From Planctomycetaceae bacterium (lineage in GTDB: Bacteria; Planctomycetota; Planctomycetia; Pirellulales; PALSA-1355), in the NCBI GenBank assembly GCA_003153375.1, contig PLYM01000046.1:1-64000 (forward strand): DNA of 64,000 bases, given 5' to 3'. Positions 1 to 64,000 of this stretch are shown piece by piece. The notes beneath the pieces were generated by a model. That model made no database searches and was not told the origin of the DNA. It saw only the letters and a list, made by a program, of their open reading frames with translations. Position 1 is the first letter of the stretch, and each line of letters begins with the position of its first letter. Position numbers and translations under genes: made by a program.

Positions 1-254
1 AAATGTTGGGATTGGTATTAAATGGCGCAGCGGGTAGCGGTTCGATGCATTAGCGTTTCTCCTATGTAAAAAGTGATTCGGCAAAGATCATGAAGCGGCC
101 CGCCTCGCCGACGACTCAAGGCTGGTCGCGATACCGCGATCCCGCCCCGCAGATTCAAGTTAACGACGTCCAACCGGATGTCAAAATAAATAATCGCACG
201 AGTGGCAAATTTTAATGCGCCGGCGCTGGCCAAGCGTTTCGGCCCTGGCCCCCT

Positions 255-1091
255 CTATGGGGTTAGCGGCTTGTCGAGCTTGATGCCCAACTTTCGCATC
301 AGCGCTTTCATGTCTTCCCACACGTCCTTCTTGGCGGCGGGATTGCGCAATAGATACGCCGGGTGATAGGTGCAGGCCACGGCGATGCCCTGATAGTCGA
401 AGAACTTTCCGCGCAGCCGGCTGATCGGCGTGTCGGTCTGAAGCAACGTCTGCGCCGCGATCGTGCCCAGGCAGCAGATGAACTCGGGGCGGATCAACGC
501 CAACTGCCGGTTCAAATACCCACGGCAATTGCCGACCTCGTCCGGCAGCGGATTGCGATTGCCCGGCGGTCGGCACTTGAGGACGTTGAGAATATACACG
601 TCGGACCGCGCCAATGTGCAAGCTTCGATGATCCGCGTCAACAATTGGCCCGCCCGGCCGACAAAGGGCTCGCCCTGCCGATCCTCGTCGGCGCCGGGAG
701 CTTCGCCCAGGAAGCACAAGCGAGCGCGCGGATTGCCCACCCCAAACACGGTTTGCGTGCGCGTGTCGGCCAATTCCTGACAGCGACGGCAAGCGGCAAC
801 CTCTTGGCGAATCAATTCCAGCGTGTCGCCAGCAACGGGCGCGGACTGTGGCGACGGCGCCGCGGCAGCGGGAGGTGCTGGCGAGACAGCTTTGGGCATC
901 GGGGCAGCCTTGGGCGGTGCGACGGCTTTGGACGGTGCGGCCGAGAAAGCCGTCTCGGCGGTCGCGGCCTTCGTCGCCGTTTTACGCCCGCGAGACTTGC
1001 CAATTTGCTCGATACCCGAGCGTTCCAGGCTTTCCAGCACCTGCAAGGCGGCGCGAGCGGTTCGCGAGCTAGCGGATCCTTTTTTGGCCAT
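255..1091 (-). CDS. Uracil-DNA glycosylase family 4-like protein with low-complexity N-terminal extension
   Basis: 278-aa [39 protein letters not shown] and [10 protein letters not shown] motifs typical of family 4 UDG; CRRC and ECAC-like cysteines of the Fe-S type. Confidence 0.9.
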
Positions 1092-1342
1092 GCGCGATCG
1101 ATCTCCTCTCAGGGGCCCGGCAAACCGCCAGGGGGTTTCGTGCAGTCTATCCGCTCACATATCGCGCGGGCGAGGCCCTGAGTCGAGGCTTTCGCAAGGT
1201 TCGCAAGGTCGCGGCCTCGGTGCGGTGCCCGGTTTGCCGGCCCCGCCAATTCAACTATGATAGATTCGAGTTACCTGCCCTTCCGCCGTGTCGCCCACGG
1301 CCAGACTGCTGACGACGGTTCATGCGAGCCGTGCGATTGATC

Positions 1343-2728
1343 ATGGGGATTCCACAGATTGTCATTGTTGGCCGGCCCAATGTTGGCAAGTCCAGCATTT
1401 TTAATTGGCTGGCCCGCAAGCGTCTGGCAATCGTCGACGGCACGGCGGGCGTCACCCGCGACTCGGTCACCTACCTGATGTTCGAGCGCGATCGGTATTT
1501 CGAGGTCGTCGATACGGGCGGCATCGGCTTCGAGGACCCCGACAACCTGACGGTCAAGATCGACGAACAGATTTCGGCGGCCATCGAACGGGCCGACGTG
1601 GTGCTGTTCGTGGTCGACACGCGCAGCGGCCTCACGCCCTTGGACCAGGAGGTCGCCCGGCGACTGCGCTACGTCGACGTGCCCGTGATCTGCGTGGCCA
1701 ATAAGTCGGACGACGTCAGCATGGACAGCCAGGCTGATGAGTTCTACAAGCTGGGGCGCGGCAAGTTGATTCGCGTCAGCACGCTGCAGAATCGCGGCCG
1801 GCAAATCCTGCTCGACATGATCGTCGAGCGGTTGCCCAAGCTGGTCGAGGACGAACGGCTCGACGTCGAGGAGCCGCTGATGAAGGTGGCCATCGTCGGC
1901 CGCCGCAACGTCGGCAAGAGCACGTTCGTCAACACGCTGGCCCAGGCCGAACGCATGATCACGAGCGAAGTGGCCGGCACGACCCGCGACAGCGTTGACG
2001 TGCGGTTCGACCTCGACGGCAAGAAGTTTGTGGCCATCGACACGCCCGGCCTGCGCCGTTCCAAGAGCATCACGACCGACGTCGACTTTTACAGCACGCA
2101 TCGGGCCCAGCGCAGCATTCGCCGGGCCGACGTGGTGCTGATGTTCTTCGACCCCAGCGAGCGGATCAGCAAGGTCGACAAGCAGCTTTGCGACTACATC
2201 GCCGAGAACTACAAGCCCTGCGTGTTCGTGGTCAACAAGTGGGACCTCTGCGCCGGCAGCATGCCGACCGAAAAGTGGGTCACCTACATGCACGACTCGT
2301 TTCGCACCATGTGGTACGTGCCGATCGCGTTCATCACCGGGCAGACGGGCAAGAACGTCAAGGCGCTCTTGAATCACGCCCAGATGCTCTTCAAGCAGGC
2401 TCGCGAACGCGTCACGACCGGCGCGCTCAACAAAGTGGTTCGCGCGGCGCTCGACGCCAATCCCCCACCGCTCTTCCAGAATCGCCGGCCGAAGCTCTAT
2501 TACGCCACGCAAGTCGGCGGCGAGCCGCCCACGATCGTGATGTTTTGCAACGATCCCAAGGCCTTCGAAGAGCCCTATCGTCGCTATCTCCTGGGCGTGC
2601 TCCGCGAGCATCTGCCGTTTGCCGAAGTGCCGATCAAGCTCTACCTTCGCAAGCGCCAGCAATCCGACAAGCGGGCCGAAATCGACAGCGATTCGGATGA
2701 GTCGGAAGTCGCCGACGTCAACGAGTAG
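1343..2728 (+). CDS. der: Ribosome biogenesis GTPase Der (EngA)
   Basis: Two tandem GTPase domains (GRPNVGKSSIFN and GRRNVGKSTFVN, DTGG/DTPG, NKSD/NKWD) and C-terminal KH-like region; internal ATG at 1343 preferred. Confidence 0.95.
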   Translation: MGIPQIVIVGRPNVGKSSIFNWLARKRLAIVDGTAGVTRDSVTYLMFERDRYFEVVDTGGIGFEDPDNLTVKIDEQISAAIERADVVLFVVDTRSGLTPLDQEVARRLRYVDVPVICVANKSDDVSMDSQADEFYKLGRGKLIRVSTLQNRGRQILLDMIVERLPKLVEDERLDVEEPLMKVAIVGRRNVGKSTFVNTLAQAERMITSEVAGTTRDSVDVRFDLDGKKFVAIDTPGLRRSKSITTDVDFYSTHRAQRSIRRADVVLMFFDPSERISKVDKQLCDYIAENYKPCVFVVNKWDLCAGSMPTEKWVTYMHDSFRTMWYVPIAFITGQTGKNVKALLNHAQMLFKQARERVTTGALNKVVRAALDANPPPLFQNRRPKLYYATQVGGEPPTIVMFCNDPKAFEEPYRRYLLGVLREHLPFAEVPIKLYLRKRQQSDKRAEIDSDSDESEVADVNE

Positions 2729-2787
2729 TTCGCGCAGGGGACTGCGGCAATCGGGGCTGGGCACTCAAGCCTGGCGGTGAAGCCACT

Positions 2788-3912
2788 CTACGCCGCTAAC
2801 GGCTGGCGCGTGTCCGGCACATCGCGCTTTCCATGCCACAGCGAGCGCACGGCGGCCCAGTAGCCGGGGAACACCGTTCTGCGATACGGCGAGTCGGCCG
2901 GCAGCTTGTCCATCAACCGCCGATGGGCGCGACCCAGATTGTGAAAGGGAATTCCCGGGAACAAGTGGTGCAGCGCGTGGTAGCGCAGGCCCAGCGGAAA
3001 GAACATCTCGGTGATCACCGGGATGCCGGTCAGGTTCACCGAGTCGGCCAGTTGCTCGGCATGCGTCATTTGCTCGCCGGTATTCTCGTAGCGATGGGCC
3101 ACCAGGTTGCGAATGTAGTTGAGTCCCAGCACGAACATCGCCAAGCAATACATCTGCACCAGGCGCGTCCAAGGATAGAGTCCAATAAGCACCACGGCCA
3201 ACATGCCAGCAACCCGCAGGCTGCAGGCGATCTCGAGCGCGGCCCAAGTCTTGCGCGGCGCGTTTTTGGGAATCGCTAGCCGGTGCTTGTAGTTGATCAC
3301 GTAGGACGACATGTGCTCGAGCACCCAGGTGCGCAGCCGTGGGTTGACGAACGTGATCGGCGCCAGCAGCAGCCGGGCCGCGATATAAATTGGCAGCAAG
3401 GGAATCTGGGCAAAAAACCAGAAGATGCCCTGCAAGGGACCCGAGCCCAGCGGCAGGTACTCGCCGTCGTGAACGGTGCCGTAATGATGACTGTTGTGAT
3501 GGTCCACGTGATTCTCGTAAAAGTGCGACGGCATCACCATCGGAATGCCGCACAGCAGGTTCCAGGCCACGCGAAAGCCCAGCATCTCGCCGTTTCGCAT
3601 GTGGGCGATCTCGTGAACGTAGCTGCCGGCCCGAAAAAGCGCGAACCCGCAGACCGTGAAACCGATCACTTGCTGCACGGAGAACGCGGGCGAGCGCAAG
3701 TAGAGCGCGGCCATCGAGTAACCCACGGCCAGCGTGACCAGCAAGTCGGTCCAATAGGCGAACTGCCGGTGAGCGAATAGGTCGCTGACCAAAGCCCGGG
3801 CTTCGTTAATCGACTGCACGGCCTGGCGTGCGGCCGTGGAATGGCGCGTCATGGGCTGCTCGGCAGTGAGTTCTGCCGGCGTGATTTCTACGGACATGGG
3901 TAGAGTGCCCAA
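2788..3912 (-). CDS. Fatty acid desaturase family protein
   Basis: 374 aa; histidine boxes HEIAH, HVDHHNSHH, HALHH; multiple hydrophobic segments. Confidence 0.85.
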   Translation of the reverse strand: MGTLPMSVEITPAELTAEQPMTRHSTAARQAVQSINEARALVSDLFAHRQFAYWTDLLVTLAVGYSMAALYLRSPAFSVQQVIGFTVCGFALFRAGSYVHEIAHMRNGEMLGFRVAWNLLCGIPMVMPSHFYENHVDHHNSHHYGTVHDGEYLPLGSGPLQGIFWFFAQIPLLPIYIAARLLLAPITFVNPRLRTWVLEHMSSYVINYKHRLAIPKNAPRKTWAALEIACSLRVAGMLAVVLIGLYPWTRLVQMYCLAMFVLGLNYIRNLVAHRYENTGEQMTHAEQLADSVNLTGIPVITEMFFPLGLRYHALHHLFPGIPFHNLGRAHRRLMDKLPADSPYRRTVFPGYWAAVRSLWHGKRDVPDTRQPLAA

Positions 3913-4218
3913 AGCGGGATGGAAACGGGAAATTTCCTCGAGTCGTGAGCGACCGATTCCCTTCGGACTGGTTTGATATCGGCAACTCTGGGGTGGAGAA
4001 TGAAGCCTTGCCGGTCAGCCCCTTTAGACAGATCAGGCGCCCTGGGGTTCAACGCCCACCAGCTGAGGGGTTTCGGTCCCTTGTGGGGCCCGCCGCAGGG
4101 GGCTATCATCGTTAGTTTAACTTCTTGCGGCAACATCGTTTCGTACATTCGGGCGACATTGTTTTCAGACAGTTGGCAGCCATGCCCCCTCGGGGTGCCG
4201 GCCTGCCGGGAGTTGGCA

Positions 4219-4734
4219 ATGCGGCATGTGCTGTCGGCAGTCGTACAAAACGTTCCGGGCGTCCTGGCCCATATATCCGGCATGCTGGCCTCGCGCGGGT
4301 ACAACATCGACAGCCTGGCGGTCGGCGAAACCGAAGTGCCGGATTTGTCGCGCATGACGTTTGTCATCGTGGGCGACGACAACGTCCTGGAGCAGGTGCG
4401 CAAGCAGTTGGAGAAGGTCGTCACCGTAGTGCAGGTGATCGACGTCAGCGCCCAGGACTTCATCGAACGCGACCTGATGCTGATCAAGGTCCGCGCCCCG
4501 CTGGGGGGCCGTCGCAGCGAGATCCGCGAGTTGGCCGAAATTTTTCGCGGCCGGATCGTCGACGTCGCGGCTGAGGAAGTGATCGTCGAAATATCGGGGC
4601 AGGAGCACAAGATTGAGTCGTTCATCGACCTGATGCGCCCGTTTGGGATCGTCGAGTTGGTGCGAACCGGCCGTATCGCCATGGTTCGCGGAGAACGGCG
4701 AAACATCGAACCATCCGGAAGCGAAACCAAGTAA
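4219..4734 (+). CDS. ilvN: Acetolactate synthase small subunit
   Basis: MRHVLSAVVQNVPGVLAHISGMLASRGYNIDSLAVGETE is a classic IlvN/IlvH ACT domain; ATG at 4219 within the longer ORF; directly upstream of ilvC. Confidence 0.9.
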   Translation: MRHVLSAVVQNVPGVLAHISGMLASRGYNIDSLAVGETEVPDLSRMTFVIVGDDNVLEQVRKQLEKVVTVVQVIDVSAQDFIERDLMLIKVRAPLGGRRSEIRELAEIFRGRIVDVAAEEVIVEISGQEHKIESFIDLMRPFGIVELVRTGRIAMVRGERRNIEPSGSETK

Positions 4735-4818
4735 ACCCACCCACCGCGCCGCGGGCCCAGGGCCATCGTCCCCCCCTGAGCGCGTGGGTCGCCAATTAGT
4801 ATTAGAGGAGTTCCATCG

Positions 4819-5820
<1,002 letters not shown>

Positions 5821-5846
5821 GGCCCAACAGAAAGCAGCACACGGTC

Positions 5847-6122
5847 ATGACCACCGAAGCGCAAGCTCGCCAACTGTTCACCGAGCTCCAGCCCGGCGAT
5901 CGCGTGGAAGTCATCCACGAGGTCAAAGTCGGCTCGTCCAAAACCTGGTCGACCAAGACCGTCGGCACGGTCGTCAACACCGAGCGCCGCCGCCAGGGCC
6001 TGCACTATCGCCGCAGCGTCGACGACAAGGTGTTTGCCGACATGATCAAGCTCAAGCGCGACGACGGCGAGCTGACTACGATCACCATGGACGAATTCAC
6101 CGAGCTGCACCGGCTGAGCTAA
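5847..6122 (+). CDS. Conserved hypothetical small protein (91 aa)
   Basis: ORF MTTEAQARQLFTELQPGDRVEVIHEVKVGSSKTWSTKTVGTVV...; follows ilvC by 26 nt in same orientation. Confidence 0.7.
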   Translation: MTTEAQARQLFTELQPGDRVEVIHEVKVGSSKTWSTKTVGTVVNTERRRQGLHYRRSVDDKVFADMIKLKRDDGELTTITMDEFTELHRLS

Positions 6123-6163
6123 TCGGCACATTCGCGTGGCTGCCGTGCCTATAATAGCTCCAG

Positions 6164-6242
6164 GGGTGCACTGCTGGCTTGTCCAGTAGTGAAAGTCTCG
6201 CGCGGCCTTCGGGCACTGCTGGACAGGCCAGCAGTGGCACCC
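6164..6242. repeat. Dispersed double-hairpin palindromic repeat, family A, copy 1
   Basis: GGGTGCACTGCTGGCTTGTCCAGTAGTG-22 nt-CACTGCTGGACAGGCCAGCAGTGGCACCC; related copies at 37332 and 53732. Confidence 0.9.
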
Positions 6243-6323
6243 AGAGAGACCGCGTCACCCTAATGCGCTTCGGCAATGTCCGCGCGAACGAAGAGTGGCG
6301 CGCCAAAAACTCTGAGTCGCTGC

Positions 6324-7202
6324 ATGAGTTCCTCGCCCGACACTTCGCACCCGCTGCACACGCACCACGAGCGAACGTTCGCGGCCAACCGCTTCGTTTA
6401 CCCCGTGCTCAGCCGGCGCTCGGGCGGGATCTCGGTGGGCGTGAATCTGAACCCCGACAAAATCTGCAACTTCGATTGCATCTACTGCCAGGTCGACCGC
6501 ACCCAGCAAAGCGAAACGCGGTTCGTCGAAATGGACGCCCTGCTGACCGAGCTCGAAGCCATGTTGCGGCTGATCGTCTCGGGTGCCCTGTATGAGCTGC
6601 CCGAGTTTGCGCAGATACCTCCCGCGCTGCGACGGCTGAACGACATCGCCTTCAGCGGCGACGGCGAGCCCACGACCTATCGCAACTTCGACGAGATCAT
6701 GGCCGCCTGCGCCGCCGTCAAGGATCGCCTGAGACTGGACCAGGTGAAGATGGTGCTGATCACCAACGCCAGCATGTTTCACCGCCCTCACGTCGAGCGT
6801 GGGCTGGAGATTCTCGACGCCCATCAGGGCGAGATTTGGGCCAAGCTCGAATCGGGCACCGAGGCCTACTATCAACTCGTCGAACGCACGCCGATTCCGT
6901 TTCGGCAGATTCTCGACAACATCACCGCGGCGGCGCGCGTGCGGCCACTGGTCATCCAAGCGCTCTTCATGCGCATCGCCGGCGCAGCCCCGCCGCCGGA
7001 CGAGCTGGCGGCGTTTTGCGATCGCTTGAACGAAATCACCGCCGGCGGTGGTCGGCTGCAACTCGTGCAGATCTACACCATCGCCCGCAAGCCGGCCGAA
7101 AGCTTCGTCGCGCCGCTGGTCGATGCCGAAATCGACGCCATCGTCGCCCTCGTCACCCAGCGCACCGGCCTGCCCACCGCGGCGTTCTACGGCGTCGCTT
7201 GA
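6324..7202 (+). CDS. Radical SAM protein
   Basis: CNFDCIYCQV (CxxxCxxC) cluster motif, SGDGEPT; ATG at 6324 chosen within ORF 6276-7202. Confidence 0.85.
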   Translation: MSSSPDTSHPLHTHHERTFAANRFVYPVLSRRSGGISVGVNLNPDKICNFDCIYCQVDRTQQSETRFVEMDALLTELEAMLRLIVSGALYELPEFAQIPPALRRLNDIAFSGDGEPTTYRNFDEIMAACAAVKDRLRLDQVKMVLITNASMFHRPHVERGLEILDAHQGEIWAKLESGTEAYYQLVERTPIPFRQILDNITAAARVRPLVIQALFMRIAGAAPPPDELAAFCDRLNEITAGGGRLQLVQIYTIARKPAESFVAPLVDAEIDAIVALVTQRTGLPTAAFYGVA

Positions 7203-7217
7203 TTGCGCTAGAATCTC

Positions 7218-7278
7218 GGGTGCCACGGGCCTCTTGCCCGTGTCCTGGAATGGAACTGGCGACACGCCAGTGGCACCC
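7218..7278. repeat. Dispersed palindromic repeat, family B, copy 1
   Basis: GGGTGCCACGGGCctcttGCCCGTGtcctggaatggaACTGGCGacaCGCCAGTGGCACCC: two small hairpins with the same GGGTGCCAC/GTGGCACCC ends as family A. Confidence 0.8.
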
Positions 7279-7372
7279 ACCAGGTAATCATCAAGTGCAG
7301 TCAGCCCACGACCTGGCAACAGCCGGGGAAGCAGCGTAGTTTCTCGCCGACAACGGACGAAGAAGAACGGAG

Positions 7373-8746
7373 ATGACGTTCGGATGGCCCCTGCTCAACG
7401 CTCGAGTCTCGATGTCCACGCAGGCTGCGAAAACCTGTCGAACTTTGCCGCCGATCGAGAGGTGGCGCCCGGCTTTTCCAGGCAGCAAAGTCGGCCGTGC
7501 CTTCGGCGCCGCCCGGCGACTCGCCATCATGGCACTGCTGACAGCGCTGGCACTGCAGGGAAACCGCGCGGCGGCTGACGACAGCCCCCTCGCCCCGCCC
7601 GCCACGATCGGCAATACGCTCGAAGCCGCCCCCGGCGAAGCGGGCCGTGAAGTGTCGCTGTTTCCCCTCGCCACGACCAATCCCGACGACGCGCGGCCGC
7701 GTCCGGCCCTGTGCGTTTCCGGCTGGGCCGACATGGGCTACACCTCCTCATCGAGCGGCAGCGGGCGACTGGCCGTGGCGCCGCAGATGAATCGCTTTGG
7801 CAACGAATTCCTGTTCAATCAACTGGCCCTGACGTTCGAGAGGCCGTTGCGCTACGACGAGTTTTCCTGCGGCTATTACCTGCAACTGTTCAACGGCGCC
7901 GATGCTTCGACCCTGCAAGGCGACGGCGATATCAAAAACGGCAACCCGCGCTTCGGCACGACCGTGCGGCAGGCGCGCTTGCAGTTTCATCTGCCCGTCG
8001 TGAGCGATGGCGGCGTCGACGTCGTCGTGGGTCGTCAGGGATCGTTGATGGGCTATGAGTCCTACATGGCCCCCTTACGCAACTTTTATTCGGTGTCGTA
8101 TCAGTGGTTCTATGCCGAGGACGGAGCCGACACCGGCTGCTGGGCCACGTTGCACGGAGCCGACGGCTGGGACTACACCTATGGCGTCTACCTGGGATCA
8201 AACACGTTCTTCACGCTCAACGGCAACGCGCCGACGCACGAGCTTCAGATCAAACGCTGGCTCGACGCCGAGCACAAGTTCTATCATTGCGCCACGCTGG
8301 TCGTGGGCGACCAGGCCGTCGGCAAGACGATCGCCGTGCTGCCGGGCAATCTGGCCACGGTCTTGGAATGGCGCATCCAGGCCGCGTTCAGCGACCGTTG
8401 GACGCAGGTCTTTCAGGCCAACATCGGCTGGGACCAGGACGTGCGGTTTCTCGGCACGGGCCGCTGGCATGGCATGCTGACCAACTCCGTCTACCAGCTT
8501 CAACCGCGCCTCGACGGCCAGTTGCGAATCGAATGGTTCGACGACGTCAACGGCACCCGCACCGGCCGGGCCACCGACTACGTGGCGATCACCACCGGCC
8601 TGGCGGCGCGCCTCACGCCCCGGCTGACCCTGCGCCCCGAGCTGCGCGGCGACTTTGCCGGCAAGCCGGTCTTCGGCCCCTTGGACAGTCTCGCCCGTCA
8701 GCGGAGCCAGCTCACCGCCGCGCTCGAGTGCGTGCTGACATTCTGA
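7373..8746 (+). CDS. Outer-membrane beta-barrel porin (BBP2/OmpL-like)
   Basis: 457 aa with signal-like N-terminus; FGTTVRQARLQFHLPV...GRQGSLMGYESYMAPLRNFYSVSYQW and alternating aromatic strands. Confidence 0.75.
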   Translation: MTFGWPLLNARVSMSTQAAKTCRTLPPIERWRPAFPGSKVGRAFGAARRLAIMALLTALALQGNRAAADDSPLAPPATIGNTLEAAPGEAGREVSLFPLATTNPDDARPRPALCVSGWADMGYTSSSSGSGRLAVAPQMNRFGNEFLFNQLALTFERPLRYDEFSCGYYLQLFNGADASTLQGDGDIKNGNPRFGTTVRQARLQFHLPVVSDGGVDVVVGRQGSLMGYESYMAPLRNFYSVSYQWFYAEDGADTGCWATLHGADGWDYTYGVYLGSNTFFTLNGNAPTHELQIKRWLDAEHKFYHCATLVVGDQAVGKTIAVLPGNLATVLEWRIQAAFSDRWTQVFQANIGWDQDVRFLGTGRWHGMLTNSVYQLQPRLDGQLRIEWFDDVNGTRTGRATDYVAITTGLAARLTPRLTLRPELRGDFAGKPVFGPLDSLARQRSQLTAALECVLTF

Positions 8747-8968
8747 ACGGCGTCCTAAGCGCCGCGGGGCACGCGAATGACCCCCGCCGAGGTGCGGTTG
8801 TAACGCCTGTGCCGCTTGCCGTTTCCCTTAAGAGCAACGCCAGCCGGGGTGAGGTAGCCTTTTATCGCAACCGAGGCAACGGCCGCGGCGCTTCCGCGCT
8901 CGCCCAGCCTTCACTCAAGCCACCGATTCTCCCACCGCTTTCACTCTTCGCTCAATGGGGAAGTTCAC

Positions 8969-10063
8969 ATGAAAATGGCCATTCGTTTTTCGTTCGTCCT
9001 GGCGGTTGTCGCCGCCGTGCTGACCGGCGTCCATTCGACGCGGGCTTGCACCGGCATTCGCTTGACCGCCAAGGACGGCTCGGTCGTCTGTGCGCGCACG
9101 CTGGAGTTCAATGAAAACCTGGCGTCGACTCCCGTCGTCATTCCGCGGCACTTCAACCTGCACGGCACGGCCAACTCCGGCAAGGCGGGCCTGACCTGGG
9201 AAACCAAGTACGCCGCCACCGGCATGAACGCGCTGGGGCAGCCAATCATCATCGACGGCGTCAACGAAAAGGGCCTGGCCGCTGGCATCTTCTACCTGCC
9301 CGGTTATGCCAAGTATCAAACCGCCGCCGAAGGCGAAGAGTCGATCTCGCTCGGCTCATGGGAACTGACCACCTGGCTGCTGACCAACTTTGCCACGGCC
9401 GACGAAGTTCGCGCGGCACTGCCGGGCGTGCGGGTGACCGACGTCCCGTTCGAGGGAACGATCTTTCCGGTTCACTATGTCGTACACGACGCGGCCGGCA
9501 AGTCGCTGGTGATCGAGTATCTCGATGGCAGGCTGAGCCTCAACGACAACCCGATCGGCGTGATCACCAACTCGCCCGACTTCGGCTGGCACCTCACCAA
9601 CCTGAACAATTACATCAACCTGACCGCTGACAACGCCGCGCCCGAGAAGATCGATGGCGTCACGCTCCGCCAACTTGGCCAGGGCAGCGGCATGCACGGA
9701 CTGCCGGGCGACTTCACGCCGCCGTCGCGCTTCGTGCGCGCCGTCGCTCTGAGCCGCGCCGCGTTTCCGGGCGATGACGGTGAAGATGCCGTGCAGCAGG
9801 CGTTTCACATTCTGAATTCGTTCGACATTCCCCGCGGCACAGTCCGCGGCGTCGAGAACGACCAGCCGTCGTTCGACCACACGCAGTGGACCAGTGCCTG
9901 CGACACGAAGGGTCGCGTGTATTACTTCCACAGCGACGACAACCGCCGCATCCGCCTGGTCGACCTCAAGGAAGTCGACCTCGACGCCAAGCGCATCCAG
10001 GTCATCTCCCGGCACTCGGCCGAAGACAGCCAGGACCTGACCCCGGCCAAGACCGACGGCTAG
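8969..10063 (+). CDS. Linear amide C-N hydrolase, choloylglycine hydrolase/Ntn family
   Basis: 364 aa; signal peptide followed by ACTGIRLTAKDGSVVCARTLEF with mature N-terminal Cys nucleophile; NSPDFGWHLTNLNNY. Confidence 0.88.
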   Translation: MKMAIRFSFVLAVVAAVLTGVHSTRACTGIRLTAKDGSVVCARTLEFNENLASTPVVIPRHFNLHGTANSGKAGLTWETKYAATGMNALGQPIIIDGVNEKGLAAGIFYLPGYAKYQTAAEGEESISLGSWELTTWLLTNFATADEVRAALPGVRVTDVPFEGTIFPVHYVVHDAAGKSLVIEYLDGRLSLNDNPIGVITNSPDFGWHLTNLNNYINLTADNAAPEKIDGVTLRQLGQGSGMHGLPGDFTPPSRFVRAVALSRAAFPGDDGEDAVQQAFHILNSFDIPRGTVRGVENDQPSFDHTQWTSACDTKGRVYYFHSDDNRRIRLVDLKEVDLDAKRIQVISRHSAEDSQDLTPAKTDG

Positions 10064-10094
10064 TGGATGAGCTGCGATTATTAGTCTAGATGTC

Positions 10095-10150
10095 GGGTGC
10101 CACGGGCATCTTGCTTGTGCCCTGGCATCGCACTGGCAACACGCAAGGGG
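10095..10150. repeat. Dispersed palindromic repeat, family B, degenerate/truncated copy 2
   Basis: GGGTGCCACGGGCATCTTGCTTGTGCCCTGGCATCGCACTGGCAACACGC...; 3' end lacks GTGGCACCC and runs into a terminator. Confidence 0.65.
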
Positions 10151-10182
10151 CCGCGCAAAACCGCGCGGCCCCTTGTTTTTTT
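10147..10182 (+). terminator. Rho-independent terminator after the Ntn hydrolase gene
   Basis: GGGGCCGCGC-aaaacc-GCGCGGCCCC followed by TTGTTTTTTT. Confidence 0.85.
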
Positions 10183-10302
10183 GCGCCCGCGCGGCCGTTT
10201 TCCCGCCGGTCTTGCAATCCCCCCACCGCTCGTTACGCTGCTACTCGGGTCGCACTGGGGCGCGGCACGTCGCGCCGTGGACATCGAACGGGGAGGGTCG
10301 TC

Positions 10303-10506
10303 ATGGCCGGACAAGGTTCATCGGGCAACGTGATCGCGGCACTGTGCAGCCTCTTCATCCCCGGCCTGGGCCAGTTGCTGCAAGGCCGCATGTTGGCCGC
10401 CGTCGTCCAATTCGTCCTGGCCACCGCGCTGTGGTTCATTTTCATGGGCTGGATCATCCACATCTGGTCGATCATCGACGCCGCCCGCTGGAAAGGCCCG
10501 GCGTGA
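10303..10506 (+). CDS. Small TM2-like membrane protein (67 aa)
   Basis: MAGQGSSGNVIAALCSLFIPGLGQLLQGRMLAAVVQFVLATALWFIFMGWIIHIWSIIDAA; two TM segments; GGGAGG ribosome site. Confidence 0.75.
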   Translation: MAGQGSSGNVIAALCSLFIPGLGQLLQGRMLAAVVQFVLATALWFIFMGWIIHIWSIIDAARWKGPA

Positions 10507-10572
10507 GGCGAGCTAACTCCTCCGCGTTCGTGTCGCAACCCTCACCATGATGCACCGCCCGCCCAGGCTCCG

Positions 10573-10890
10573 ATGACCTGCCACCACCTGCAACCCATCG
10601 AGCAGGCGATCATGAATCGCGGCATTCGCGAAACCTTTCGTGGCCGGCCCTGGTCGAGCAACTGCCGCGAGTGGGTTTATTTCGATTGTTGCTATCTGGA
10701 TCTGCCTGCCATCCGCGCCAAGCACCCCCTGCCCCCCTGCATCACCGACCACATCCACCGCGGCACCCACGACGGCGAAGAACGCGGCCTGGTGTGCGGA
10801 GAGTGCCACGATGCCGTGATGGGGAGTTATGAGGCGAAGCCGGGAATGGTTGTGTTCGACGGTCCCGTTGCTGGCAACGCCCTGAGCTGA
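10573..10890 (+). CDS. Conserved hypothetical Cys/His-rich protein (105 aa)
   Basis: MTCHHLQPIEQAIMNRGIRETFRGRPWSSNCREWVYFDCCYL...LVCGECHDAVMG. Confidence 0.6.
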   Translation: MTCHHLQPIEQAIMNRGIRETFRGRPWSSNCREWVYFDCCYLDLPAIRAKHPLPPCITDHIHRGTHDGEERGLVCGECHDAVMGSYEAKPGMVVFDGPVAGNALS

Positions 10891-10940
10891 CGCCAGTAAC
10901 GCACAGCGCATCAAAGGGCGATCGGAATCAGCGCACCGTC

Positions 10941-13900
10941 TTAGAACTGTCGATTCAGAATCTCACCCACGGCCTTCAGAATGGGCACGTTATTGACAAG
11001 GATCGGACCGGGCCACTTCGTTCCCTCATCGTCAGTGGGGTGGAAACGACGTCCGACTCGCCGCCGTCCCGGCGACTTTGACGGATTTTCTTCCTTAAGC
11101 TCTTCGAGAAGTCGGGCCGACGCGGGAAAGGCCCATAGCTCGCGACCTGGCGCTACCGTGCGACCCTGCACCTCGGCGACGGCCGCCCACAAGCGTGGCA
11201 GATCGCGAATGGCCTCGACATGGAATTCGTGGTATCGCTCGAACGGTTGTAAGCGGAGCACTTTCAGCTCCGCGTCCTGATCTCCTGGCGGGTCGAGCTT
11301 TCGGGCCAACTCGGCAACCTGCACCCAGGCGTTGTAGTAGTCCGCGTCGAGCTTGACCGCCTGACGGTAGTTCGCCAGCGCCGCTACAGGTTGCTTCTGC
11401 TCCTCGTGAAGCTTGCCCAACAAATAGTGAGCCCGCGGATTGTCAGGGTGCTGGCGAATGAATTCCGACAAGGTCCGCTCGGCGACCATTTGTGCCAACA
11501 AACCTCGAAAAATCCCCTCGCAGCCGAAGCAGTGCGATTCGACCCGCCCGAAGCTGACCGGCATCAATTCAAAGGCACGTTGGTAGTGTTGCGTCGCCTC
11601 CTCGACTTTTCCCATTTCAGCCAATTCCATGGCGACCCGCGATTGAATGCAATAGGCATCGTCGAAAAGCTTCAAGGCCGCCAGATATTGCCGGACGGCG
11701 CGGCGGTGCAGACCCACACCGCGTGCATCGTCGGCGTCTTCCGCCAGGCGGATCGCCTTGACGGCGCCACGATAAATCGCGGCTTCCTCGGCGCTTTTCG
11801 CGTCTCCCCGCTTCTCGAGAATATCGGCCAACACCGAGTAGACGAGCATGCGATGGCCTTTGCCTTGTTCGCCATCGGAGGGATCGATCGCGATGGCCTG
11901 GCGGGCGGTCTTCTCGGCATCGTCCAATTTGCCTTCGCCGAGTAACAGCTTTGCTTTCCAAATCAAGGGACGTTCTTCAAACGGAGATCTCGCAAATAGC
12001 AGATCGAGTTTCGCCGCGGCCCCAGCGCCTTCAGTTTTGAGCAGGAGTTCGTAATAGTCGTCCTTGTTTGGGTTGCCGTCGAGCGCGGCGTAAAGAAGCG
12101 GCACCGCAACCTCCTTGCGCCCTTTCGCGGCTAGTGCAGCCGCGATATAGAACGTCACGTCGGGAGATTCACCATGAACGGTCGGCAATTGTCCAGCATC
12201 GGCCGTTCCCCACCAGGGAGCATTCGCCGCGAGAGCCAGCACGTCGTCGCCGCGGCCGGCATCGTGATAGAGCTTGGCAAGTTGCGCCAATACGGCACTG
12301 CATTCCTGCATGTCCGCGGCTCCGTTGGCTCGAGCTTCTTTCGCGCGTTTGACCGCGTCACGCAAGTTGTTCACGAGCAATGCTTCGGCTTCACGATGAT
12401 GGTTGGTCGAGGCGAGCAGATCGGCGAGGGTCGGACTGCCGTACCACAATCCGTAGTTGCGATTGCCGCGCGACGTCTGGGTTAACCGAACCAGCTTCTC
12501 GGAGGCGAAATCAACGATCGCCTGGTCTGGCAGGATTTTCCCGAGCTTGAGGAGTTTCACAGCAATCGATTCCATCTCATGCCGGCCCTCGTCCCCCTCG
12601 TCGGCCGGCGCACCAGCAACGAGCAGATCTTTTAGGATGGCTAGGGCCTCATCCACTTGCTCATCGGCTAGGCAAGCATCGGCCAGCGCAACTTTCAGCT
12701 TTCGATTTGCGGCAGGACTCAATTTGTTCGCTCCGAGGAACGCCTTCGCGTGCTTGATAGCCTCCGCGCCTTGGTTCACTTTCGTGGCCGACTGCAGATA
12801 CTGCAGCCAGATGGCTAGCGTCGGGATCTGCGCGCGCAAAGTGTCGTACAGCTGATATTCGGCCTCATTCATCCGAGGGCTCGTTGTCTCGCCCTGCGAC
12901 CACATCTCAAAGTCGCCCTGGCCGCCAAATCGTTCGGGTTCCGCGAGAATGAAGGCCTTTGCGTCGTCGACGCGGCCGGCCAACATCAACAGCGTTACAT
13001 ACCTTCTGGGAAGTTGCTGCGCCTGAAAATTATCGCCGAGTGACTTCGACTTGATCAGCTTTTCTAGAGTCGGCAGATCGTCGATTTCAACCAACAAATT
13101 CACCGGGGGCGAATGCAGCTCATCAAAATGTTCGATCACCAACTTCTTGACGGCCGCCTGGGTCCCTTCACCAACCACGTTCAGGTAATCGTTACGCGAC
13201 CGCCTGAGAAACGTCAGAAGCAGCGGCGTCGCCCGATCAGCTCCCAACTCCATAACCAGATCGGGCACGTTGCCGAAGTCGTACTCGCCCCGCAGAGACA
13301 GTTGCAGCTCCCAGAGCCTGAGCATCTCGTCGGGATCAATCGGCGATCCCGTCAGACGCACGACCTGCAAAGCCCTCTCCAACATCCGGCCACCGGCAAA
13401 CGGACTCGGCCGACCCGAGTCATCAACCTCGACAGCCACTTGGCGCTTGGAATTCTCTTTGGCCGTTTGCAGAATCCTCTGAGCGTCTGCCCGCTGAGCG
13501 GCCTGGTCACCTGAAAGCACGTGGCCGATCAGCCGCATCGCATGGCCGCGAATTGCGGCAAGTGGTTCCGTTCCGATCGGTCGGGCATCGATTTCGCGCA
13601 CGAGCTCCGCCCATTGCAAAGGTGATGGCAACTGACCGTAGACTCGATCCAGCGCCCCCGGGTCGAAGTTAATCTCCTGGAGAAGTGAATCCATTCGCCA
13701 GCCGCGCGCGGCCTCGACCTTCTCCATCAGCTCGATCCACTTCGCTGCCTGACCGCTATCCTGACCTTTGGCCAATTGCTCACCGCGTTCTCGAATTAGC
13801 TTGTCGAGATCGACCCATCGCTGGGCCGCTGGATCAAGCTGTTCGGCTTTGTCCTCCTTCGTGGATCGCCGCACTTCATCCAGGACGTATTGCGCGCCCC

Positions 13901-13982
13901 GATAACCGTCGTCGGCGCCGGACAAGTTGCCCGGGATCAACGTACACAACACGATCAGACTCGCGACACGAGATTCAAGCAT
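10941..13982 (-). CDS. Large TPR-repeat secreted protein
   Basis: About 1013 aa from internal ATG (MLESRVASLIVLCTLIPGNLSGA signal peptide); many helical repeats (e.g. AHYLLGKLHEEQKQPVAALANYRQAVKLDADYYNAW). Confidence 0.8.
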   Translation of the reverse strand: MLESRVASLIVLCTLIPGNLSGADDGYRGAQYVLDEVRRSTKEDKAEQLDPAAQRWVDLDKLIRERGEQLAKGQDSGQAAKWIELMEKVEAARGWRMDSLLQEINFDPGALDRVYGQLPSPLQWAELVREIDARPIGTEPLAAIRGHAMRLIGHVLSGDQAAQRADAQRILQTAKENSKRQVAVEVDDSGRPSPFAGGRMLERALQVVRLTGSPIDPDEMLRLWELQLSLRGEYDFGNVPDLVMELGADRATPLLLTFLRRSRNDYLNVVGEGTQAAVKKLVIEHFDELHSPPVNLLVEIDDLPTLEKLIKSKSLGDNFQAQQLPRRYVTLLMLAGRVDDAKAFILAEPERFGGQGDFEMWSQGETTSPRMNEAEYQLYDTLRAQIPTLAIWLQYLQSATKVNQGAEAIKHAKAFLGANKLSPAANRKLKVALADACLADEQVDEALAILKDLLVAGAPADEGDEGRHEMESIAVKLLKLGKILPDQAIVDFASEKLVRLTQTSRGNRNYGLWYGSPTLADLLASTNHHREAEALLVNNLRDAVKRAKEARANGAADMQECSAVLAQLAKLYHDAGRGDDVLALAANAPWWGTADAGQLPTVHGESPDVTFYIAAALAAKGRKEVAVPLLYAALDGNPNKDDYYELLLKTEGAGAAAKLDLLFARSPFEERPLIWKAKLLLGEGKLDDAEKTARQAIAIDPSDGEQGKGHRMLVYSVLADILEKRGDAKSAEEAAIYRGAVKAIRLAEDADDARGVGLHRRAVRQYLAALKLFDDAYCIQSRVAMELAEMGKVEEATQHYQRAFELMPVSFGRVESHCFGCEGIFRGLLAQMVAERTLSEFIRQHPDNPRAHYLLGKLHEEQKQPVAALANYRQAVKLDADYYNAWVQVAELARKLDPPGDQDAELKVLRLQPFERYHEFHVEAIRDLPRLWAAVAEVQGRTVAPGRELWAFPASARLLEELKEENPSKSPGRRRVGRRFHPTDDEGTKWPGPILVNNVPILKAVGEILNRQF

Positions 13983-14192
13983 GGTCCTGGCCTCCGCTCC
14001 TGAGAATGACAAGCAACCTGAAGCTGATGCGCTACGACTGCCGAAGACCGGCGGCGCGCTAGGGTGATGTGACTCGAACGACTTGGCCGGTCCACCCGTA
14101 TGATACCGCCTGGTGCCGGTTGTGCGCGTTAAATGCCATCATCCCCTTGGCGTTTGCCGCGATTCCAACGGCGGTGCGATAGGACGGGGCCT

Positions 14193-15572
14193 TCACTCCG
14201 GCAACGGCTGCCCTCGCGTTTCTGGCGCGAACGGCAGGACGACCAAACCAAGCAGGAAAATCGAGCACATGGCGACGCCGGCGTAGCGCATGGGTTCGGC
14301 CTGGTGGGCGAAGACGGTGCTGGTGAGATAGCCGAAGGTGTAGGGGCCGATGGCGGCGACGAAGCGGCCGACGTTGTAGCAGAACGACGTGCCGGTGCTG
14401 CGCAGCCGGGTGGGAAACAACTCGGGGAAGTAAATCGCATAGCCGCCGAACAGGGCCAGCTGGCAGAAGCCCATGATCGGAATCATCCAGAAGATCTGGC
14501 TGCGCTCGGTCATCGTGCCAAAGACCATGGCCGTGCTGAGCATGGCCAGCACGAAGGCGATGGCAAACGCCGGCTTGCGGCCAATGTGGGGCGTGATGCG
14601 GCTGTAGGCCCAGATGCCCAGGAAGCCGCCGATGTTTTGCAGGATGAGCGTCATGCTGATCCAGAAGCTGACCTTGCCGGCAATCTCGCCGGCCGGAACG
14701 CCCGCGGCCCGAAACTGATCGCCGAACACCTGGCGAAACAAGTCGACGCTAAAAAAGCCGATGCCCCACAGGCCGACCACGCCCGAAAAGGCCATGCACA
14801 TGCCGACGATCGCGTTGCGCCGCCAGCGCGGGTCGCCGAACAGCCCGGCGTACGAGCCCAGATGGGCCGCGGCTCCCTCGCCCGCCACGGCCGTCCACCG
14901 CTCGGGCTCTTTCAATCGCTTGAAAATGAACAGCGCCAGCAGCGCCGGCACGGTGCCCACGACGAACATCAACCGCCAGGCGTGAATCGGCTCGCCCGAA
15001 AACCCGTGCAACGATTCCAGCCCGCCCGAGCTTTCGGCATAACCCAGGCCCATGCTGATCAGCGCGGCGGTGATATTGCCGACGGCGGAGAGCGCTTGCA
15101 GCATCCCCAGCGCATAGGGCCGGGCCCGGTCGGGCATGACCTCGGCCACCAGCGACACGCCGACCGCGAATTCGCCCCCCACGCCCAAGCCGGTGAGAAA
15201 GCGATAAAAGACAAAATCCCAAAACCCAACCGACAGCGCGCTCAAGCCGGTACACAGTGAATAGATGAGGATCGTCCAGAGCATCGTCTTCGCCCGGCCG
15301 ATGCGATCGCCCAACACGCCAAATCCCAAGCCGCCGGTCGCCCAGCCCAGCAGGAAGATCGACGTGGCCAGGCCGCCGTGATATCCCACCGTCTCGGGGC
15401 TCGGCTCGACGCCGGGCGACGGGGCCAGCAGTTCCTTCATGGCCGGCACCCGGGCCATCGTGAACAACTGCTGATCCATCGTGTCGAACATCCACCCCAG
15501 CGTGGTCACGATCAGCACGAACCAATGATAGCGCGTCAGTTCCGCATACCAGGGCTTGGATGAACCAATCAT
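14193..15572 (-). CDS. MFS transporter
   Basis: 459 aa, about 12 hydrophobic segments, GDRIGRAKTM and RFLTGLGVGGEFAVGVSLVAE signature motifs. Confidence 0.9.
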   Translation of the reverse strand: MIGSSKPWYAELTRYHWFVLIVTTLGWMFDTMDQQLFTMARVPAMKELLAPSPGVEPSPETVGYHGGLATSIFLLGWATGGLGFGVLGDRIGRAKTMLWTILIYSLCTGLSALSVGFWDFVFYRFLTGLGVGGEFAVGVSLVAEVMPDRARPYALGMLQALSAVGNITAALISMGLGYAESSGGLESLHGFSGEPIHAWRLMFVVGTVPALLALFIFKRLKEPERWTAVAGEGAAAHLGSYAGLFGDPRWRRNAIVGMCMAFSGVVGLWGIGFFSVDLFRQVFGDQFRAAGVPAGEIAGKVSFWISMTLILQNIGGFLGIWAYSRITPHIGRKPAFAIAFVLAMLSTAMVFGTMTERSQIFWMIPIMGFCQLALFGGYAIYFPELFPTRLRSTGTSFCYNVGRFVAAIGPYTFGYLTSTVFAHQAEPMRYAGVAMCSIFLLGLVVLPFAPETRGQPLPE

Positions 15573-15711
15573 ATCGCCAACATTTCTCTCAAGACGCCAT
15601 GAATTCCCATACCCGCTCCCTCACACGAACCGGCCATCGTACACCCCCAACCCACCCCATGGAACAGGCCCGCATCCGGCCCCAGTATTCCACCTTCTTC
15701 GTTTTCATCCT

Positions 15712-17160
15712 TCATCCTTCCGCCTTCATACTTCTGTTAATCTCCTCCGCCGCCATCTCCCCGCTGTGGATGCAATTCGGAATGCCCACCCCGTGATAGG
15801 CGTTGCCGGCCAGCGCGAGTCCCGGCCAGTGGGCGACGGCCGCTTCGATGCGCTCGACGCGTTGGCAGTGCCCCAGATGATACTGCGGCATCGAGCGCGG
15901 CCACCGGGCGATGTCCGCGAACAACGGCTCGCCGCGCGCCCCGATCAGCGATCGCAATTCGTCGAGGGCGATCTGCCGCAAACGATGGTCGTCCAGCTCG
16001 GCCAGCTCGCTCTGTAACGCCCCGCCGATAAACACCCGAATCAACACCGTGTCCTGTGGCGCGCGGCCGGCGAACTTCACGCTCGAAAAACTTCCCGCCA
16101 GAATCGGCCGCTTCTCGATCGCCGGCACGACAAAGCCAAAACCGTCCAGCGGATGCGTCACCTGGTCGCGGCGAAAAGCCAGGCTGACGATCGACGTGCC
16201 CGCATATTCGATCGCGGCCAACTCCCCGGCCAAGGCGTTGTCGATCGGCTCGAGCAAGCGCGCCGCATCGGGGGCGCCGATGGCGAGGATCACGGCATCG
16301 CACTCCAGGGTCGTGGCAACCCCGTCGTTGCCGGAGTACTTCGCGACCCAGCCGCCCTGTTCGCCGCGCGATAAACTTTCCACCCGCGTCCCGAGCCGCA
16401 CGCTCCCCTCGGGCAACCTGGCGGCAATCGCGGCGACCAAGCTCGCCAGTCCGTCGCGCGGCGCGACGAACATGCCATAGCGGGCCCCGGCTACGTCGCT
16501 CGTGGCATCGGCTGTTTCGCTGGATCGCTCGTGTCGCGCGCCGCGAATCAATCCGCCCCAGCGGCGTTCCATTTCCACGAACCGCGGCATCGTGGCCGTC
16601 AGGCTCAGCCGTTCGGGATCGGCCGCATAGATACCGCCCACCAGCGGCTGCACGATCCGCTCAAAGGCCTCGCGCCCCAATCGCCGCCGCGCGAACGATG
16701 CCAGGCTCTCATCCTCGCTCTCCGTGCGCCGCGGCACAAAGTATTCGCCAAGCAACCGTAGCTTGCCCCAGGGACTCAAGATCGGCGTGGCCAGCAACGG
16801 ACCCAACCGGGCCGGCGCCATCAGCATGAACCCTTGCGGCACGCGTTCCAGCCGGCCAGCATGCACGACCATCGCATTGCGTTGCTCGCTTCTGGTCGGC
16901 AACAACTGATCGCTCAGACCAACGCGACGGCAGAGATCGACCGCCCAGGGAACGTTGGTGATGAAGTTATCGGCGCTGCGTTCGATCAGGAAGCCATCGC
17001 GGCGTGCCGTCTCCAGCACGCCCCCCAGCCGACTGCCGGCTTCCAGCAGCGTGACCTGGCAAGCCGGGTCGAGCTCGCACAGTCGATGCGCCGCCGCCAA
17101 TCCGCTGATGCCCCCGCCGATGACCACGACGCGTTTTGGCAAGGTTGCGATTTGGTTCAC
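15712..17160 (-). CDS. hemG: Protoporphyrinogen/coproporphyrinogen oxidase (HemY/HemG-type)
   Basis: 482 aa; VVVIGGGISGLAAAHRL FAD-binding start, LLEAGSRLGGVLET, C-terminal LALAGNAYHGVGIPNCIHSGEMAAEE. Confidence 0.88.
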   Translation of the reverse strand: MNQIATLPKRVVVIGGGISGLAAAHRLCELDPACQVTLLEAGSRLGGVLETARRDGFLIERSADNFITNVPWAVDLCRRVGLSDQLLPTRSEQRNAMVVHAGRLERVPQGFMLMAPARLGPLLATPILSPWGKLRLLGEYFVPRRTESEDESLASFARRRLGREAFERIVQPLVGGIYAADPERLSLTATMPRFVEMERRWGGLIRGARHERSSETADATSDVAGARYGMFVAPRDGLASLVAAIAARLPEGSVRLGTRVESLSRGEQGGWVAKYSGNDGVATTLECDAVILAIGAPDAARLLEPIDNALAGELAAIEYAGTSIVSLAFRRDQVTHPLDGFGFVVPAIEKRPILAGSFSSVKFAGRAPQDTVLIRVFIGGALQSELAELDDHRLRQIALDELRSLIGARGEPLFADIARWPRSMPQYHLGHCQRVERIEAAVAHWPGLALAGNAYHGVGIPNCIHSGEMAAEEINRSMKAEG

Positions 17161-17412
17161 GTCGTGCGCTCAGTCCACGCGAGCGGCCCGTGGAGGAAGT
17201 TGTGGGCGAGGCAAGGTCAGCGGCCGGCCGTCTGGCTATCGTATCACGTCCGCCGAGGGGGGCGAAAGCGGCCTGCCATTCCGCGAAAACAGGCATTTTC
17301 GCGGCCCCTCCGGCATTCTCGCGCGATTTGACGCGGCCGGTCGGCCCAACGCATAATAGGCGGCTGATCGGAATATCCTGCCAGAACGTTCGAGCTTTGG
17401 GAGACTCCCCTG

Positions 17413-18375
17413 ATGAACCGTCCACGAGCCCTCTTCGTTGCCAGTTGCGTCGTCGCGATGTGCGCGAGCGCGTACCTTCCAACGGCTCGAGCCATTCCGC
17501 CGTTCTTGAAAGAATTCGAGGCCAAGTACGTCAAACCCGACTCGGCCGACGAGAAGGAAAAGACGTTGGCCACGGCCGTCGCCAACGCCAAGACCGGCAA
17601 GTGCTTCGTCTGCCACGCCGTGGGCCAGGAGAAAAAGGTCCGCAACGACTATGGCAAACAACTGAGCATGCTGCTCAAGAAAGACAACTTCAAAGCCGAA
17701 CGACTGCAAGCCGAGGCCGACAAGGCCAAGGCCGAAATCATCGCCGCACTCGACGCCGTGGCGGCCATGAAGTCGGGCGATGACAAGTCGCCAACCTTTG
17801 GCGAGCGGATCGCTCAAGGCAAACTGCCCGGCGGCGATCCCCCGGCCGCCCCGCCAGCCCCCGCACCCGGCACTCCGGCTCCCGCCGCCCCTGCCGCCGC
17901 CGCGGCCCCCGGGCCCGAGGTGCAGGAAGCGATCGGCAAGATTCAAAAGGTAGGCGGCACCGTGCAAGCCCTGGCGATGAACGACGACTCGCTGGTGGTC
18001 GATTTCCATCTGGGCGGCACCGCGCTGAACGACGAAGGATTGAGCGCGGTCAAAGTGCTGCCCAAGGTCGTGCAACTCGATCTCAAAGACACCCAGATCA
18101 CCGACGCCGGCCTGGCCCACATCGCCGGCATCGCGACCCTCAACCGGCTGCACTTGGAAAAGACCAAGATCACCGACGCGGGCCTGGCCCATCTGAAGGA
18201 CCTGGGCAACCTCGAGTATCTGAATCTCTACGGCACCGCGGTGACCGACGCCGGCTTGGAACATCTCAAGGGCTTGAAGAACCTGAAGAAGCTCTACGTC
18301 TGGCAATCGCAGGTCACCGACGCCGGCATCGCCAAGCTCAAAGAAGCCCTGCCCGGCGTGACCGTGGTGAAATAG
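17413..18375 (+). CDS. Secreted c-type-haem/leucine-rich-repeat protein
   Basis: 320 aa; signal peptide, single CFVCH haem motif, Pro/Ala-rich linker, then LRRs (TDAGLAHL, VTDAGLEHLKGLKNLKKLYV). Confidence 0.8.
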   Translation: MNRPRALFVASCVVAMCASAYLPTARAIPPFLKEFEAKYVKPDSADEKEKTLATAVANAKTGKCFVCHAVGQEKKVRNDYGKQLSMLLKKDNFKAERLQAEADKAKAEIIAALDAVAAMKSGDDKSPTFGERIAQGKLPGGDPPAAPPAPAPGTPAPAAPAAAAAPGPEVQEAIGKIQKVGGTVQALAMNDDSLVVDFHLGGTALNDEGLSAVKVLPKVVQLDLKDTQITDAGLAHIAGIATLNRLHLEKTKITDAGLAHLKDLGNLEYLNLYGTAVTDAGLEHLKGLKNLKKLYVWQSQVTDAGIAKLKEALPGVTVVK

Positions 18376-18429
18376 GCCCCCCGGTCTCCCTTGAATTGAG
18401 CCTGCCGCCGCGCCGAAGGGGAGTGTGCC

Positions 18430-20160
18430 GTGATGCACCGTCTTTCCTGTTGCCTGGCGCTGGTGCTGTTGACTTCGGCGGTGGGCGCCGCCGAGCCCGA
18501 AAAGCCGCGCGTGCCCATCACGCCGCGCTGGGCGCTGGAGTGTTGGCTGTGGGAGGCCGACCACTCGAACGCGGCGGCCATCACCGAGCTGCTCGATGGC
18601 TTCGCCGAGCATGACATCCCGGCCCGGACGATTATTCTCGATGCCCCCTGGTCGACGCGCTACAACGATTTCGAGTTCGACCGCCAGCGCTATCCGGATC
18701 CAGAGAAATTCTTCCAGGAGATGAAACGCCGCGGCATTCGCGTCGTGCTGTGGATGACTTCGCGGGTCAACAGCCAAAGCGAGGGCATCGCGCTCAAGGA
18801 TTCGCGCGACTGGTTCGACGAGGCCAAGGCCAAAGGCTACCTGGCCGGCAATGGCTACGAACAGCACTGGTGGCTGGGCTGGGGCGGCTTTGTCGATTAC
18901 GCCAATCCCGCGGCCATGACCTGGTGGCACGGCATGCAGCAACACGCCTTCGACCTGGGCATCGACGGTTGGAAGCTCGACGACGCCTCGCTGTTCTACA
19001 ACTCGCCGATCGGCACGCTGACCGGCACGCGCAACCTGCCCAGCGCCAAAGAGCGCAAAGGCTGGATGAGCAATCGCGATTACGTCGATCATTTTTATCG
19101 CGATGAATATCAACACGGCCTCAAGCAGCGCGGCGGTGACTTCATCACCCTGGCCCGCTCGATCGACAACCGAGTCTATCCCAAGGGCTTCGCCCCGCTC
19201 GACGCCGCCCCGGTCACTTGGGTCGGCGATCAGAACCACACCTGGAAAGCCTCGCAGGAAGGCATTGAAGAGGCGCTCAACTACATCCTCGAGGCGGCCC
19301 GGCAGGGCTATTGCATCATCGGCTCCGACGTCGCCGGCTATCACGGGCCCAAACTCATTCCGCCGCGGCTCTACATTCGCTGGGCCCAGTTCTCCACCTT
19401 CTGCGGACTGTTTCTCAACGGCGGGCACGGCGAGCGCCGGCTGTGGCAACGCAGCGACGAAGAACTGCAAATCGTCCGCAAGTTCGCCTGGCTGCACAAC
19501 GAGCTGGTGCCGTACATCTACTCGCAGACGGTCGAGTGCCACGGCGGCGGCAAGCCGCTGATGCGACCCCTCGGCCCCAGCGACGCGCGCGGCAACGACC
19601 AGGGCGACTTCCATTACCTGTTCGGCGACGATTTTCTCGTCGCGCCGATTCACGAAGACTCGCCGCACCGCAAGGTGCAATTGCCGGCCGGCAAGTGGCG
19701 CTACCTGTTCGACGACGCGGCCGTGCTCGAAGGCCCCACGACCATCGAGCGCGATTTCCCCCTCGACGAGTTTCCGGTCTACGTCCGCGAGGGCGCCATC
19801 GTGCCCCTGGAAGTCAGCCGCGCCTACTCGGGCCTCGGCGATCGCGGCTCGACCGGCCTGGTGACCTGGAACATCTATCCCGCCGACGGCAATCAATTCA
19901 CCCTGCACCATCCCGGCGGCACCTCCACCACGCTCAGCGTGCGACAGCAAAACGGCTGGACCATCACGCTCGCCGGCACGCCCCAGCCGCACCTGCTGCG
20001 AGTCTACCTGCCCGCCGCACCGCAAGCCGTCCAGCGCGACGGCAAACCGCTCGTCCAAGGCACCGATTGGCGCTACGACGGCGCCGGCCATCGCCTGTGG
20101 ATCCGCACCCCCCAGGCGTTCGGCGGGCGCTACGAAATTCGCCCGGCTGCCGGCACCTAA
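18430..20160 (+). CDS. Glycoside hydrolase family 31 (alpha-glucosidase-like)
   Basis: 576 aa; signal peptide, GIDGWKLDDASLFY nucleophile region, GSDVAGYHG and RWAQFSTFCGLFLNGGHGERRLW. Confidence 0.85.
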   Translation: MMHRLSCCLALVLLTSAVGAAEPEKPRVPITPRWALECWLWEADHSNAAAITELLDGFAEHDIPARTIILDAPWSTRYNDFEFDRQRYPDPEKFFQEMKRRGIRVVLWMTSRVNSQSEGIALKDSRDWFDEAKAKGYLAGNGYEQHWWLGWGGFVDYANPAAMTWWHGMQQHAFDLGIDGWKLDDASLFYNSPIGTLTGTRNLPSAKERKGWMSNRDYVDHFYRDEYQHGLKQRGGDFITLARSIDNRVYPKGFAPLDAAPVTWVGDQNHTWKASQEGIEEALNYILEAARQGYCIIGSDVAGYHGPKLIPPRLYIRWAQFSTFCGLFLNGGHGERRLWQRSDEELQIVRKFAWLHNELVPYIYSQTVECHGGGKPLMRPLGPSDARGNDQGDFHYLFGDDFLVAPIHEDSPHRKVQLPAGKWRYLFDDAAVLEGPTTIERDFPLDEFPVYVREGAIVPLEVSRAYSGLGDRGSTGLVTWNIYPADGNQFTLHHPGGTSTTLSVRQQNGWTITLAGTPQPHLLRVYLPAAPQAVQRDGKPLVQGTDWRYDGAGHRLWIRTPQAFGGRYEIRPAAGT

Positions 20161-20290
20161 CCGCCTCGCCCGCTGGGGATTTCAGCAGTCTCGACACATC
20201 AAGAAACGTTGATTTCACCAGGGCAATGGCCTACAGTAAGGGGCTGAAGCGTAACCCCGCCCGGACGTCCCCCTGCCCTCGCCCCGCCTC

Positions 20291-22534
20291 ATGGTTGCTG
20301 CTCTTCGCATTGGCGCGATCGTTTCGCTGACGGCGGTGGCCCTGCTGGCCGGCAGGGCGCGCGCCGAAATGCCCGTGGCGGTGCCCGATGGTTTGCCGGC
20401 GGCGCCGACGATCGTGGCCGGGGCGGTCAACTTCGAGCTCGACGTCATGCCGGTCCTGACGGCCGCGGGCTGCAATGCCGGGGCCTGTCATGGCAAGTCG
20501 CGGGGGCAGAACGGTTTTCAACTGTCGTTGTTGGGTTTCGATCCCGACTTCGATTTCGCGGCCATCGCCAAGGAAGCGCACGGCCGGCGGGTCTTTCCGG
20601 CCTCGCCCGACAACAGCCTGCTGTTGCGCAAGGCGTCGTTGCGACTGCCGCACGGCGGAGGCGAGCGGCTGAAGGCCGATGGGCCGCACTATGAAGTCGT
20701 CCGCCGTTGGATCGCCGCGGGCATGCCGCGCCAGCCGGCCGGCTCGGCTCAATTGGATCACATTACTGTCGAACCGCCCGCACACCCCTTGGTCACCCAG
20801 GCCAGCGAGCAACTGCGCGTGCTGGCCACTTATACCGACGGCTCAGTTCGCGACGTGACGGGCCTGAGCGACTTTCAATCGAACGAGCCGGGCATCGTCA
20901 GCGCCGGGCGCGACACCGCCCGGCTGCAAGCCGTGGCATCGGCCGGCGAGGCGACGATCATGGTCCGCTACATGAACCAGATCGCCACCTGGAGCACGGC
21001 CATCCCGCTGGTCGGTGCGGTCGATCCCCAATTCTATGCCAGTCTGCCGCGGCGCAACTTCATCGACGGCCACGTCTGGGACAAGCTGCAACAGCTGGGC
21101 ATCATGCCCAGCGAGTCGGCCTCCGACACGACGTTCCTTCGCCGCGCCACGCTCGACGTCATCGGCCGGCTGCCCACGCCCGACGAGACGCGCGCGTTTC
21201 TGGCCAGCACCTCGCCGGGCAAACGCGAGGAGGTGATCGACTCACTGCTCGATCGGCCCGAGTACGCCGATTATTGGGCCAACAAGTGGGCCGACCTGCT
21301 GCGGCCGAATCCCTATCGCGTGGGCATCAAGCCGACGCTGGCCTTCGATCAGTGGATTCGCGAGTCGTTTCGCCAGAACAAACCGTATGACCAGTTTGTG
21401 CGCGAGTTGATCACGGCTCAAGGCAGCACTTGGCGCAACGGCGCGGCCACCTGGTTTCGCGATCGCCGCACCAGTGACGAGATCACGCCGGTCGTCAGCC
21501 AACTGTTCCTCGGCATCCGGCTCGAATGCGCCAAGTGCCACCATCACCCGTTCGAAGTCTGGAGCCAGCACGACTTCTATAGCCTGGCCGCCTATTTCGC
21601 CCGCGTGACACACAAGGGCGAAGGGCTATCGCCGCCGATCTCGGGCGGCGAAGAGATCGTCTATGTGGCCGACAGTGGTTCCGTCGCGCACCCCACGACC
21701 GGCCAGGTGCTCGAGCCGCGCCCGCTGTTCGGCAAAGCCCGCGCCATCGCAGCCGGCGAAGACCCTCGCGAGGCGTTGGCCGATTGGATCACTTCCAACG
21801 ATAACGCATATTTCGCCCAGGTGGCGGTCAACCGGGTGTGGGCCGAGTTGATGGGCCGCGGGCTGGTCGACCCGGTCGACGATTTGCGAGCCACCAACCC
21901 GCCCAGCAATCCGGCACTGCTGGCCGCCTTGGCCGACGACTTTCGGCAGCAAGGCTACGATCTGAAAAAACTGCTGCGCCGCATCATGACGTCGCACGTC
22001 TACGGCCTGAGCTCGACCCCTCAGGAACGCAACGTGGCCGATACGCGCAACTACGCCCGCCACTATCGTCAGCGGCTGCGGGCCGAAGTGCTGCTGGATG
22101 CGATTTGCGACATCACCGGCAGCCCCGAAGCACTCGATGGCATGCCGGCCGAATCGCGCTCGATCGAAATCTGGACGCACCGCGTCGGTTCGCTGTTTCT
22201 CGACGCCTTTGGGCGTCCCGACGCCAATCAAGACCCGCCCTACGAGCGCCTGCCCGACTCGACCATGGTGCAGGCTTTGCACCTGATGAACGCCCCCAGT
22301 CTGCACCGCAAGGTGACGCACGACGAAGGACGGGCCGCCACGCTGGCCGCCAGCGGCAAGCCGCCCCGCGAGATCATTGAGGAGTTATACTTGTGGACCT
22401 ACTGCCGACCGCCGTCGGCCGAGGAGCACTCGGCGATCGGGCCGGTATTCGAGTCCAATCCGAATCGCCGGGCCGCGACCGAAGACTTGCTGTGGGCCTT
22501 GATCAACACGCCCGAGTTTATTTTCAAAGACTAG
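20291..22534 (+). CDS. DUF1549/DUF1553 planctomycete-type protein
   Basis: 747 aa; CNAGACHGKSRGQNGFQLSLLGFDP, RRATLDVIGRLPTPDETRAFL, ECAKCHHHPFEVWSQHDFYSLAAYFARV. Confidence 0.92.
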   Translation: MVAALRIGAIVSLTAVALLAGRARAEMPVAVPDGLPAAPTIVAGAVNFELDVMPVLTAAGCNAGACHGKSRGQNGFQLSLLGFDPDFDFAAIAKEAHGRRVFPASPDNSLLLRKASLRLPHGGGERLKADGPHYEVVRRWIAAGMPRQPAGSAQLDHITVEPPAHPLVTQASEQLRVLATYTDGSVRDVTGLSDFQSNEPGIVSAGRDTARLQAVASAGEATIMVRYMNQIATWSTAIPLVGAVDPQFYASLPRRNFIDGHVWDKLQQLGIMPSESASDTTFLRRATLDVIGRLPTPDETRAFLASTSPGKREEVIDSLLDRPEYADYWANKWADLLRPNPYRVGIKPTLAFDQWIRESFRQNKPYDQFVRELITAQGSTWRNGAATWFRDRRTSDEITPVVSQLFLGIRLECAKCHHHPFEVWSQHDFYSLAAYFARVTHKGEGLSPPISGGEEIVYVADSGSVAHPTTGQVLEPRPLFGKARAIAAGEDPREALADWITSNDNAYFAQVAVNRVWAELMGRGLVDPVDDLRATNPPSNPALLAALADDFRQQGYDLKKLLRRIMTSHVYGLSSTPQERNVADTRNYARHYRQRLRAEVLLDAICDITGSPEALDGMPAESRSIEIWTHRVGSLFLDAFGRPDANQDPPYERLPDSTMVQALHLMNAPSLHRKVTHDEGRAATLAASGKPPREIIEELYLWTYCRPPSAEEHSAIGPVFESNPNRRAATEDLLWALINTPEFIFKD

Positions 22535-22553
22535 CCGCGAGAGAGCCGCTCTG

Positions 22554-23900
22554 ATGGCAAGCCATAAGAACTGTGCGGGAATGACACGGCGCGACTGCCT
22601 GCAAGTGGGGCTGAGCGTGCTGGCTGGCGGCGGGCTATCGAACCTGCTGCGGATGACGGCCCAGGCGGCCGGCACCCCGGGCGGACCCGCGCGGCCGCCG
22701 GCGCGGTGCATCCTGATCTGGATGGACGGCGGCCCCACGCACTTCGAAACTTTCGATCCCAAGCCCGATGCCCCGGCCGAGATTCGCGGCGACTTCAAGC
22801 CGATCTCGACCAAGGTGCCCGGCATTTACTTTTCGCAACACATGCCGCGCTTGGCCGCGATTGCTGACAAGCTGGCCATTGTCCGCTCGGTGTGCCACAA
22901 CCAGGGCAATCACGGCGCGGGCAACCACTATATGATGACCGGCGCCCCGCCACGGATTCCCGTCGGCTGTGGCGCCTTCGTCAGCTTCCATCCCAGCCTG
23001 GGTTCGGTCGCGGCCTACGAGCGCGGCGCGCCCGAGGGGCTGCCCGCCTATTTCTCGATGCCCAGCATGTCGCGCTCGGGCGGTCCCAATTTCCTGGGCG
23101 CCAAGTATGCCCCGTTTGTCGTGGCCGACGACCCCAACGACAAGGACTTCCGTGTGCGCGACGTGGCGCTGCCCGTCGGGCTGAGCGATGACCGCTTTCA
23201 CTCGCGGCGCGATCTGCGACAGCTGGTCGATCGCTTTCAGCGGATCAATGACAAGGCGGCGGCCGATCCGGTCGGGCCGTTGGACGAGTACTATCGCCAG
23301 GGCTACAACCTGATGACCAGCCCCGACGCGCAGCGGGCCTTCGACGTTCACAGCGAGCCCGAGGCGGTGCGCAAGGCTTATGGCCGCAGCTCCTTTGGCC
23401 AGCGGGCCTTGCTGGCGCGCCGCTTGATCGAAGCCGGCGTCCCCTTCGTCACGCTCTACGACGGCGGCTGGGACCATCACGGCGACATCTTCAACGGGTT
23501 GGCCAGGAAGCTGCCTCCCTTCGAAGGCGCGATTGCCGCGCTGATCGAAGACCTCGAAACGCGCGGGCTGCTCGACACGACGTTGGTCGTCGCCCTCGGC
23601 GAATTTGGCCGCACGCCCAAGATCTCGACGATCCCTGGTCAATCGAAACCGGGCCGCGATCATTGGGCTAGCGCCATGTCGATCATGTTCGCCGGAGCCG
23701 GCACGCCCGGCGGCCAGGTGGTGGGCGCGACCGATCGCAACGGCCACGCGGCCGTCGAGCGCATCCTCTCGCCTGAGAATTTCGTCTCGACCGTCTATCG
23801 CAAGCTGGGCATCGACCCCGGCAAGATCTATCAGACGCCCAACGGCCGGCCGGCACACCTGGTCAGCGATCCGACGCCAATCTCCGAGCTGATGGGCTAA
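22554..23900 (+). CDS. DUF1501 domain protein (Tat-exported)
   Basis: 448 aa; twin-arginine TRRDCLQVGLSVLAGGGLSNLL, ILIWMDGGPTHFETFDPKPDAP, VCHNQGNHGAGNHYMMTG. Confidence 0.93.
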   Translation: MASHKNCAGMTRRDCLQVGLSVLAGGGLSNLLRMTAQAAGTPGGPARPPARCILIWMDGGPTHFETFDPKPDAPAEIRGDFKPISTKVPGIYFSQHMPRLAAIADKLAIVRSVCHNQGNHGAGNHYMMTGAPPRIPVGCGAFVSFHPSLGSVAAYERGAPEGLPAYFSMPSMSRSGGPNFLGAKYAPFVVADDPNDKDFRVRDVALPVGLSDDRFHSRRDLRQLVDRFQRINDKAAADPVGPLDEYYRQGYNLMTSPDAQRAFDVHSEPEAVRKAYGRSSFGQRALLARRLIEAGVPFVTLYDGGWDHHGDIFNGLARKLPPFEGAIAALIEDLETRGLLDTTLVVALGEFGRTPKISTIPGQSKPGRDHWASAMSIMFAGAGTPGGQVVGATDRNGHAAVERILSPENFVSTVYRKLGIDPGKIYQTPNGRPAHLVSDPTPISELMG

Positions 23901-23908
23901 GAGGTCGC

Positions 23909-25537
23909 ATGCGCATCGGGGCCATCCTTCGAGCCGTCGTACTGGCGGGCCTTGTTTTGTTGGCTGCCGGTCTGGCCCGTGCCGCGGGGCCCGAAGTCCG
24001 GGCGATTTTTCCGGCCGGGGGTCAGCGCGGCACCACGGTCGCCGTCACGGCCAGCGGCAATTTCCCCAAGTGGCCCGTGCAAGGTTGGGCCGATCGACCC
24101 GGCGTGACCCTCGCGGCCACGGCCGATCAAGGCAAGCTGCAAGTCACCGTGGCGGCCCACGCCGCCCCGGGCCTCTACTGGCTGCGCCTGTACGAAGCCT
24201 ATGGCATTTCAGCTCCGCAGCCGTTTCTCGTCGGGTTACAAAACGAAACCGTCGAGCAAGAGCCGAACAACACGCCGGCCAAGGCTCAGGCGGTCAGCAT
24301 GCCGATCGTCGTCAATGGCCGCCTGGGCGTGGGCAACGACGCCGATCTGTTCGCGGTCACGTTGACCAAAGGGCAAACGCTGATCGCGGCGCTCGAGGCC
24401 AACGAGACGCTCGGCTCGCCAGTCGACAGCGTGCTGCAAATCGTCTCGCCGCGCGGCAACCTGCTGGCCTACAACCACGATCATCACGGTCTCGATCCGC
24501 AAATCGTGTACACCGCGCCGGCCGACGGCAGCTACCTGGTGCGCGTGTTCGGATTTCCCTCCGCGCCTAACAGCACCATCGGCTTCGCCGGCGGCGAGAA
24601 GTATATCTATCGCCTGACGCTCACCACAGGCGCCTTCGTCGACTATCCCTGGCCTTTGGCCATTACTGCCGGCCGCGAGACCGCCGTCGAGCTGGTCGGC
24701 TGGAACATACCCGACGCACTTCGTTCGATCGCGCTCAAGGCCGACCCACCGCACACCGAGATCATCGACCCGCGCCTGGCCAACTTGGTCTCGCTGCCAG
24801 TCGAGCCGCACAACACGCTGGTGGAAATCGAGCCGAACGAACTGGCGACGCCGCAAGCGATCGAGTTACCCTGCACGCTCTCGGGCCGCATCGACAAGCC
24901 ACTGGACGTCGATGCTTTTGCGTTCGAGGCCAAGAAGGGAGCGCCGCTGGTGATTCAACTGGCCAGCCGCTCGCTGGGCTATCCGCTTGACGGCGTGCTC
25001 GAGATCAGCGACCTGGCCGGCAAGTCGCTGGCGCGCGTCGACGACCTGGGCAACGCCCGCGATCCGCTAATCGAGTTCACCCCGCCCGCCGACGGCCGCT
25101 ACCGGATCGCAGTTTCCGATCTGACCCGTCAGGGCAGTTCGCGCCACGTCTATCGATTGAGTGTCACGCCGGCGCCGGTCGACTTCGAAGTCGCGGCCGA
25201 TGCCAACTCCTATGTGCTGGCCGCAGGCAAGCCGACGGAGATCACACTCTCGATCACGCGCAAGGGGGGCTTCGACGCCCCGATCTCGCTCTCGGCCACG
25301 GGCCTGCCCGATTTCGTGACCGCCGCGCCCGTGCAATCGGCCCCAACCGGCGACTCGGCCAAGACCGTCAAGCTCGTGCTGACGGCCTCTGGCGCAATCG
25401 CTTTCTCGGGGCCGATTCACATCCAGGCCCGCGCCGAGGGCGCCAGCAAATTGGAACATGCAGCCACTGCCGCGACGGGCACTGGCAGCGCGCGCACGGG
25501 CGATCTGTGGCTCACCGTGGTGCCGGCCGCGCCGTAG
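23909..25537 (+). CDS. Pre-peptidase C-terminal (PPC) domain protein
   Basis: 542 aa, signal peptide, two EQEPNNTPAKAQ/EPNELATPQAI PPC starts; 8 nt after the DUF1501 gene. Confidence 0.82.
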   Translation: MRIGAILRAVVLAGLVLLAAGLARAAGPEVRAIFPAGGQRGTTVAVTASGNFPKWPVQGWADRPGVTLAATADQGKLQVTVAAHAAPGLYWLRLYEAYGISAPQPFLVGLQNETVEQEPNNTPAKAQAVSMPIVVNGRLGVGNDADLFAVTLTKGQTLIAALEANETLGSPVDSVLQIVSPRGNLLAYNHDHHGLDPQIVYTAPADGSYLVRVFGFPSAPNSTIGFAGGEKYIYRLTLTTGAFVDYPWPLAITAGRETAVELVGWNIPDALRSIALKADPPHTEIIDPRLANLVSLPVEPHNTLVEIEPNELATPQAIELPCTLSGRIDKPLDVDAFAFEAKKGAPLVIQLASRSLGYPLDGVLEISDLAGKSLARVDDLGNARDPLIEFTPPADGRYRIAVSDLTRQGSSRHVYRLSVTPAPVDFEVAADANSYVLAAGKPTEITLSITRKGGFDAPISLSATGLPDFVTAAPVQSAPTGDSAKTVKLVLTASGAIAFSGPIHIQARAEGASKLEHAATAATGTGSARTGDLWLTVVPAAP

Positions 25538-25541
25538 CGGT

Positions 25542-26120
25542 TTACTTGTCGCTCGGCTTCGCTTCGCTCTGCACGTCGGCCGCCGATGCATTGACCAGCT
25601 TGGCGACTTTCTCCGAGAGATTCTGGGCGATCAGGCCGCTCGGGTCGCAGCCCGCGGCGATGGCGCGAATGGCGCCTCCCTTTTCGATTAGAAAATTGGT
25701 GGGCATGGTCTTGGTCTGAAACGTCGTCCAGCTCTTGCCGTCGGTGTCGACCGCATAGAGCATGTGCAGTTTCTTTTCCTTGACGTATTTCTCGACCTTG
25801 GAGTCCGGCTCCTTGAAGACGGCCACGCTGGTCAGGCCCTTGCCCTTGTAGGCTTCGTGCAAGGCCTGAAAGTAACCCAGCTCCTTGTCGCACCCCGAGC
25901 AGCCGCAGGTCAGCCGCACCAGCACCGGCCCTTGCGCGGTCAGCGCGGCCAGGTCGATCAGATTGCCAGCCGCATCCTTGATTTTGAAATCGGGAGCTTG
26001 CTCGCCGACCTTCAAGCCGGTCTTGACCTCGGCGGGTTTCGCATCGCCTTCGGCAGCTGAGAGCGAGAACGCCGGCACCACAACCGCCAGGGCCGCAAGC
26101 AACATCCAGGCACGTTTCAT
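25542..26120 (-). CDS. Secreted peroxiredoxin/AhpC-TSA-like redoxin
   Basis: KVGEQAPDFKIKDAAGNLIDLAALTAQGPVLVRLTCGCSGCDKELGYFQALHEAYKGKGL; signal peptide MKRAWMLLAALAVVVPAFSLSAA. Confidence 0.8.
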   Translation of the reverse strand: MKRAWMLLAALAVVVPAFSLSAAEGDAKPAEVKTGLKVGEQAPDFKIKDAAGNLIDLAALTAQGPVLVRLTCGCSGCDKELGYFQALHEAYKGKGLTSVAVFKEPDSKVEKYVKEKKLHMLYAVDTDGKSWTTFQTKTMPTNFLIEKGGAIRAIAAGCDPSGLIAQNLSEKVAKLVNASAADVQSEAKPSDK

Positions 26121-26338
26121 CGGTCTGCTCTCCACGTTGATGTTTTTGTAAATCCGCTTGGGGCGTCAGGCGAGATCGCCCTAAACCGCACGATGCTCAA
26201 TATATCCGGCACGGACACCGAGCCACAAGAGTTTCGCAACGTTAAAATGGGGCGTTTACCCTCGCCAGCCGATCCGCGAATAATGTAATAAGAAGTGGTC
26301 ACCCCCACGATTCTTCTACTGGAGAACAGAGAGTCATC

Positions 26339-26713
26339 ATGCGCTACCTGGTCACCGCTCGAGTCAAGCCTGGACGCGAAGCAGCGTTGCTGGCGGCGAT
26401 TGAAGCCGGCTCGCTCGGCGCGGGTTCGGTCGCCGGGGGCGAATACCTGCGCAACATGACCGAGGCCCGACTGCGCGACGACAGCTCGATTCGCTGGGTC
26501 GAGGTCTGCTTTTGCGACGTGCCCTTGGACGAAGAGCGGCCGTATTGGGAAGAGTATTTCGAGCTGGTGCGCGTTCAGGATGCGCATGGCCGGCACTTGT
26601 GCCGCGATCTCAATGGCAGCGAGCCCTGGGCCTGCGGCGATTGCGACTGCACCGAAAAGCTTGAATCGCGGCTCGCCAGCCGCGACCAGGCGTTCCTCGC
26701 GGCGTTACGTTAG
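26339..26713 (+). CDS. Conserved hypothetical protein (124 aa) with CGDCDC motif
   Basis: MRYLVTARVKPGREAALLAAIEAGSLGAGSVAGGEYLRNMTEARL...ACGDCDC; good ORF, preceded by GGAGAA. Confidence 0.7.
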   Translation: MRYLVTARVKPGREAALLAAIEAGSLGAGSVAGGEYLRNMTEARLRDDSSIRWVEVCFCDVPLDEERPYWEEYFELVRVQDAHGRHLCRDLNGSEPWACGDCDCTEKLESRLASRDQAFLAALR

Positions 26714-26746
26714 GCGACAGCGTCGCGCCGCGAACTGACCTGCTAG

Positions 26747-26822
26747 CCTGGGGAGTAAGAAAACCACCCGGACCCGCCCTGGAGAAGAGGACGGACCGTT
26801 TTGCTCCCCCAGGCCCCTTTTT
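26747..26822 (+). terminator. Possible long-stem terminator/inverted repeat
   Basis: CCTGGGGAGtAAGAAAAC ... GTTTTGCTCCCCCAGG then CCCCTTTTT; imperfect stem. Confidence 0.45.
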
Positions 26823-26923
26823 CGCCCACCTCAAGCGGCTTCCTCCGCAACCGCCGGTGTATGCCAGGGTGCTCGGCGTTATGCTGATGGCTAACGAATC
26901 CTCACCGCACGCCCGCCGACTCC

Positions 26924-28318
26924 TTGCCCATGACCTTAGCGCGTCGCCCGCCTGGACCTCCACAGCGTTTTTTCACTGGCAATCTGCACGAGTTCACGCG
27001 TGATCTGCTGAACTTTCTGCCGCGGTTGGCGCGGGAGCATGGCGACGTAGCCTGGTTTCGCCTGGGACGGCGTCCCTGCGTGCTGGTCAACCATCCGGAC
27101 CTGATCGAGAACGTGCTGGTCAAGAACCACCGCAACTTCATCAAGCCGTTCGCCTTTGACTTCGCCCGGCCGGTGCTCGGCAACGGGCTGTTGACCAGCG
27201 AAGGCGAGTTCTGGAAGCGGCAGCGGCGGCTGGCCTCGGCCGCGTTTCGCGCCGACCGCATCGCCGGTTACGGCCCCGACATGGTGGCCGCCACGCTGCG
27301 TCAGCTCGACGGCTGGCGAGACGGCCAGACGCGCGACATTCATGCCAACATGATGCACCTGACGCTGGACATCGTCGCCCACACGCTGTTCGGCGCCGAT
27401 GTCACGTCGCAATCGCACGAAGTCGACGAATCGCTGCGCGGCGTGCTGCGAGCGTTTGGCGAAAGCTTCAATCGCATCATCCCTTTGCCCAAGTGGTTTC
27501 CCACGCCGAGCAAGCGCCGCGCGCAGGCGGCCGTCACAGGTCTGAACCGCGTCGTGCAACGTCTGATCGACGAGCAGCGCCGCGACAACCGGCCGCGCAA
27601 CGACCTGCTGTCGATGATGCTCAACGCCCGGGACGAAGACGGCAGCCAGATGACCGACGCCCAGATGGCCGACGAGTGCCGCACCTTCTTGTTGGCCGGC
27701 CACGAGACCACCGCGCTCACGCTATCGTGGAGCTTGTGCCTGCTGGCCAAACATCCCGAAGTGCTCGCGGCGTTGCAAGCCGAGATCGACCAAATCCTCG
27801 GCGATCGCCTGCCCACGGTCGACGACATCCCGCGGCTCAAACTCGCCGAACACGTGGTGCTCGAATCGATGCGGCTATTTCCGCCGGCGTTCCTCATCGG
27901 CCGCGAGCCGACCGTCGACGTCGAGCTGGGCGGTTTTGCGATTCCCCAGGGCACCACGATCTTCATGAGCCCTTGGGTCGTGCACCGCGACGCGCGGTTC
28001 TTCGAGCGGCCCGAACATTTTGAGCCCCAGCGCTGGGCCGGCGACCGCCCGGCCGAGTTGCCCAGGATGGCCTACTTTCCCTTCGGCGGCGGTCCGCGCA
28101 TCTGCATTGGCAATGGATTTGCCATGATGGAAAGCGTGCTGCTGTTGACCGTGATCGCCCAGCGGTGGTCATGGCAACTCGTGCCCGACCATGCGATCAA
28201 GCTTTCGCCGGTTTTTACGCTCCGCCCGCGCAACGGCATTCAGGTCGTGCTCGCCCGCCGCGCCGCTCGCGACCCCTCGCGCGCTGGCGCGAGCCTGGAG
28301 CCCAGCACCAGCGAGTGA
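26924..28318 (+). CDS. Cytochrome P450
   Basis: 464 aa; LLAGHETTALTLSWSL I-helix, ESMR (ExxR), FPFGGGPRICIGNGFAMME haem loop. Confidence 0.95.
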   Translation: MPMTLARRPPGPPQRFFTGNLHEFTRDLLNFLPRLAREHGDVAWFRLGRRPCVLVNHPDLIENVLVKNHRNFIKPFAFDFARPVLGNGLLTSEGEFWKRQRRLASAAFRADRIAGYGPDMVAATLRQLDGWRDGQTRDIHANMMHLTLDIVAHTLFGADVTSQSHEVDESLRGVLRAFGESFNRIIPLPKWFPTPSKRRAQAAVTGLNRVVQRLIDEQRRDNRPRNDLLSMMLNARDEDGSQMTDAQMADECRTFLLAGHETTALTLSWSLCLLAKHPEVLAALQAEIDQILGDRLPTVDDIPRLKLAEHVVLESMRLFPPAFLIGREPTVDVELGGFAIPQGTTIFMSPWVVHRDARFFERPEHFEPQRWAGDRPAELPRMAYFPFGGGPRICIGNGFAMMESVLLLTVIAQRWSWQLVPDHAIKLSPVFTLRPRNGIQVVLARRAARDPSRAGASLEPSTSE

Positions 28319-28324
28319 GCGATC

Positions 28325-29905
28325 ATGCCGACCGATCCCGTCCACGATCCGCCGCGCGACGGGACTCAGCGCGACGAGACTCAGCGCGAGGGGGCCGAGC
28401 GACGCCGCCAGGCGATCGTGGCCGCCGATGAACACCTGCTCAACAGCCTGGGCTATGGCCAGGAATTGCTGCGCGGGATGAGCGGGTTTTCGAATTTCGC
28501 CATCTCGCTGTCGATCATCTGCATTCTGGCCGGTTGCGTCACTTCGTTTCCGCAAGGCTTTTGCAGTGTCGGGCCGGCAGCCATCGGCATCGGTTGGCCG
28601 GCTTGTTGCCTGCTCTCGCTGTGCGTGGCCTTGGCGATGGCCCAACTCGCTAGCGCCTTTCCCACCGCCGGCGGGCTCTATCATTGGGCGGCGATTCTCG
28701 GCGGCAGGGGCTGGGGATGGCTGACCGCCTGGTTCAACCTGGCCGGCCTGATTACGGTGCTCTCGGCCGTCAACGTGGGCACCTATCAATTCGCCACCCG
28801 CGTGTGGGGCGTTCCCACGGCCTCGTGGGGTCCGGATGGCGAAATCCTCGCGCAACTGCTCGGCGTCGCGGCGATCACCTGCGCCCAGGCCGTGCTCAAC
28901 CATCGCGGTATCCGCCTCACCTCGGCACTTACCGATTTTAGTGGCTATTGGATTCTGGCGATCGCCTCGGCCTTGACCGTGGCCATGCTCGTCTGCGCTC
29001 CGCAGCTCGAATTCTCGCGGCTGTTCACGTTCACCAACTACAGCGGCACGGCCGGCGGCGATGTTTGGCCCACGACCGGCAGTCTCGGGTGGCTGCTGTT
29101 GCTCGGCTTTTTGCTGCCGGCTTACACGGTGACCGGCTTCGACGCCTCGGCCAACACGGCCGAAGAAACCGTGGGCGCGTCGCACCATGCCCCGCGCGGC
29201 ATCGTCCGCTCGGTGCTGGTCTCGGGCACGTTCGGTTGGATCATGCTCTCGGCGATCGTGATCTCGATTCCCGATCCCGATCGCGTGGCCGCGGCCGGAC
29301 ACAACGCCTTTCACGAGAGCATTCGCCAGGTTCTCGAACCCGGCCACATTTGGCCCGTGCTGGCAACCGGTATCGTGCTGGCGCAATTCTTCTGCGGGCT
29401 GGCGACCGTCACCTCCGCGTCGCGCATGGCCTATGCCTTTGCCCGCGATGGCGGCTTGCCATTTGCCGAGCGCATGCGCCAGGTCAGCCCGCGCTTCCGC
29501 ACGCCGGCCGTGGCCATTTGGAGCGTGGCGCTGCTGTCCGTCGCCTTCGTGGCCCACACCGAGACCTACTCGACCATCACCGCCGCTTGCACGATGTTCA
29601 TCTATGTCTCCTATGTCATCCCCACCACGCTCGGGCTGTTCGCCTACGGCCGACGCTGGACGCAGATGGGACCCTGGAGCCTGGGCGGCGCCGCCTTTCG
29701 CACGCTGGCCGTGCTGTCGGTCTTGGGCTGCGGGCTGATTCTGCTGATCGGCGTGCAACCTCCCAACGATCAGAACAAGTGGACCCTGCTGGCGGCGTTG
29801 GCCTTGACCGGCTTCGTGTGGATCGTCTACGAACGAAAGCACTTTCGCGGGCCGCCGCACGCAATCTTGCACCACTTGCGCCGCCACGGCGCCGGCCGAG
29901 AATAG
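28325..29905 (+). CDS. APC-superfamily amino acid/amine permease (candidate ethanolamine permease)
   Basis: 526 aa, about 12 TM; GFSNFAISLSIICILAGC; FPTAGGLYHWAAILGG; lies between P450 and eutA in one operon. Confidence 0.8.
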   Translation: MPTDPVHDPPRDGTQRDETQREGAERRRQAIVAADEHLLNSLGYGQELLRGMSGFSNFAISLSIICILAGCVTSFPQGFCSVGPAAIGIGWPACCLLSLCVALAMAQLASAFPTAGGLYHWAAILGGRGWGWLTAWFNLAGLITVLSAVNVGTYQFATRVWGVPTASWGPDGEILAQLLGVAAITCAQAVLNHRGIRLTSALTDFSGYWILAIASALTVAMLVCAPQLEFSRLFTFTNYSGTAGGDVWPTTGSLGWLLLLGFLLPAYTVTGFDASANTAEETVGASHHAPRGIVRSVLVSGTFGWIMLSAIVISIPDPDRVAAAGHNAFHESIRQVLEPGHIWPVLATGIVLAQFFCGLATVTSASRMAYAFARDGGLPFAERMRQVSPRFRTPAVAIWSVALLSVAFVAHTETYSTITAACTMFIYVSYVIPTTLGLFAYGRRWTQMGPWSLGGAAFRTLAVLSVLGCGLILLIGVQPPNDQNKWTLLAALALTGFVWIVYERKHFRGPPHAILHHLRRHGAGRE

Positions 29906-29927
29906 CCGCCAACTTCGGCAAGTACCC

Positions 29928-31358
29928 ATGACGCGCACCGTCAAACTCGTCGGCCTCGACTGCGGTTCGACGACCACTAGCGCGCTGGTGGCCACGGCAC
30001 GGCTGACCACGCACGCCCTGGGCAGTGTGGAAATCGGCCCGATCGAAGAGACGTTTCGCTCCGAGGTCGTCTTCACCCCCTTTCGCGGCGACGAGATTGA
30101 CGCGGCGCGGCTGGCCGAGCACTTGGACGGCTGGCTGGCCCAGGCCGGCATCGAGGGGCGCGAGATTTTTGGCGGCGGCGCGCTCGTCACCGGGCTGGCT
30201 GCCCGAAAAAAGAACATTGTTGCGATCACGCAGTTGATCGAAGCCCGCCTGGCCGACTCGGTGATCGCCACGGCCGATGACCCTTGCCTTGAGTCGTGGC
30301 TGGCTTTCATGGGCAACTGCCATCAGCTCTCGCGAAGCCACCCGCAAACGTCGATCCTGAATCTGGACATCGGCGGTGGCACCACCAACCTGGCCCTGGG
30401 CATCGACGGAACCGTGATCGGCACGGGCTGCCTGTTTGTCGGCGCACGCCATTTCCAGTTCACGCCCGGCACCTTTCGCTTGACGGGGCTGTCATCGCAC
30501 GGGCGGGCGTTGCTGACCAGCTTGCGGATCGAACGCAGGGAAGGCGACACGTTGTCCGGCGGCGAAGTCGAACGGATTCTCGACTTTTATCTGCGATTGC
30601 TCGAAGTGGCAATCGTGCCAAACCCTGGTCCTCCGCCCGGCGCCATCGAGCAGCAGCACGTGCAAGTGTGGTTGCACGCGTCGGAACGCGGCTTGCCTCT
30701 GGCCCCCTTGTCGCAGGCCGCAATCACGCTCTCGGGCGGCGTGGGACAATTGGTCTACGATCGTCTGCGCGGGCTGCCGGCCAACGGCGTGACACAATTC
30801 GGCGACCTGGGCGGCGAGCTCGCCGAAAGGATCGCCACATCGCCCGCGTTCGTCGACCGCCTCGGCGGCCTGACGCCCGAGGGGCTGGGCCGCGCCACGG
30901 TCTTCGGTCTGCTACGGCACAGCACCCAGCTATCGGGCACAACGCTGTATCTTCCCGACCCGACGCGATTGCCGCTCAAGAACGTGCCGATCGTGGGCCG
31001 CATCGGTCCCGCCTCGACCGACGAGCAATTGACGCAAGCGATCGAGCTGGCGGGTCGCGCCGCAGCAGCGGCCTGCCTTCAGGTCGACTTGGAGCAGCAC
31101 GACTTGGATCTCGTGCGCGGATTGGGCACGCGGCTGGCCGGCTTGCTTGCGTCGCGCCCGTTGCCGGCCGGCCAGACGCTGGTGTTGCTGGTGCCGATCA
31201 ATTTGGGAAAGGTGCTGGGCGGTTATATTACTCGCTGGGGAACGCTACCCCTGGAGTTGATCGTTGTCGACGAAGTGCCCTATCGCGACGCGCAATTCGT
31301 CCGGCTGGGACGCTGGCAAGAGGGCGTCGTGCCCCTGTGGCTGTATGCGGTGCGCTGA
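29928..31358 (+). CDS. eutA: Ethanolamine ammonia-lyase reactivase EutA
   Basis: 476 aa; VGLDCGSTTTSALVATARL, ILNLDIGGGTTNLALGIDGTVIGTGCLFVGARHF; immediately upstream of eutBC. Confidence 0.9.
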   Translation: MTRTVKLVGLDCGSTTTSALVATARLTTHALGSVEIGPIEETFRSEVVFTPFRGDEIDAARLAEHLDGWLAQAGIEGREIFGGGALVTGLAARKKNIVAITQLIEARLADSVIATADDPCLESWLAFMGNCHQLSRSHPQTSILNLDIGGGTTNLALGIDGTVIGTGCLFVGARHFQFTPGTFRLTGLSSHGRALLTSLRIERREGDTLSGGEVERILDFYLRLLEVAIVPNPGPPPGAIEQQHVQVWLHASERGLPLAPLSQAAITLSGGVGQLVYDRLRGLPANGVTQFGDLGGELAERIATSPAFVDRLGGLTPEGLGRATVFGLLRHSTQLSGTTLYLPDPTRLPLKNVPIVGRIGPASTDEQLTQAIELAGRAAAAACLQVDLEQHDLDLVRGLGTRLAGLLASRPLPAGQTLVLLVPINLGKVLGGYITRWGTLPLELIVVDEVPYRDAQFVRLGRWQEGVVPLWLYAVR

Positions 31359-31420
31359 CTCGCCGGGGAATGCCGCCCGGAAAATGTTGCCCAGGAAATA
31401 TCGCCCAGGAATTGTTGATT

Positions 31421-33625
31421 GTGAAGTACAAACCCCTCACGCCGTTGGCCGACATTCGCGTTCCCTCCGCGCAGCCCGACGAGGTCTACGCGACCCGCAT
31501 CTTCGATCGCGATTTCCGCTTCACCGGCCTCAAGGCCCTGCTCGGCGCCGCCGATTGCAGCAAGGCCGGCGACCGCCGGGCCGGTCTGGCCGCGCCCGAT
31601 GAACTGGCGCGCGAAGCCGCGAGGCTGTTGCTGTCGGATTTGACGCTCCGCCACCTGTTCGATCATCCGCTCCTCGACGATCACGGCCAGATCGATGAGG
31701 TGATGCGGGTAAACTACGACGTCGACGCCGCCGAACTGGCTAAGATCGCCGATTGGACCGTTGGCGGGTTGAAAAATCATCTGCTGCGCGCCCCCGCGGG
31801 CGACATTGCCAACGTGGGCCGCGCGCTAACTGGTCCGATGGCCGCGGCCGTCGCCAAGATCTGCGACGTCCACGAACTGGTGCTGCTGGCCCGCAAGTTG
31901 CCGCGCTCCAGCCGGGCCCGCACCACGTTGGGTTTGCCGAGCACGCTGGCTTCGCGATTGCAGCCCAATCATCCGACCGACGACCTGCGCGGCGTCACGT
32001 TACTCGTCTATTGGGGACTGTCGCTGGGCGCCGGCGATGCGTTGATCGGGCTGAACCCGGCGATCGATACCGTGGACAATGTCGACGCGGTGCTACGCCA
32101 CCTGGACAAGCTGCGCCGATCGTGCGGGGTGCCGACGCAGATTTGCGTGCTCAGCCACATCAAGACCCAGCTCGCCTGCCTGGAGCGCGGCGGGCCGGTC
32201 GAAATCCTCTTTCAAAGCCTGGCCGGCACCGAGAGCACCTTGGGCAGCGAGTTCGACGTTACGGTCGAGCTGCTGGACCACGGCTATCGGACGATGCTCG
32301 AGCGCGGCTTGCTGCGCGACGTCACCAGCCAATTGATGTATTTCGAGACTGGCCAGGGGAGCGAGTTCACCTATGGCAAGCACAACGGCATCGACATGGC
32401 CACGGCCGAAGCCCTCTGCTACGGACTGGCCCGCCGCTACGACCCCTTCATGGTCAACAACGTCACCGGGTTCATCGGCCCCGAAACGCATCTCGACAAT
32501 TTCGAGATGATCGTGGCCAATTTGCAGGATCACTTCATGGGCAAGCTGCTGGGGCTGCCCATGGGCATGGCACCCTGCTATACGTTGCACGCGCAGATCA
32601 CGCTCGAAGGTCAGCAGATGGCCACCGAGTTGCTCACCGCCGCCGGCGCCAACTACTACATGGACGTCGGGCTGAATACGGACCGCATGCTGGCCTATTT
32701 CGACACCAGCGCTCACGACGATCAGACCCTGCGCGAGATCTACCAGCGTTCGCCGGCGCCTGAGTATCTCGATTGGGCGCTCGCCCGCGGCATTTTCGCC
32801 CGCGACCCCAATGGCCAACTCTTGCGCGGCCCTGCCTGGGGCGACGTGCGCTCGTTTTGCGAATCGGACGAGCAGTTGCGCGTCCTGATCGCAGCCACGC
32901 CCGCGGCGCATGGTTTTGCCACCGCGGGGCCGCGACCGGCCAACGAGGTCAGCCGGCAGGTGCGCTTGCACCAGGCCGTGGGCCGCGAGGCGATTCGCGC
33001 GGAGCTGCGCATCGAAGATTTGGCCCGCGTCGCCAACTTCCGCATCCTGCACACCCAGGCTGAAAACAAAGCCGCGCATTTGAGCGGTCCCGAATTGGGC
33101 AGCCGCCTGGCCCCCGCCGATCGCGCGCGACTTTCGCCCGAAAACAATCAGGTGCAGATCGTGGTCTCCGATGGCCTGAGCGCCGAGGCCGCGCATCACA
33201 ACTTGCCCAGCTTGTTGGGCGTGCTGCTCGATGCCCTGGCCGCGCGCGACATACGGCTGGGCCAGCCCATACTGGTCCGCTACGGTCGCGTGAAGCTGGC
33301 CGAAGAGCTGGCGACGGCGGTGCGGGCCGAGGTGGTGGTCTATCTGCTCGGCGAACGTCCCGGCGGAGACGCCGAGGCGGCCCGCAGTCTTTCGGCCTAT
33401 CTGGTTTATCGTCGCGATCCACAGCCCGGCCCGGGCGCGGACTCGCGGGCAGCGCCAAACTTCGAGTACAGCGTGACCTCGAATATCCACTCCGGCGGAT
33501 TGCCGCCGCTCGAGGCCGCGGGCGTGATTGCCGAGCGGGTGTTCCAGATTCTCACTTTCCGCGCTGCCGGCAACCGGCTCGAAGGGTTGCTCGATCAGGC
33601 CCGAGGCAAGCGACCTGGCGAATGA
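31421..33625 (+). CDS. eutBC: Fused ethanolamine ammonia-lyase large+small subunits (EutB-EutC)
   Basis: Single frame (734 aa from GTG 31421) with EutB (GLSLGAGDALIGLNP, YFETGQGSEF, RYDPFMVNNVTGFIGPE, LGLPMGMAPCYTLHA) followed by EutC (VQIVVSDGLSAEA, VRYGRVKL, LLGERPGG, TSNIHSGGLPPLEAAGVI). Confidence 0.93.
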   Translation: MKYKPLTPLADIRVPSAQPDEVYATRIFDRDFRFTGLKALLGAADCSKAGDRRAGLAAPDELAREAARLLLSDLTLRHLFDHPLLDDHGQIDEVMRVNYDVDAAELAKIADWTVGGLKNHLLRAPAGDIANVGRALTGPMAAAVAKICDVHELVLLARKLPRSSRARTTLGLPSTLASRLQPNHPTDDLRGVTLLVYWGLSLGAGDALIGLNPAIDTVDNVDAVLRHLDKLRRSCGVPTQICVLSHIKTQLACLERGGPVEILFQSLAGTESTLGSEFDVTVELLDHGYRTMLERGLLRDVTSQLMYFETGQGSEFTYGKHNGIDMATAEALCYGLARRYDPFMVNNVTGFIGPETHLDNFEMIVANLQDHFMGKLLGLPMGMAPCYTLHAQITLEGQQMATELLTAAGANYYMDVGLNTDRMLAYFDTSAHDDQTLREIYQRSPAPEYLDWALARGIFARDPNGQLLRGPAWGDVRSFCESDEQLRVLIAATPAAHGFATAGPRPANEVSRQVRLHQAVGREAIRAELRIEDLARVANFRILHTQAENKAAHLSGPELGSRLAPADRARLSPENNQVQIVVSDGLSAEAAHHNLPSLLGVLLDALAARDIRLGQPILVRYGRVKLAEELATAVRAEVVVYLLGERPGGDAEAARSLSAYLVYRRDPQPGPGADSRAAPNFEYSVTSNIHSGGLPPLEAAGVIAERVFQILTFRAAGNRLEGLLDQARGKRPGE

Positions 33626-33650
33626 TGAGGCCTGGCGCGAGAATGTGAGA

Positions 33651-33675
33651 AAATGCCGTGTTTTTTCTGGCATTT
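33651..33675 (+). terminator. Weak hairpin downstream of eutBC
   Basis: AAATGCC-gtgttttttct-GGCATTT 25 nt after the stop; T-run is in the loop, so terminator status is uncertain. Confidence 0.3.
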
Positions 33676-33690
33676 CGCTGCTAGCCAGGA

Positions 33691-33721
33691 AAGTATTTGC
33701 GATTTCATGGACCAAATACTT
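33691..33721. promoter_or_regulatory. Perfect 9-bp inverted repeat, candidate operator
   Basis: AAGTATTTG-cgatttcatggac-CAAATACTT in the AT-richer intergenic region between eutBC and the PEP-CTERM gene. Confidence 0.45.
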
Positions 33722-34080
33722 GACACCCTGGAAAGCCGTCATTAAAGTAAACGGAGATTGGGAAATCGGCCCAATACCAACAACCCTTCTCACGCGTGCT
33801 AATGACGTCTTCGTAGAGAGCTTTTAACGCGGTCACGCCGCGTGCGCTTTGGCGCTCCCTTCTCAGCTCTCTCCTTTCAACTTGGTTTTTCAGGCTGTTT
33901 CTCGCTGCGCCTTGTTTGGCCGCGGCCCCCGAGCATACCGCCGAAATCCTTGCGAACTGACTCCCAACGGCTCCCCCGTGCGATACGTGCCCTGGCACGT
34001 CGCGCCCGACGAGCCAGTTGACACGATACGAGCGATTTTTTTCGGAACACGATCAGGCACTCCTTCTGGAATCGATATTC

Positions 34081-34785
34081 ATGCGTTCAATTAAGCTGCT
34101 TCCGCACGTAACCTTCCGACCCGCATGGATGCGAGCCCTCTGCGTTGGCGCCGTGTTGCTGGCAGTTGCCGCCGGCGCGCCACGGGCATCGGCTGAGTTC
34201 TTTCAATACAGCACGACGGTCAATTTCACCTCGCCATCCTATCCCAACACGCCCAATCCGGTGACGATCTCGATCACGCCGCTCACCAGCGACGTGAACC
34301 AAGAGAACTTCGATGCCCGGGATCCTGGCACCGACATCGTTCTGGGCAACATCACGGTCAATAATCTCAACCACAACTTCACGGGCACGGGGGAGATCTC
34401 GATTCCCTACACGTTCACGCTCACGATCAGCGACTTTCCCAACTTTGGTCCGCCAGGCAACGTTGGCTCGCCCAACAACCTGATCTTCACGATCGCCGGC
34501 ACGCTGACCGGCTCGATCGGCGCGGGCAACAAGGTGAACATCTTCACGACTCCCACGATCACGTCGACCAATCCGCAAACCGTGGGCACCGAAACCTATA
34601 CGCTTGCCTTGAACCCGTTCGTGCCGCCGGGCCCGTCGTTTGCCGGCACGTTCGGCTTGCACGTGCTGGCCCAGCCAGCGAACATTCCCGAACCCACGAC
34701 GATCTCGCTCTTGGGTCTGGGCTGCTTGGCCTTGGCAATTCCCGCCTGGCGTCGCCGGCGCAATAAGCCGGCAGTCAGCGGTTAA
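34081..34785 (+). CDS. PEP-CTERM sorting domain protein
   Basis: Signal peptide; C-terminus IPEPTTISLLGLGCLALAIPAWRRRRNK is a canonical PEP-CTERM tripartite signal. Confidence 0.9.
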   Translation: MRSIKLLPHVTFRPAWMRALCVGAVLLAVAAGAPRASAEFFQYSTTVNFTSPSYPNTPNPVTISITPLTSDVNQENFDARDPGTDIVLGNITVNNLNHNFTGTGEISIPYTFTLTISDFPNFGPPGNVGSPNNLIFTIAGTLTGSIGAGNKVNIFTTPTITSTNPQTVGTETYTLALNPFVPPGPSFAGTFGLHVLAQPANIPEPTTISLLGLGCLALAIPAWRRRRNKPAVSG

Positions 34786-34811
34786 TCGATCGCTCGATTT
34801 CCCTACTCAAT

Positions 34812-34847
34812 ACAGCCGCGCGGGGAGAAACGCACGGCTGTTTTTTT
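34812..34847 (+). terminator. Rho-independent terminator after the PEP-CTERM gene
   Basis: ACAGCCG...CGGCTGT stem followed by TTTTTTT. Confidence 0.75.
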
Positions 34848-34946
34848 GCGCGCATACGCGATCCCGGCTTGGCCGCGCAGCGGGGCCGGCGGCTATAATG
34901 GCGACCTCCACGTGGCTTCCGACAAGGCCTAGCGAGAACCGAAGCC

Positions 34947-35885
34947 ATGGGCGCGCCCGACAACGACCAAGCGACGGACCCGCCCGCTGATCTCTCTGCC
35001 CCGTCGCGCGACGTGCCACCCGCCCAGCCGCGCTCGCGCTGGACGCGACGATTGGTTCGGTTCGTCAGGACGCTCGTGATCGGTTACGTCCTCTTGCTGG
35101 GAGTGATGATGCTCTTCGAGAACTCGTTGATCTACTTTCCCTCGGTCTATCCCGAAGGCGATTGGCAGCCATATGGCCTGATGTTCGAAGACGCCTGGTT
35201 CGAGGCAGCCGATGGCGTCAAGTTGCACGGCTGGTACGTACCACACCAGCAGCCGCGGGCCGTGCTGTTGTTTGCCCACGGCAACGCCGGCAATCTGAGC
35301 CATCGGGCCGAGGGCATCGACACGCTGGTCAAACGCTTGCGCGTCTCGGTGATGATTTTTGACTACCGCGGTTACGGCCGTTCGACCGGCAGCCCCCACG
35401 AAGCCGGCATCCTGGCCGATGCCCGGGCCGCGCGCGGCTGGCTGGCCGACCGGGCCGGCGTCGCCGAATCTCAAATCGTGTTGATGGGCGAATCGCTGGG
35501 CGGCGGGGTGATGGTCGACCTGGCCGCCGCCGACGGCGCGCGGGGACTGATTCTGGAGAACACGTTTAGTTCAATGCCCGACGTAGCCGCGTACCACTAT
35601 TCCTGGTTGCCGGTCCGCTGGCTGATGCGCACCCGGCTCGATTCGCTCTCCAAGATCGGCAACTATCACGGCCCCCTGCTGCAGATTCACGGCGATGCCG
35701 ACCGCATCGTTCCGCTCACGCTCGCTCAGCGTCTCTACGAAGTCGCCAACCCGCCGAAGCAATTCGTCCTCATCCCCCAAGGCGACCACAACGACCCCCG
35801 TCGCGGCCTCGCCTATCAGGCCATGGATCAATTCCTGGATACGCTGCCCGCGGAGTCGCGAGCGAGCGTGCGCGAGGGGCAATAG
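34947..35885 (+). CDS. Alpha/beta hydrolase
   Basis: 312 aa; LLFAHGNAGNLSHR, DYRGYGRSTG, MGESLGGG nucleophile elbow, HGDADRIVPL. Confidence 0.88.
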   Translation: MGAPDNDQATDPPADLSAPSRDVPPAQPRSRWTRRLVRFVRTLVIGYVLLLGVMMLFENSLIYFPSVYPEGDWQPYGLMFEDAWFEAADGVKLHGWYVPHQQPRAVLLFAHGNAGNLSHRAEGIDTLVKRLRVSVMIFDYRGYGRSTGSPHEAGILADARAARGWLADRAGVAESQIVLMGESLGGGVMVDLAAADGARGLILENTFSSMPDVAAYHYSWLPVRWLMRTRLDSLSKIGNYHGPLLQIHGDADRIVPLTLAQRLYEVANPPKQFVLIPQGDHNDPRRGLAYQAMDQFLDTLPAESRASVREGQ

Positions 35886-35919
35886 GCGATGCGCAATGGC
35901 CATTCGCCGACGCCAAACG

Positions 35920-36453
35920 TCAGGCGAGAATGGCCACCAGCGTCACGACAACCATGATGGTGCTGGTGACCAGTTTGCCGACGGTGCCGAGGATGCGGCC
36001 GACGAAGGCGGCTTTGCCCACCTCGACGCTGGAGTCGAAGCCGCGGCCCTTCCAGCTTTCGCCCAACATGGCGCCAACCGTGGCGCCCACGCCGCCAAAC
36101 ACCACGGCGGCCACCAGCGAGCCGACGATCGGAATCGGCAGCCCGACGAACACGCCGACCAGGCTGCCGACGATCGATCCCAGGATAGCCAGCAGCGCGC
36201 CGCGGCGACTGCCGCCGACTTTCGTGACGCCCAGCGCGCCGGCCACCAGTTCCACGATCTCGCCCAGCACCGCCAGCACGGCCAGCGCGATCACCGTGTT
36301 CCAGCCGATCGCCGTGACCGCGGCCGGATCGAGCCACCAGGCATACAAGGCCGCCGCCAGCACGATCAGCCAATTGCCCGGCAGCCCCACCAGTTGCGCG
36401 CACCAGCCCACGCCCAGGATCAGGACCAGCACGATGGCGTAGACGATACTCAT
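35920..36453 (-). CDS. DUF456 family membrane protein
   Basis: MSIVYAIVLVLILGVGWCAQLVGLPGNWLIVLAAALYAWW; glycine-rich TM protein; start at 36453. Confidence 0.85.
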   Translation of the reverse strand: MSIVYAIVLVLILGVGWCAQLVGLPGNWLIVLAAALYAWWLDPAAVTAIGWNTVIALAVLAVLGEIVELVAGALGVTKVGGSRRGALLAILGSIVGSLVGVFVGLPIPIVGSLVAAVVFGGVGATVGAMLGESWKGRGFDSSVEVGKAAFVGRILGTVGKLVTSTIMVVVTLVAILA

Positions 36454-36603
36454 GGAAGCTCTTGCAGGAAGGCTCTGGTGAAGTGCGAGGCACGGTGCGA
36501 CTCCGCCGGCACGTGGCACGGCATTTTATCGCTACCGAGCCTCCCGGGCAGGGGATAAAATGTCCCCTCACGGCGGAAAACCAGCGGCACGAGGTGACAG
36601 GTG

Positions 36604-37299
36604 ATGGGATCAGCAGGCAAGCGCATCGTTTTAACCGGCGTCAGCCGCGGACTAGGCCTGGCCATGGCCGAGGGCTTCACCGCCCAGGGCCACACGGTCC
36701 TGGCGTGTGCCCGCAGCGAAGAGACCTTGGCCAAACTGCGCAGCCGCTGGCCCGCGCCGCATCGCTTCGAGCGCGTCGACGTGGCCGACGACGCCCAGGT
36801 GCGGCGCTGGGCCGAATCGACCGCCAGCGCCAAGCAACCTGTCGATCTGCTGATCAACAACGCGGCGATCATGAATCGCACGGCGCCCCTGTGGCAGATC
36901 ACCGCCGAAGAGTTTTCAACAATCGTCGACGTCAACATCAAGGGCGTCGCCAACGTGATTCGCCACTTCGTGCCCGGCATGGTGCAGGCCGGCTCGGGCG
37001 TGATCATCAATTTCAGCTCGGGTTGGGGTCGCTCGACATCGGCCGAGGTCGCGCCCTACTGCGCGACCAAGTGGGCCATCGAAGGCCTTTCGCAAGCCTT
37101 GTCGCAGGAGCTGCCCCAGGGCATGGCCAGCGTCGCGCTCAACCCAGGCATCATCGATACCGACATGCTGCGCAGTTGCTGGGGCGAATCGGCCGGCAGC
37201 TATCCCGACGCCGACGACTGGGCCCGCCGCGCCGTCGGATACATTCTGAAAATCGGCGCGAAAGACAACGGCAAGCCGCTGACGGTGCCGAGTCGCTGA
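36604..37299 (+). CDS. SDR family oxidoreductase
   Basis: IVLTGVSRGLGLAMAEGF, INNAAIM, YCATKWAIEGLS (YxxxK). Confidence 0.92.
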   Translation: MGSAGKRIVLTGVSRGLGLAMAEGFTAQGHTVLACARSEETLAKLRSRWPAPHRFERVDVADDAQVRRWAESTASAKQPVDLLINNAAIMNRTAPLWQITAEEFSTIVDVNIKGVANVIRHFVPGMVQAGSGVIINFSSGWGRSTSAEVAPYCATKWAIEGLSQALSQELPQGMASVALNPGIIDTDMLRSCWGESAGSYPDADDWARRAVGYILKIGAKDNGKPLTVPSR

Positions 37300-37331
37300 G
37301 AGTGCTGGCGCGCTTCGCATGGCCGTTATCT

Positions 37332-37413
37332 GGTGTGTCACTGCTGGCTTGTCCAGCAGTGCCCGACCCCGCTATGGCACCTTTCACTGCTGGACAAGCC
37401 AGCAGTGGCACCC
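37332..37413. repeat. Dispersed double-hairpin palindromic repeat, family A, copy 2
   Basis: CACTGCTGGCTTGTCCAGCAGTG-23 nt-CACTGCTGGACAAGCCAGCAGTGGCACCC. Confidence 0.92.
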
Positions 37414-37448
37414 AAAATCAATTCCCGGACGGCGTCGCGCCACGCAAG

Positions 37449-37471
37449 CATGCTCACGCGGCGTGAGCATG
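37449..37471. repeat. Perfect 10-bp hairpin next to repeat A copy 2
   Basis: CATGCTCACG-CGG-CGTGAGCATG followed by GCACC. Confidence 0.7.
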
Positions 37472-37721
37472 GCACCGGATAAGGAAGTTCGCTGCCAAGT
37501 CGTGAATTCAAAAGAAGCGGCCCCGGCACAAGCAAGCGGAGAGCACGGCACAACAACCCCCGGCTTGAGCGGACCGACCAGCGGCCCGCCCAAGCCGATG
37601 GGGCGTCCCTCTGGCTAGGCGGAAGCCAGAGTTCCTGCGAAATTGGTAGGGGACGTGCCTCTCCTGGAGAGCACCGTTGAGACAAGCTGGCAGCTCTAAA
37701 AGCGCATAGTGGCTCCCGGTA

Positions 37722-37758
37722 CCTCGGCTCGACCGCCGGCGCAGCGGTCGAACCGAGG
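37722..37758. other. Strong hairpin within a non-coding region
   Basis: CCTCGGCTCGACCGC-cggcgca-GCGGTCGAACCGAGG (14/15 bp paired). Confidence 0.7.
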
Positions 37759-38138
37759 CGGACCAGGAGTAGCCACCATCAACCCATCCGTACATCGCGC
37801 TTTGAACTCAGATTCAGGCCGCGCACAGCCTTCGTTTCAGGGTCGCCGGCCTCGCAAGTCGGCGCCCCTCCAACGGAGTGTGGTAACCGCGGTCCCTCGC
37901 GGCCCCTTGCACTCGACGTGAACATATAGCAAGCACTATGCCAAAGCCGGTGCATGCAACTAATGACTCGCCGATTTTGTGTCGTTTGAGACAAGACACA
38001 CAAGGCCTTACGACGATTTTGAAATGCCGAGAATTTGTCGGCAGCGCGCACTGCGTAGGCACCTTTGCCTAGAGGGCAAGCAGGGCCTGACTAGCCATTG
38101 CGCAGAACGCAATCAGACCCCAAAATCGCGCCGCCATG

Positions 38139-39212
38139 CTAGCGCCGCTGGGGCAACGGATCATGCTCGTCTTCGATCTCGCCGACGATTTCCTCGACGA
38201 TATCTTCCAGCGTGATCAGCCCCAAGGTCCGGCCGTCCTTGTCGCGCACCACGGCCATCGGACGCCGCTGGCGGCGAAACTGACGCAGCACTTCCGAGAT
38301 CGGCCGCTCGGGACCCACGAAAATCGCCGGGTACATCGCGTCGTCCAGCACCACCATGCCCCGCAGGCTAAATAGATGGAACAGATCCTTGGTGTTGACG
38401 ATGCCCACGATGTGGTCGAAATCCCCCTCGAACACCGGCATCCGCGTGTGGGCCCCCTCGCGCACCGCCTCGAGAATCCTTTCCTGCGGCATGTGCAGTT
38501 CGAGCGCGGCCATCCGCTCGCGCGGCACCAGGCAGTCGCGCACCAGCTTGGCTGGCAGGCGAAACACGTTGCGCACATACTCGGCCTGATCGCGCGGCAA
38601 CACGCCGGCGCGGCGCGTCTCCTCGATGATCATGCCCAGTTCCTCGACCGAGTGGACCATTTGATGCCCGCTCAAGGGCTCAAAGCCCAGCAGTCGCACC
38701 ACGCCGTTGCCCAGGCCGTTCATCACGACGATAAACGGCCGCATGACCAGCGAGAACCACAGCAACGGCCGCGCCAACCACAGGCTCACCACGTCGGGAC
38801 GCCCCAGGGCGATGGCCTTGGGCACCAACTCGCCGATGATGACGTGCAGGAACGTGATCAGCGCGAACGCCAGGATCGTGGCCACGGTGTGCGCGGCCAC
38901 GTACGAGCCCTCCTCGGGCAGAAAACTGAACAACGGCACGATCAGCCGCGCCATCGAGGGCTCGCCCGTCCAGCCGAGCGCCAGGCTGGCCAACGTGATA
39001 CCTAATTGCGTGGCCGCCACGGCGTTGTCCAGATGGTCGATCGCGTATTTGACCGCCCCCGACCCGACCCGCCGATGGTTGATCATTTCGTCGACGCGCG
39101 TGCGGCGCACCGCCACCAAGGCGAACTCGGCCGCCACGAAGAAGGCGTTCAGCAACACCAACGCCGGAACGGCCAGCAGGCCGAGCCAGCTCCAGACAAC
39201 CTCCATATTCAT
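38139..39212 (-). CDS. CNNM-domain/CBS-pair protein (HlyC/CorC, hemolysin family)
   Basis: 357 aa; N-terminal TM DUF21 region, VRRTRVDEM, CBS pair with MPVFEGDFDHIVGIVNTKDL and GLITLEDIVEEIVGEIEDEHD. Confidence 0.93.
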   Translation of the reverse strand: MNMEVVWSWLGLLAVPALVLLNAFFVAAEFALVAVRRTRVDEMINHRRVGSGAVKYAIDHLDNAVAATQLGITLASLALGWTGEPSMARLIVPLFSFLPEEGSYVAAHTVATILAFALITFLHVIIGELVPKAIALGRPDVVSLWLARPLLWFSLVMRPFIVVMNGLGNGVVRLLGFEPLSGHQMVHSVEELGMIIEETRRAGVLPRDQAEYVRNVFRLPAKLVRDCLVPRERMAALELHMPQERILEAVREGAHTRMPVFEGDFDHIVGIVNTKDLFHLFSLRGMVVLDDAMYPAIFVGPERPISEVLRQFRRQRRPMAVVRDKDGRTLGLITLEDIVEEIVGEIEDEHDPLPQRR

Positions 39213-39263
39213 CGCTTGACGGTCTCCCTGAAGCCTGACGCGTCGCGGATCGTGACAAACCGT

Positions 39264-39794
39264 TTAACCGCCGAGCACCTGCAAGATTCCGCGGCAGAAC
39301 TCGGGCAGGTCGTCGGGCTTGCGGCTCGACACGAAGTGCCGGTCGACCACCACCGGCGCGTCCTCCCATAGGGCCCCGGCGTTGACCAGATCGTCCTTGA
39401 TGCCCAGCGAACCCGTGACGCGCACGCCCCGATAGACGCCCGCCGAGATCGGAATCCAACCGCCATGGCAGATCGCCGCCACGAGCTTCGCGGCCTGATC
39501 GAATCCGCGCACCAGATCGAGCACGCGCCGGTCGCGGCGCAGCTTGTCGGGCATGAAGCCGCCGGGAATCACCAGGCCCGAGAAGTCGGCCGTCCGCATC
39601 AACTCGATCGGAGCATCCGAACGGCAAGGATAGCCGTGCTTGCCGCTGTATTGCCGTCCCGCCTCGCCGCCGGCCACGACCACCTCGGCGCCGGCCTCCT
39701 CGAGCCGCAGCTTGGGATACCACAACTCGAGATCCTCGTAGACGTCGTCGACGAACATCAGAATGCGTCGCGATTTGAGCGGCCGGTCGGTCAT
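39264..39794 (-). CDS. DJ-1/PfpI family glutamine amidotransferase-like protein
   Basis: 176 aa; ILMFVDDVYEDLELWYPKLRLEEAGAEVVVAG and VAAICHGGW nucleophile elbow. Confidence 0.92.
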   Translation of the reverse strand: MTDRPLKSRRILMFVDDVYEDLELWYPKLRLEEAGAEVVVAGGEAGRQYSGKHGYPCRSDAPIELMRTADFSGLVIPGGFMPDKLRRDRRVLDLVRGFDQAAKLVAAICHGGWIPISAGVYRGVRVTGSLGIKDDLVNAGALWEDAPVVVDRHFVSSRKPDDLPEFCRGILQVLGG

Positions 39795-40053
39795 GGTTCG
39801 CGGTCCAAAAATTCGCCTGGTTACGGGTTGTCAAAACCCTCGCTGAGTAGATTTTGTACCAGGAGCGGTCGCAAACAGCTACGGGTGCGCGCCCGGGGGG
39901 CGATTCGTCCGCACCCCCCACACCGCCGATTCGCCGCTGGCGGACCGCCACGCGGCCGGTTCGCGCAGCTTGTCGGCCACGGCCCGCGGGAATAGATTGC
40001 TCACAGTTCGTCAGGGGACTGGGTTCATTCAAGTAGGCGGGAGAATAAGCAAC

Positions 40054-40851
40054 ATGGCCGACGTGGTGCCTCGGATGGCGGAAGGTCAGCAGCCGCGTTG
40101 GCGTCCAATCGCGTCGCTCGATCGACGGGTGCTGGGCGTGCTGGTCGAAAAGGCCAAGACCACGCCCGACGCCTACCCGCTGTCGATCAATGCGCTGCGG
40201 AGCGGCGTGAACCAGAAGAACAACCGCTTTCCGCTGATGGAAGTCGAGATCGAGGACCTCGAAGAGCCGCTCTCGCGGCTGCGAGCCCTGGGCGCCGTCA
40301 CCGAAGTGCAAGGCAGCAGCCGCGTGGCCCGTTATCGTCACCACGCCTACGAGTGGCTGGGGGTCGACAAGACCGAGTTGGCGGTGATGGCCGAGCTGCT
40401 GCTGCGCGGCGCGCAGACCGAAGGCGAGCTGCGCGGCCGAGCAGCCCGCATGGAGCCGATCGCCGACGTGGCCGCCCTGCGGCCGATCTTGAATTCGCTC
40501 AAAGCCAAGAACCTGATCATCTCGCTCACGCCCGAGGGTCGCGGCCACATGCTGACCCACGCCCTGTACGAACCCCGCGAGCTGGACAAGGTGCGTGCCG
40601 AGGCCCAGGCCGGCGCCGTTCACGAAGCCGCCGAAGCGCCCAGCGCCCCCCAACGCGTCGCGCCGCCAACCGCACATGCGCCAGCCGCGCACCCGGCGCC
40701 GGTGCAACATGCGCCGCCGGTCGCGACCAGTTCAGGTCACGCCGCCAGCCAGCAGTCGGTCGACGAGCTTCGCCGCGAACTGGAAGAAGTCCGGGCCGAA
40801 ATGGCCAAGCTGCGCAAAGACCTCGACGACCTCTGGTCGAACTTCCGCTAA
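40054..40851 (+). CDS. YceH family (DUF480) winged-helix protein
   Basis: LDRRVLGVLVEKAKTTPDAYPLSINALRSGVNQKNNRFP; C-terminal coiled coil. Confidence 0.9.
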   Translation: MADVVPRMAEGQQPRWRPIASLDRRVLGVLVEKAKTTPDAYPLSINALRSGVNQKNNRFPLMEVEIEDLEEPLSRLRALGAVTEVQGSSRVARYRHHAYEWLGVDKTELAVMAELLLRGAQTEGELRGRAARMEPIADVAALRPILNSLKAKNLIISLTPEGRGHMLTHALYEPRELDKVRAEAQAGAVHEAAEAPSAPQRVAPPTAHAPAAHPAPVQHAPPVATSSGHAASQQSVDELRRELEEVRAEMAKLRKDLDDLWSNFR

Positions 40852-41261
40852 CGCGGCGACCCGGTCGTCTTGTCAGCATTGCCGCCCGCATCCGAGCGGC
40901 GGGTCAACAGCGCCACGGTGATGGCACCCACGCCGGCGGCGAAGATGACGAAGGTCTTTCCATAGGTGATCGCGCCGGCGACCTGGTCGGTGCTCTTTTG
41001 GAGCATCAAGCGCCGATCGGCAGCAATCGTTTTGTAGTCGCCATAGCTGCTGCAGCCGTACCACTGGGTGGACAGCGCGCCGGTCAGCACCATGACGACC
41101 ATGAAGATCCGCGACGCGCGGCCCCACACGGCGCCGGTTCGCGAACCAAACACGGCTTGCACCAGCGCCGCGATCGGGCCGCCCAGCACGTAGTAGAACA
41201 CGACGGCCACGGCGCCACTCACCAACAACCCGCCAAAATAGAAGACGAGGATTTCGGGCAT
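40848..41261 (-). CDS. Hypothetical membrane protein (137 aa)
   Basis: Three hydrophobic segments; start 4 nt downstream of the preceding CDS; converges on the YceH gene. Confidence 0.6.
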   Translation of the reverse strand: MPEILVFYFGGLLVSGAVAVVFYYVLGGPIAALVQAVFGSRTGAVWGRASRIFMVVMVLTGALSTQWYGCSSYGDYKTIAADRRLMLQKSTDQVAGAITYGKTFVIFAAGVGAITVALLTRRSDAGGNADKTTGSPR

Positions 41262-41264
41262 GTC

Positions 41265-41660
41265 TCATTTCCCCGGTGGACCGGCCTGCTCGCCGCCGCG
41301 CCGCGACATGTGCAAGATGGTGTAGGCCGCCAGCAGTGGCAAAAAAATTGCCAACATCGCATAGATCAGAGAATCCAGCATTTGCTTGAACTTATCGGCG
41401 ACGTTGAAGAACAACGCGACCTCGTCCGTCTTGCTGGCGTTCGCCGGCTGAAACACGACGGCCACCGAAAGAGTCGACGCCAAAAAACCGATCAGAACCA
41501 CGCGCAACCAGAACTCTTCGATCGCCGGCGAGTGAAAAATCTCTTTCAGAAACTCGCGCAGCGGGCGGAGCAAGAACCAGAACAAAAGAAAGGGAACGGC
41601 AAAGCCCAACATCATGCCAAAGGCATACACTTGCACTTCAATTGGCAATGATGCCCGCAT
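41265..41660 (-). CDS. Hypothetical membrane protein (131 aa)
   Basis: MRASLPIEVQVYAFGMMLGFAVPFLLFWFLLRPLREFLKEIF; internal ATG at 41660 preferred. Confidence 0.65.
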   Translation of the reverse strand: MRASLPIEVQVYAFGMMLGFAVPFLLFWFLLRPLREFLKEIFHSPAIEEFWLRVVLIGFLASTLSVAVVFQPANASKTDEVALFFNVADKFKQMLDSLIYAMLAIFLPLLAAYTILHMSRRGGEQAGPPGK

Positions 41661-41813
41661 GATTCCCCCTCCCAAACGCATGGACTGGGCCGAGCAAAAC
41701 CGCGACTTCCGGTAGTATACAACCCCAGGGCACCCGTGCGTGCGGACGCCGGCGCGCGCCAGCACCGAAATCGGTGCGTCCGAAACGCCCCTACGCTTCC
41801 CGCTCGTGTCGCG

Positions 41814-43217
41814 TTACTTATTATTCTGCGTCGTGATCGGCAGCTTGTCGGTGCGGAACGGCGAAGCGGGCAGGCCTTCCTTGTTCCACAGGTTCACCAC
41901 CGGGTAGGCGGCCCAGCCATAACGGACCGAGACGGGCGTGGCCACCTTGTCGCTCGATACGACGACCGTGTCGCCTTCGATCTTGGCGGTCGCGTTGTAA
42001 AACTTCTGGTCCTCACCGGCGACGGTGAATCCGGTCAACGGTCCATCCTTGGCCAGCATGCCGCCGCCCAAGTGGGTGAAGTGCAGCACGGCCTTGTCGC
42101 CACTGACGGTCATGCTCTCGAACTGCGGACCCGAGTGCTCGATTGTCTGACCATAGGCCACGGCCCGCGCGGCCAGTGCCAAGCGCTGACCGACCGGCTC
42201 CTTGCGGCGCGGATGGATGTCGCGCTCGTCGCCGACGTCGGTCGTGACCACCAACGACGTCTTGGGCACGTTCTGGCTGACATTTAATTGCGCGTCGCGA
42301 ATCTCGGCCCAGACGCTGTCCGACGGCTCATTGACGATCGCCTGATAGGGAGCGATCTGCACGATCAGGAAGGGAAAATCGCCCTGCGCGAACGTCTCGC
42401 GCCAATTCTTGATCATGGCCGGCAGCAACTTGCGATACTGAAACGCCCGCCCGGCGTTCGATTCGCCCTGATACCAGGTGGCGCCGGCGATCGCATAGGG
42501 CGCCAAGGGAGCGATCATCGAGTTGTACAACATGCTGGCCCCCTGGGGCTTCGACATGTCCTTCAGGTCGGCGTTCGATTCGATCGATTCCTTGCTCATC
42601 CACTGCTCGGCCGCGGTGCCGCCCACATTCGAGGCAATCAACCCCACCGGCACGTCCAACTGCTTTTGCAGATCGCGGCCGAAGAAGTAACCCACGCCCG
42701 AAAAATCGCCGGTCGTCTCCGGACCAGCCACCGACCAATTGCCGACGACGTTCGTCTCGGGCTTATCCGAGCCCTTGCGCGGCACGGTGAACAGGCGAAT
42801 CTTGTCGTTGGCGCTCTTGGCGATCGCGTCGCTGCCGCCGTCGCTCTGCTTGAGCGTCCATTGCATGTTCGATTGACCGCCACAGATCCAAACCTCGCCC
42901 ACCAGAATGTTTTTCAGTTCCACCTTCTGCGAACCCTGCGCGATCGAGAGCGTGTGCGGACCACCAGCGGCCAGCGGCGCCAGGTCCACTCGCCAGCGTC
43001 CGTCCTTCGGCGTGGCCGAGACTTCCTGGCCGGCAATGCTGACGGTCACCTTTTCGGCCTGGTCGGTGGTGCCCCACACCGGCACTTTGACCTTTTGTTG
43101 CAGCACGGCGTTGTCGGTGAACAGCGCGTTGGGTTCGAGCGCAGCCTGGGCCGCATCGGCCAGCACGAGTGCGCACAGCAAACCGCCCACGAGGCGAGCA
43201 ATGGTCCGACGGTTCAT
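41814..43217 (-). CDS. Sialate O-acetylesterase (SGNH/SASA family)
   Basis: About 467 aa from MNRRTIARLVGGLLCALVLADAAQA; GEVWICGGQSNMQWTL, GATWYQGESNAGRAFQYRKLLPAMI. Confidence 0.9.
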   Translation of the reverse strand: MNRRTIARLVGGLLCALVLADAAQAALEPNALFTDNAVLQQKVKVPVWGTTDQAEKVTVSIAGQEVSATPKDGRWRVDLAPLAAGGPHTLSIAQGSQKVELKNILVGEVWICGGQSNMQWTLKQSDGGSDAIAKSANDKIRLFTVPRKGSDKPETNVVGNWSVAGPETTGDFSGVGYFFGRDLQKQLDVPVGLIASNVGGTAAEQWMSKESIESNADLKDMSKPQGASMLYNSMIAPLAPYAIAGATWYQGESNAGRAFQYRKLLPAMIKNWRETFAQGDFPFLIVQIAPYQAIVNEPSDSVWAEIRDAQLNVSQNVPKTSLVVTTDVGDERDIHPRRKEPVGQRLALAARAVAYGQTIEHSGPQFESMTVSGDKAVLHFTHLGGGMLAKDGPLTGFTVAGEDQKFYNATAKIEGDTVVVSSDKVATPVSVRYGWAAYPVVNLWNKEGLPASPFRTDKLPITTQNNK

Positions 43218-43492
43218 CGAGGTGTCTCCTGGTTCATTCTCGTGTTTCCGGTCTCTCGCCGTCCGGGGCACAGACGGCCCAGCCCCGGGCAACACGGCCC
43301 CAATTTACACTTCCCAGCCTTCGCCTGCACGCCCCCCAAAACCGAGAATGCGACCCCTTCCCGAGATTCGCCGCGGCCACGTATCGGCGGCGTCGACGCG
43401 GCGGCTTGCATCCCCCCGGGGGCCGGTCCAGAATACCTTGATCCTGCCGGTTTTTTTGCACCGGCAGCCTACCTCAGGCGGAGAACTCGACC

Positions 43493-44488
43493 ATGCACCG
43501 TGCGCGCTATGGGCTGCTGGCCCTGATCGGCTGTGGACTTCTGGGAATCGCGAGCGTCACCCGCGCGGCCGACGCCAAGGTGTCGGGCCCCGACGATCCC
43601 GATTTCAAGTACCAGGGCGAGTACCTCGGCACGCTCAAGACCGGGGACATGGACGAGGGATTCAAGCTGGGCGTGCAAGTCATCGCCCTGGGCGGCGGCA
43701 AGTTTCGCGCGGTGGCCTATCCCGGCGGACTGCCCGGCGCCGGTTGGGAGGGCAACGAGAGCCACGCGGTCGACGGGGCCCTGAAGGACGGCGTGCTCGA
43801 GATCGAGCCCGGCGAAGGGGGGCACGCCCGCGGGCAGGTCAAGAATGGCGTGCTGACCGTGATCCTGGGCGAAGACCAGGTGCTCGGCGATTTGAAAAAG
43901 GTCGAACGCAAAAGCCCCACGCTCGGCGCCGCGCCCCCGGCTGGCGCCACGGTGCTGTTCGATGGCAAGAATGCCGACCAGTTTAGCCCTGGCAAGCTGA
44001 CTTCCGACGGCCTCCTGGCGGCCGGCGCGACCAGCAAGAAAAAGTTTCAAAGCTGCCAGTTACACGTCGAGTTTCAACTGCCGTTCATGCCCACCGCGCG
44101 CGAGCAAGGTCGCGGCAACAGCGGTTGCTACCTGCAAGGCCGCTATGAAGTGCAAATGCTCGACTCGTTCGGCCTCAAGGGTGAGAACAACGAGTGCGGC
44201 GGCATCTATAGCATCAAGGCCCCGGACGTGAATATGTGCTTGCCGCCCTTGGCGTGGCAGACGTATGACATCGATTTCACGGCGGCCACCTACGACGGCG
44301 ACAAGAAGGTCAAGGATGGCACGATGACCGTCAAGCACAATGGCGTGGTCGTGCATGACAAGGTTCCCTTGCCCAAGTCGACCACCGCGGCGCCCGTGCC
44401 CGAGGGTCCCAGCCCGGGGCCGATTTATCTGCAAGATCACGGCAATCCGGTGCGCTATCGCAATATCTGGATCGTGGAAAAGCCATGA
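43493..44488 (+). CDS. DUF1080 (3-keto-disaccharide hydrolase-like) secreted protein
   Basis: 331 aa; signal peptide; VLFDGKNADQFSP, GRGNSGCYLQGRYEVQMLDSFG, PIYLQDHGNPVRYRNIWI. Confidence 0.92.
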   Translation: MHRARYGLLALIGCGLLGIASVTRAADAKVSGPDDPDFKYQGEYLGTLKTGDMDEGFKLGVQVIALGGGKFRAVAYPGGLPGAGWEGNESHAVDGALKDGVLEIEPGEGGHARGQVKNGVLTVILGEDQVLGDLKKVERKSPTLGAAPPAGATVLFDGKNADQFSPGKLTSDGLLAAGATSKKKFQSCQLHVEFQLPFMPTAREQGRGNSGCYLQGRYEVQMLDSFGLKGENNECGGIYSIKAPDVNMCLPPLAWQTYDIDFTAATYDGDKKVKDGTMTVKHNGVVVHDKVPLPKSTTAAPVPEGPSPGPIYLQDHGNPVRYRNIWIVEKP

Positions 44489-44495
44489 GCGGCGA

Positions 44496-44759
44496 ATGAC
44501 CGTCATCGTCGAACTTTTTGGCGTCGCGCGGCAGTGCGCTGGGGTGGCGAAGACCGAAGCCCAAGGCGCGCGGCTCGGCGATGTGCTCGTCGATCTGGCC
44601 GGGCGTTTCCCTCGCTTGGCCGCCGAGTGCATCGACGGCAGCCGGCTGCGCCACGGCTACCTGGCTAACCTGAACGGCGCACGATTCATCAGGGATCCGG
44701 CCACGGTCGTGGCGCCCGGCGACTCGCTGCTGATTCTGGCGACCGACGCAGGAGGTTAG
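44496..44759 (+). CDS. MoaD/ThiS-family ubiquitin-like sulfur carrier
   Basis: MTVIVELFGVARQCAGVAKTEAQGARLGDVLVDLAGRFP...VVAPGDSLLILATDAGG (C-terminal GG); just upstream of the AOR gene. Confidence 0.85.
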   Translation: MTVIVELFGVARQCAGVAKTEAQGARLGDVLVDLAGRFPRLAAECIDGSRLRHGYLANLNGARFIRDPATVVAPGDSLLILATDAGG

Positions 44760-44812
44760 CAGCTCATGGCATTTTCCATTCAAGCGAGATCGCCTCGGGC
44801 GGCGCCATCGCC

Positions 44813-46615
44813 ATGAGCACTCCCGGCTATCACGGCTGTTACTTGCGCGTCGACGTGACGAGCGGCGAATCGCAGCGAATTGCCATCGACGAATCGGCGC
44901 TGCGCAACTATCTGGGCGGCAGCGGCCTGGGCGTTTATCTGCTACTGCGCGAAGGCGCGGCGACGGCCGATCCGCTCTCGCCCGAAGCCCCGCTGGCATT
45001 CGTCTACAGCCCCTTGGTCGGCAGCCCGCTGACGACCTCGGCCAAGTTCGCCGTCGTCGGACGCAGCCCGCTGACACACCGCATCAACGATTCGCTCTCG
45101 AGCAGCCATTTTGCCATCGCCGGCAAGCGCACCGGCTGCGATGCCCTGCTCGTGGTCGGCCGGGCGAAGGAGCCCTCGATCCTGATCGTCGACGACGGCC
45201 AGGCGCGGCTCGAACCGGCCGGAGCGCTGTGGGGGCTCGATTGCCCAGCGGCTGAATTGCAACTGCGCGCACGGCTGGGGGCCGACTATCAGGTGGCCGT
45301 GATCGGCCCGGCGGGCGAGCGGCAGGTTCGTTTTGCCACGATCTCACACGACGGCCGACACGCCGGACGCGGCGGCAGCGGCGCCGTGCTGGGCGCCAAG
45401 AACATCAAGGCCATCGCCGTGCGCGGCACGCAACGCACCGCCTGGCACAGCCCGGCCGAGTTGGTCGCGCTGGCCAAACAGCTCTCCGAAAAATCGTTCG
45501 GTCCGGCCACGGCCAAGTATCGCGAGCTGGGCACGGCCACCAACTTGCTGGTCTTCAACCGGCTGGGCGCGCTGCCCACCCGCAACTTTCAACAAGGCAC
45601 GTTCGCCGGTGCCGAGGCCCTCTCGCCGGAGCAAATGGTGCTTGGCCGAGAAAAGACCCGGGCCAGTTGTGCCGCCTGCACCATCGGCTGCGAGCACATC
45701 TATGGGCTGCGCACCACCGGCGAGAAATCTGCGGGCGTGCGGATGGAATACGAAAGCCTGTTCGCGCTCGGCCCCTTGTGCAACGTCGGCGATGCCGACA
45801 CGGTGCTGGCCGCCGCGCGGCGCTGCGACGAGTTGGGCCTCGATACGATCAGCACCGGCGGCACGATCGCCTTTGCCATGGAGTGCGTCGAACGTGGCTT
45901 GCTCGATGAGCCCTGGCTCCAGTTTGGCGACGGCCCCTCGCTGCTACGAGCCATCGAGGCCATCGGCCGCCGTGAAGGTCTGGGCAATCTGGCCGCCGAA
46001 GGCAGCCGGCGGATGGCGCTGGTGATTGGTAAGGACGCGATCGCCTTTGCTCCGCAGGTGAAGGGGCTGGAGATTCCCGGCTACGAACCGCGTGCCCTGC
46101 AAACCATGGCGCTGGGGTTTGCCGTCGGATCGCGCGGGGCCGATCACAACCGCTCGGGAGCCTACGAGGTCGACTTCTCGGAGAGCACCGACCGTCGCCG
46201 GCCGGGCCTCGAGGCGGCGCATGCGGCCGTCGAAACCGAAGACCGGGCAGCCCTGATGGATTCGCTGATCCTCTGCAAATTCCTCCGCGGCGTGTTTGTC
46301 GATTTCTTCGCCGAAGCCTCGGAGATGCTCAACCTGGTGACCGGCTGGAACACCACGCCTGCGGAACTGCGGCAGACGGCTCGGCGGATCGTGACCGCGA
46401 AAAAGCATTTCAACGTGCTGGCAGGCTGGAAGCCGGGGGAAGATACTCTGCCGGCGCGGTTCTTCAACAACCCTCTTCCCGGCGACCCGGCCGCCACCAT
46501 GACGCCCGCGGGACTTCAGGCCCTCATCGAGGCCTACAACACCGCCCGAGGCTGGACGAGCGATGGCTACCCCTCGGTCGAACAACTATCGGGACTCGGC
46601 GAGGTCGTTCCCTAG
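44813..46615 (+). CDS. Aldehyde:ferredoxin oxidoreductase (tungsten AOR family)
   Basis: 600 aa; YLGGSGLGVYLL, GRHAGRGGSGAVLGAKNIKAIAVRG, Fe-S Cys set CAACTIGC plus downstream LILCKFLRG. Confidence 0.93.
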   Translation: MSTPGYHGCYLRVDVTSGESQRIAIDESALRNYLGGSGLGVYLLLREGAATADPLSPEAPLAFVYSPLVGSPLTTSAKFAVVGRSPLTHRINDSLSSSHFAIAGKRTGCDALLVVGRAKEPSILIVDDGQARLEPAGALWGLDCPAAELQLRARLGADYQVAVIGPAGERQVRFATISHDGRHAGRGGSGAVLGAKNIKAIAVRGTQRTAWHSPAELVALAKQLSEKSFGPATAKYRELGTATNLLVFNRLGALPTRNFQQGTFAGAEALSPEQMVLGREKTRASCAACTIGCEHIYGLRTTGEKSAGVRMEYESLFALGPLCNVGDADTVLAAARRCDELGLDTISTGGTIAFAMECVERGLLDEPWLQFGDGPSLLRAIEAIGRREGLGNLAAEGSRRMALVIGKDAIAFAPQVKGLEIPGYEPRALQTMALGFAVGSRGADHNRSGAYEVDFSESTDRRRPGLEAAHAAVETEDRAALMDSLILCKFLRGVFVDFFAEASEMLNLVTGWNTTPAELRQTARRIVTAKKHFNVLAGWKPGEDTLPARFFNNPLPGDPAATMTPAGLQALIEAYNTARGWTSDGYPSVEQLSGLGEVVP

Positions 46616-46668
46616 CGTCCGGATTCGATTTTCGCCAGCCAACGCCCTCACCCGAAATGTCTGTCTGA

Positions 46669-46698
46669 CAATAAAAACAGCCCGCACAAGGCGGGCTG
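46669..46698 (-). terminator. Rho-independent terminator of the 37-aa ORF
   Basis: On the minus strand: CAGCCCGC-cttgt-GCGGGCTG followed by TTTTTATT. Confidence 0.85.
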
Positions 46699-46721
46699 AA
46701 AAGGAGGGGGATGGAAGGGTC

Positions 46722-46835
46722 TCAAGGAGTCGGCCAGCCGAAGCGGCGTTGAAAGCGAGCCGAGCGGTGTTTCGCGTACCAGTCGCGACGCGATTTGCAG
46801 GGGCTGTGGCGGCGTTTGCGTTTTCCGTCTGGCAT
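46722..46835 (-). CDS. 37-aa Arg/Lys-rich small protein (not in the supplied ORF track)
   Basis: Minus-strand ATG..TGA: MPDGKRKRRHSPCKSRRDWYAKHRSARFQRRFGWPTP; AAGGAG 8 nt before ATG, terminator after it, promoter-like motif before it. Confidence 0.75.
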   Translation of the reverse strand: MPDGKRKRRHSPCKSRRDWYAKHRSARFQRRFGWPTP

Positions 46836-46878
46836 GGCTCGATCTCCTTGTTCGAATGACATTGTCTGTCACTGCCCT

Positions 46879-46908
46879 CCTATGCGGAAAACCAGCCAGG
46901 ATGTTACA
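46879..46908 (-). promoter_or_regulatory. Candidate ECF-type promoter D (37-aa ORF)
   Basis: Minus strand: GTGTAACATCCTGGCTGGTTTTCCGCATAGG; GTAAC to CGC spacing 16 nt, same as motifs A-C. Confidence 0.5.
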
Positions 46909-47125
46909 CCTCAAACCAACCGCAAATGTTTTGCCAATTCAGGTCGCTCAACCCCTGCCAAGAGTTAATTCGTCGTTCGCTGGAATTCCTTACGCCCCGC
47001 GACCAACGGGGGTTCGCATTTTCCCACGAATTAACACCTTTGGGGGATCGCCCTGGGCGATGCTGTTTGGGCCACTCCAAAGCGGCTACACTGGGGGAGG
47101 TTTGTACCTGCCGACCGAGGTTCGG

Positions 47126-47746
47126 ATGATCGACGACGACGAACAGCTCGTAGCCCGCGTCAAGCAGCACGATGTGGGTGCCCTGGCCGAGTACCTGACC
47201 GTCCAGCGGCGGCCCCTGATGGCCTTTATCGAACGGCAACTCGGGGCGGGCCTGCGGCGAAAGGTCGAAGTCGAGGACATCTTCCAGGAGCTCAGCGTCG
47301 AGGCGGTGCGGTCGCTGCCCGAGGCCGAGTTCGAGCACCGCGACCCGTTCGGCTGGCTGTGCCAGATTGCCGAGCGACGCATCATCGACGCCCACCGCCG
47401 CTTCTTCGGCGCTCAGAAGCGCGACGCCGGCCGCGAAGTGCCGCTGGGCAGCCCCGGCGGCGATAACTCGCAGCAGGCTGACATCATCGACATGCTCGTG
47501 GCCTCGATGACCACCGCCACTCAAGCCTTGTCGCGCAAGGGTCACGAGATCCAACTGCTCCAAGCCCTGGCCACCCTGCCCGAGGACCAGCGCGAAGCCC
47601 TCCGCCTGCGCTACGTCGAGGGCCTGCCCTCAAAAGAGATTGCCGAGCGTCTCGGCAAATCCGACGGCTCGATCCGCGTCATGCTCACCCGCGCCCTGGC
47701 CAAGCTGCAGCAAATGTTGGGGGAGAAGACGGAAGGCGGTGGGTAA
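47126..47746 (+). CDS. ECF-type RNA polymerase sigma factor
   Basis: 206 aa from ATG 47126; DIFQELSVEAVRSLPEAEF region 2, LPEDQREALRLRYVEGLPSKEIAERLGKSDGSIRVMLTRALAKLQ region 4. Confidence 0.92.
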   Translation: MIDDDEQLVARVKQHDVGALAEYLTVQRRPLMAFIERQLGAGLRRKVEVEDIFQELSVEAVRSLPEAEFEHRDPFGWLCQIAERRIIDAHRRFFGAQKRDAGREVPLGSPGGDNSQQADIIDMLVASMTTATQALSRKGHEIQLLQALATLPEDQREALRLRYVEGLPSKEIAERLGKSDGSIRVMLTRALAKLQQMLGEKTEGGG

Positions 47747-47943
47747 AAGGCGCGAGGCCGAAGGCTGGAGGAAAATCAGAGGACGACCAATCCGTCAATC
47801 TGTCGGTACAATGGCGAATCATCACTTTGAATCCCGATCGAAGGTCAGCCGCCCTTGATTTCCGCGCCATGTTCCCACGTTCGTTCCGACCTACAGCCTC
47901 CGGCCCCCAGCCTCCAGCCTAGTTCCTCCCGGAGCTTCGCCTG

Positions 47944-50229
47944 ATGTCCGGCTCGTCGGGTAATCTGGCCGAGATCGATGCCTCGCTCATCTGGCAGCAA
48001 CTTTCAGAGCGGATCGACGGATTCATCGAAGCCTGGCAGTCGGGCGAACCGCCGCAACTGGCCGATTTCTTGCCACCCGCTCCGCCGGCCCTGCGACGCA
48101 TGACGCTGGTCGAGGCGATCAAGGTCGATCTCGAATATCGCTGGCAACCGGGCGGCACGCCCAAGCTGATCGAACAGTATGTCGCCGAGTTTCCCGAGTT
48201 GGCCGCCGAGGCGGGCGTGCCCTGCGACATCATCTACGAGGAATATCACATCCGCAAACAGCAGGGCGAAGCGGTCAAGATCGGCGAGTACTGCGATCGC
48301 TTTCCCGCGCACGTCGAAGAGCTGCGGCGACTGTTCCGTCTCGAGTCGCCCGAACAAACCACGGCCATGATGCCGGCCGAGCGTCCGCCGGTGTTCGAGG
48401 CCGGCCAGACGGTGGACGATTTCGATCTGCTGGCGGCGCTAGGCAAGGGGGCGTTCGCCACGGTCTTTCTCGCTCGGCAGCGTTCGATGCAGCGGCTCGT
48501 GGCGCTCAAGATCTCACGCGATCGGGGCTTCGAGCCGCAAACGCTCGCCCAGCTCGATCATCCGCACATCGTGCGCGTGTTCGATCAGCGGCAAATGCCC
48601 GAGTTCAAGCTGCGGCTGCTCTACATGCAGTACATCGCCGGCGGTACGCTACAAAGCGTGGTCGAATACGCTCGCGAGGTGCCCCCTGCGCTGCGATCTG
48701 GCGCAACGTTCCTCGAGGCCATCGACAAGGCGCTCGAGCGTCGCGGAGAGCAGCCCCCCAGCGATTCGATGGCCCGCTATCGGCTGCAACGGTCCACCTG
48801 GCCCCAGGTCGTCTGCTGGCTGGGCGGTCGGCTGGCCGCGGCACTGGCCTATGCCCATCAGCGCGGCGTGCTGCATCGCGACGTCAAGCCGGCCAACGTG
48901 CTGGTGGGCGCCGATGGCCATCCCAAGGTGGCAGATTTCAACATCAGTTTTTCCAAGCTCGACGGCGCCACGCCAGCGGCCTATTTTGGCGGCAGCCTGG
49001 CCTACATGTCGCCCGAACAGCTCGAAGCCTGCGACCCCGCGCATTCGCGCCAGCCCGACGAACTCGACGGCCGCAGCGACGTCTACTCCTTGGGCGTGAT
49101 GCTCTGGGAATTGCTGACGCTCAAACGGCCCTTCGACGACAGCGCGCTGGCCGAAACCTGGTCCTCGGCTCTGTCGCGAATGACGAACTTGCGCCGCGCC
49201 GGCATTGGGCCCGAAGCGCGCGGCACGCTGCCGGCCGATTGCCCGCGATCGGTCAGCACGGCGCTACTCAAGTGCCTGGAGCCCGACGTCGACAAACGCT
49301 ACGCCTCGGCCGGCGAGTTGGCCCGGCAGCTCGACCTGTGCCTGCAACCGCGGGCCCACGCGCTGTTCGAGGGGGCCGGCGACTGGCGGGCCGTGTTCAA
49401 GCGCCATCCCGTCACGACCACGCTGACCATCGGCTTGCTGCCGAACCTCGTGATGTGCGTGTTGAACATTCTGTTCAACTGGTTCAAAGTCATGCCGCAA
49501 CTCAGCGAGGAACAGCAGCGAGTGTTCTTCGACTTTCAAATCCTCACGGTCAACGGCGTGTCCTACACGATCGGGCTGGGATACATTTGCTATACCCGCA
49601 TGCCCATGTTTCGCACCTTGGCGCGTCTGGCCCGGGGAGAGAAGGTCGAGCCGCCTTCCGACGAGATGCTGCGTCGCTGCTTGAAGATGGGCCAGGCCAC
49701 GGGTGTCGTGACGGCGGCGCTGTGGACCATCGTGGGCATTATCATTCCGTTCTGGCTGGCGTTTGCCGACCCGGCGAACCCGGTGCCCCAGAGCATTTTC
49801 ACGGCCTTCATCCTATCGCTCTTTCTCTGTGGCATGATCGCGGCCACGCAAAGTCATCACCTGGTGACTTACTTGTGCGTCCACTATTGCTGCCCCTGGT
49901 TGCTCAAGGCCCGCCCCGTCGATGCGCGCGAAGTGAGTGACCTGGCTGCTTTGGCGCAACGCGGCCGCCTCATTCTGGCGCTGACGTTTTCCGTTCCCTT
50001 CGTGGCGCTGTTCGCCGTACTGCTGCTCTCGGCCTTTGGCATGCTGAGCGACAGCGACGACCGGGTTGCGCTGGGAGCCTTGTGCGGGGTCGGCATGGTG
50101 GGCTGTGCGCTGGCCTATGTTCTCGATCTCGCGACCCGGGCCGATCTGACGGCCTTTGCCGGGGCCATGAATCCCGACGGCGAGGCGCTGACCGACACGC
50201 GCGATTCGTTTCTCACGGGGTCGCGCTGA
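47944..50229 (+). CDS. Membrane Ser/Thr protein kinase with DFN in place of DFG
   Basis: 761 aa; LGKGAFATVFLARQ, HRDVKPANVLV, VADFNISFSK, YMSPEQ; four or more C-terminal TM segments; downstream of the ECF sigma gene. Confidence 0.92.
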   Translation: MSGSSGNLAEIDASLIWQQLSERIDGFIEAWQSGEPPQLADFLPPAPPALRRMTLVEAIKVDLEYRWQPGGTPKLIEQYVAEFPELAAEAGVPCDIIYEEYHIRKQQGEAVKIGEYCDRFPAHVEELRRLFRLESPEQTTAMMPAERPPVFEAGQTVDDFDLLAALGKGAFATVFLARQRSMQRLVALKISRDRGFEPQTLAQLDHPHIVRVFDQRQMPEFKLRLLYMQYIAGGTLQSVVEYAREVPPALRSGATFLEAIDKALERRGEQPPSDSMARYRLQRSTWPQVVCWLGGRLAAALAYAHQRGVLHRDVKPANVLVGADGHPKVADFNISFSKLDGATPAAYFGGSLAYMSPEQLEACDPAHSRQPDELDGRSDVYSLGVMLWELLTLKRPFDDSALAETWSSALSRMTNLRRAGIGPEARGTLPADCPRSVSTALLKCLEPDVDKRYASAGELARQLDLCLQPRAHALFEGAGDWRAVFKRHPVTTTLTIGLLPNLVMCVLNILFNWFKVMPQLSEEQQRVFFDFQILTVNGVSYTIGLGYICYTRMPMFRTLARLARGEKVEPPSDEMLRRCLKMGQATGVVTAALWTIVGIIIPFWLAFADPANPVPQSIFTAFILSLFLCGMIAATQSHHLVTYLCVHYCCPWLLKARPVDAREVSDLAALAQRGRLILALTFSVPFVALFAVLLLSAFGMLSDSDDRVALGALCGVGMVGCALAYVLDLATRADLTAFAGAMNPDGEALTDTRDSFLTGSR

Positions 50230-50241
50230 GCCGTTCGTGTC

Positions 50242-50430
50242 TTAGCGCTCCGACTTTCGGCGACGCAGGTTGAACTGGTCGGCCAGCGTCGTGGGCTCCT
50301 GGCGGTCCGACTCGCTGCCGTGCAGTTCGGTCGAGGGGTTGAGCGGGGCATGCGAACGACGGGTCGAACGCAGGGCACCGTTGTGGATCGTGGCGAGAAG
50401 CTGAGGGTCAGCATTGTAGAAGCGATTCAT
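50242..50430 (-). CDS. Hypothetical small protein (62 aa)
   Basis: MNRFYNADPQLLATIHNGALRSTRRSHAPLNPSTELHGSESDRQEPTTLADQFNLRRRKSER; AAGGGG before ATG; promoter-like motif C upstream. Confidence 0.6.
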   Translation of the reverse strand: MNRFYNADPQLLATIHNGALRSTRRSHAPLNPSTELHGSESDRQEPTTLADQFNLRRRKSER

Positions 50431-50494
50431 GGCGATGCCCCTTACGTGAGAAGTTTTCGACGGGCGGCACACCCCTTGTGGCCTCCCTACACTT

Positions 50495-50522
50495 CCCAGC
50501 GTGCGAACCGGCGATTTGTTAC
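50495..50522 (-). promoter_or_regulatory. Candidate ECF-type promoter C (62-aa ORF)
   Basis: Minus strand: TGTAACAAATCGCCGGTTCGCACGCTGGG, 65 nt upstream of ATG. Confidence 0.65.
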
Positions 50523-50706
50523 AAGCCGCCGGCAACTTTTCGCGACGCGGTCTGGCGTGCTTCCGTGCGCAAGAAACTGGCGTGCTTCAGGGCGCAAGAA
50601 AGAAGCCAACGGCCGGTGAACCGTCGACGGTTTACCGGCCGCTGAGCTTTTGGGTGGTGCGATGCTTCCTGCGGATCCGTCGTTCCTCCTTTCTTGCTTG
50701 GGGGGC

Positions 50707-51423
50707 CTACTCTTGCGTTGCTTCCAGGTCGCTCGTTGGGATCGAGGCAATCACCGCTGCCGGGTCCGTCGCGTCGCCCATTTCGACCGCTTGCGTCGCT
50801 TCGGTCACCGGGCTCGTGGCATCGTCGCAACCGTAGCCATAGCTCGAGCCGTAACCGTAAGGCGAGCCGAAGCTACAACCATAACCGTAGCCGAACGGCG
50901 AGCCGTAGCAGCCATAACCGCCCCAGGGAAAGCAGCCGAACCCGCAACCCCAGAACGGATTGCACCCGGGGTGCGACTTGCTGCCCATCGACGAAGTCGA
51001 TAGAGACTGCTTCGACGTCGACAGGGACTGTTTGCTGTGCGCCAGGTCGTGAATGCTCTTGTTCAGCGAGCTCTGGCTCGACTTCGTCGTGCTGACCTCC
51101 TTCGCCAGGTCTTTTTGCATGGCCTGCTTGCCGCTCACCGTCTTGGTCGTGACATTCTTGCCCGTCAGCTTGTGGATCGAGCCGTTGTTCGTCGTGACGT
51201 GGCTGGTCGCCACCTTCTGGGACAGGCTGCTATTGGATTGAAACGTGCTGGATTTGAATTGGCTCGACTGGACGGGGCTGCTGTGCGACATGCCGCTCGT
51301 CGTGCTGCTGCCGGAGTGGCCGCCGCCGTGACCCGCCAGAGCCGTGGAACCCACCGAAACGAGGCCCGTCGCGGCCAGAATCGCCAAAGTCTTCGCCACG
51401 CGGTTGATTCGTTGAGTCGTCAT
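50707..51423 (-). CDS. Secreted Ser-rich / Gly-Tyr-Cys-rich protein
   Basis: 238 aa; signal peptide; GHGGGHSGSSTTSG, Ser/Lys/Gln-rich middle, GCYGSPFGYGYGCSFGSPYGYGSSYGYGC. Confidence 0.85.
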   Translation of the reverse strand: MTTQRINRVAKTLAILAATGLVSVGSTALAGHGGGHSGSSTTSGMSHSSPVQSSQFKSSTFQSNSSLSQKVATSHVTTNNGSIHKLTGKNVTTKTVSGKQAMQKDLAKEVSTTKSSQSSLNKSIHDLAHSKQSLSTSKQSLSTSSMGSKSHPGCNPFWGCGFGCFPWGGYGCYGSPFGYGYGCSFGSPYGYGSSYGYGCDDATSPVTEATQAVEMGDATDPAAVIASIPTSDLEATQE

Positions 51424-51485
51424 CGCAGCACCTTCTTCTTGCTCGAACTATTGTTTTGGCCAGGCGACTTGCTTGGCTCTACCAT

Positions 51486-51515
51486 CCCCAGCGGAAGGCC
51501 GTGGGATTTGTTACA
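51486..51515 (-). promoter_or_regulatory. Candidate ECF-type promoter A (Gly/Tyr protein 1)
   Basis: Minus strand: TGTAACAAATCCCACGGCCTTCCGCTGGG, 63 nt upstream of ATG 51423. Confidence 0.7.
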
Positions 51516-51600
51516 CGATCCGGCAAAAAGAATCTGTGGGCCGCTCGCAGCCTCGGCATAAGCACTCCTTAAGTAATTGAAGATTAAGGACTTAAACAAT

Positions 51601-51638
51601 ACGGCCGGAAACCCGTTTGGGGGCAGGCTTCCGGCCGT
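51601..51638 (-). terminator. Hairpin downstream of the 51755-52312 gene, possible terminator
   Basis: Perfect 10-bp ACGGCCGGAA ... TTCCGGCCGT stem; no strong U tract. Confidence 0.5.
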
Positions 51639-51754
51639 TTGGGGTCAGGAAGTCCCAAGGGTTGTCAGTCCTCGGGATCGCTCTTTCCCAGCTACGGATA
51701 TTCAATCCATGGAGCCTGGCGAAGTTGCCTGACGCGTTGTTGTCGACCTAGCGA

Positions 51755-52312
51755 TCAAATCTTGGAGTGGGACCCCATGTGCATGCTTCCCATTCCCGAC
51801 CTCATCATCGAATGCCCAAACGAGTGGGGATGCGAATACCAGCTGCCCGCCACTTGCGGATAGCTATAGGCACAGGCGTAACGAGGATAGCAGGAGCTGT
51901 AGCAGGGCGAGCAGCCGTACGAATACGGATAGCCGTAGCCGGAATAGCTGCTCAGGCCGCAACCATAGCTGCCATAGCCGCTCCCGTAACCGCCGTAGCC
52001 ATAGCCGTAGCCGTAGCCGAAGTACGGATAAAACGAGGCATACGGATACCAGCTATTCCACCCATGGTGCTTCCAATTCTGCGATTTCATGAACTGCTTG
52101 TGGCTCGCCATCTTGAAGCTCGAGCTCTTCATCTTGGGGCTGCTGTGCATTTTGAAGCTGCTCTTGCTGTGCATGCCGGAGCTGCTGTGCATGCCCTTGC
52201 TGCCACCCGAACCGCCGTGACTCGCGAACGCCGACGAGCCGGCCATCACGGATCCGACGACTGCCAACACGGCCACCGACCGGGCCACGAACGTTGTTTT
52301 CTTTGCAAACAT
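51755..52312 (-). CDS. Secreted His/Ser/Met/Lys-rich and Gly-Tyr-rich protein (paralog-like)
   Basis: MFAKKTTFVARSVAVLAVVGSVMAGSSAFASHGGSGGSKGMHSSSGMHSKSS...YFGYGYGYGYGGYGSGYGSYGCG. Confidence 0.82.
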   Translation of the reverse strand: MFAKKTTFVARSVAVLAVVGSVMAGSSAFASHGGSGGSKGMHSSSGMHSKSSFKMHSSPKMKSSSFKMASHKQFMKSQNWKHHGWNSWYPYASFYPYFGYGYGYGYGGYGSGYGSYGCGLSSYSGYGYPYSYGCSPCYSSCYPRYACAYSYPQVAGSWYSHPHSFGHSMMRSGMGSMHMGSHSKI

Positions 52313-52383
52313 GACACACCTTCCTTCTCTCAAAGATTCTGGGAACTGTTTTTTTGGCCGTGCAAGTGCAGGGCTCTAAAGGT

Positions 52384-52412
52384 CCCAGCGCAAGGCTCCC
52401 GCAATTGTTACG
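52384..52412 (-). promoter_or_regulatory. Candidate ECF-type promoter B (Gly/Tyr protein 2)
   Basis: Minus strand: CGTAACAATTGCGGGAGCCTTGCGCTGGG, 72 nt upstream of ATG 52312. Confidence 0.65.
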
Positions 52413-52530
52413 GGGCGCTGCGCGAAATCTTCAGACTAACGCAGGAAGGCAGAGTGCCAGCTGCCGCGGGCAGGCGGCAAGGGAAGGATCGCGAGAGCCA
52501 TCGCCGAGAGAGCGAGGCCGAGCAGGCGGC

Positions 52531-53607
52531 CTAGACCGCCGGGCGCGATTCCTTGAGCGGCCGGAAATTGACGCCGGCCACGATCTTGCGGCCCAGCACT
52601 TGGTCGCAGGCCGACGTGACGTCGGCGATCGTGATGGCCGCCATCGATTCGGGTCCCGCCGTGCGGCGGCTGCGGCTGGTGCCTTCCAAGCGCATGCGCT
52701 GCACGGTCGCGTTGCCCGCCCCATACGGCCCGTTGCGCTCCTCGGGCATCGGTCCGAACAGCCCGACGCAGGGCGTGCCCACGGCCGCCGCCACGTGCAG
52801 CGGTCCGCTGTCGGAACTGACGAAGATCGTTGCGCGGCGCGCGACCGCGGCCAGTTCGGTCAGGCTTGTCTGCGGCGCCAGCACGGCGCAGCCGGCCGAT
52901 TCGCTCACGATCTGCTCGGCCCACGCCCGCTCTTGCGCGCCGGCCCAAACGACCAACGTGCGCAGCGATCGTTGCTGGCCCAGGTAACGAGCCACGCCGG
53001 CATAGCGATCGGCCGGCCATAACTTCGACGGCCAACCGGCGCCCGGATTGATCATTGCAAACCGCTCGGGCAGCCGGGCAGCCTCGAGCAGCTTGATGGC
53101 CACCAGCCGATCGACCGCCGAATCCTCCAGGTCGAAACGCACCGAGGACACGTTGACGCCCAAGGGAGCCAGCAATTCAAGATTCCGTTCGACGATGTGC
53201 GATCGCCTGGGCACGACCCACTCGTTGTTCAGCCAGGTGCTGATTTCGCGTCCGTCGCGACCACCCAGACCGATGCGCCGCCGCGCGCCGGATAGCCAGG
53301 CCGCGATCGCGCTTTTGCTCAATCCCTGCGCGTCGATGGTGACGTCGAATTCGAGCGCCCGCAATTTGTGCCGCAGGTCGAGCACCGTGCGTGGAGATCG
53401 CAGCCAGCGGCGCGGCAAGACGATCAACTCGTCGAGCGCGCGATGCGATCGCAGCAGGTCGGCCGTGCGGCCTTCCACGGCCCAAGCCAGGAACGCCTGC
53501 GGCAGCGCGTCGCGCAAGGCATTGATCATCGGCAACGCGTGCATCACGTCGCCAATCGCGCTCAGTCGTACGATCAGAATGCGGGCCGTGGGCTCGACAC
53601 TTGGCAT
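52531..53607 (-). CDS. Glycosyltransferase family 9 (heptosyltransferase-like)
   Basis: ILIVRLSAIGDVMHALPMINALRDALP; INPGAGWPSKLWP; SSDSGPLHVAAAVGTPCVGLFGP; internal ATG 53607 after repeat-derived N-terminus. Confidence 0.9.
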   Translation of the reverse strand: MPSVEPTARILIVRLSAIGDVMHALPMINALRDALPQAFLAWAVEGRTADLLRSHRALDELIVLPRRWLRSPRTVLDLRHKLRALEFDVTIDAQGLSKSAIAAWLSGARRRIGLGGRDGREISTWLNNEWVVPRRSHIVERNLELLAPLGVNVSSVRFDLEDSAVDRLVAIKLLEAARLPERFAMINPGAGWPSKLWPADRYAGVARYLGQQRSLRTLVVWAGAQERAWAEQIVSESAGCAVLAPQTSLTELAAVARRATIFVSSDSGPLHVAAAVGTPCVGLFGPMPEERNGPYGAGNATVQRMRLEGTSRSRRTAGPESMAAITIADVTSACDQVLGRKIVAGVNFRPLKESRPAV

Positions 53608-53731
53608 CGGCAAAAGACTCCCAGCTTCGGGATGTTGGGATTTCGCACCCTGGGGGCGGCAGGAAAGGGCGAATCTTATCCGCAACGGCAATATCCGCCC
53701 AATAGCGGTTCCAGCTCTACAGGTCCTCTTC

Positions 53732-53812
53732 GGGTGCCACTGCTGGCTTGTCCAGCAGTGCCTTTGAACCACGTGGGACTTCGCACTGCTGGACAAGCCA
53801 GCAGTGGCACCC
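53732..53812. repeat. Dispersed double-hairpin palindromic repeat, family A, copy 3
   Basis: GGGTGCCACTGCTGGCTTGTCCAGCAGTG-23 nt-CACTGCTGGACAAGCCAGCAGTGGCACCC. Confidence 0.93.
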
Positions 53813-53877
53813 AGAACAAGGCCCGCAAGAATTGTCGGGCTATTCGACATTCAGCCAAAAAGCGGCAAAGGCCGGGC

Positions 53878-54696
53878 TCAAACGCCGCCGGGCGAGGCGT
53901 CGCGCTGCCGCTGGGCCTCATAGAACAAGACGGCCGCCGTGGCCGAGACGTTCAAGCTATCAGCCGTCCCGCGCATCGGCAGTTTGATGGGCGTGACGTT
54001 GGCGGCTTGCCAGGCCGGCCCCAGGCCCCGCGCCTCGCTGCCGAGCACCACCGCCACCTCGCCGCGCAAGTCGACCTCGGTATAAGGTACGGTCGCATCG
54101 AGCCGGGCCACGAAGATGCGACTGCCCCGAGCACGCAGCCACGCCAGCGTCTCGTGGCTGGTAGCCTGGCAAACCTGTTGGGTGAAGATCGTGCCCAGGC
54201 TGGCGCGAACGCAATTTGGATTGTAGAGATCCGTGCCCGGATCGGCCGCCACCACCGCCGCCACGCCGGCCCCGTCGGCGCTGCGCAGCACGGCGCCCAC
54301 GTTGCCAGGCTTCTCGACTCCTTCGAGCACGGCGATCAGCGACTGGGGCGGCACATGCAAGTCGGCCAGTGTTCGCGCCGGCGTCTCGGCGATGGCCAGC
54401 ACCCCTTCCAGACGCTGGCCATAAGCCAGCTTCTCGAACACCTCGGGCGTTGCATCCCAAATCTCGCCCGGCAGCCCGCGCAGGTGCTCGACCAGCTGGC
54501 GGCTTTCCTCGCTGCGGCACAATTCGGCACAGACGAACACCTCGACCAGCGGCACCCGGCCATCCAGGGCCCGGCGCAGCTCGCGCACGCCGTCGATGAA
54601 GAAGCGTCGTTGCTTCGTGCGCTGCCGATGATCGCGCAGCTTGATCGCATCCTTGATGCGCTGATTGTGCAGACTGGTGATGGCGAGTCGCGTCAT
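53878..54696 (-). CDS. TrmH/SpoU family RNA methyltransferase
   Basis: 272 aa; VLEGVEKPGNVGAVLRSADGAGVAAV, VVLGSEARGLGPAW, IKLPMRGTADSLNVSATAAVLFYE. Confidence 0.92.
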   Translation of the reverse strand: MTRLAITSLHNQRIKDAIKLRDHRQRTKQRRFFIDGVRELRRALDGRVPLVEVFVCAELCRSEESRQLVEHLRGLPGEIWDATPEVFEKLAYGQRLEGVLAIAETPARTLADLHVPPQSLIAVLEGVEKPGNVGAVLRSADGAGVAAVVAADPGTDLYNPNCVRASLGTIFTQQVCQATSHETLAWLRARGSRIFVARLDATVPYTEVDLRGEVAVVLGSEARGLGPAWQAANVTPIKLPMRGTADSLNVSATAAVLFYEAQRQRDASPGGV

Positions 54697-55613
54697 GATG
54701 GTCGATGGGTTGGGGGCCCTGCCGCTCTGTGGTCCGATCGTTTCGCCGTGCTGGGTCGCTCGGCATGCCAGCGCACTGTCGCGCCGGCAGGCAATCGCGC
54801 GCCCTCTGCCGAAATCAGCGCCATGTCGCGGCCCGTGATCGTGCCCGCGTCGCGCAAACTGGGCTGCTCAGCCACGACCAGCTTCAACAGCTCGTTGGCA
54901 AAGGCCAAATCGCCCGAGTGGCACGAGATGAGAATGAACTGCCGATTGTCGGCCGTCAATTCCAGGCACAGCCCCAATAGCTCGCCGAGCATCGCATCGA
55001 GCTTCCAAGTCTCGCCGCGTGGCCCATGCCCATAGCCCGGCGGGTCGAGCACGACGGCCTGGTAGCGATGCCCCCGCTTCAACTCCCGACGCACGAACTT
55101 GAGCGCGTCTTCCGTGATCCAACGGACCGGCGCATCGACCAGGCCCGAGGCCGCCGCATTGCGTCGCGCCCAGCCGACCACGTTGGCCGCCGCATCGACG
55201 TGCGTCACTTCGGCCCCGGCCGCCGCGGCAGCCAGCGTGCTGGCGCCTGTGTAGGCGAACAGGTTGAGGATCCGCATTGGCTCGCCCGCCAATTGCACCT
55301 GCTGGGCGATCCACTTCCAGTTTTCCGCCTGCTCCGGAAAGATGCCCAAGTGGCCGAACTCGGTGAGCTTGATCTCAAAGGCTAGCGGCCCGTGGTGCAC
55401 GTACCAGGAGGGCTCGATCTCGCACTGCAGCGACCATCGCCCCGCCCCGCTGTCGCGCTCGAAGCGGGCGTCGGCGGTGGGCCACAGTTCGCGTGCTCGC
55501 GGCACGGTGTCGGCCGCCGCCGGCGCGGGCCGGTCGAGCACATAAGGCCCAAACCGCTCCAGCTTGCGCCCGGCCCCGAAGTCGAGAAGTTGATACTGAT
55601 CGGTCGCGAACAT
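54693..55613 (-). CDS. Class I SAM-dependent (RlmI-like) methyltransferase
   Basis: 306 aa; ILNLFAYTGASTLAAAAAGAEVTHVDAA, VVLDPPGYGHGP; 4-nt overlap with the downstream TrmH gene. Confidence 0.88.
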   Translation of the reverse strand: MFATDQYQLLDFGAGRKLERFGPYVLDRPAPAAADTVPRARELWPTADARFERDSGAGRWSLQCEIEPSWYVHHGPLAFEIKLTEFGHLGIFPEQAENWKWIAQQVQLAGEPMRILNLFAYTGASTLAAAAAGAEVTHVDAAANVVGWARRNAAASGLVDAPVRWITEDALKFVRRELKRGHRYQAVVLDPPGYGHGPRGETWKLDAMLGELLGLCLELTADNRQFILISCHSGDLAFANELLKLVVAEQPSLRDAGTITGRDMALISAEGARLPAGATVRWHAERPSTAKRSDHRAAGPPTHRPS

Positions 55614-55680
55614 AGTTTCCCGCGAAATGATACCGCGTCAGCGGGCGATTGACCGAGCGGCCCGCGGCAACGGGCCGACG

Positions 55681-57717
55681 CTACCGGCGATGCCGTTCCC
55701 GTTTGCTGGCCGTCTTCCGCTGCGGGCGATAGCCGCCCGACGGTTTCGAGCGAATGTGGTCGCCGCCGGTTTGCTCGGTAACATCCTGGTTGGCCCGCTT
55801 GCGGCGTCGATCGAGCGCGGCCTTGGGCGGATGGTCGCCAATCAGGCAGTCGCAGCCGCTGCCGATCAGGTTCTGGCGTCCCGCTTGCTCGAGCGCGCGG
55901 CGGACCTCGAAATAATTCTCGGGCTTGAAGAACTGCATCAGCGCCCGTTGCAGTTTCCGATCGCGCAGGTGCTTGGCAATGAACACTGGCTTCTTGGTGA
56001 ACGGGTCGAGCCCGGTGTGATACATGCAGGCGGCGATGTCGAAGGGGCTGGGAATGAAATCCTGCACCTGGTCGGGCTGATAATGATTGCGTTTGAGAAA
56101 CACGGCCAGGTCGATCATCGAGTCGAGCGAGCTGCCCGGATGGCTGGCGATGAAATAGGGGACCAGGAACTGCTGCTTGCCGGCCCGTTTTGAGGCCGCC
56201 TTGAATTCGCGGTCGAACTTTTCGAAATCGTCGGCCGCTGGCTTCTTCATCAGGGCGAGCACGTCCGGATCCGTGTGCTCTGGCGCCACCTTCAAGTGGC
56301 CGCCGACGTGATGCGCGGCCAGCTCGCGCATGTACTCGGTGCTGCGGCGAGCCAGGTCCATGCGAATGCCCGAGGCGACCAGCACCTTCTTCACGCCCGG
56401 CTCCTCGCGCGCGGCTTTCATCAACTGCACCAGCGGACCATGGTCGGTGCCCAGCAGCTTGCAGATCGTGGGATGCACGCAGCTCAGCCGACGGCACTTG
56501 GCCTCGACCTCGGGGCGCGAGCAGCGCATCTCGTACATGTTGGCCGTGGGCCCGCCGATGTCGCTGACCACGCCCTTGAAATCGGCGTCGGCCGTCATCT
56601 GGCGAATCTCGCCCAGGATCGACTCCTGGCTGCGGCTCTGGATGATCCGCCCTTCGTGGGCCGTGATCGAACAGAACGTGCAGCCGCCAAAGCAGCCGCG
56701 CATGATCTGCACCGAGTCCTTGACCACCTCATAGGCCGGAATCTGCTGCTTGCCGTAACTCGGGTGCGGCTTGCGCGTAAACGGCAAGCCATAGCAGCGA
56801 TCCATCTCCACCTGCGAGAGCGGCAGCGCCGGCGGGTTGGCCACGATCGCCTCGCGGTCGTGATATTGCACCAGCCGCTTGGCGTTGTAAGGATTCGTCT
56901 CGTTGTGGGCGATCTTGGTCATCTCGGCAAACGACCACTTGTCTTCGACCACCTTCTCATAGCTGGGCAGCGTGATCGACGGCACGTCGGTCGGCGGCGA
57001 TTCCTTGGCGCCCAGGCGATAGGCCACGCCCCGCATGTCGCGCAGGTCGCGCACCGTCTGCCCGGCTTGCATGCGATGGGCGATCTCGACGATGCCCCGC
57101 TCGCCCATGCCGTAGACCAGCAAGTCGGCTTTGCAATCGAGCAAGATCGAGCGGCGAACCTTGTCGCTCCAATAGTCATAGTGGGCCAGCCGCCGCAAGC
57201 TGGCTTCGACGCCGCCGGCAATCACCGGCACGCCGCGATAGGCCTCGCGCGACCGCTGGCAGTAAGCCAACGTCGCCCGGTCGGGCCGCCGGCCAATCTG
57301 TCCGCCGGGCGAGTATGCATCGTCGTTGCGCACCTTGCGATTGGCCGTGTAGTGATTGATCATCGAGTCCATGTTGCCGGCACTAATGGCAAAGAACAGC
57401 CGCGGCCGGCCGAACGCGCGCCAGGCGTTGCAGTTCTGCCAATCGGGCTGGGTCAGAATCGCCACCCGAAAGCCCTCGCTCTCCAGCAGCCGGCCCAGCA
57501 GCGCCATCGCAAAGCTCGGGTGATCGACATAGGCATCGCCCGTGACGAACACGATGTCCACTTCGTCCCAGCCCCGCGCCACCATCTCCCCCCGCGTCAT
57601 CGGCAACGGCGCCGTCGGCTTCGGCCTGCGGCTCGGCCCCGCCGCCAGCGCGCTGGCAGGCACAGCATGCCCCAAAACCGGCAAGGCCGGAAACGCATTG
57701 GGAACGGAAGTCGACAT
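55681..57717 (-). CDS. ygiQ: YgiQ family radical SAM protein
   Basis: 678 aa; [71 protein letters not shown]. Confidence 0.95.
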
Positions 57718-57861
57718 ACGCAGGGCACCGAACTGGCGCGTGGTTTAAGCGGCCAAAAGAGGAAATTAGGCAACCACGTATTGTAGCACCGGGCAGCGGC
57801 GGTGGGCTACGGGGACGGGATCAATCAATTAGTCGCGCACTGTTTTTGTTAGATTACAAGC

Positions 57862-58236
57862 ATGAGCCAGCTCCCTGAAAAGCCGTCTCGATCGCTATGG
57901 GCAGACGTCCACCAACTTCTATTCTCGAAACCTGAGGAGCCAATTTCCGCGGCCGAGCTGGCCAGACTGCGGCAGGAAATTGACGAATCCGTCGCAAAGT
58001 TTCAGCTCCCCGAGTCGTTGCGGAATGAGATCTTGGCACAGTTGGAAGCTAAAGCGTCCGCGCCGCCACCCACACCGCGCGAGCACGAGGTGTGGGCGAT
58101 CCTCATTGCCTATGACGAATTTGCGAACAAAATCGCAAATCGCCAGGCCACCAAGCCCCTTGATTTCGACGCCTTTCACCGAAGTAGGAATGAATTCGAC
58201 CGCAAGGTTCTTGAGGGCCTGGACGATGCAATCTGA
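57862..58236 (+). CDS. Hypothetical protein (124 aa)
   Basis: ORF MSQLPEKPSRSLWADVHQLLFSKPEEPISAAELARLRQEIDES... Confidence 0.6.
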   Translation: MSQLPEKPSRSLWADVHQLLFSKPEEPISAAELARLRQEIDESVAKFQLPESLRNEILAQLEAKASAPPPTPREHEVWAILIAYDEFANKIANRQATKPLDFDAFHRSRNEFDRKVLEGLDDAI

Positions 58237-58870
58237 GATTTCTTGTTTGGCTTCTCACCGTTCAATTCACTACGTGTTGGCGACATTATTGCTCGTGTTG
58301 TCGGCAACCGCAGTTTACGTCTGGAGAAGCGGGCCCCTAGCGTTCGACATCGCACGAGTGGACGGTGAGTTGATTGCAGTGGTCCTGAAAGATCTGGTTT
58401 CCTACGACGGCGGCGATTCGCCACTCAGCGAAGGGGTTTCTTCTCCGAAAGAAATTCTGTTCTCGACGCGAGCAAATCGTCGTGTGTTGACCGCGCACGA
58501 CGTCTTCTATGGCCAGCAACCTGCGTTATCGCACAAGCTATCGAGGGCGCAACATGACGCGGCCGAACAAGCGGCTGCAAGCCTTGCCAGCCGGAGCTTT
58601 AATCATGACTCCGTCGGAACATTCGAGACTCACGATCAACGAATACGAGTCGAAGCGCCACGCTTCGATCGAGATCAAGATACTTTTGACGAATCCGTTG
58701 AAAGCCGACCGGTACAGGCATGGCCCCCCGGATATTCCCGCGACCGGCGGCTCGCAGTTGTTCGCCTGACGATTCCATGGAGTATTCACCACGTCGAGGC
58801 AACCTACGTACTCTTGCGGAGGTCCGATGCATGGACGCTCGGTTGGCGCAACTTTGACTATTATCCCTGA
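58226..58870 (+). CDS. Hypothetical membrane-anchored protein (214 aa)
   Basis: ATG 58226 overlaps the previous stop by 11 nt; N-terminal TM SIHYVLATLLLVLSATAVYVW; C-terminal RRLAVVRLTIPWSIHHVEATYVLLRRSDAWTLGWRNFDYYP. Confidence 0.55.
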   Translation: MQSEISCLASHRSIHYVLATLLLVLSATAVYVWRSGPLAFDIARVDGELIAVVLKDLVSYDGGDSPLSEGVSSPKEILFSTRANRRVLTAHDVFYGQQPALSHKLSRAQHDAAEQAAASLASRSFNHDSVGTFETHDQRIRVEAPRFDRDQDTFDESVESRPVQAWPPGYSRDRRLAVVRLTIPWSIHHVEATYVLLRRSDAWTLGWRNFDYYP

Positions 58871-59044
58871 CACCGCGTGGTACGCCTGACGGGCATCATT
58901 CCTAGTTGACTTCACGACAAGTGCGGTATCCCCGGCGACCGAAGAGGTAACACGGACCTTCCCGGCCAACCTTACGAGGCAACCAAGTTCACGCTATGGT
59001 TGATCACACCTCGTAACCCCTCATACACCCCAGGCGCCCTTGTA

Positions 59045-60121
59045 ATGCGTCACCGATACCTGCTGATATCGTCACGGTTGAAAATTGCTCTGATTCTCGG
59101 CGCATTAGTGTTGCCCACATCGGCGCTTTTGCGGGCCCAACTTCCCCTCGGCGCTGACGTTGTGCTCGCCAACGTCAAGGCGCGCAACGAAGCTCGCAAG
59201 GAAACGGCGCGCAAGCTCCTGGCGAAAGACGCGATCACCGTGGTGCTGGTCGGAACCGGCAGCCCGTTGCCGTCCGATCGGGCGCAGGCGAGTACGGCGG
59301 TGTTTGTCGACGGACGCTTCCTGCTGTTCGATTGCGGCGACGGCGCCTCGCGCTCGATCGACGCGCTCAATCTGCCGATCGGCCAGATCGAGGCCGTGTT
59401 TCTCACGCACTTTCACTCCGACCACTTTGCCGATCTGGGCGAGATCATCGACCGCAGTTGGATTCAGGGCCGTCGCCAGGTGCTCGCCGTGTACGGCCCC
59501 AGCGGCGTTGCCGAAGTGCTCGATGGCTTCCAACGGGCGTATCGTCTGGAGCGCGGCTATCGCACGGCGCATCATGGCGAGAAGGTGATGCCGTCCGAGT
59601 TCGCCGGAGCCGCAGCCAAACCGTTTGCCCCTGATGAGAGCGGCGAGTCGGTGACGGTCTATGACCAGCAAGGGGTCGTCGTCAAGGCGTTCGCCGTCAA
59701 CCACGCGCCCGTGCATCCGGCCGTCGGCTATCGGGTTGAATTCGGCGGCAAGGTCGTCGTGATTTCGGGCGACACCACCGCGACGGCATCCTTGGCCACG
59801 CAATCTCGCGACGCCGACCTGCTGGTTGCCGAAGCGATGAAAATGGCCACGGTCTCCCAGATGCAAAAGGCCAACGAGCAATTGGGCAACGATGCCATCG
59901 CCCACATTCTGCACGACATCCAAAGTTATCACATCGACGTCGAGCAGCTCGGCGCGCTGGCCGAAGAGGCCAAGGTCAAGCGATTGGCACTCACGCACCT
60001 CGTTCCGCCCGTGCCCAAGGCCGTCGCCCCCTTGCTCTTCAAACGACCGGTGAGCGAGAAATATCATGGCGAAACCGTTGTGGGCGAGGACGGCACCCGG
60101 CTCGTCATCCCCCTTCCTTGA
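59045..60121 (+). CDS. Secreted MBL-fold metallo-hydrolase (RNase Z-like fold)
   Basis: Signal peptide; VVLVGTGSPLPSDRAQASTAVFVDGRFLLFDCGDG; LTHFHSDHFADLGE; VISGDTT. Confidence 0.9.
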   Translation: MRHRYLLISSRLKIALILGALVLPTSALLRAQLPLGADVVLANVKARNEARKETARKLLAKDAITVVLVGTGSPLPSDRAQASTAVFVDGRFLLFDCGDGASRSIDALNLPIGQIEAVFLTHFHSDHFADLGEIIDRSWIQGRRQVLAVYGPSGVAEVLDGFQRAYRLERGYRTAHHGEKVMPSEFAGAAAKPFAPDESGESVTVYDQQGVVVKAFAVNHAPVHPAVGYRVEFGGKVVVISGDTTATASLATQSRDADLLVAEAMKMATVSQMQKANEQLGNDAIAHILHDIQSYHIDVEQLGALAEEAKVKRLALTHLVPPVPKAVAPLLFKRPVSEKYHGETVVGEDGTRLVIPLP

Positions 60122-60228
60122 TCCGCAGCGCGACACGCCGACGCAGTCGCTCGCCCTTGCCACGGTCTCGTGGTCGGGTATCGTTGAGTGCAGTCCCGCC
60201 CGCAAAAATTCACACCCCGTCTACCACC

Positions 60229-60444
60229 ATGCCCGATACGCCGCAAGCCATGTCGCCCCGCATGATCACGGCCCTGATCATGGGCGCCCTGATCCTATGG
60301 GCTTCCTACATCGCGGCGGGGGCCTATTGGTACAACCACAACCCCTGGCGCGGCGTGATCGTGATGGCCTGCATGGGCGGGTTCCTGGGCTTCTGGCTGC
60401 TGCTGTTGTGGAATCTGAAACGCAAGAAGCGCGGCCAGCCGTAG
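60229..60444 (+). CDS. Small membrane protein (71 aa)
   Basis: MPDTPQAMSPRMITALIMGALILWASYIAAGAYWYNHNPWRGVIVMACMGGFLGFWLLLLWNLKRKKRGQP; two TM segments. Confidence 0.65.
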   Translation: MPDTPQAMSPRMITALIMGALILWASYIAAGAYWYNHNPWRGVIVMACMGGFLGFWLLLLWNLKRKKRGQP

Positions 60445-60455
60445 ACAGAAGTCAA

Positions 60456-60607
60456 TTTGCCACCGAGGTCACAGAGAACTCAGAGAAGCAAAAAACGACG
60501 AAGAATCTGTCATTCAGAATCCAAGCAACTCCCCTTTCTTCGTGCCGTCAATCCTCGTTAACTCCTCTCCGCTCCTCTCTGTGAACTCTGTGTCCTCCGT
60601 GGCAAAA
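60456..60607. repeat. Inverted pair of CACAGAG-type intergenic repeats
   Basis: TTTGCCACCGAGGTCACAGAGAACTCAGAGAA ... CTCCTCTCTGTGAACTCTGTGTCCTCCGTGGCAAAA. Confidence 0.8.
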
Positions 60608-60761
60608 CTGCCTCTTTCGGTTTTCGCCGACTATTTTTTTCTGCAATCGGCCAAGCCAGCGGCGGGCGAAGTCCGTAGAATTCGCTAGTGAGTCGAATTG
60701 TTGGGATGTGCCGATTCAGGCATAATTCCGCCGGGAAAGAATTCACCGAGAGGTTGATCTC

Positions 60762-62465
<1,704 letters not shown>

Positions 62466-62492
62466 CGAGGTCTTTCACGACGAAGAGATTTA

Positions 62493-62521
62493 GCCACAGA
62501 GCACGCAGAGGGCACAGAGAG
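62493..62521. repeat. CACAGAG-type intergenic repeat, single copy
   Basis: AGCCACAGAGCACGCAGAGGGCACAGAGAGG, same motif as 60456-60607. Confidence 0.7.
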
Positions 62522-62526
62522 GGGTG

Positions 62527-62685
62527 TCAGAGAGAGACTCTTTTGATGCCGTCGACCAACCGGGCGCAACCGAAATTGAGGATTAAGCCGCGTCGTAGTC
62601 CGGTTGCATTGAGCTAGGAGAGGATCTGGGCGTAGGCGACGTCGGGTAGTTTGCTCAATGATTTTGTTTCAACGATCACTTCCTC
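62527..62685 (-). pseudogene. C-terminal remnant of a GxxExxY-type protein with in-frame stop
   Basis: Minus-strand translation EEVIVETKSLSKLPDVAYAQILS*LNATGLRRGLILNFGCARLVDGIKRVSL*; internal TAG at 62614-62616. Confidence 0.75.
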
Positions 62686-62788
62686 GGACGTTGGCGAGGA
62701 TTTCTGCCGCAAGCCGCCCTGCACCGCTTCGCAGACGCCGGGCACTATGTGCTTGAGGACGCGCGCGAAGACGTCGTCCCGCTTGTGG

Positions 62789-64000
62789 TCACCTTTTTGT
62801 CGGCGCCGTGAGCGGCTCGCCGTCGCGTCCGGACAACTCGGCGAGTTCGCTCAGGTAGGTGGCCGAGTATTCGTGCAGTGCCCGCAGTTGCTCGGGGCGG
62901 TAGCGCCAGGTCCAATTGCCCTGGCTCTTGCCGGGCGTGTTGAAGCGCGCCTCCGAACCGAGGCTCATGAGATCTTGGAGGGGTAACACCGCGAGATTTG
63001 CCACGGACGTGTAGGCGGCCCGGATGAAATCCCAGCCGACCTCGCGGCCGTTGACCCGCAGGTAGCGGCGAACGTGGTCGCGCGATTTTTCGTCGGCCGT
63101 CGCATACCAGCCCAGCGTGGTATCGTTGTCGTGCGTGCCGGGATAAATAACGCTGTTCGCACGGTGATTGTGCGGGAGGTAGAGATTTTTTGCACCGGCG
63201 CCGAACGCGAATTGGAGAATCGCCATGCCCGGCAGGCCCGTCGCCTCGCGCAGCGCGACGACCGAGGGCACCAGTTCGCCAAGATCCTCGGCGATAAGTT
63301 TGGCGCCGGGCAGGGCGGCGCAAACGGCGCGGAAAAACGCGACTCCTGGGCCGGGCTCCCAACTGCCAGTGCGCGCCGTCGTCGCCGCGGCAGGGATTGC
63401 CCAGTAGGTGTCGAACCCCCGGAAGTGATCGATGCGAATCACGTCGCACAGCGCGAAGTTCGCGCGCAGGCGGGCCAGCCACCATGCGTAGCCATCGGCC
63501 GCGTGCGCCGGCCAGTGATAAAGTGGGTTGCCCCACAACTGGCCGTTGGCGGAAAAGTAATCCGGCGGCACCCCGGCAACGAATGTCGGCCGTGCAGTCT
63601 TCGGATCGAGTTGGAAGAGGTGCGGGCTTGCCCAGACGTCTGCACTGTCGAGCGCGGCAAAGATCGGCGTGTCACCAATAATTCGGATACCGAGTTTGGC
63701 GGCGCGCGCCCGCACCTGCGCCCACTGGCCGAAAAACAAATACTGGATGAAAGCGTAGGCTTCCGCGCGCGCGGCGACTTGATGGCGAAGTGGGGAGTTT
63801 TCGGCCGCAGCGTGCGAGCGCACGTCCGCCGGCCATGCCCACCACGGGCGGCCGCCGAAATTATCTTTAAGCGCCGAGAAGAATGCGTAACTGGGCAGCC
63901 AGAAGGCGTGAGCCTCGCGAAATGTCGCAAAGTCGCCATAGGGCAGGGCCCGTTGCGGATCTTCACGCCAGTTTGCGTAGGCGGAAAAAAGCAATGGAAG
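62789..64000 (-). CDS. malQ: 4-alpha-glucanotransferase, N-terminus beyond the window edge
   Basis: LGIRIIGDTPIFAALDSADVWASPHLFQLD, CDVIRIDHFRGFDTYWAIPA, IAEDLGELVPSVVALREATGLPGMAILQFAFG; open at the window end. Confidence 0.93.
   Translation of the reverse strand, partial: LPLLFSAYANWREDPQRALPYGDFATFREAHAFWLPSYAFFSALKDNFGGRPWWAWPADVRSHAAAENSPLRHQVAARAEAYAFIQYLFFGQWAQVRARAAKLGIRIIGDTPIFAALDSADVWASPHLFQLDPKTARPTFVAGVPPDYFSANGQLWGNPLYHWPAHAADGYAWWLARLRANFALCDVIRIDHFRGFDTYWAIPAAATTARTGSWEPGPGVAFFRAVCAALPGAKLIAEDLGELVPSVVALREATGLPGMAILQFAFGAGAKNLYLPHNHRANSVIYPGTHDNDTTLGWYATADEKSRDHVRRYLRVNGREVGWDFIRAAYTSVANLAVLPLQDLMSLGSEARFNTPGKSQGNWTWRYRPEQLRALHEYSATYLSELAELSGRDGEPLTAPTKR

Follow-up and report, generated by a model that had tools for sequence, protein, structure and literature searches.

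Planctomycetes possess dozens of ECF sigma factors and Ser/Thr kinases, the targets of which are mostly unknown. In the planctomycete DNA analysed here, a stretch of 64 kb that we call the window, four copies of a two-part sequence lie on the minus strand around the genes for one ECF sigma factor and one membrane kinase, raising the questions of whether these copies are promoters, which sigma factor reads them and what controls that factor. Our preferred answer, to which we give a probability of roughly 82%, is that the element is the promoter of the ECF encoded at 47126 and of its orthologues, with the neighbouring kinase as the likely input and a small regulon of mostly exported proteins as the output.

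The promoter element

A pattern search finds GTAACA-N15-CGC four times on the minus strand of the window (sites A–D, Table 1), against 0.09 matches to the loose pattern expected from dinucleotide shuffles of the same 64 kb. Scored with a weight matrix whose training sites come from other genomes only, these are the top four of ~128,000 window positions (26.6–31.1 bits), and the best position after them reaches 12.4 bits. The first-pass annotation had claimed four shared motifs on this strand with a fixed GTAAC-N16-CGC spacing; all four are recovered at the top of the ranking, and the spacing is exact at 4 of 4. It had also placed the motif 44–72 nt upstream of start codons, which is right as to position but not as to distance, with CGC ~47 (D) to 75 (B) nt from the likely ATG. 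Its −10 consensus, CGCTGGG, proved too narrow and was dropped as a general form, the cross-genus consensus being CGCT(T/G)nG.

Past the CGC, the four sites have a further feature in common, a pyrimidine-A-G 9 nt downstream (TAG at three sites, CAG at one). Over 64 sites, the consensus reads GTAACA-N15-CGCT(T/G)nG-N5-T(A/G)G, and this profile has the ECF-like geometry of an AAC-containing −35, a CG-containing −10, a near-fixed distance between them and a purine start downstream. The element thus looks like an ECF promoter, with a predicted −35 of GTAACA, a predicted −10 of CGCTTnG and a predicted start at TAG. Canonical ECF promoters, such as those of the RpoE/SigW type, are built on GGAAC and CGTC. 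The element resembles them in its AAC-containing −35, its short CG-containing −10 and the ~15–17 nt between the two, and differs in having GTAACA and CGCTTnG where they have GGAAC and CGTC/TCTnA.

Table 1. Features around the sigma factor and kinase genes, in window coordinates
Feature	Position	Strand	Details
D-unit terminal hairpin and T run, intrinsic-terminator-like	46678..46698	-	8 pairs, 7 GC, TTTTTATT
D-unit small ORF	46723..46836	-	37 aa, basic (MPDGKRKRRHSPCKSRRDWYAKHRS...)
Promoter element D (predicted)	46880..46907	-	26.7 bits; predicted start A 46873
ECF sigma factor gene	47126..47746	+	206 aa; Pfam and NCBIfam matches
Membrane Ser/Thr protein kinase gene	47944..50229	+	761 aa
C-unit small ORF	50242..50430	-	62 aa
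Promoter element C (predicted)	50495..50522	-	28.0 bits; predicted start A 50488
Terminator-like hairpin between A ORF and promoter C	50605..50628	-	
A-unit ORF	50707..51423	-	238 aa, exported, Ser/Gly-rich, Gly/Tyr/Cys-rich tail
Promoter element A (predicted)	51487..51514	-	31.1 bits; predicted start A 51480
Strong terminator-like hairpin between B ORF and promoter A	51601..51638	-	15 pairs
B-unit ORF	51755..52312	-	185 aa, exported, Ser/Gly/Tyr/His/Met-rich
Promoter element B (predicted)	52384..52411	-	26.6 bits; predicted start A 52377

Conservation and genome-wide occurrence

Orthologue-level matches to the window ECF were found in 39 of 77 relatives. Neighbourhoods of the orthologues (n = 39 relatives) contain the element 25 times, versus twice in control neighbourhoods, which surround C239-type and other ECFs, are of similar size and come largely from the same genomes, being not fully matched. 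All 25 sites have a spacer of 15, where other spacers give 0–7; in a further 59 ECF loci from named genomes, including Rhodopirellula, Blastopirellula, Gimesia and Schlesneria, the same spacer gives 32 sites and others 1–6. This spacer-specific enrichment supports a near-fixed −35/−10 distance, and the co-occurrence with ECF orthologues that the first-pass annotation had put forward as a check is found in both sets. With cross-trained matrices, the first set has 18 sites that exceed 18 bits and the second 25, whereas the controls have 0. Spacer controls and control neighbourhoods together lead us to reject the idea of a motif that is simply widespread in genomes. A site above 14 bits lies within ~10 kb in 15 of the 39 relative neighbourhoods, over half of them having no strong site. 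In a same-genus genome, the counterpart of element D by position (L119:10160) reads GTAGCA and scores 14.6 bits. In two genomes (G021 and G056), the element stands before the ECF gene; upstream of the ECF and kinase genes of the window there is no good site, and autoregulation is therefore not general.

The window's own genome (6.7 Mb) holds GTAACA-N15-CGC 17 times, four of them in one 5.5-kb part of the window, so it is rarer elsewhere. Strong sites also occur on contigs C210 and C277, and the two sites with the genome's highest scores are on contigs other than the window's. The ECF regulon proposed earlier is supported, but 'local' is too narrow a word for it, given where these two sites lie. 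Single loose matches to the pattern also occur inside coding sequence elsewhere in this genome. Among other genomes that bear the ECF, the N15:N16 ratio is 307:150; in all 38 that lack it, the ratio is 144:116, most showing no excess, and it falls to 99:101 when three with gene-bearing genus-mates are removed. The difference between genomes with and without the ECF has a Mann-Whitney P of 9e-6, a value not corrected for relatedness. One nearly complete genome with no clear orthologue of the window ECF (G015) still shows an excess, at 23:6. Taken together, the spacing, the co-occurrence, the genome-wide excess and the sites before the ECF gene favour the sigma-promoter interpretation of the first-pass annotation, as far as sequence comparison can.

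The sigma factor and the kinase

The ECF and membrane kinase genes said to lie between D and C are indeed there, as Pfam and NCBIfam matches show. The sigma factor has Pfam regions 2 and 4 and scores over the cut-off of the superfamily model TIGR02937, as befits an ECF (group 4) protein; its predicted structure is a two-domain helical model of sigma2 and sigma4, and its profile matches include SigH, SigW, SigK and RpoE chains. The best NCBIfam match, TIGR02984 (Planctomycetaceae-specific sigma-70 subfamily 1), covers nearly the whole protein at 138.4 bits, below the curated cut-off of 183.75, and the window ECF is thus related to this subfamily rather than a certified member. Acidic residues of region 2.2 are kept throughout an alignment of the window ECF and 39 relatives, D51 being invariant and E48 nearly so (alignment A1). 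The linker between sigma2 and sigma4 (~101–138) is Ser/Thr-rich and mostly of low confidence in the predicted model, and its T129 and S136 are invariant.

In the kinase, a domain at ~160–470 is followed by about five hydrophobic segments. Its catalytic residues look intact, those of nucleotide binding and the catalytic loop being conserved (glycine loop, VALK, HRDxKPAN); every aligned relative has DFN in place of DFG. ECF neighbourhoods contain a relative of the kinase in 28 of 39 cases in one set and 48 of 60 in the other, usually next to the ECF gene and divergent from it, so that ECF and Hanks-type kinase are linked in a conserved way. In about a quarter of loci, including some at contig ends, no such relative was found nearby.

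Genes downstream of the element

At 43 of 56 sites (77%), an exported-protein ORF starts at most 140 nt downstream, compared with 4.5% of random positions. The predicted target genes encode mostly exported low-complexity proteins rich in Gly, His, Tyr and Ser; also among them are genes for proteins with CARDB domains and for members of a conserved family (~300 aa), joined in some relatives by one for a trypsin-like protease that is exported. In the window, the A-unit protein has a signal peptide by heuristic prediction and a weak Pfam SGP match (E 0.0024, below cut-off). Export is not predicted for the ORFs of C and D. The C-unit ORF matched no family and has no relative among the relatives' loci compared; the D-unit ORF has one in a same-genus genome (33 aa compared, 81.8% identity), which likewise lies next to the ECF gene and divergent from it. 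The terminator-like hairpins are weak evidence alone, as they occur at similar frequency in shuffled sequence. A weak test for housekeeping-type promoters found no match in the region.

Alternative explanations

Chance similarity in GC-rich DNA, to which the loose coding matches might point, is scarcely credible: four sites stand against 0.09 expected, they top the window under a matrix from other genomes and the pattern recurs in the further neighbourhood set, so that for the pattern as such chance is already refuted. The T(A/G)G block that is conserved past the CGC would also suit an operator, bound by some regulator, or a conserved 5′ leader. This is very improbable, since the element consists of two dissimilar halves kept 15 nt apart without exception, its −35 contains AAC, its −10 contains CG and a pyrimidine-purine follows 9–10 nt on, all of which fits ECF promoter geometry; it is also linked to a sigma gene, and the housekeeping-type promoter test, itself weak, found no match. 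Real promoters might instead belong to a different ECF of the genome, in which the TIGR02984 sigma model finds 34 matches; the G015 excess fits this, and GTAACA-N15-CGC lies ~0.5 kb upstream of an ECF gene on contig C239 with a neighbouring putative anti-sigma gene. That site has a matrix score of only 8.1, however, among the 30 C239-type loci only that of this genome carries the element, and neighbourhoods of such other ECFs are at background (2) where those of window-ECF orthologues give 25 and 32. The C239 ECF was therefore dropped as the main reading, and a different ECF is improbable.

A more serious contender, though still unlikely, accepts the link between promoter and ECF and denies the kinase any control, ECF activity depending instead on how the factor is expressed or on some unknown anti-sigma factor. 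With its region 2.2 acidic residues kept, the ECF need not lack core binding in the unphosphorylated state; it looks autoregulated in two genomes, and no kinase relative was found nearby in about a quarter of loci. On the other hand, the linkage in the remaining loci of both sets extends across families, kinase-adjacent ECF groups have been proposed to be phosphorylation-controlled (PMC8999054) and phosphorylation of EcfK has been directly shown (PMC13147305).

A proposed circuit

In the circuit that we favour, RNA polymerase with a 47126-type ECF would recognise the element, sigma4 reading GTAACA as the −35 and sigma2 reading CGCTTnG as the −10, and transcription would start at the purine 10 nt after CGCT. 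The membrane kinase would sense an envelope or membrane condition and change ECF activity, most plausibly by phosphorylation and perhaps in the conserved Ser/Thr-rich linker. The ECF would then switch on the exported Gly/His/Tyr/Ser-rich proteins and, in some relatives, the trypsin-like protease, as a small regulon lying partly beside the sigma/kinase pair and partly elsewhere. These targets suggest a surface, matrix or envelope-maintenance response. The analysis supports the element, its fixed spacing, the cross-genus ECF link, the placing of the element ahead of genes for exported proteins and the linkage of sigma factor and kinase computationally; we infer that the ECF recognises the element directly, and likewise its phosphorylation, the signal and the physiological role. 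The most novel version, in which a membrane kinase whose DFN motif is unusual activates an ECF with normal core-binding residues by phosphorylating the conserved Ser/Thr linker and so controls an exported Gly/His/Tyr-rich surface or matrix proteome, is tentative and less likely than not.

Relation to known systems

The closest described systems are the ECF43 modules, EcfP-PknT of Vibrio parahaemolyticus and EcfK-PknS of Xanthomonas citri (PMC8999054, PMC13147305). They likewise place an ECF gene beside a Hanks-type Ser/Thr kinase gene and have a dedicated regulon and Ser/Thr residues in the linker. ECF43 factors, however, lack the acidic DAED/DxxD of region 2.2 and carry a phospho-Thr there (QTTA/STTA), whereas the window ECF keeps the acidic residues; their targets are T6SS or polymyxin resistance, not exported low-complexity proteins. 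Compared by description only, the planctomycete kinase-linked groups ECF59, ECF61, ECF62 and ECF217, listed after the 2021 reclassification (PMC8999054), are alike in lying beside Ser/Thr kinases, in being predicted to be phosphorylation-controlled and in keeping a DAED-like motif. In the Rhodopirellula baltica stress transcriptome, the ECF RB138 rises with the kinase RB140 (PMC2754498), a pair that may or may not be the counterpart of the one in the window. The literature searched, which did not cover the 2021 reclassification, holds no experimental promoter or regulon for these four groups and no description of a GTAACA-N15-CGC promoter or regulon; searches on GTAAC in Planctomycetes and on exported Gly-rich proteins in Rhodopirellula found nothing. 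The control circuit around the window ECF and kinase is apparently real and undescribed, ECF-kinase modules as such being already known.

For the Planctomycetes, one conserved sigma/kinase pair can now be assigned an exact promoter sequence, along with predicted transcript starts and a cross-genus target list. The circuit is directly testable, since strains of some of these genera are in culture (Blastopirellula marina, Rhodopirellula europaea, Roseiconus). If true, phospho-activation through the linker would be a route different from the ECF43 rule, in a circuit conserved across planctomycete genera. The element also offers a regulatory handle on a group of low-complexity exported proteins, so far uncharacterised, of which the planctomycete surface may be built.

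Shared elements in the window

The four minus-strand elements that the first-pass annotation had described around an ECF sigma gene (A, B, C and D, putative ECF promoters) were all recovered, both by pattern search and by matrix ranking. With the loose pattern, four are observed against 0.09 expected from dinucleotide shuffles of the 64 kb. When all window positions are scored with a weight matrix of 52 positions, built exclusively from other genomes' sites, the highest four are A, C, D and B, in that order, the runner-up reaching 12.4 bits. A genome-wide scan, of the kind that the annotation had called for, finds only 17 GTAACA-N15-CGC in the 6.7 Mb genome, four of them inside 5.5 kb; these four thus form a strong local cluster.

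Elements and regulatory genes in the window
Feature	Position	Strand	Description
Element D	46880-46907	minus	GTAACA-N15-CGC pattern; 26.7 bits
Element C	50495-50522	minus	GTAACA-N15-CGC pattern; 28.0 bits
Element A	51487-51514	minus	GTAACA-N15-CGC pattern; 31.1 bits
Element B	52384-52411	minus	GTAACA-N15-CGC pattern; 26.6 bits
ECF sigma gene	47126-47746	plus	206 aa
Kinase gene	47944-50229	plus	761 aa

Downstream of A and B lie genes for exported Gly/Ser/Tyr/His-rich proteins. The ORFs downstream of C and D are small (62 and 37 aa, respectively), with no export signal predicted for either. We consider the D ORF real because it is conserved: the same-genus genome has a counterpart of 82% identity in the equivalent position, divergent from and next to the ECF gene, downstream of a variant element (GTAGCA, 14.6 bits). 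Terminator-like hairpins occur 3' of the D, B and A units; since shuffles give such matches about as often (8 observed versus 6.1), the hairpins are only consistent with separate units.

Beyond A–D, the best sites of the source genome, C210:32444 (36.6 bits) and C277:585 (31.5 bits), both precede exported Gly-rich proteins, the one on contig C210 with a CARDB domain. C271:2625 (14.9 bits) also has an exported protein downstream, and C151:16340 (21.1 bits), located within a long ORF frame, is doubtful as a genuine site. Similar Gly-rich exported genes lie at contig ends (L019 6181-8199 on C210; L020 1-515 on C277), where the repeated sequence may have broken the assembly. On contig C239 (L018 5991-7840) a possible anti-sigma gene, for which Pfam gives no match, comes after another ECF gene, which is preceded by a 55-aa ORF and a GTAACA-N15-CGC.

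Linkage to the sigma gene across relatives

Of 77 relatives, 39 have orthologue-level matches to the window's ECF, mostly at 44-75% identity (37% in genome G059), and the co-occurrence with orthologues that the annotation had proposed to check is borne out. The 39 neighbourhoods (each up to 20 kb, 0.60 Mb in total) contain 25 GTAACA-N15-CGC, with 0-7 for other spacers, versus 2 in 39 incompletely matched control neighbourhoods (0.63 Mb), which lie mostly around the C239-type ECF, considered as a rival sigma for the same element, or another ECF of the same genomes, two being arbitrary stretches of G059 and G075. A further 59 loci (0.89 Mb) from a scan of named genomes, including Rhodopirellula, Blastopirellula marina, Gimesia, Schlesneria and Roseiconus, do not overlap the first set by a 60-base sampling check; one of them, L272, overlaps L271 on one contig. 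They hold 32 sites with spacer 15, 30 of them with CGCT, and 1-6 with other spacers. Each set also served to train a matrix for scanning the other: 18 and 25 sites exceed 18 bits, and the controls contain none.

Across whole genomes, with kinship ignored, GTAACA-N15-CGCT outnumbers the N16 control by 307 to 150 in ECF-bearing genomes (own genome excluded), and N15 exceeds N16 in 35 of 40 such genomes (own genome counted). In the 38 genomes without the ECF the counts are 144 and 116, kinship again being ignored, and they become 99 and 101 when G015, G032 and G065, whose genus-mates have the ECF gene, are set aside, an exclusion decided after the counts were seen. G015, which is nearly complete, stays an exception.

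The L271/L272 pair (Rhodopirellula baltica BR-MGV, PPHI01000044.1), with two equal-score ECF matches in opposite orientation on one contig and overlapping flanks, is either an inverted duplication or an artefact of assembly. An element at about 9425 of L158 (G059:C4) directly adjoins another, more distant ECF gene in divergent orientation; this second gene may be a paralogue that shares the promoter preference.

Predicted promoter geometry and putative target genes

A 64-site profile gives the consensus t-GTAACA-N15-CGCT(T/G)nG-N5-T(A/G)G, with T-rich and A-rich stretches before it. If the purine of the last block is taken as the predicted start, the boxes would fall at about -34 and -13, a geometry shared with ECF promoters. 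By a simple heuristic rather than a trained predictor, an ORF with a signal-peptide-like start lies within 140 nt downstream of 43 of 56 neighbourhood sites (77%), versus 4.5% of random positions. The putative targets group into families: small Tyr/Gly/Cys-rich proteins, the majority ending in TSYWGCY or similar; Gly/Asn-rich proteins, of which some carry a CARDB domain; a family of ~300-aa proteins; and, by Pfam, trypsin-like proteases that are exported. A family of small exported proteins that combine an acidic stretch (DVDQLAxDAG...EACFR) with a Tyr/Gly-rich body and mostly a C-terminal TSYWGCY is found under the element at L146, L156, L225, L247, L258, L268 and L270; the one member scanned has no Pfam match. 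Protease genes with the same element lie near the ECF gene at L156:6684-7871, L157, L268 and L270. In G021 and G056 the ECF gene is preceded, at a distance of ~180-215 nt, by an element on the same strand; the window's own ECF gene has no such upstream site, and this putative autoregulation is therefore not general.

Sigma factor and kinase

Both regulatory genes are as annotated: the ECF product matches sigma-70 regions 2 and 4, its nearest model being TIGR02984 with a score below that model's cut-off, and in the membrane Ser/Thr kinase about five hydrophobic segments come after the protein kinase domain. A predicted motif for the group to which this ECF belongs may already exist in the 2021 ECF classification. 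Kinase relatives, some not full length or not adjacent, are present in 28 of 39 and 48 of 60 ECF neighbourhoods; most are divergent from the ECF gene, and some of the neighbourhoods without one are contig ends. The glycine loop, VALK and HRDxKPAN are conserved among aligned relatives (loci within L119-L156), and DFN replaces DFG in every one, as in the window's kinase.

Unlike those of ECF43, a known kinase-linked group (PMC8999054), these ECF factors retain acidic residues in region 2.2, so the ECF43 rule is inapplicable to the window's ECF. In their sigma2-sigma4 linker, T129 and S136 are invariant within a conserved SMTTxSQAFSR stretch that lies in or beside a low-confidence part of the predicted ECF model. 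The linker of Xanthomonas EcfK is phosphorylated by PknS, with T51 or T106 required (PMC13147305); by analogy only, a phosphorylation site in the linker of the window's ECF would be plausible.
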